Shown here one piece after another: positions 1 through 20,567 of a stretch of 20,567 nucleotides of DNA. Numbering within the stretch: position 1 is the first letter of the stretch; each line of letters starts with the position of its first letter. Both the position numbers and the translations under genes were made by a program. The notes beneath the pieces were generated by a model. It was not told the origin of the DNA, did not search any database, and saw nothing but the letters and a program-made list of their open reading frames with translations. The DNA is from a virus, in IMG/VR virus record IMGVR_UViG_3300001680_000259, positions 1-20,567 of that record; one strand, given 5' to 3'.

Positions 1-1
1 C

Positions 2-3000
2 ACTGGAAAACCTAAGGTTAAGAGACAAAAGCCAGAGGAACCAGAGGAAGAGGTTAAGAAGAAAGTAGTTAAGAAACTTAAGAAACCTACCGCTAAGAAA
101 GTAGTTAAGAAGAAAGTAGTCGCTAAGAAACCTACCGCTAAGAAAGTAGTTAAACTTACTACTCCTAAGGAACTTAAGAAGCCTACCCTTACTACTAAAC
201 AGAAGTCATTTAATACTGCCAACAAAGCTGACCCTATTAAGAAGAAGAAGAAGTTAGCTAGTGCAACTGCAATCGGAACTTTGTATTCTAAACTTAGACC
301 AGAAAGTAGTACGGTTCGATACTCTAATTTAGATGCAGCAACGCAGGAAGAATTTAATAAAGCCTATTTAGGTGGTACGTTAACTGAAGAACTTATAAAC
401 GATATTGATGAACGTGGTGCTAAGAGTGTTGAGAAAGTAAAAGTTATGGCTGCAGCCGTAGCCAAGGATGAAACTAAAGTTGAAGAAGAACGTGCCGCAG
501 AGCAAGCGAGAATTGACAACGCAGCAAAACTTAAAGACGAAGTAGAGAGAGTATGGTTAAGCCAACAGACGCCGTACCTTGAATTTATTAGTGCATCGTT
601 TGCCGACTTCACTAAGACGGGTAAGAAAAAGTTTGAAGATAGGATTAGTACAGGTGAAGTTACTCTAGTAGGGCAGAAAGAAAAAGCTGTTGACTCATTA
701 CTACTTGACCAAGGTGCATTACCTAGAGCCATCACTAAGGCTATGCGTTCAGTAGACTCTCCTTTATTTAAAGCGGCTATGCGTGATGTGGCATACCTTA
801 CTTATATTAAGAAATCAGGTAAGAAGACAGACGTCTTAAAAGGCCCAGAGTTTATTGACTACATGCTTAATAACCTAAAGGTAGCTCAAGTTGAAAGAGA
901 CCTTGTGGCTGACGCATTACGTGAAGTTATGGCTGACAACCCTATTGAGGGCACAGCACTTAAAGACCATCCGATTGCTAAAGTTATACCACTTACTGCT
1001 AAGCAGACTAAGACAGTCGAGAAAGCCTGGGGTATGGATAAGCCGAAACAGACTAGAGCAAAAGTGGAAGAAGTCGAGGCAACAACCCCCGAGACCCTGA
1101 TTAATCGCTTAGACAGATTAAAACTCAGTGGCGCTAACAGGAGGAACGATGCTTCAGTTACTGAGATTGAGGGTTTGTTCAACCAGTTGACTGCTAAGGA
1201 ACTACGCAATACTAAGTGGCGTGACCACAATATTAAAGACTGGTTCGCTGATGGCAAGTTAATACTTAATCAGCGTTCATTCACTAACTCCGAAGGGCAG
1301 AGCCAACAACGACTAGCACCATCAACTACCAAAGTAGACATCAAGAAAGAAGGGCTTACATACGCCGACAAAATTAAAGCTGTTGCTGCAAAACCTAACA
1401 GGACAGCCCAGTTGGCTGAGCGTAAGAAGCAGGGGTTAACCCCGGAGCTTGATAACATATTAAAAGAAGCTGCACTAATAGCTGAACAAGAAGATACAGC
1501 GAAAGCTCAGACTGAGTCCCGCGTACAACAAGCAGATGAGTTTGGTTTACTCGACCAGTTCGGTACTATTGAAGACGACGACATGCAGTTCTTCGGTGAG
1601 CATAATGGTCATCCACTAAGACACAACGTAGGTGTTAGCGAAGTAAATCTAATTGCAGTTAACTTTATTAATAAGTTAAAGACTTCTCTAAAACCTACTA
1701 TCGATGTGTACCATGACACCGCAGCATTCATACGCGAGAATAAAAAGTTATTCGATAAAGCTAAAAGAACTGGTAAGTTCGATGAGAGCACTAACGCTAT
1801 GGCTTTCCATATGGGTAACGCTGTAGTTCTATTCAGTAGTAACATCCGAACTGAAAAACAAGTTAAGACAATCTTAGCTCACGAAATACTAGGTCACCAT
1901 GGTTTACGTTCAGTTGTATCTAAAGCAAAACTAAAAGCATTACTAGATAAGTTCTACAACACAGATGCTAACATCCGAAATATTGTAGACCACAGTGTTA
2001 CTATACACCACGTTGATAAATATATAGCTATTGAAGAAGCCATTGCTGATAAGGCAATGATATTAGATACGTCGTTGCTTAATAGAATCTGGACAATGAT
2101 TAAGAACGTACTGAATAAGGCAGGCCTTAAGTTCGGTGATGAGCTGTCTCGATATTGGGTAGGGCAAATACGCCGCTTCGTTCGCTATGGTCTTAACGAT
2201 GGCACGTTCAGTGTAGAAGATATACAGCAGGCGATGCACGACATGAGAGAACGCGGTAATAGTATTCGGTTTATGGAGCAACATACTAACGCTCAGTTAG
2301 GCAGTGACTTTATAGCAATGAATGCTCAGAATCGAGTCGACTCATTAACAGGTGGTATGGATGGTATTAGGGATTATATTCAGAACGAGCCTATACAGCG
2401 CCTGCTTAGAAAAGCAGGTGGCGCAAAGTCATTCCTAGGTGGAACACTTGAAGCACTACAAACTCTAAACCATAAGGCTACTCGAAGCGAAGGTCTGACA
2501 GACCTGTATGGTTTCTTTATGGCTGTGTCTAATGCTTCGAAGAATTTCTTAGACCACTATCAGTTGATGACTAAGACTCAATATTCAGCGGGCTGGTGGG
2601 GTAAACCAGATGCTACTAAGGAAGATAAACTAAAAGCAGGTGAACTATTAGCATTCACTTCCCTCTATAAGAAAAAGCAAGTAACTGATAACCAGTTAGA
2701 TAAAGTCCCTGACCTAGTTGTGTTTGATGAAACTGGTGGCGTAGCAAAAGATGAGCAGGCTTTTAAACAAGCTGAAAGCTTTGGTAGTATGACACTGAAC
2801 GAAGTTAGGAAAGGTATTAAGATTGCAGAAGACGGTTCAGTATGGGGTAAAAAAGACACAGCTCCGTGGCTACATGATGAGTCATTTACTGAAGACCATA
2901 TTATATGGCGGATGTATTTAGAGAATAGAAATGCTACTAACCAAGCTGCTATTGATGTACTTATTGCTGAAATTAAGGGTGCGTTCGCTGAGAAGACAGC

Positions 3001-5899
3001 ATACATTGATGACCTACGTAAGTTACGAGGCGCAACAGGTGAGCATCTATCTAGGGAAGATACTGAGTTCTTCCATAAGTCATTGCGTGAATACTTTACT
3101 ATGCGGGCTGAAGCTAGTACCCTCGAAGAAGACACATTAATATTAGATGAGGAATCTAAGCTGAGAGCCAACGAATGGCTAAACGCAATTATCCGTGGTA
3201 TGCATAATCCTCAAAAGCTTGTTGATATTAGAGCATCAGTAGAGAAAGGCACAGGTGAGCACGGTACTTTATTTAAAGGGCGTACTGATATCCTTAATAG
3301 TGTGCAAGCTATCCACGACAAAAAAGTTACGCAGGTACAAGCACAGAAAGTACAACATGTAATACAGAAGTTATTCATTACTGATAACCGTCTTGCTAAT
3401 GTTCAGATTGGCGCTAAGAGTACCATCATGGGTTCGTACGTACAGTTTGTTCGTAATGCTAAGTATCAAATTAGACTACAAGCATTCTTATATGAGGATG
3501 GTGTGAAGGGTGCATCTATTCGTTTAAGTGAAGAAATGAGAGCGCAGATGCCGTACTACCAAGTTGCAACTAAGGAACAAGCTGCTAGCATTGTTAATTT
3601 CTTGGACAGTACTATAAGTAAAACATCATCTGGTAAGGTTAGAGTTATTAAGGTTAAAGATGTTGATGACCAAGAGCGTAGTGTAATAATAGAACCACGT
3701 TGGGGTACTGCTCCTAAGCAATCACCGTCATCTGGTTCTGTATCATATAGAGACATTGCAGGCTTACTTATTAGGTTGGATATTAAGTTAACCCCAACCC
3801 AAAATGAAAGAATTGTAACCGCAACGGCACGCTATGAATCACAAGCGCGTAAGCACTTGATGAGAACAGGTAACCCAGGTTGGGATAAGAATGTACTGAA
3901 GAATATTGCTTCATACCTAGAGACTAAAGCGCACATTGCTGCTAAGAGTGAGTACCGTTATGCGATTGATAGACTGATGGCTGATGAGAGTAAGTGGCGT
4001 GGTCATAGAGCAACACTAGTAAAACTTGCTAACGAGTTAACTGACGCAAATAAATTAGACAATGAAGAAGCGAAGTTCATAGCGAAGCAACGCTTCGATA
4101 CGTATGCATATATGTATCGTTACTCAGCTGATATGAATGTTAGTGGTATCGAAACAGTTAAAGTAGATGGTAAAGACATCGAGTTAAAACTTGAAGGTCG
4201 TGGAGAATACTACCGCGATGAAGGAAGAAAGCTAATAGCGTGGTATGACCAGACCAGGAATATTGTAACCAGTACTGAGGATTTATTATCTGGGTCACTT
4301 GGGTCACAACTTAAACTTGCCACCGTAACCATGCAATTAGGTATGAGTTTTGCTACGGCGGCTGTGAACTTAACTTCTATCCCCCTACTTACTATACCTA
4401 ACCTAGCCACTTATAATCAGAAACGAGGCTTCGGTGGAGGCTTCGGTTTCTCTAAAGCTTCCGCAGCAGTGGGTAAAGCAACATCCGATATTAAGAATAC
4501 TAAATTTGGTACGACTGAGTTCTTATATGACATGGTTAAGAACTGGGATAAATCAAAAATGTACAACGAGTACGGCCTAACACTTGATGAAGCTGTGTTC
4601 CTAAGAGATGAAACTGAGCGCGGAACTATGGCTCCTGCACAGATGAATGCATTGCTTGGTTCATCACGTGGTGGTGTCCATTCTGCTTGGGCTATCAAAG
4701 GTATTACAGGTTGGATGTATGCGTTCTCACAGACTGAGCAGTTAAACAGACGTGTATCTGGTTTGGCAGCATATAGATTAGAGCGTGATAGATTTATGGC
4801 GGCGAATCCTAATGCAAGTACAGCCGAGATTCAGGATTATGCTAAAACAAAAGCAGGTCAGTTTGTGTACGACAGTCAAGGTAACTATGACATGTACAAC
4901 AGACCTGAGATTGCTCGTGGTAACTTGTTCCAGTACCCTATGATGTATAAGCAATTCACTCTGTCGGCAATCAAATTATTTGCTCAGATGGATGTGAAAG
5001 GTAGAACCTATGCAATGGGATTACTATTCTTAGTAGCTGGTATGAAAGGTATGCCATTCGCTGACGACATCATGGACTTACTAGATACGCTAATACAATT
5101 CTTCGGTATTAAAATGCCGACAATAGAGAAGGCGGCATTAGAAATTGTTGAGGACGTAGCCCCCGGCATGGGGCCATATTTCATGAGGGGTGTTGCAGAT
5201 AGATGGTTCGGTGGAACGATATCGACTAGACTTGGCTTCGGTGATTTATTCCCATTAACTGGAATGCTTAAAGCAGGTTCAGACCCATGGCGAGAGGCAG
5301 AGAATTTATTCGGCCCAGTATGGACAACAGGTAAGGGTATCCTAGGTACAGCAGGACAGATAAGTAAGTATGGGTTAGAAGCCATCGGCTTAAGAGAAGG
5401 TCGTACGGATGGACGTACTATTCTTCGAGAGATGCCAGTAACAGCGGTACGTGCTATCACTGATGGATACACGTTCTATACTGACGGTATGATTACTAAT
5501 GCTCAAGGCAAAGTAGTGTCACGAGATATGACAACATGGACAGCATTCACAAGGCTGTTAGGATTCTATCCTTCAGTTGCTACTGCGGAGAATGATATTG
5601 TTAGAATGTCTAAACAGACATCGGATTATGCTAAGGACATACGTGCTGAGTTCCGTAATGCGTACATCAAAGCAAAGATTGGGAAGGATACAGAAACCAT
5701 GCAACAGGTTATTAGAGACGTTAATAACTGGAATGCTGAGACGAGAGGTACTGAGTTTTATATGCGCAACTTCCTTAAGTCAGCGAATAGAGCATACCGC
5801 GAATGGAATAAAACCACCTCGGAAAGATTCCTCAAGTCTGCACCAAAAGGTATCAGACCTGAGACGAAGTGGCTAATGGATGTTTTTGTAAACGAATAG
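2..5899 (+). CDS. Giant polyvalent virion/ejection protein with zincin-like peptidase motif, 5' end cut by window edge
   Basis: The frame is open from position 2 to the TAG at 5897-5899, giving at least 1,965 residues; the true start lies left of the window. A TTG at 281 is only an internal codon, because the upstream 93 codons are open and encode a lysine-rich region (KKVVKK, KPTAKK units). Around residue 627 (counted from position 2) there is HEILGHHG, and about 51 residues later EEAIAD. This is the HExxxH plus downstream glutamate layout of the zincin-like domains in phage polyvalent proteins. Residues about 1437-1470 and 1670-1704 are hydrophobic, and about 1740 reads RLGFGDLFPLTG, resembling the LPD38/PLxRFG C-terminal domain of such proteins. 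Known family members are very large virion proteins thought to enter the host with the DNA. I infer an ejected structural protein with possible protease activity; the middle 1,000 residues I do not recognise. The gene ends tail to tail with the opposite-strand operon, with no base between the stop codons. Confidence 0.85.
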   Translation, partial: TGKPKVKRQKPEEPEEEVKKKVVKKLKKPTAKKVVKKKVVAKKPTAKKVVKLTTPKELKKPTLTTKQKSFNTANKADPIKKKKKLASATAIGTLYSKLRPESSTVRYSNLDAATQEEFNKAYLGGTLTEELINDIDERGAKSVEKVKVMAAAVAKDETKVEEERAAEQARIDNAAKLKDEVERVWLSQQTPYLEFISASFADFTKTGKKKFEDRISTGEVTLVGQKEKAVDSLLLDQGALPRAITKAMRSVDSPLFKAAMRDVAYLTYIKKSGKKTDVLKGPEFIDYMLNNLKVAQVERDLVADALREVMADNPIEGTALKDHPIAKVIPLTAKQTKTVEKAWGMDKPKQTRAKVEEVEATTPETLINRLDRLKLSGANRRNDASVTEIEGLFNQLTAKELRNTKWRDHNIKDWFADGKLILNQRSFTNSEGQSQQRLAPSTTKVDIKKEGLTYADKIKAVAAKPNRTAQLAERKKQGLTPELDNILKEAALIAEQEDTAKAQTESRVQQADEFGLLDQFGTIEDDDMQFFGEHNGHPLRHNVGVSEVNLIAVNFINKLKTSLKPTIDVYHDTAAFIRENKKLFDKAKRTGKFDESTNAMAFHMGNAVVLFSSNIRTEKQVKTILAHEILGHHGLRSVVSKAKLKALLDKFYNTDANIRNIVDHSVTIHHVDKYIAIEEAIADKAMILDTSLLNRIWTMIKNVLNKAGLKFGDELSRYWVGQIRRFVRYGLNDGTFSVEDIQQAMHDMRERGNSIRFMEQHTNAQLGSDFIAMNAQNRVDSLTGGMDGIRDYIQNEPIQRLLRKAGGAKSFLGGTLEALQTLNHKATRSEGLTDLYGFFMAVSNASKNFLDHYQLMTKTQYSAGWWGKPDATKEDKLKAGELLAFTSLYKKKQVTDNQLDKVPDLVVFDETGGVAKDEQAFKQAESFGSMTLNEVRKGIKIAEDGSVWGKKDTAPWLHDESFTEDHIIWRMYLENRNATNQAAIDVLIAEIKGAFAEKTAYIDDLRKLRGATGEHLSREDTEFFHKSLREYFTMRAEASTLEEDTLILDEESKLRANEWLNAIIRGMHNPQKLVDIRASVEKGTGEHGTLFKGRTDILNSVQAIHDKKVTQVQAQKVQHVIQKLFITDNRLANVQIGAKSTIMGSYVQFVRNAKYQIRLQAFLYEDGVKGASIRLSEEMRAQMPYYQVATKEQAASIVNFLDSTISKTSSGKVRVIKVKDVDDQERSVIIEPRWGTAPKQSPSSGSVSYRDIAGLLIRLDIKLTPTQNERIVTATARYESQARKHLMRTGNPGWDKNVLKNIASYLETKAHIAAKSEYRYAIDRLMADESKWRGHRATLVKLANELTDANKLDNEEAKFIAKQRFDTYAYMYRYSADMNVSGIETVKVDGKDIELKLEGRGEYYRDEGRKLIAWYDQTRNIVTSTEDLLSGSLGSQLKLATVTMQLGMSFATAAVNLTSIPLLTIPNLATYNQKRGFGGGFGFSKASAAVGKATSDIKNTKFGTTEFLYDMVKNWDKSKMYNEYGLTLDEAVFLRDETERGTMAPAQMNALLGSSRGGVHSAWAIKGITGWMYAFSQTEQLNRRVSGLAAYRLERDRFMAANPNASTAEIQDYAKTKAGQFVYDSQGNYDMYNRPEIARGNLFQYPMMYKQFTLSAIKLFAQMDVKGRTYAMGLLFLVAGMKGMPFADDIMDLLDTLIQFFGIKMPTIEKAALEIVEDVAPGMGPYFMRGVADRWFGGTISTRLGFGDLFPLTGMLKAGSDPWREAENLFGPVWTTGKGILGTAGQISKYGLEAIGLREGRTDGRTILREMPVTAVRAITDGYTFYTDGMITNAQGKVVSRDMTTWTAFTRLLGFYPSVATAENDIVRMSKQTSDYAKDIRAEFRNAYIKAKIGKDTETMQQVIRDVNNWNAETRGTEFYMRNFLKSANRAYREWNKTTSERFLKSAPKGIRPETKWLMDVFVNE
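79..153 (+). repeat. Two 30-bp direct repeats, 45 bp apart, coding lysine-rich tract
   Basis: A 30-base sequence at 79-108 is repeated exactly at 124-153, a period of 45 bases (15 codons), so the reading frame is kept. It encodes KKPTAKKVV-type units inside a longer Lys/Val/Pro/Thr-rich stretch (positions 2-265), similar in style to histone H1-like or AlgP-like basic tails. Such tracts bind nucleic acid in other proteins; here that role is inferred only. Confidence 0.8.
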
Positions 5900-6550
5900 T
5901 TACGCCATCTTTATTTGACCGAAGGTTAAATCTTCTGCTGCTGTATCAGCATCATCCAATATACCTTGTAGTCTAGGATGGTTAAGGTTAATACCGACAA
6001 CATAAGACTGACCAAGTTTAATCGGTGTGTTCTTACCTAGGAAACATTTCTTAGACCTAGGAGTTGCATCAATATGCTCACCTTTCAACTCGTTGCAGAA
6101 TGATTTGTAGTCATGGCCTTTCATAGATAACCATTTACGGAAGTGAGTACGGTCTAACATAAGCGTACCACTGTCAAATACAGCTGTCATTGAGTTACGG
6201 TGGACATCAAACCTAACACGTATCTCTCCACGAGGTAAGCGTTGGAAGTCAACCACGGGCTTCTGTCCTGCTGTATGCATAATAGTAACGGCAACATCAG
6301 CAAAGTCATTGAGGTACTCTGCAATAATATCAAACGAATCCATCTTGCTTTCAGCGGCAACAGTACGGATAGCACCTATCTGTTCCAGCACCCATTCAGT
6401 ACCCTTGGTATAGTCATAGTCGATAAGACCCCAGTCCTTAGCAAGTTTAGATGCTAGGTCTGATAGGATAATTGCTTGCTCCCAGTAGCGTTCTTCGCCA
6501 CTGAATCGTGCGTCATATCTTATATGGAAATTGTCAGTTGCTCTAACAAC
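5900..6550 (-). CDS. C-terminal part of the primase-helicase, out of frame with the upstream part
   Basis: This - strand frame is open from 6550 to the TAA at 5900-5902 (about 216 codons), but it has no ATG, and its only usual start codon is a GTG at 6391 without a Shine-Dalgarno sequence, lying in the middle of a conserved-looking stretch. The protein reads EERYWEQ, then DWGLIDYDY, then the winged-helix-like FRKWLSMKGHDYKSF and LGKNTPIKLGQSYVVGINL. From memory this resembles the usual C-terminal third of phage primase-helicases of the DUF927-like type, which continues after the NYGHVG motif found at the end of the neighbouring upstream frame. It is in the -1 frame relative to that gene, and the two open frames overlap at 6520-6550. 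I infer one protein of about 940 residues broken by a single-base frame change, by mutation, sequence error or an unusual recoding event. No classical slippery heptamer is seen in the overlap. Confidence 0.7.
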   Translation of the reverse strand, partial: VVRATDNFHIRYDARFSGEERYWEQAIILSDLASKLAKDWGLIDYDYTKGTEWVLEQIGAIRTVAAESKMDSFDIIAEYLNDFADVAVTIMHTAGQKPVVDFQRLPRGEIRVRFDVHRNSMTAVFDSGTLMLDRTHFRKWLSMKGHDYKSFCNELKGEHIDATPRSKKCFLGKNTPIKLGQSYVVGINLNHPRLQGILDDADTAAEDLTFGQIKMA

Positions 6551-8706
6551 TTAGATATGAATATGTGACCTACATGTCCGTAGTTACTTGTTATAAAGTT
6601 ATAGATGTTTCGCCCTGCTTCACTGTTCTTAGTAAACAATTCATGCGGTGGTACAGTTACCTCTAGTAAACGTGCCATCTGTGCATCAGTATCTAATCCA
6701 GACGCAATTAACTTAGACTGCAATGACTTGTTTGTAGATACAACAACTGGCATAGCCCACGTCTTTGCTTCTTTCTCAACAGCAGAACGATTTAGTCTAG
6801 CCTTATCTCTACCTTGGCTCACCCAGTAACAGAAGTCACCAACCTCTTTGTCTTGCATCATGGTTACTTCATCCACTGTCATCGGTAAGTGAGCGTACAT
6901 ACCCATCCTATTGAACAGTGTGTTCTGAGTAAACTTTGCAGCGAAGTGTAACTTCTCTGGGTCGCCATAGATAGACTGTATCCAGTACTGTGCTAGTGTT
7001 TTACCACCACCAGTTGGGCCATATAACGACACAGTTAATCCTTTCAGTCCTGTGAAATTAAATAGTGGTGATGAGAATCCTACACCTAGCGCAAACATAT
7101 GGCTCGGCATATGTGCTTTCTCTAGCATGTTAGTCATCTTAGTCCACGCTTTAGCGTCACCACTTTTGCCATACATGTCAGCACCCATTGCATTTGATGC
7201 AGTGGATAGTGATACTTTGTCTTCTTTAATTACACCAGTAACATCTTTGTGTATTACAGTATCGCCTATAACAAAGTGCGTATTCTTTTCCTTCCACCCC
7301 ATTGTCGAGTAGAGGTTAGTCATGGTACGGATTTGTCTTAACTCTTCCATGTAAGTTCGTAGCATAAGTTGAAAATACTCCGTCTGTCGTTTATTAAATA
7401 ACACTATACCCTGGTCTGCTATAGCAGTGGGGAACTCTCTACTCCCATCAGTTAGGAATGCTTGCCGCAGTATCAGTTCAGTCCATCCAATATGAGGGCG
7501 TTTCCAGTGGTATCTCACCACCTCATATCCTAAGTGGTCATCACGACCGTAGCCTACTGGGTATATATCAAACTTACACACATCAATATCAGTATCATCA
7601 ATGGTCATCTTGATACCCTGCTTCGTCCTCTTAAATGGTTTCGGCATAGGTACTGAGTTCGCTACCTTGTCTGGTGCTTCAGCAGTAACTTCTACTTCTT
7701 GATACTGAATACCCAGTCGTGCAGGTGAGCCAACTTTGTCTTTGTACTTACATCCTCTACAACCACTTGGTCTATCAGATTGGAACTTAGAACATGTAGT
7801 CGGGCCAGTAGCATTATCCTTCCACTGTATAACTTTGTTGCGTGTTACTGATTCAGAGTATGAGTCATGACCCTCACTCCATTTGATTGCTGTTTCTTCT
7901 GGGTCTACACAGAATGCAGCAACTCCGATAAGGCTATACCATAATGGCTCTGGTACATTCTCTTGGTTCTTGATTGCCCAACTAATCTGCTGACACTTAC
8001 TTGCTACAACAGAACCTACGGCAGGTGGGAACTCTTGTTCGACTGCTAAGTTTCCTAGCAATGAACTCTCACGTGGTTGCCGTGATACATGGTCCGGGGT
8101 ATACTGTACGTAATTCTCCAGTGTATCTGAAAGAGCTTCAGGTGTAACAGGTTCAGCATCCATCAATAACTTTACTTCATTACCGTTCTTGGGGTTGTGT
8201 GTTCCAACTGGTCTTAATACTAAGGCACTGTTAGTTGTTAGCCCTGCATCAATCTTGAAGTCCTTCTCTGCCGCTGCTAGTTTCATAGCGTTAGCAATAG
8301 CAAACCATTTGTGTGGTTCTAGTTCTCTAGTGAGTACCCAGTAAACATGTAGTCCGTTACCCGAGAATATAACCATGGGTTTCGGTAGTTGCATTTCGGT
8401 AACAAACTCACCTAATGCAGTTAGTCCTTCTCGCCATGATGGATATGGCTTTGTCTCTCCACAGTCTACATCTAATGCAACCACCTTGGTTGCTCTGACG
8501 TTATCTTGTTTCCTACTACCTTTTTCTCTAAAGGCTGATATTGCATAATAGGTATTGTTTTTAGTTTGGTCTGACCTAATACAGACCTTTGCTAATTCGT
8601 CTACGCTGTCAAAGAACCCTTGTCTATTACCATCTTTGTTGATAACTGTTGTGACATAAAATCCCTCGGTTGGTAGAACGCGCCGTAAAAATTCCAACGT
8701 GTTCAT
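6520..8706 (-). CDS. Primase-polymerase / superfamily 3-like helicase, N-terminal and central parts
   Basis: The ATG at 8706 follows a strong GAGGAGG ribosome site. Residues 1-180 look like an archaeo-eukaryotic type primase (PrimPol): ALDVDCG with D79 and D81, SGNGLH with H120, D153, and LRPVGTHNPK with R165. Next come C305, C316 and C319 in a CxxF...CxGC pattern typical of the region after such primases. The helicase part has Walker A GPTGGGKT (563-570), Walker B MTVDEV (D612, E613), sensor-like STNK (N659) and an arginine at 679. The enzyme should prime and unwind DNA at the phage fork, together with the polymerase and ssDNA-binding protein in this operon. The frame stops at 6520, just after the NYGHVG motif (709-714), and the expected C-terminal domain continues in the -1 frame (5900-6550). 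It lies directly downstream of an intrinsic terminator, so its expression may depend on read-through. Confidence 0.9.
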   Translation of the reverse strand: MNTLEFLRRVLPTEGFYVTTVINKDGNRQGFFDSVDELAKVCIRSDQTKNNTYYAISAFREKGSRKQDNVRATKVVALDVDCGETKPYPSWREGLTALGEFVTEMQLPKPMVIFSGNGLHVYWVLTRELEPHKWFAIANAMKLAAAEKDFKIDAGLTTNSALVLRPVGTHNPKNGNEVKLLMDAEPVTPEALSDTLENYVQYTPDHVSRQPRESSLLGNLAVEQEFPPAVGSVVASKCQQISWAIKNQENVPEPLWYSLIGVAAFCVDPEETAIKWSEGHDSYSESVTRNKVIQWKDNATGPTTCSKFQSDRPSGCRGCKYKDKVGSPARLGIQYQEVEVTAEAPDKVANSVPMPKPFKRTKQGIKMTIDDTDIDVCKFDIYPVGYGRDDHLGYEVVRYHWKRPHIGWTELILRQAFLTDGSREFPTAIADQGIVLFNKRQTEYFQLMLRTYMEELRQIRTMTNLYSTMGWKEKNTHFVIGDTVIHKDVTGVIKEDKVSLSTASNAMGADMYGKSGDAKAWTKMTNMLEKAHMPSHMFALGVGFSSPLFNFTGLKGLTVSLYGPTGGGKTLAQYWIQSIYGDPEKLHFAAKFTQNTLFNRMGMYAHLPMTVDEVTMMQDKEVGDFCYWVSQGRDKARLNRSAVEKEAKTWAMPVVVSTNKSLQSKLIASGLDTDAQMARLLEVTVPPHELFTKNSEAGRNIYNFITSNYGHVGHIFISKLLEQLTISI

Positions 8707-8721
8707 TTGTCCTCCTCAAAT

Positions 8722-8744
8722 AAAAAAGGGGAGTGTTCCCCTTT
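8722..8744 (-). terminator. Intrinsic terminator between HTH gene and primase-helicase
   Basis: On the - strand an 8-bp stem (AAAGGGGA with TCCCCTTT) closes a four-base ACAC loop and runs into a T-rich stretch. It lies 12 bases after the HTH gene stop and ends just before the Shine-Dalgarno of the primase-helicase. No comparable T-tail exists on the + strand. It should stop or reduce transcription into the primase gene, which has no visible promoter of its own in the 49-base gap. Confidence 0.75.
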
Positions 8745-8755
8745 CTCTAGTCTGT

Positions 8756-9043
8756 TTAATGATACTCCGATAAATACTTAATGAGTCTCTTTTTTCTATC
8801 GGCAGGTTCCATGGCTATAACCTCGGGTGCAGGCCATCCTTTATCTTGCATAACTGCTAATAGTTTTCGAAGTGTAGTACGCATTAACTTGTCATTGTCC
8901 TTACGCATTACTGAACCTTTTCGCCAACTATAGTAAGTCATCCGTGATATACCTATCACTGACGCTATGTCAGTGACAGTCAATAGCATATGCTTTCGAA
9001 GTGACTCCACTTTAGAAAAATCAAGTGGAGATTTGTTAGTCAT
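8756..9043 (-). CDS. Small Xre-like helix-turn-helix protein
   Basis: Ninety-five residues. The chosen ATG at 9043 has a GGGGAAG ribosome site and overlaps the stop of the upstream gene by 8 bases; a TTG two codons earlier is a less likely start. Residues about 16-43 (LRKHMLLTVTDIASVIGISRMTYYSWRKG region) form a helix-turn-helix of the Xre/Cro type, with TDIASVIGIS as the turn and SRMTYYSW as the recognition helix. The rest is basic and helical. It probably binds DNA and may regulate the phage operon, or act at the replication start. It is followed after 12 bases by an intrinsic terminator, which places it at the end of a transcription unit. The target is unknown. Confidence 0.8.
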   Translation of the reverse strand: MTNKSPLDFSKVESLRKHMLLTVTDIASVIGISRMTYYSWRKGSVMRKDNDKLMRTTLRKLLAVMQDKGWPAPEVIAMEPADRKKRLIKYLSEYH

Positions 9044-9974
9044 CAGCAACTTCCCCTACAAGAGCAGCAATCTCATCAGCCAAACTAGCAGTAGCAGTAA
9101 CAACTGGTGCTTCAGCAGGTTCCTCTACAACTTTTCTTGCTTTAGGTTTTGCTTTCGCTTTAGGTTTCGGTGCTTCAGCAGGTGCTGCTTTACCAAACCC
9201 TTTCACTTTCGCTTCGACTTTAACTTCTTCGATAACAGGTGCTGTCTTAGGTACAGATACAACTGCTACTTCTTTCTCACCTGTGATTGTTAGCACTTTG
9301 TCAGTACCAAACAACTTATCTACTGCGGCTTGTGCTGCTTCATCAATGAAGCCACCAAAACCAAATGTTAACTTCGGATATGATGCATCAGTATCAAACG
9401 AGATAGTAGTCTTAACAATCTCAGGTGGGATACCTCTAGTAGATAACTCTTTCTGGTACGAGTTCAATCCTTTCAATGCACCAGGAGTTACTTGTAGTAA
9501 GTACACTGAACCCTCTGCATCATCAGCAGAAACTACTGCTAATCGCTTCTGGTCTGCACACGCTTTGATTTGCTGACCTTGTGGTGTTATCTTAGAACCC
9601 CAAGCATTTTGAGGACACGAAGCACACAAGTCATTCTGTGGTTTAGTGCTGTCAGTGTGAGGTCTAATACCATCTAACGAGAAGCAGTCAGGTGCTGATG
9701 GCTCAGCGTCTGGTGTCCATGGTTTTTCATACCATGTCTTCGATAGTTTAGGGTTAGCACCCACAACAATTATGTCTAACTTGGTTGAGTCAAGGACAGT
9801 TTCATTACCACCTTCAACAATACGGAACCGACTGCCTTTGATAGAGATGCGAGGAAATCCATCACCACCTGTCGATAAACCACCTGTTAAAGATTGTGCT
9901 AATACTGACGGCACGCCTACTTTGCCTGCTAGATGTGCAGGTACTTGGATATTACTTGGAACTATGTTGCTCAT
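9036..9974 (-). CDS. Probable phage single-stranded DNA-binding protein
   Basis: The ATG at 9974 is chosen because it has AGGAGA seven bases upstream and follows the previous stop by 16 bases; an upstream start at 10034 would overlap that gene without a ribosome site. The product has 312 residues. The N-terminal half is rich in beta-like segments and contains a cysteine group (DCFSLDG, then LCASCPQ, then KACADQ) that could bind a metal. The last 80 residues are a low-complexity linker of Ala, Pro, Lys and Glu (KPKAKAKPKARK) followed by an acidic end (LADEIAALVGEVADD). A core plus flexible linker plus acidic tail is the general plan of ssDNA-binding proteins, where the tail recruits partners. 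Its place among polymerase, helicase and primase supports this. The fold itself is not recognised with certainty. Confidence 0.6.
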   Translation of the reverse strand: MSNIVPSNIQVPAHLAGKVGVPSVLAQSLTGGLSTGGDGFPRISIKGSRFRIVEGGNETVLDSTKLDIIVVGANPKLSKTWYEKPWTPDAEPSAPDCFSLDGIRPHTDSTKPQNDLCASCPQNAWGSKITPQGQQIKACADQKRLAVVSADDAEGSVYLLQVTPGALKGLNSYQKELSTRGIPPEIVKTTISFDTDASYPKLTFGFGGFIDEAAQAAVDKLFGTDKVLTITGEKEVAVVSVPKTAPVIEEVKVEAKVKGFGKAAPAEAPKPKAKAKPKARKVVEEPAEAPVVTATASLADEIAALVGEVADD

Positions 9975-9990
9975 GTTGTTTCTCCTATTA

Positions 9991-10395
9991 TTAAACATCA
10001 ATTTTTGGTGCAGGCTTACGGACATTGATAGCAATCTTTGTACCGTATGTAACTCCTGCGGGGACAGCCTTGTTCATGTCGATGTATCCACGAACTGCTG
10101 TTTTACTTACACGTCTTTCGAATAGGTCGTATGCATCATTCTCTTGAATGAATCCTAGCATAGCGTCCCAGTCTTCAACTCGAGCGTAGTCATTAGTAGT
10201 AAGAAATGCTGTACCATGATTGGTCTTGAAGGATGTTACTCCTTCAGCATCTGCTTTCTCCTTAATCCACGATTCGAGTTTAGTCATGTTATCTTTTATA
10301 CCTTTGACCTTGGCTTTTGCTTCAGCATCAATGGCTTCTTTCTTCTTACGTAGTTTCATGTACGTTTCTATTACTTGGTCTACTGTTAGACTCAT
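9991..10395 (-). CDS. Conserved phage protein of unknown function, coiled-coil N-terminus
   Basis: One hundred thirty-four residues from the ATG at 10395, with GAGGTGA as ribosome site. It starts three bases after the helicase stop. The first 50 residues are a charged helix (ETYMKLRKKKEAIDAEAKAK) likely to form a coiled coil, followed by GVTSFKTNHGTAF, VEDWDAMLGFIQENDAYDLFERRVSKTAV and a C-terminal VTYGTKIAINVRK. I recognise this arrangement as common in phage replication regions, generally annotated only as hypothetical, and found near ssDNA-binding or recombination genes. The N-terminal helices faintly recall host-nuclease inhibitor Gam, but this is not enough for a call. Position suggests a replication or recombination accessory role. 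Confidence 0.75.
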   Translation of the reverse strand: MSLTVDQVIETYMKLRKKKEAIDAEAKAKVKGIKDNMTKLESWIKEKADAEGVTSFKTNHGTAFLTTNDYARVEDWDAMLGFIQENDAYDLFERRVSKTAVRGYIDMNKAVPAGVTYGTKIAINVRKPAPKIDV

Positions 10396-10398
10396 ATG

Positions 10399-11949
10399 TC
10401 ACCTCGTTTCTTGTTGTATTAAATCAAGAAGCAATCCTTGTAACTTTTGTTTGTTACGCAATCTGTCATACATCTTGGACTCCAAAGCAATGGATTCAAT
10501 ATGCACAACGTTTGATACATGCTTCTTACCTATTCGTTCAATGCGACCATTCGCTTGAACATACTGCTCGTTACTTGTTATCGGCCCATACCATATGATG
10601 GTTGATGCCGATGTTAGTGTTAGCCCGTGAGCCATCGTTGCAGGGTGTGCAATCAATACTCGTGGGTCTTTACTATTTTGGAAGTCGTTGAATATCTGGT
10701 TGCGTTTTGCTGAACTTACTGCACCATTAACAACTGCGACACTCCACTTCTTCTCCAACTTAGCCTTCAACATATGTAATGTTCCAGTTAACGGAACGAA
10801 CAATATAACTTTCTCACCTGCTTCTTCAATCACCTCCTCTACTACTTTAACCCTAGGCGAACAGTCCAACTCAATGTTCTGTCCGTCATCACCATAGACT
10901 ACACCACATGCTATCTGTACAAGTTTCTGTAACTTAACAGCCTCATTGACAGCAGTGATAGAGCCTTCCTCTTCCATTTCAATAACGAAACGCCTTAGCA
11001 TTTCCTTGTAATACTTTTCCTGTTCCTTAGTCAGTGATACTTTACGTGTCTGTATTATAGTATCGGGTAAGTCAAAGCACTCATCACGAGAATACCTAAC
11101 CGATGGTTGTAATACATCCTTCACAATGTCCACTGACTCTGGTCTGGGTAGCCACTTCCACTGACCTATCTTCATCATAACTTGGTCGCGAAATGCTGTG
11201 TATGTGTTCGAACAGAACGGACTATTAACTAACTTCGCTAACGCCCAAGCATCAGTTGGGTCATTAGGTGTTGGTGTTCCCGTCATCATCCATAGCCTTG
11301 CTTGTTTATTATTATCCATCCACTTACGGAATATCTTGAACCGATTAGTAGATGGGTTGCGTAGTACTGCCGCCTCATCAACGATAACTAGGTCAAACAT
11401 ATTCGTAGCCTCATCTGATATGATATTAAATCCATCATGGTTGATGATGTAGAAGTCAGCATCTGTGGCTAGTAACTTCTTTCTACGTGCGGCAGTACCG
11501 TACAACGTCACTGCAGTACGATGTATAAAGCCTGTAAATATACTGTCACCCCATACACGTTCAAGCGTAGACAGTGGCGATATGATTAAACACTTCTTAA
11601 TCACACCAACATTCATCAAGTAGTCTGCCGCCCACAGTGCTGACTGTGTCTTACCCGTACCAATATCATTAAGCACCAATGCTTTCTTATGCATGGTTAA
11701 AAATGCTGAGGTCAATCGCTGATGCTTGTATGGTATAAAGTCACCTACCCAGTCATAGTAATGCAGGATAGGCGATGGTACTTTAATACCAAGGTTACGA
11801 AGAACCTTAACTTCATCTATCTTATGTGGTGTAACTACTATATCTGTACCTTTAATAGTCATCAGCTTCGCAGTCGGTATACAATCAAGAACCCTATTAG
11901 GGTTAGTGAGTTTCAGTGCGATTGCTTTTGCTTGTTCTACAACTACCAC
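10399..11949 (-). CDS. SNF2-type superfamily 2 helicase
   Basis: The GTG start at 11949 has GAGGAGG just upstream and overlaps the VRR-NUC stop by 7 bases, suggesting translational coupling. The 516 residues carry the motif set of SNF2-like DEAD/DEAH helicases: PYKHQ (Q77), motif I GTGKT (97-101), motif Ia-like LIISPLSTL, motif II VDEA (190-193), motif III TGTPTPN (223-229), motif V HGLTLTSAS (441-449) and motif VI QANGRIERIGK (465-475). The length is that of a bare phage SNF2 core without extra domains. In phage replication modules this helicase commonly sits beside a VRR-NUC nuclease and a family A polymerase, as here. It is likely a DNA translocase acting in replication, recombination or repair of phage DNA. 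Confidence 0.92.
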   Translation of the reverse strand: MVVVEQAKAIALKLTNPNRVLDCIPTAKLMTIKGTDIVVTPHKIDEVKVLRNLGIKVPSPILHYYDWVGDFIPYKHQRLTSAFLTMHKKALVLNDIGTGKTQSALWAADYLMNVGVIKKCLIISPLSTLERVWGDSIFTGFIHRTAVTLYGTAARRKKLLATDADFYIINHDGFNIISDEATNMFDLVIVDEAAVLRNPSTNRFKIFRKWMDNNKQARLWMMTGTPTPNDPTDAWALAKLVNSPFCSNTYTAFRDQVMMKIGQWKWLPRPESVDIVKDVLQPSVRYSRDECFDLPDTIIQTRKVSLTKEQEKYYKEMLRRFVIEMEEEGSITAVNEAVKLQKLVQIACGVVYGDDGQNIELDCSPRVKVVEEVIEEAGEKVILFVPLTGTLHMLKAKLEKKWSVAVVNGAVSSAKRNQIFNDFQNSKDPRVLIAHPATMAHGLTLTSASTIIWYGPITSNEQYVQANGRIERIGKKHVSNVVHIESIALESKMYDRLRNKQKLQGLLLDLIQQETR

Positions 11950-12281
11950 TGTACCTCCTCTGAGTTAATAATATATTCTTCCACTTCACTAATCGTGACA
12001 TCATCAAATACTAGAAAGCATTTGCCACCATGATGCTCAATCTCCTCCATACATTTAGTCTGTAACGCAGTAGGTTTCTTGGTCTTGTCGGACTTAGCCT
12101 CAATACCTATCAGCCTACCTTGTACAACTGCTAGTCTATCTGGTATACCTGCTCTACCAAACGGCCCAGATTGTGGGCTAAAATACCATACCTTGTGTTT
12201 CTTTAGCATGACATCAAGTTTGCGTTTGATTTTCCCTTCTGGTGTTGTACTACTGGTAACTTTATGAAACAAGTATGGCAA
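11943..12281 (-). CDS. VRR-NUC family nuclease
   Basis: A PD-(D/E)XK nuclease of the small virus-type VRR-NUC family: GIPDRLAVVQGRLIGIEAK gives catalytic D48, E61 and K63, preceded by TPEGKIKRKL (residues 13-22), which is typical of the family's first helix. Such enzymes cut DNA structures in replication or recombination. The start is uncertain. A stop codon in frame at 12284-12286 limits the frame, and the only available starts are TTG at 12281 or TTG at 12272, neither with a good ribosome site. The strong ribosome site and ATG behind the promoter belong instead to an overlapping 41-codon ORF in another frame (12203-12328). The gene may therefore be translated by re-initiation, by frameshift from that ORF, or the sequence may contain an indel. 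It is coupled to the helicase downstream. Confidence 0.88.
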   Translation of the reverse strand: MPYLFHKVTSSTTPEGKIKRKLDVMLKKHKVWYFSPQSGPFGRAGIPDRLAVVQGRLIGIEAKSDKTKKPTALQTKCMEEIEHHGGKCFLVFDDVTISEVEEYIINSEEVQW

Positions 12282-12328
12282 TTACACCATTTGTTACACG
12301 CTTCTTTTACACTTATATTCTTTAACAT
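12203..12328 (-). CDS. 41-residue cysteine-rich small ORF overlapping VRR-NUC
   Basis: An ATG at 12328 with GAGGAGAAAAA upstream is the first ORF behind the perfect sigma-70 promoter and ends with TAA at 12203-12205. The peptide begins MLKNISVKEACNKWCNCHTC and has a tight CxxxCxCxxC group able in principle to bind zinc or another metal, then loses obvious composition bias where it overlaps the VRR-NUC frame (from 12281). Because it holds the only strong initiation site in this spot, ribosomes should load here. It could be a leader peptide, a small metal-binding protein, or the real N-terminus of the nuclease joined by a -1 frame change. I do not recognise a family. Confidence 0.6.
   Translation of the reverse strand: MLKNISVKEACNKWCNCHTCFIKLPVVQHQKGKSNANLMSC
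12230..12236 (-). promoter_or_regulatory. Candidate -1 ribosomal slippery heptamer GGGAAAA
   Basis: In the 41-codon ORF the codons AAG GGA AAA give the heptamer G GGA AAA in the X XXY YYZ register. A -1 slip here would continue directly into the VRR-NUC frame (AAA ATC ...). The lambda tail gene G-T frameshift uses the similar GGGAAAG. No strong downstream hairpin is visible, and the codons upstream in the VRR-NUC frame (TPEG) look conserved, so chance occurrence is quite possible. Confidence 0.3.
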
Positions 12329-12348
12329 TTTTTCTCCTCTTCTTTAAC

Positions 12349-12376
12349 ATTATACTTATATTTACACTAGTGTCAA
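12349..12376 (-). promoter_or_regulatory. Perfect-consensus sigma-70 promoter
   Basis: On the - strand TTGACA (12371-12376) is followed by a 16-base spacer and TATAAT (12349-12354); both hexamers match the bacterial housekeeping consensus exactly. The -35 box directly follows the stop codon of the Cas4-like nuclease gene, and transcription should begin near 12342, giving a leader of roughly 15 bases before the 41-codon ORF. It should drive the VRR-NUC, helicase, ssDNA-binding and HTH genes with host RNA polymerase. Confidence 0.85.
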
Positions 12377-13036
12377 CTAAAGTTTTGCATAGTCACACAT
12401 GTGCTTCGCTGGACACCAAGGGCATAGCCCACTTGGTTTAGGTGGCCAGTTGTCATGCTCTGCTGACTCATAAATCCTATTGATACGTGTCATCAAACGA
12501 GTCCACATCTCGTTAGACTGTTCACGCTTGTAAACTTCTGTGTCCATATCCTTAGTCTTTAACCATATCAATGATGACTTAACTGTGTTCACATTAGGAT
12601 AGTGTTTGAATACTTGCAGTGCAAACATCTCCATCTGTGTGAAGTCTGGTCTACGCTTACCCGTCTTCCAATCCAGTACGTAGGCACTGTCCTCATGGAC
12701 AATCAATACATCGAGTATAGACCTAAGCCATGCGTCTGGTGCAAACCACTCTGTTGGTGTTAGGTTCTCATCAAGCGTCATCTTCTGCTCGGCTAGTAAC
12801 TTACCACCCTCAGCGGCTTTCTCCATGGCTACACACAGTACTTCATAGTGTTTAGTCTCATCAGTTAAAGGTGTCTTATCTTTAAGGCGTAACTCTAGTG
12901 CCTCATGGATACGTTCACCATACTTACTTGCTTCACCACCTTCATCTCTAACTTCCTTGTTGATACGTTGGTGCATGTATCGCTTAGGGCAATTCTCATA
13001 CATCTTTAATGCTGAGAATGAGTGTGTTAGTTTCAT
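12377..13036 (-). CDS. Cas4/RecB-type PD-(D/E)XK exonuclease with Fe-S cysteines
   Basis: Two hundred nineteen residues from the ATG at 13036, overlapping the upstream stop as ATGA, with AGGAAAG upstream. Motifs in order: C16 (YENCPKRY), H44 (GERIHEALE), D109 (ILDVLIV), D122 and K124 (VLDWKTGK), then C205, C208 and C214 (CPWCPAKHMC). This matches the RecB/Cas4-like nuclease core with one N-terminal and three C-terminal cysteines, which in Cas4 and AddB hold a 4Fe-4S cluster. It is likely a 5'-3' or end-processing DNA exonuclease acting in phage recombination, repair or host DNA breakdown. There are no Cas genes or CRISPR repeats nearby, so a role in CRISPR adaptation is not suggested. The gene is directly followed by a promoter. 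Confidence 0.88.
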   Translation of the reverse strand: MKLTHSFSALKMYENCPKRYMHQRINKEVRDEGGEASKYGERIHEALELRLKDKTPLTDETKHYEVLCVAMEKAAEGGKLLAEQKMTLDENLTPTEWFAPDAWLRSILDVLIVHEDSAYVLDWKTGKRRPDFTQMEMFALQVFKHYPNVNTVKSSLIWLKTKDMDTEVYKREQSNEMWTRLMTRINRIYESAEHDNWPPKPSGLCPWCPAKHMCDYAKL

Positions 13037-13320
13037 ACTTTCTTTCCTATGTTGTTAATAAGTTTCCAGTGACCTAGTGGGTCGAAGTACATACGTCCTT
13101 TTATCGCTTCTGATATATGCTGTGTATGTGCCTTTGTTCCATCTGCCACCTTATTTTTAAATCGTTGTTTGTATTTGTTCCTAGGCTTCTTAAGTTTTTT
13201 TAGTTCTTTAATACCTCTGCTCAATCGCATAGCCACTAGCCCTTTGTCTTGACCTAACTCCTTAGCAAGTTCTGAAACTGTCACCCATCTACCTCCTTCA
13301 ATCTCATACTTCTTCGGCAT
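13033..13320 (-). CDS. Small basic helix-turn-helix-like protein
   Basis: Ninety-five residues from the ATG at 13320, with a very strong AGGAGGGG ribosome site, 12 bases after the polymerase stop; its TGA overlaps the next ATG. Residues about 10-35 (GGRWVTVSELAKELGQDKGLVAMRLSRG) look like a winged or simple helix-turn-helix with SELAKELG as first helix and KGLVAMRLSRG as second. A lysine/arginine-rich stretch follows (KKLKKPRNKYKQRFKNK). Phage genes of this type are usually annotated only as putative DNA-binding. It may regulate the operon or assist the polymerase. Function unknown. Confidence 0.7.
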   Translation of the reverse strand: MPKKYEIEGGRWVTVSELAKELGQDKGLVAMRLSRGIKELKKLKKPRNKYKQRFKNKVADGTKAHTQHISEAIKGRMYFDPLGHWKLINNIGKKV

Positions 13321-13332
13321 CTACTCCCCTCC

Positions 13333-15195
13333 TTATTTTGCTTCGCTATAATTGTTACCAATGTCTGCTTCACACGCCACTGGTAAATCCAATGCCCAAC
13401 TTGGAGGCTTAGACATTTCATCTATCATAAATGCCATCGCTTCATCTGCTTCTTCCTCTTTAACCACGACAATAATCTCATCATGGACTTGGAAAGATAC
13501 ATGGTATCGCTGTCCTATACGTACCATCTGCTCTGCAACTACATTCCTAGCAAGGGCTTGGACTACATTCTCCACTACCTTACCACCGTATATACGAGTC
13601 CAGTTGTTACTCGCAATACTATCACCTCCCGTATACTTTCTGTATATACGGGAGTCAGCAAGGTAAGCGAACCCACTCGAACCTGACCTCAGTGCAGGGT
13701 AATGAATACGCAAACCATTCGGCATTAATATACCTTTGGAATCGTAGGACAGAATATCGTTAATCTGTCCACTACCACCTGCTAACATGCCTGTAAGAAC
13801 CGTGCCACATCTATTCCAGAGTGCGACAATCCTATGGTTCTTTTGTCTGTATAAATTTACTATTCGTTGTGATTCAAACTCATCAACATCAACGGATAGT
13901 CCACCCATACCTAGTGCTAAGGTATCTCTAAACTTAACATGACCCATGCCATAACCTAGACCAAGTATACATGTTTTACCCACAAAACGTTTAACTTTAT
14001 CAGTCTTTTTTACTGTGATTCCATACACATCAGAAGCGAACTCACTATATACATCACGCCCTTCTCTGAAGGCATCAAGTAAGTCCTCTTGCCCCGATAC
14101 ATACGCTGTCATTCGTGCTTCAATCTGTGATGAGTCACAAGCAATCATCTTGTAACCTAGTGGTACAGTTAATGCCCTACGGATAGCCCCATTACGAGGT
14201 AAGTTTTGTAGGTTTAACTTATCACCACCCGAGAACCTACCAGTATGCGCACCATAATACTTGAGCATAATAGGTAAGTACCCTCGCTTGGAAGTTTCAA
14301 TCAGCCGTTGTGTTCTTGTTTCCTCTATGGTAGACTTGGTACCAAGTCTCGCCTTAATAAGGTTACGCACTTGGGGAACAGCATGTTCCAATAAGTTTAG
14401 GAATGCTTTGTCAGTCTTAGCGAATGCAAATGCAATCTTGCCTGTTCTTAGGCTAGTCTTGGTAGGAGGTTCAACACCTAATGCTATGAGTAACTTAGCA
14501 AACATATCATTACTCATCAACACCTTCTTCAACTGTGCGTCACTGAATTGACTCATTGATAGACTATCTATTAGGGCTTTCTTTGTCTGTTTGACTCCAA
14601 CAATATGTTGTTCTAGTGCATCAGTATCAAGCACCACTGTTGGCTCTGTGTACATACGCAAGGTCTGGTCGATAACCATCAACTCATGTGGTGGAAATCC
14701 TTGTCGTAGTTTGTTAAATAGTTTGTAGGTTAGTTCTACATCTTGGATACAATAGTCACCGAAGTTATTCATCTCATCTTCAGTAAAGTCCTCTCGTCTT
14801 TTACCTACTGTGTTCTCAACTTCTGCTCCTTTCTGTCCTATACCATAGTAATCTGCTAAGGCTTTAAGTGATGCACCTTCTGTCATCATATGCTTAGGTT
14901 TAGACATGGACATAGTATCAAACCAGAACTTAGGCTTAATACCATATAACCATGAGAGTATAGCACCATCAAAGTATGTATTGTGGGCGAGTATTGCCTT
15001 GTCTGTGTAGTCAATACTCTTTAAGAACCCCTCTACATCTTCACCACTGTACCAATCGGTAGGCTTATTATTTATCTTAATGCCTACACCGATAACTTGG
15101 AAGTCTGCACTGCGTACATACTCCTCGGTTGTCATCTTAGCAAGTGAGAACTTCTTATCCCAATAGGTTTCAAAGTCGATGGTTACTATATCCAT
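13333..15195 (-). CDS. Family A DNA polymerase with 3'-5' exonuclease
   Basis: Six hundred twenty residues; the ATG at 15195 overlaps the previous stop (TAATG) and has AAGGAG five bases upstream. The exonuclease domain is intact: Exo I DFETYW (D7, E9), Exo II HNTYFDGAIL (N72, D76), Exo III YCIQDVELTY (Y148, D152). Polymerase motifs: TGRFSG (318-323) and LNLQNLPR, motif A ACDSSQIEAR (D354), motif B-like KRFVGKTCILGLGYGMG (402-418), and motif C VHDE (H571, D572, E573). There is no 5'-3' nuclease domain. It is the phage replicative polymerase, acting with the primase-helicase, SNF2 helicase and ssDNA-binding protein of the operon. Motif B has VGKT..LGLGYG rather than the AK..NFG.lYG of T7 and Pol I, which places it in a separate phage subgroup. 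The palindrome at 13626-13654 lies inside this gene. Confidence 0.97.
   Translation of the reverse strand: MDIVTIDFETYWDKKFSLAKMTTEEYVRSADFQVIGVGIKINNKPTDWYSGEDVEGFLKSIDYTDKAILAHNTYFDGAILSWLYGIKPKFWFDTMSMSKPKHMMTEGASLKALADYYGIGQKGAEVENTVGKRREDFTEDEMNNFGDYCIQDVELTYKLFNKLRQGFPPHELMVIDQTLRMYTEPTVVLDTDALEQHIVGVKQTKKALIDSLSMSQFSDAQLKKVLMSNDMFAKLLIALGVEPPTKTSLRTGKIAFAFAKTDKAFLNLLEHAVPQVRNLIKARLGTKSTIEETRTQRLIETSKRGYLPIMLKYYGAHTGRFSGGDKLNLQNLPRNGAIRRALTVPLGYKMIACDSSQIEARMTAYVSGQEDLLDAFREGRDVYSEFASDVYGITVKKTDKVKRFVGKTCILGLGYGMGHVKFRDTLALGMGGLSVDVDEFESQRIVNLYRQKNHRIVALWNRCGTVLTGMLAGGSGQINDILSYDSKGILMPNGLRIHYPALRSGSSGFAYLADSRIYRKYTGGDSIASNNWTRIYGGKVVENVVQALARNVVAEQMVRIGQRYHVSFQVHDEIIVVVKEEEADEAMAFMIDEMSKPPSWALDLPVACEADIGNNYSEAK
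13626..13654. repeat. 10-bp perfect inverted repeat inside polymerase gene
   Basis: CTCCCGTATA (13626-13635) and TATACGGGAG (13645-13654) are perfect inverse copies with a 9-base loop. A related string, CCGTATATACG, occurs about 40 bases to the left. It codes for the SRIYRKYTGG part of the polymerase. There is no T-tract, so it is not a terminator; it may be a protein-binding site or simply coding sequence. Confidence 0.5.
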
Positions 15196-15557
15196 TAGAC
15201 TCCTTCGACTACGGGTTTAAGTGCTGAGTATAATTCTCTCGCTTCTACCATGCTGACAACAAGTGTGTCGCCTTTGCTACTCGTAATATTTATGCTTAGG
15301 TCGAATGAACCCTCAACAACTTCCTCTTTGGTTGCTTTCTTATATGCTGCCGAGGTTGCTGACAACACATCTGTAATTGCACTAGCCGTAGCAGTATCAA
15401 TCCGTTGTAGTTTAGGCTTAGTTAAACCTGCTTTAGATTTGCAGGTGTATACATATCCTATACCTGTATTGAACAACTTAGCAACTTGTCTAGCACTGTG
15501 GCTTGGGTTGTTCTTTAAGTATGTACTTATTTGTTTTTGTTTTGATTCTTTTTTCAC
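15195..15557 (-). CDS. Small HTH-domain protein
   Basis: The start chosen is the GTG at 15557, which has TAGGAG eight bases upstream and lies two bases after the previous stop; a longer reading from an ATG at 15602 would overlap the upstream gene with no ribosome site. The product has 120 residues. Residues about 5-45 (QISTYLKNNPSHSARQVAKLFNTGIGYVYTCK) form a helix-turn-helix with SARQVAKLF and GIGYVYTCK as the two helices, the form seen in resolvase-like and small phage DNA-binding proteins. The C-terminal half (FDLSINITSSKGDTLVVSMVEARELYSAL) is predicted beta-helix and of unknown role. It may regulate transcription of the polymerase, with which it is translationally coupled. Confidence 0.75.
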   Translation of the reverse strand: MKKESKQKQISTYLKNNPSHSARQVAKLFNTGIGYVYTCKSKAGLTKPKLQRIDTATASAITDVLSATSAAYKKATKEEVVEGSFDLSINITSSKGDTLVVSMVEARELYSALKPVVEGV

Positions 15558-15559
15558 TG

Positions 15560-16861
15560 TTACTCTCCTAATAATGTAAAGACATCTACACCATGACCAC
15601 AATCTTTGTCGTATTGGTTCGCTATCCCTACTGCTTGTTCTGCACTAGCACCCATTGCTAATGCACCGTAGGCAATATCTTGCCCACTTCCAAAAGCACA
15701 AGCCTTACGCCCATGCTCAATAGGTATTGGCGTTTGTTCATAACGCCTCAACCCATGTTCGTCTACCACTATAAAATGACACCAGTTATTACCCTTCTGT
15801 ATCTCGGGGAAGTCCTCTGACTTTTCACCTGCCTTGTACCACTCTCGCATTGCTAGTATGCACCCAAGTGTACCAGTGCCAGTTAATAGTACATCTTTAT
15901 ACAGCCATGCTTTTTCAACACAGTGGTGTATGTTCCCACTACTAGCGGCTTTGTCAGTAGCAAGAGTCATACCGTCCCAAACTACTACACTCATAAGTTC
16001 AACACTATATGTAGTACAGATTCTATCTGTTTCCCTGATAACGTCATTAGGTTTAGGTCTTGCCCAAGTCCATGTGTAATCTGGTCTATAACTCTTGGTG
16101 ATACCTAACAATAATTCTTTAGGGAATTTGTTATCTCTAATGCTTTCAAACAACAGTGCCCTATGCTCATCATGTGACCAGTCTGGTCTGTCATAGTATC
16201 CATGACTACCTTCCTTCTGTATTGTGTCAGAAAAACCCTCAAAGATATTCATCTTGGCTCTAACTTTAATACCTTTCTTGAACTCACGTAATGCTCTCAA
16301 CCAATGAAGTCGTTTCTCTGGGATAGATATAAGTTTGTCATCTGGTCTACGGTTAAGACACTCACCCGTTGCTAAGTCAAAGGTTATCCCTTGGAAGTAT
16401 TCGGGTGCATCTTTCTTTAACCATGCCCACCAGTCTATATGATGCCAATTACTAGGGTTGCCATTACTAGTATCAACAGCGTTTTTAATTACTTGTTCAT
16501 TGTGTGCCAGTCGATACCTACCCTTAGCAATCCTAAGTATAGTGAGGGGCATTGCTCTATGTAATGAACTAGATAGGGTGTTAGAACTACTCCATACTTC
16601 CTCACTAGTAGCAGTGAATACTACTGTGTTGTTAGGCTTAAACCTACACAGTTCAGTGTTCCAGCACTTAACATAGTAGTCCTCACCATCTTTATGTATC
16701 CTTGCCCAAGTACGCAGTGGCTTACCCTTATCGGGAAACCTTGCACGTTCATAATATGCCTTAACACTTTTATAGTCTGTTACTGTTGCTTCTCTTAACC
16801 AATGTGCCACACCATCTCCTTTGCGTTCTTGCTCACTGTATTGTCCTATGTATGTACCCAT
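15560..16861 (-). CDS. Unknown phage domain fused to HslV/proteasome-like Ntn hydrolase
   Basis: A 433-residue chain from the ATG at 16861 (GGGAGGAT upstream). Residues 1-289 are an aromatic-rich domain I do not recognise by function (KGKPLRTWARIHKDG, CLNRRPDDK, SIPEKRLHWLRALREFKKGIK). Residues 290-433 match phage HslV-like proteins of the proteasome beta-subunit fold: MSVVVWDGMTLATDK, where S291 would be the N-terminal nucleophile, D303 and K317 fit the catalytic Asp and Lys, and AFGSGQDIAYGALAMGASAEQAV is the conserved GSG segment. In the normal enzyme the nucleophile must be at the chain start. Here it follows an internal Met, so activity needs self-cleavage, internal initiation at the ATG at 15994 (no ribosome site seen), or a two-gene arrangement hidden by an indel: the ATG sits in TTATGA, which carries a +1 frame stop. 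It lies in the same operon as DUF2201/VWA and DUF3150-like genes. Confidence 0.75.
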   Translation of the reverse strand: MGTYIGQYSEQERKGDGVAHWLREATVTDYKSVKAYYERARFPDKGKPLRTWARIHKDGEDYYVKCWNTELCRFKPNNTVVFTATSEEVWSSSNTLSSSLHRAMPLTILRIAKGRYRLAHNEQVIKNAVDTSNGNPSNWHHIDWWAWLKKDAPEYFQGITFDLATGECLNRRPDDKLISIPEKRLHWLRALREFKKGIKVRAKMNIFEGFSDTIQKEGSHGYYDRPDWSHDEHRALLFESIRDNKFPKELLLGITKSYRPDYTWTWARPKPNDVIRETDRICTTYSVELMSVVVWDGMTLATDKAASSGNIHHCVEKAWLYKDVLLTGTGTLGCILAMREWYKAGEKSEDFPEIQKGNNWCHFIVVDEHGLRRYEQTPIPIEHGRKACAFGSGQDIAYGALAMGASAEQAVGIANQYDKDCGHGVDVFTLLGE

Positions 16862-16870
16862 ATATCCTCC

Positions 16871-17533
16871 CTATCGTATTAGTTTATTTAATGTTACTGC
16901 GGCTGTTAGGCTATCAACATCAAGGTCGCCTAGTTCTTTAGCATCACCTCGCTTACGGTTAGTAATTTTCAAGTGTCGTTCCTTGTACTCCTCTGGTATC
17001 AAGTCCCATAGTGCAGGGAATACCTTGAGTGCTGGGCCGAGTGTAGAGTATGTGTTCATTATCTGCTTGACACCTCGGGTAAACTTATCACGTTTATCCA
17101 TGATAACTGTCTGTGCTTCACGCCATACCTTGTACTCACCTTGAATTGTAGCAAACCTAGGTAGTCCGTACATTAAGGTTAACCCTCTCCAAGAGTTATA
17201 GAAGTCATCAAAGTCATCACCGTCTGGTGTACGGTGAGGGGAAGTGAAGTTAAATACTAAGCCGTCATCTGCCTTCCAAAATCTATCGTACTCACCTTGA
17301 GGTAAGTTTTTAAATCCTCTGAATGTTATTTGTTGAGTTGTACCCATGAAGTTCTTAGGTAAAGCATTCATCTTATCTCTAATATCTTTATCAAACATTA
17401 GGTTGTATAGATACTCTGCATTCCACGTTGATGGAATATCTGCCTTTGCTTTATCAAGTTCTTTATCAAACATTTTCCTTGCCTTTTTGTTAATTTCATC
17501 TTTTAGTTTGTCACTAAATCTTACTGTTGCCAT
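16871..17533 (-). CDS. Phage protein of unknown function (PALKVFPALWDLIPEE type)
   Basis: Two hundred twenty residues from the ATG at 17533 with TAGGAGAG upstream; 17 bases separate it from the VWA gene and 9 from the HslV fusion. The N-terminus is a basic helix (RFSDKLKDEINKKARKMFDKEL). Further on are MNALPKNFMG, RDKFTRGVKQIMNTYSTLG and the striking PALKVFPALWDLIPEEYKERH. From memory such proteins recur in phage early regions and carry no functional name. There is no signal peptide, membrane segment or catalytic motif. Its fixed place between the VWA-metallopeptidase and the HslV-like gene suggests a link with that module. Confidence 0.75.
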   Translation of the reverse strand: MATVRFSDKLKDEINKKARKMFDKELDKAKADIPSTWNAEYLYNLMFDKDIRDKMNALPKNFMGTTQQITFRGFKNLPQGEYDRFWKADDGLVFNFTSPHRTPDGDDFDDFYNSWRGLTLMYGLPRFATIQGEYKVWREAQTVIMDKRDKFTRGVKQIMNTYSTLGPALKVFPALWDLIPEEYKERHLKITNRKRGDAKELGDLDVDSLTAAVTLNKLIR

Positions 17534-17550
17534 GCTACTCTCCTATTATA

Positions 17551-18642
17551 TTAATCATTCATCACCACTACTTCACCGAATGGTGCACTCGTACTACTAC
17601 TATCAGTAGTTACCCACAGTGTCGGGTAAGGTGGCTCATTACCGAAGTCATTGCAGTATAAGTCTGTCAGTACAACACAGGCTACTGGTTCTATATCATG
17701 CTCAGTTATGTACTCAAAGATAGGACTGAATGCAGTTCCACCTCCACCATGAGGTTCAATGTGTAGTTCCTCATCTCTCGTAAACTTATCGTAGTGTGAT
17801 ACTTCAGTATCAAAGTACACTACATGAATAGCACTCGGGTTACTGTCCTCTTTAATGGTCAGTACCTCTGCTGAAAACTGGTCTATTTCTTCTTGCCCGA
17901 TAGAGCCAGAACAATCCACTGCTACAACAAGTTCACCCATGGCTTCACCACTGGTACTTGGTAGGTACATACCTTGTGCTAGAAAGCGTCTGTTAGGTCT
18001 TGCCCAAGAGCGAGTGTCGTCTTTACATTTCTCTACGAACCGTTGCAATACTTCACGCCAGTCCACCTTGGGTTGCAGTACAGTACCAACAAAGCGTTTA
18101 AGTCCTTCACTCATCTTGCCCATCATCTTCGCGGCTTGGGCTGCTTGGGCTACCTTGACTTTCCACTCTGCCGATTGTTGTTCTATCTCAGCAGGTGAAC
18201 CATCAGAACCTATTCCGTTCGTTCCGTTATCACTCTCAGTGGGCAGTATCTTATAGATACCATCTGTTGTACCGTTGCCATGATTCCATATATCTCGGTC
18301 ATAGAGTCCACCATGTGGTATCTTGCCAATGCTCTCATCTACTAGTAGTTGGTTGATGATGTAGTCCCCTGCTTGATTCCACTTACGCATATTTCTTTCA
18401 TTGCGTCTGAAGTTATGCTCTAACATGGGGTGCATACACTCATGGGCTACAAGGAACTTGAGTTCCTCATCGCTTAACTTCTCACAGAAGTCGGGGTTAA
18501 ACTTCACCATCTTACCGTTAGTCGCGGCAGTAGGCACTGAACTGTCTATCTTAAACGGCATGTTCAATGCTATGTTCCCAATGAATGGGTGTTCAAGGAC
18601 TAAGGAAGTCTTTGCTTTACTAAGTCTTTTTTCTATCTCCAT
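17551..18642 (-). CDS. DUF2201-type putative metallopeptidase with VWA-like domain
   Basis: The ATG at 18642 is chosen because GAGGAGA lies seven bases upstream; a GTG at 18660 would place that ribosome site inside the gene. The product has 363 residues. The N-terminal metallopeptidase domain has VAHECMHPMLEH (H67, E68, H71) and downstream WNQAGDYIIN (D93), the pattern of DUF2201 N-terminal proteins. A linker rich in Asn, Gly, Ser and Gln (132-175) leads to a von Willebrand A-like domain, ELVVAVDCSGSIG, with the MIDAS motif D243, S245, S247 and later VVLTDLYCND. Family members usually sit next to a MoxR-type AAA ATPase, which is thought to use the VWA protein to handle targets. Such an ATPase is not inside this window but would be expected right of the DUF3150-like gene. 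Target unknown. Confidence 0.9.
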   Translation of the reverse strand: MEIEKRLSKAKTSLVLEHPFIGNIALNMPFKIDSSVPTAATNGKMVKFNPDFCEKLSDEELKFLVAHECMHPMLEHNFRRNERNMRKWNQAGDYIINQLLVDESIGKIPHGGLYDRDIWNHGNGTTDGIYKILPTESDNGTNGIGSDGSPAEIEQQSAEWKVKVAQAAQAAKMMGKMSEGLKRFVGTVLQPKVDWREVLQRFVEKCKDDTRSWARPNRRFLAQGMYLPSTSGEAMGELVVAVDCSGSIGQEEIDQFSAEVLTIKEDSNPSAIHVVYFDTEVSHYDKFTRDEELHIEPHGGGGTAFSPIFEYITEHDIEPVACVVLTDLYCNDFGNEPPYPTLWVTTDSSSTSAPFGEVVVMND

Positions 18643-18838
18643 TATGTTTCTCCTCTTCACGGATTTGTTTAATACAATGCTCTATGTTCATAAGTGACGC
18701 CATTAGTATTGACTTCGGCATATGAACAAGTAGCGTTTCAATGAGCATACCAGTCTGCATCTCATGCATGTTGTCGTACCATACAGTTAACGCAGTAGGG
18801 AACTCAGTCTTTAGTTTTTTTAGTTCTAGGTCTGTCAT
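18620..18838 (-). CDS. Small hypothetical protein
   Basis: Seventy-two residues from the ATG at 18838 to a TAG at 18620-18622. It overlaps the start of the VWA gene by 23 bases and the end of the upstream membrane-protein gene by 35 bases. The ribosome site (GAGAAAG, about ten bases upstream) is weak, so translation is probably coupled to the gene before. The sequence is helical (LELKKLKTEFPTAL, then a Met-rich MQTGMLIETLLVHM, then LMNIEHCIKQIREEE) with a charged end. No family or catalytic motif is recognised. Confidence 0.65.
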   Translation of the reverse strand: MTDLELKKLKTEFPTALTVWYDNMHEMQTGMLIETLLVHMPKSILMASLMNIEHCIKQIREEEKHNGDRKKT

Positions 18839-18950
18839 TATTAATTACTTTCTCATTAAAGTCACACATCTGTATCAGCAACCACCCATACACAAGTATC
18901 CCTATACCTATCAATGCCTCAATTATATCAACCTTTGTTAACCATTCCAT
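18804..18950 (-). CDS. Small single-helix membrane protein
   Basis: Forty-eight residues from the ATG at 18950, chosen for its GGAGGG ribosome site; a longer reading from 18992 would place this site inside the gene. Residues about 9-28 (IIEALIGIGILVYGWLLIQM) form one transmembrane helix. The tail after it is polar and basic (RPRTKKTKD), so it should sit on the cytoplasmic side, with the N-terminus outside. It could be a small inner-membrane effector, for example for superinfection exclusion or host takeover. It is placed away from any lysis genes, so a holin call is not supported. Confidence 0.7.
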   Translation of the reverse strand: MEWLTKVDIIEALIGIGILVYGWLLIQMCDFNEKVINNDRPRTKKTKD

Positions 18951-19197
18951 TTTTACCCTCCACGAGTAGTTCATCACACATCTGTATCGCACTGTCTGAT
19001 ACAGCCCATGCCGTAGAGTTTGTGTCCTTAGTATGTCTACGGATTTGTTCTAATAAAGTCTTAATACCTTCTACCTTGCACTTACAATCAGCCATGGTGT
19101 GGTAGCCACCAGTCTGTGGGTTAATACCCTTTGCTAGTTCTCGCCTATTGTCTTTGTCAATCGCTATGTCCATCAGATTTTCATCTGTCTTATCCAT
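18928..19197 (-). CDS. Small hypothetical protein, 89 residues
   Basis: The ATG at 19197 has AAGGAGAG eight bases upstream and overlaps the previous stop by 8 bases; the TGA at 18928-18930 lies 23 bases inside the membrane-protein gene. The protein has MDKTDENLMDIAIDKDNRREL, then TGGYHTMADCKCKVEGIKTLLEQIRRHTKD and a helical end. Two close cysteines (CKC) and one later (MCDEL) are present, but no clear metal site. No family recognised; likely a host-takeover or regulatory small early protein. Confidence 0.7.
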   Translation of the reverse strand: MDKTDENLMDIAIDKDNRRELAKGINPQTGGYHTMADCKCKVEGIKTLLEQIRRHTKDTNSTAWAVSDSAIQMCDELLVEGKNGMVNKG

Positions 19198-19387
19198 GAT
19201 GCTCTCCTTCTTTAAATGGTAGTGGTGTACCCGTATCGGTAACAAACTCCCTACCTATGTGGTAATCTTCACCCATTCTAGCGACTGCTTCCATCGCTTG
19301 TTCTTCGTCATAGAAGTTGTGAAATGTTAAGCCCGTTGTTGAGTTAATTACGAAGTATCTAACTCGTGGTAATTCGTTATCTGTCAT
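19190..19387 (-). CDS. Small hypothetical protein, 65 residues
   Basis: Starts at the ATG at 19387, with GAGGA about eight bases upstream, and overlaps the upstream TGA as ATGA. The chain (RVRYFVINSTTGLTFHNFYDEEQAMEAVARMG...) reads like a small alpha/beta domain in which a beta strand with a 'residue-by-residue' aromatic pattern is followed by a helix (DEEQAMEAVARMG). No catalytic motif is seen. The function is unknown. Confidence 0.7.
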   Translation of the reverse strand: MTDNELPRVRYFVINSTTGLTFHNFYDEEQAMEAVARMGEDYHIGREFVTDTGTPLPFKEGEHHG

Positions 19388-19590
19388 TTAATGTCCTCAT
19401 CAACAGTCTTAATAATCATATACACAGCATCATCGAGTTCATCTTTGTATGTTGTGTTAAGTAGTGCAACGGCTTCAAGCCATCGCTTTCTATTATCTGT
19501 ACTATCCTTACGTCTTGTTGCCCCAAGGTAATCCTCGTATGTCCAAGGTCGTGGTGTGTATTCTCTAAGTAATGGTGTTAGTGCCATCAT
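19384..19590 (-). CDS. Small hypothetical protein, 68 residues
   Basis: Two ATG codons in a row (19590 and 19587) follow a GAGGA ribosome site; either could start the gene. It ends in a TGA overlapping the next ATG. The product (LREYTPRPWTYEDYLGATRRKD, then RKRWLEAVALLNTTYKDELDDAVYMIIKTVDED) is acidic at the end and probably helical. No known domain. It is the first of five tiny overlapping genes that run into the VWA gene. Confidence 0.7.
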   Translation of the reverse strand: MMALTPLLREYTPRPWTYEDYLGATRRKDSTDNRKRWLEAVALLNTTYKDELDDAVYMIIKTVDEDIK

Positions 19591-19728
19591 GCTATCCTCA
19601 ATAGTTAATTAGGTGGTTACATACATACACGACAGTAACCGTTGCCGTCTTAATAACCTCATCAGCCACAGAAGTAGTATCATGGGGATGGTTGATGAGT
19701 GAGTTGGTATGTTCATCTCTTGTAGGAA

Positions 19729-20567
19729 TTACCCCATGAAAGCCTTCATTCTTTCCATTATATCTTTTGCTTCCTTACCTTTATCCTCCCTTAGCACTGG
19801 GTTGTTCCTCAATGCATCAGGGTGCATCAGCAGTGAACCCTCAACTTGTTGTCGTAAAGACTCAAGGTTAGGGTCATCAGCAAAGTTAAGGCGTGGCAAT
19901 AAAGCACACAACTCCCTTGTATTCTCAACCATTGTATCTCTGAAGATTGCCTTAGGGTCTGCTAATTTCTCACTCATATGTTTCACTCTATCATACAGTC
20001 TTTGCCAGATGTCTGCCATAGCCATTTCACTCGCCTCAGTAATACGCTTCTCAACATCTTGCTGTATGCTAGTTAGTTCCTCAGCGTTGATAGCAACACG
20101 GAAGTCATCACTAGGAACGGGGAATACTGCAATATCTATATTAAACTTCTCGTGTATACTATCGTCAGCAGGGTAGTCGTTCTCGTTATACAGCCCGTTA
20201 GGTAATAGTCTCTTGGCGTCCTCCTTTAGTCTAATATAATTATCAAGGAATGCATCAACAAGCAACTGCCACTCTGCTTTCTCTTTACGGAACTCCGTCA
20301 TAAACTCCAAGTAGTTTGCAGATGGTAACATCTGAGTTCCTTCAATACCCCATGGTAATGTGTTGGTGTAATACTTCTGTCGGATTGCTGTCGCTTTCTT
20401 ATGCACACTATCAAGGTAGTCATTCATAGGCAGTAGGCTCTTGTTGAACCTCCCAGCACCCATTGATGCACCATGTTGTGTCAATATCTCCTTGGTTACT
20501 TTACGGTCATACTTCCTTGCCGACCATTGACTGATACTAAGTTGTACCAGCAGTGCTTTATCTGTTA
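19729..20567 (-). CDS. DUF3150-like protein, 5' end cut by window edge
   Basis: The frame is open from the right edge (first full codon at 20565) to the TAA at 19729; the TTG at 20484 is an internal codon, since the 27 codons before it are open and read like the same protein (ALLVQLSISQWSARKYDRK). About 279 residues are visible. The early LSISQWSARK and the later helical part (FMTEFRKEKAEWQLLVDAFLDNYIRLKEDA), and the AINAEELTSIQQDVEKRITEA region, resemble DUF3150 proteins, which are found beside MoxR-type AAA ATPases and DUF2201/VWA proteins in phages and bacteria. No catalytic motif is seen. It probably works as a partner of the VWA metallopeptidase further along the operon. The family call is from memory and should be treated as probable. 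Confidence 0.65.
   Translation of the reverse strand, partial: TDKALLVQLSISQWSARKYDRKVTKEILTQHGASMGAGRFNKSLLPMNDYLDSVHKKATAIRQKYYTNTLPWGIEGTQMLPSANYLEFMTEFRKEKAEWQLLVDAFLDNYIRLKEDAKRLLPNGLYNENDYPADDSIHEKFNIDIAVFPVPSDDFRVAINAEELTSIQQDVEKRITEASEMAMADIWQRLYDRVKHMSEKLADPKAIFRDTMVENTRELCALLPRLNFADDPNLESLRQQVEGSLLMHPDALRNNPVLREDKGKEAKDIMERMKAFMG

Follow-up and report, generated by a model that had tools for sequence, protein, structure and literature searches.

An apparent fusion of an unnamed phage protein with a proteasome-like protease is best explained by a small deletion at the overlap of two genes

The 433-codon frame described here carries no internal stop and was found in a window of 20,567 nucleotides (the whole stretch of DNA analysed), itself drawn from the 37,010-base virus record IMGVR_UViG_3300001680_000259 of IMG/VR. 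Our comparison with relatives suggests that two neighbouring genes, N and PPH (phage proteasome homolog), have been fused in this frame through the net loss of 26 nt where they overlap by ATGA, either as a recent allele or as an assembly or sequencing artefact, and we put the probability of this reading, both branches covered, at roughly 0.88. The "buried protease" is most likely the outcome of a recent mutation or of an assembly fault and not a new self-cleaving protein. The frame itself is as the earlier note had read it from the letters: a 433-residue chain with Met290-Ser291 in its middle (positions 15994-15989, minus strand), the ATG of Met290 lying within CTTATGA, with a TGA in the +1 frame (Table 1). 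A chance open frame was ruled out, both halves having homologues and bearing the mark of purifying selection.

Table 1. Positions in the window of the fused frame, its two halves, their junction and the candidate catalytic residues.
Feature	Position	Strand	Basis
Open frame of 433 codons joining N and PPH	15560..16861	(-)	open frame
Truncated N gene, 289 residues, unnamed phage protein family	15995..16861	(-)	relatives; model pLDDT 84.3
Junction GTTGAACTTATGAG; close relatives ~26 nt longer between GAACT and ATGAG	15990..16003	(-)	comparison with relatives
PPH gene (phrog_1040) with its own start, ATG 15994; proteasome/HslV-like Ntn hydrolase of 144 aa	15560..15994	(-)	PHROG match, model, alignment
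Ser291, candidate nucleophile, residue 2 of free PPH	15989..15991	(-)	superposed on HslV Thr1
Asp303, invariant, aligned to proteasome Asp17	15953..15955	(-)	HMM alignment
Lys317, invariant, aligned to proteasome Lys33	15911..15913	(-)	HMM alignment

Judging from its predicted structure, the stretch from residue 290 to residue 433 is a proteasome-like Ntn hydrolase. The only PHROG match of the whole protein covers residues 287-430 and falls on phrog_1040, "peptidase HslV family" (E 3.5e-25), and the AlphaFold model of residues 290-433 presents the Ntn fold that the earlier note had expected, with a pLDDT of 91.5. Foldseek matched this model to HslV (E 4.7e-8) as well as to proteasome subunits, and VIA-align superposed 139 residues on E. 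coli HslV (4g4e) with a Z of 17.0 and an rmsd of 2.4, the aligned range starting with model residue 2 on HslV residue 1, which sets Ser291 on the HslV nucleophile Thr1. A Pfam search with the window protein gave no match, Proteasome (PF00227) included; six of 38 relatives matched PF00227 weakly. The label "HslV-like" is right at the level of the fold, whereas the closest described family of the protease half is PPH. With 144 residues from Met290, the domain amounts to a compact core of ~140 residues, and the catalytic set of the window copy (S291, D303 and K317) is predicted from sequence and model to be intact. Met1, Asp14 and Lys28 in PPH numbering, which correspond to Met290, Asp303 and Lys317, are invariant in an alignment of 38 sequences, the equivalence with Asp17 and Lys33 being taken from an HMM alignment to a proteasome beta subunit; position 2 is Thr in 59 of 81 sequences and Ser in the other 22, and never another residue. 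A GTG motif occupies the oxyanion place, with PPH Gly41 invariant and with no glycine set exactly on Gly47 by the HMM alignment, and the helices read from the PPH model are H1 (43-54), a 4-residue helix (64-67), H3 (105-113) and H4 (118-128). One distant match only was returned when genome contigs were scanned with PPH.

The front half belongs to an unnamed family, N, which many environmental phages encode directly upstream of PPH. The window N matched neither Pfam nor PHROG, a single marginal PHROG match was obtained with 22 members of the family, and tblastn against named phages found nothing. No fold in the PDB matched (best Foldseek E 0.49, VIA Z 3.4); in BFVD the N model met a nameless protein, A0A516LIB2 (E 3.8e-23, 28% identity). 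N loci are common in IMG/VR, with 178 confirmed stretches, and the family carries two motifs, KGKP and RRxFGVFE. The second of these, chosen among the most conserved N search patterns, is near-invariant, its R, F and V columns standing at 90% or more, down to ~35% identity, and within the N alignment it is missing solely in the window.

In every relative examined the two halves are separate genes, with the ATGA overlap in most of the close ones. The N profile collected 85 rows, of which one is the window copy, one a fragment at a contig end and one a split row, and among the ~80 other distinct N genes no fusion was found, all of them being separate from PPH. Seen from the protease side, the candidate nucleophile follows directly on the initiator Met in 80 relatives; the window keeps this Met and Ser, but 289 codons run on upstream of them. 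No long in-frame extension precedes the PPH Met in any of 80 PPH loci (at most 55 codons, usually fewer than 20), and the corresponding in-frame space in the window reaches 292 codons. A scan of all open reading frames in all loci with both profiles returned the window's own copies only, and in the N tree as in the PPH tree the window nests among two-gene relatives. An ancestral fusion later split in the relatives was ruled out, since the distant N genes are all separate and most have the tail. The alternative raised at the outset, an indel that joined two coupled genes, finds support both in this two-gene arrangement and in what is missing at the junction.

Exactly at the N/PPH junction, the window is shorter than its close relatives by a net 26 nt, and its fused form reads GAACTTATGAG. 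In the nearest relatives (L001/L016, L011/L018, L012/L019, L013/L020, L022 and L026) N is a separate gene with ...SVELRRQFGVFEK before its stop, and N and the PPH start share the 4 nt ATGA. These N genes end in ...VELRRQFGVFEK or a near variant, some of them with a short extra tail. The window N is devoid of the final nine codons (RRQFGVFEK) and of the stop present in relatives, and the loss takes the only SD-like site (GGAG) before PPH as well. Since RRxFGVFE is near-invariant, N has lost with the deletion the best conserved stretch of its C terminus. From sequence comparison the event can be read in two ways: 26 nt lost together with a substitution, or 27 nt lost in frame with one base gained. 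A search with the junction pattern, in collections that may lack near-identical contigs, found only two relatives. Across the junction the window DNA runs colinear with L001, L018 and L020, so no rearrangement has occurred there, and we saw no sign of a chimera of two phages, the colinearity being with single relatives.

As regards the expression of the protease, it seems reasonable to propose that in relatives translation of PPH begins at its own Met, that methionine aminopeptidase would then cleave this Met off and expose Thr/Ser1, and that PPH translation would be coupled to that of N with the help of the SD-like site. The window retains neither the N stop nor the overlap coupling nor the SD-like site, so that most of the Ntn domain would be produced inside a longer chain with its N terminus blocked, and a domain made from the fused frame is probably inactive. 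A free active PPH protein is unlikely to arise from the window unless by weak internal initiation, because the serine is internal, neither the stop nor the SD-like site remains and Met stands at -1. Internal initiation at ATG 15994, yielding PPH free as well as fused, is an improbable way out: this ATG is kept in frame, but neither an SD-like site nor an upstream stop for reinitiation accompanies it, and the predicted anti-SD pairing at the window PPH start is the weakest of 55 (+0.4 vs -3.1 to -13.5 kcal/mol).

The deletion is probably either damaging or artefactual. A purely artefactual origin, in which the phage would possess two genes with a full junction or a slightly shortened N and the fused frame would owe its existence to assembly or sequencing, is one branch of our preferred explanation, and taken alone we regard it as possible but somewhat doubtful. 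A one-base frame shift at the junction is all that separates the fused from the two-gene reading, and the conserved N tail and the SD-like site are lost in the window alone; yet a loss of 26-27 nt is atypical for a base-calling error, those neighbouring genes that were seen are undamaged and colinearity with relatives is preserved. Against the deletion reading as a whole, allele or artefact, it can be held that both halves stay in one frame, which a random indel achieves about once in three. Relative to their relatives, the N and PPH halves both show a dN/dS of ~0.1-0.3, comparable to the values among relatives themselves, and since it is relaxed in neither half, any loss of function is recent.

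A normal dN/dS would be equally expected of a functional fusion, and the earlier note had raised the possibility of one, a self-processing protein cleaved between Met290 and Ser291 in the manner of a proteasome beta propeptide with release of both products. The continuous frame, the intact Ser291, Asp303 and Lys317 and the confident Ntn fold are in its favour. We nevertheless consider it very improbable and do not retain it, because the fusion is unique among all relatives, the residue at -1 is Met, the conserved N tail is lost and no propeptide is reported for the published PPH proteins (PMC8665760). The deletion reading, allele or artefact, thereby removes a tempting false lead, that of a phage protease that would cleave off its own prodomain of 289 residues, and illustrates how a small junction deletion can yield an apparent fusion protein.

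The association of N with PPH may be of wider interest. PPH lies downstream of N on the same strand within 2 kb in 69 of the 84 other N rows, a fraction biased by the many loci that were fetched with PPH as the query, and the overlap is exactly 4 nt in 17 of those 69. The linkage extends to distant lineages (L031, L046, L047, L049, L058, L075, L083 and L089). Two other spacings were noted: in L003 an 88-nt stretch between N and PPH (4832-4919) may hold a small extra open reading frame, and in L052 N shares 26 nt with the start of PPH, read in a different frame (~2976-3001), the longest overlap seen. We tentatively suggest that N and PPH might form a dedicated two-gene module of environmental phages, in which N would act as a partner, an adaptor or a substrate, and N could then serve as a handle on what the phage protease PPH does.

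The fused frame stands in a phage replication region, amid genes for a family A DNA polymerase, an SNF2-like helicase, a PD-(D/E)XK nuclease and a DUF2201 protein. The last of these (17551-18660, minus strand) is a DUF2201 metallopeptidase-like and VWA protein, and its best PHROG match, 1314 "HNH endonuclease", appears mislabelled. The gene at 16871-17533 (minus strand) matched the nucleotide-modification associated domain Nmad5 weakly and below the cut-off (E 5.5e-4). Further away, a giant frame, open over at least 1965 residues (2-5899, plus strand), contains an HEILGHH metallopeptidase-like motif and, scanned from 281, found no match in Pfam at E 0.001.

Among known systems, HslV (ClpQ) and the proteasome beta subunits share with the protease half the Ntn fold and the conserved equivalents of Asp17 and Lys33, but identity is ~20%, the window copy is ~30 residues shorter and it has Ser in place of Thr. 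No HslU-type gene was present among the neighbours scanned. In proteasome beta subunits a Gly usually precedes Thr1; the features of such a precursor are absent here, the -1 residue being Met, not Gly, with no relative fused, and the window's relatives differ from these subunits in having no proteasome-type cleaved propeptide. The PHROG 1040 members Stenotrophomonas phage Siara gp023 and Edwardsiella phage PEi21 gp32 resemble the domain beyond the profile match (29% identity by tblastn) and differ in being stand-alone genes with other neighbours. The closest counterpart is PPH, a group of phage proteins of ~140 residues for which no propeptide has been reported (PMC8665760), with WP_042125023.1 as published representative. 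The window copy departs from it in being preceded by 289 residues, apparently through the deletion. As to encoding by tailed phages, the virus record carries a phage DNA polymerase and the relatives are IMG/VR contigs. The likeness lies in a phage-encoded protein of ~140 residues, a Thr/Ser-Asp-Lys set, a proteasome-like fold in which the second helix of the first pair may be short or absent, and relatives without a propeptide.
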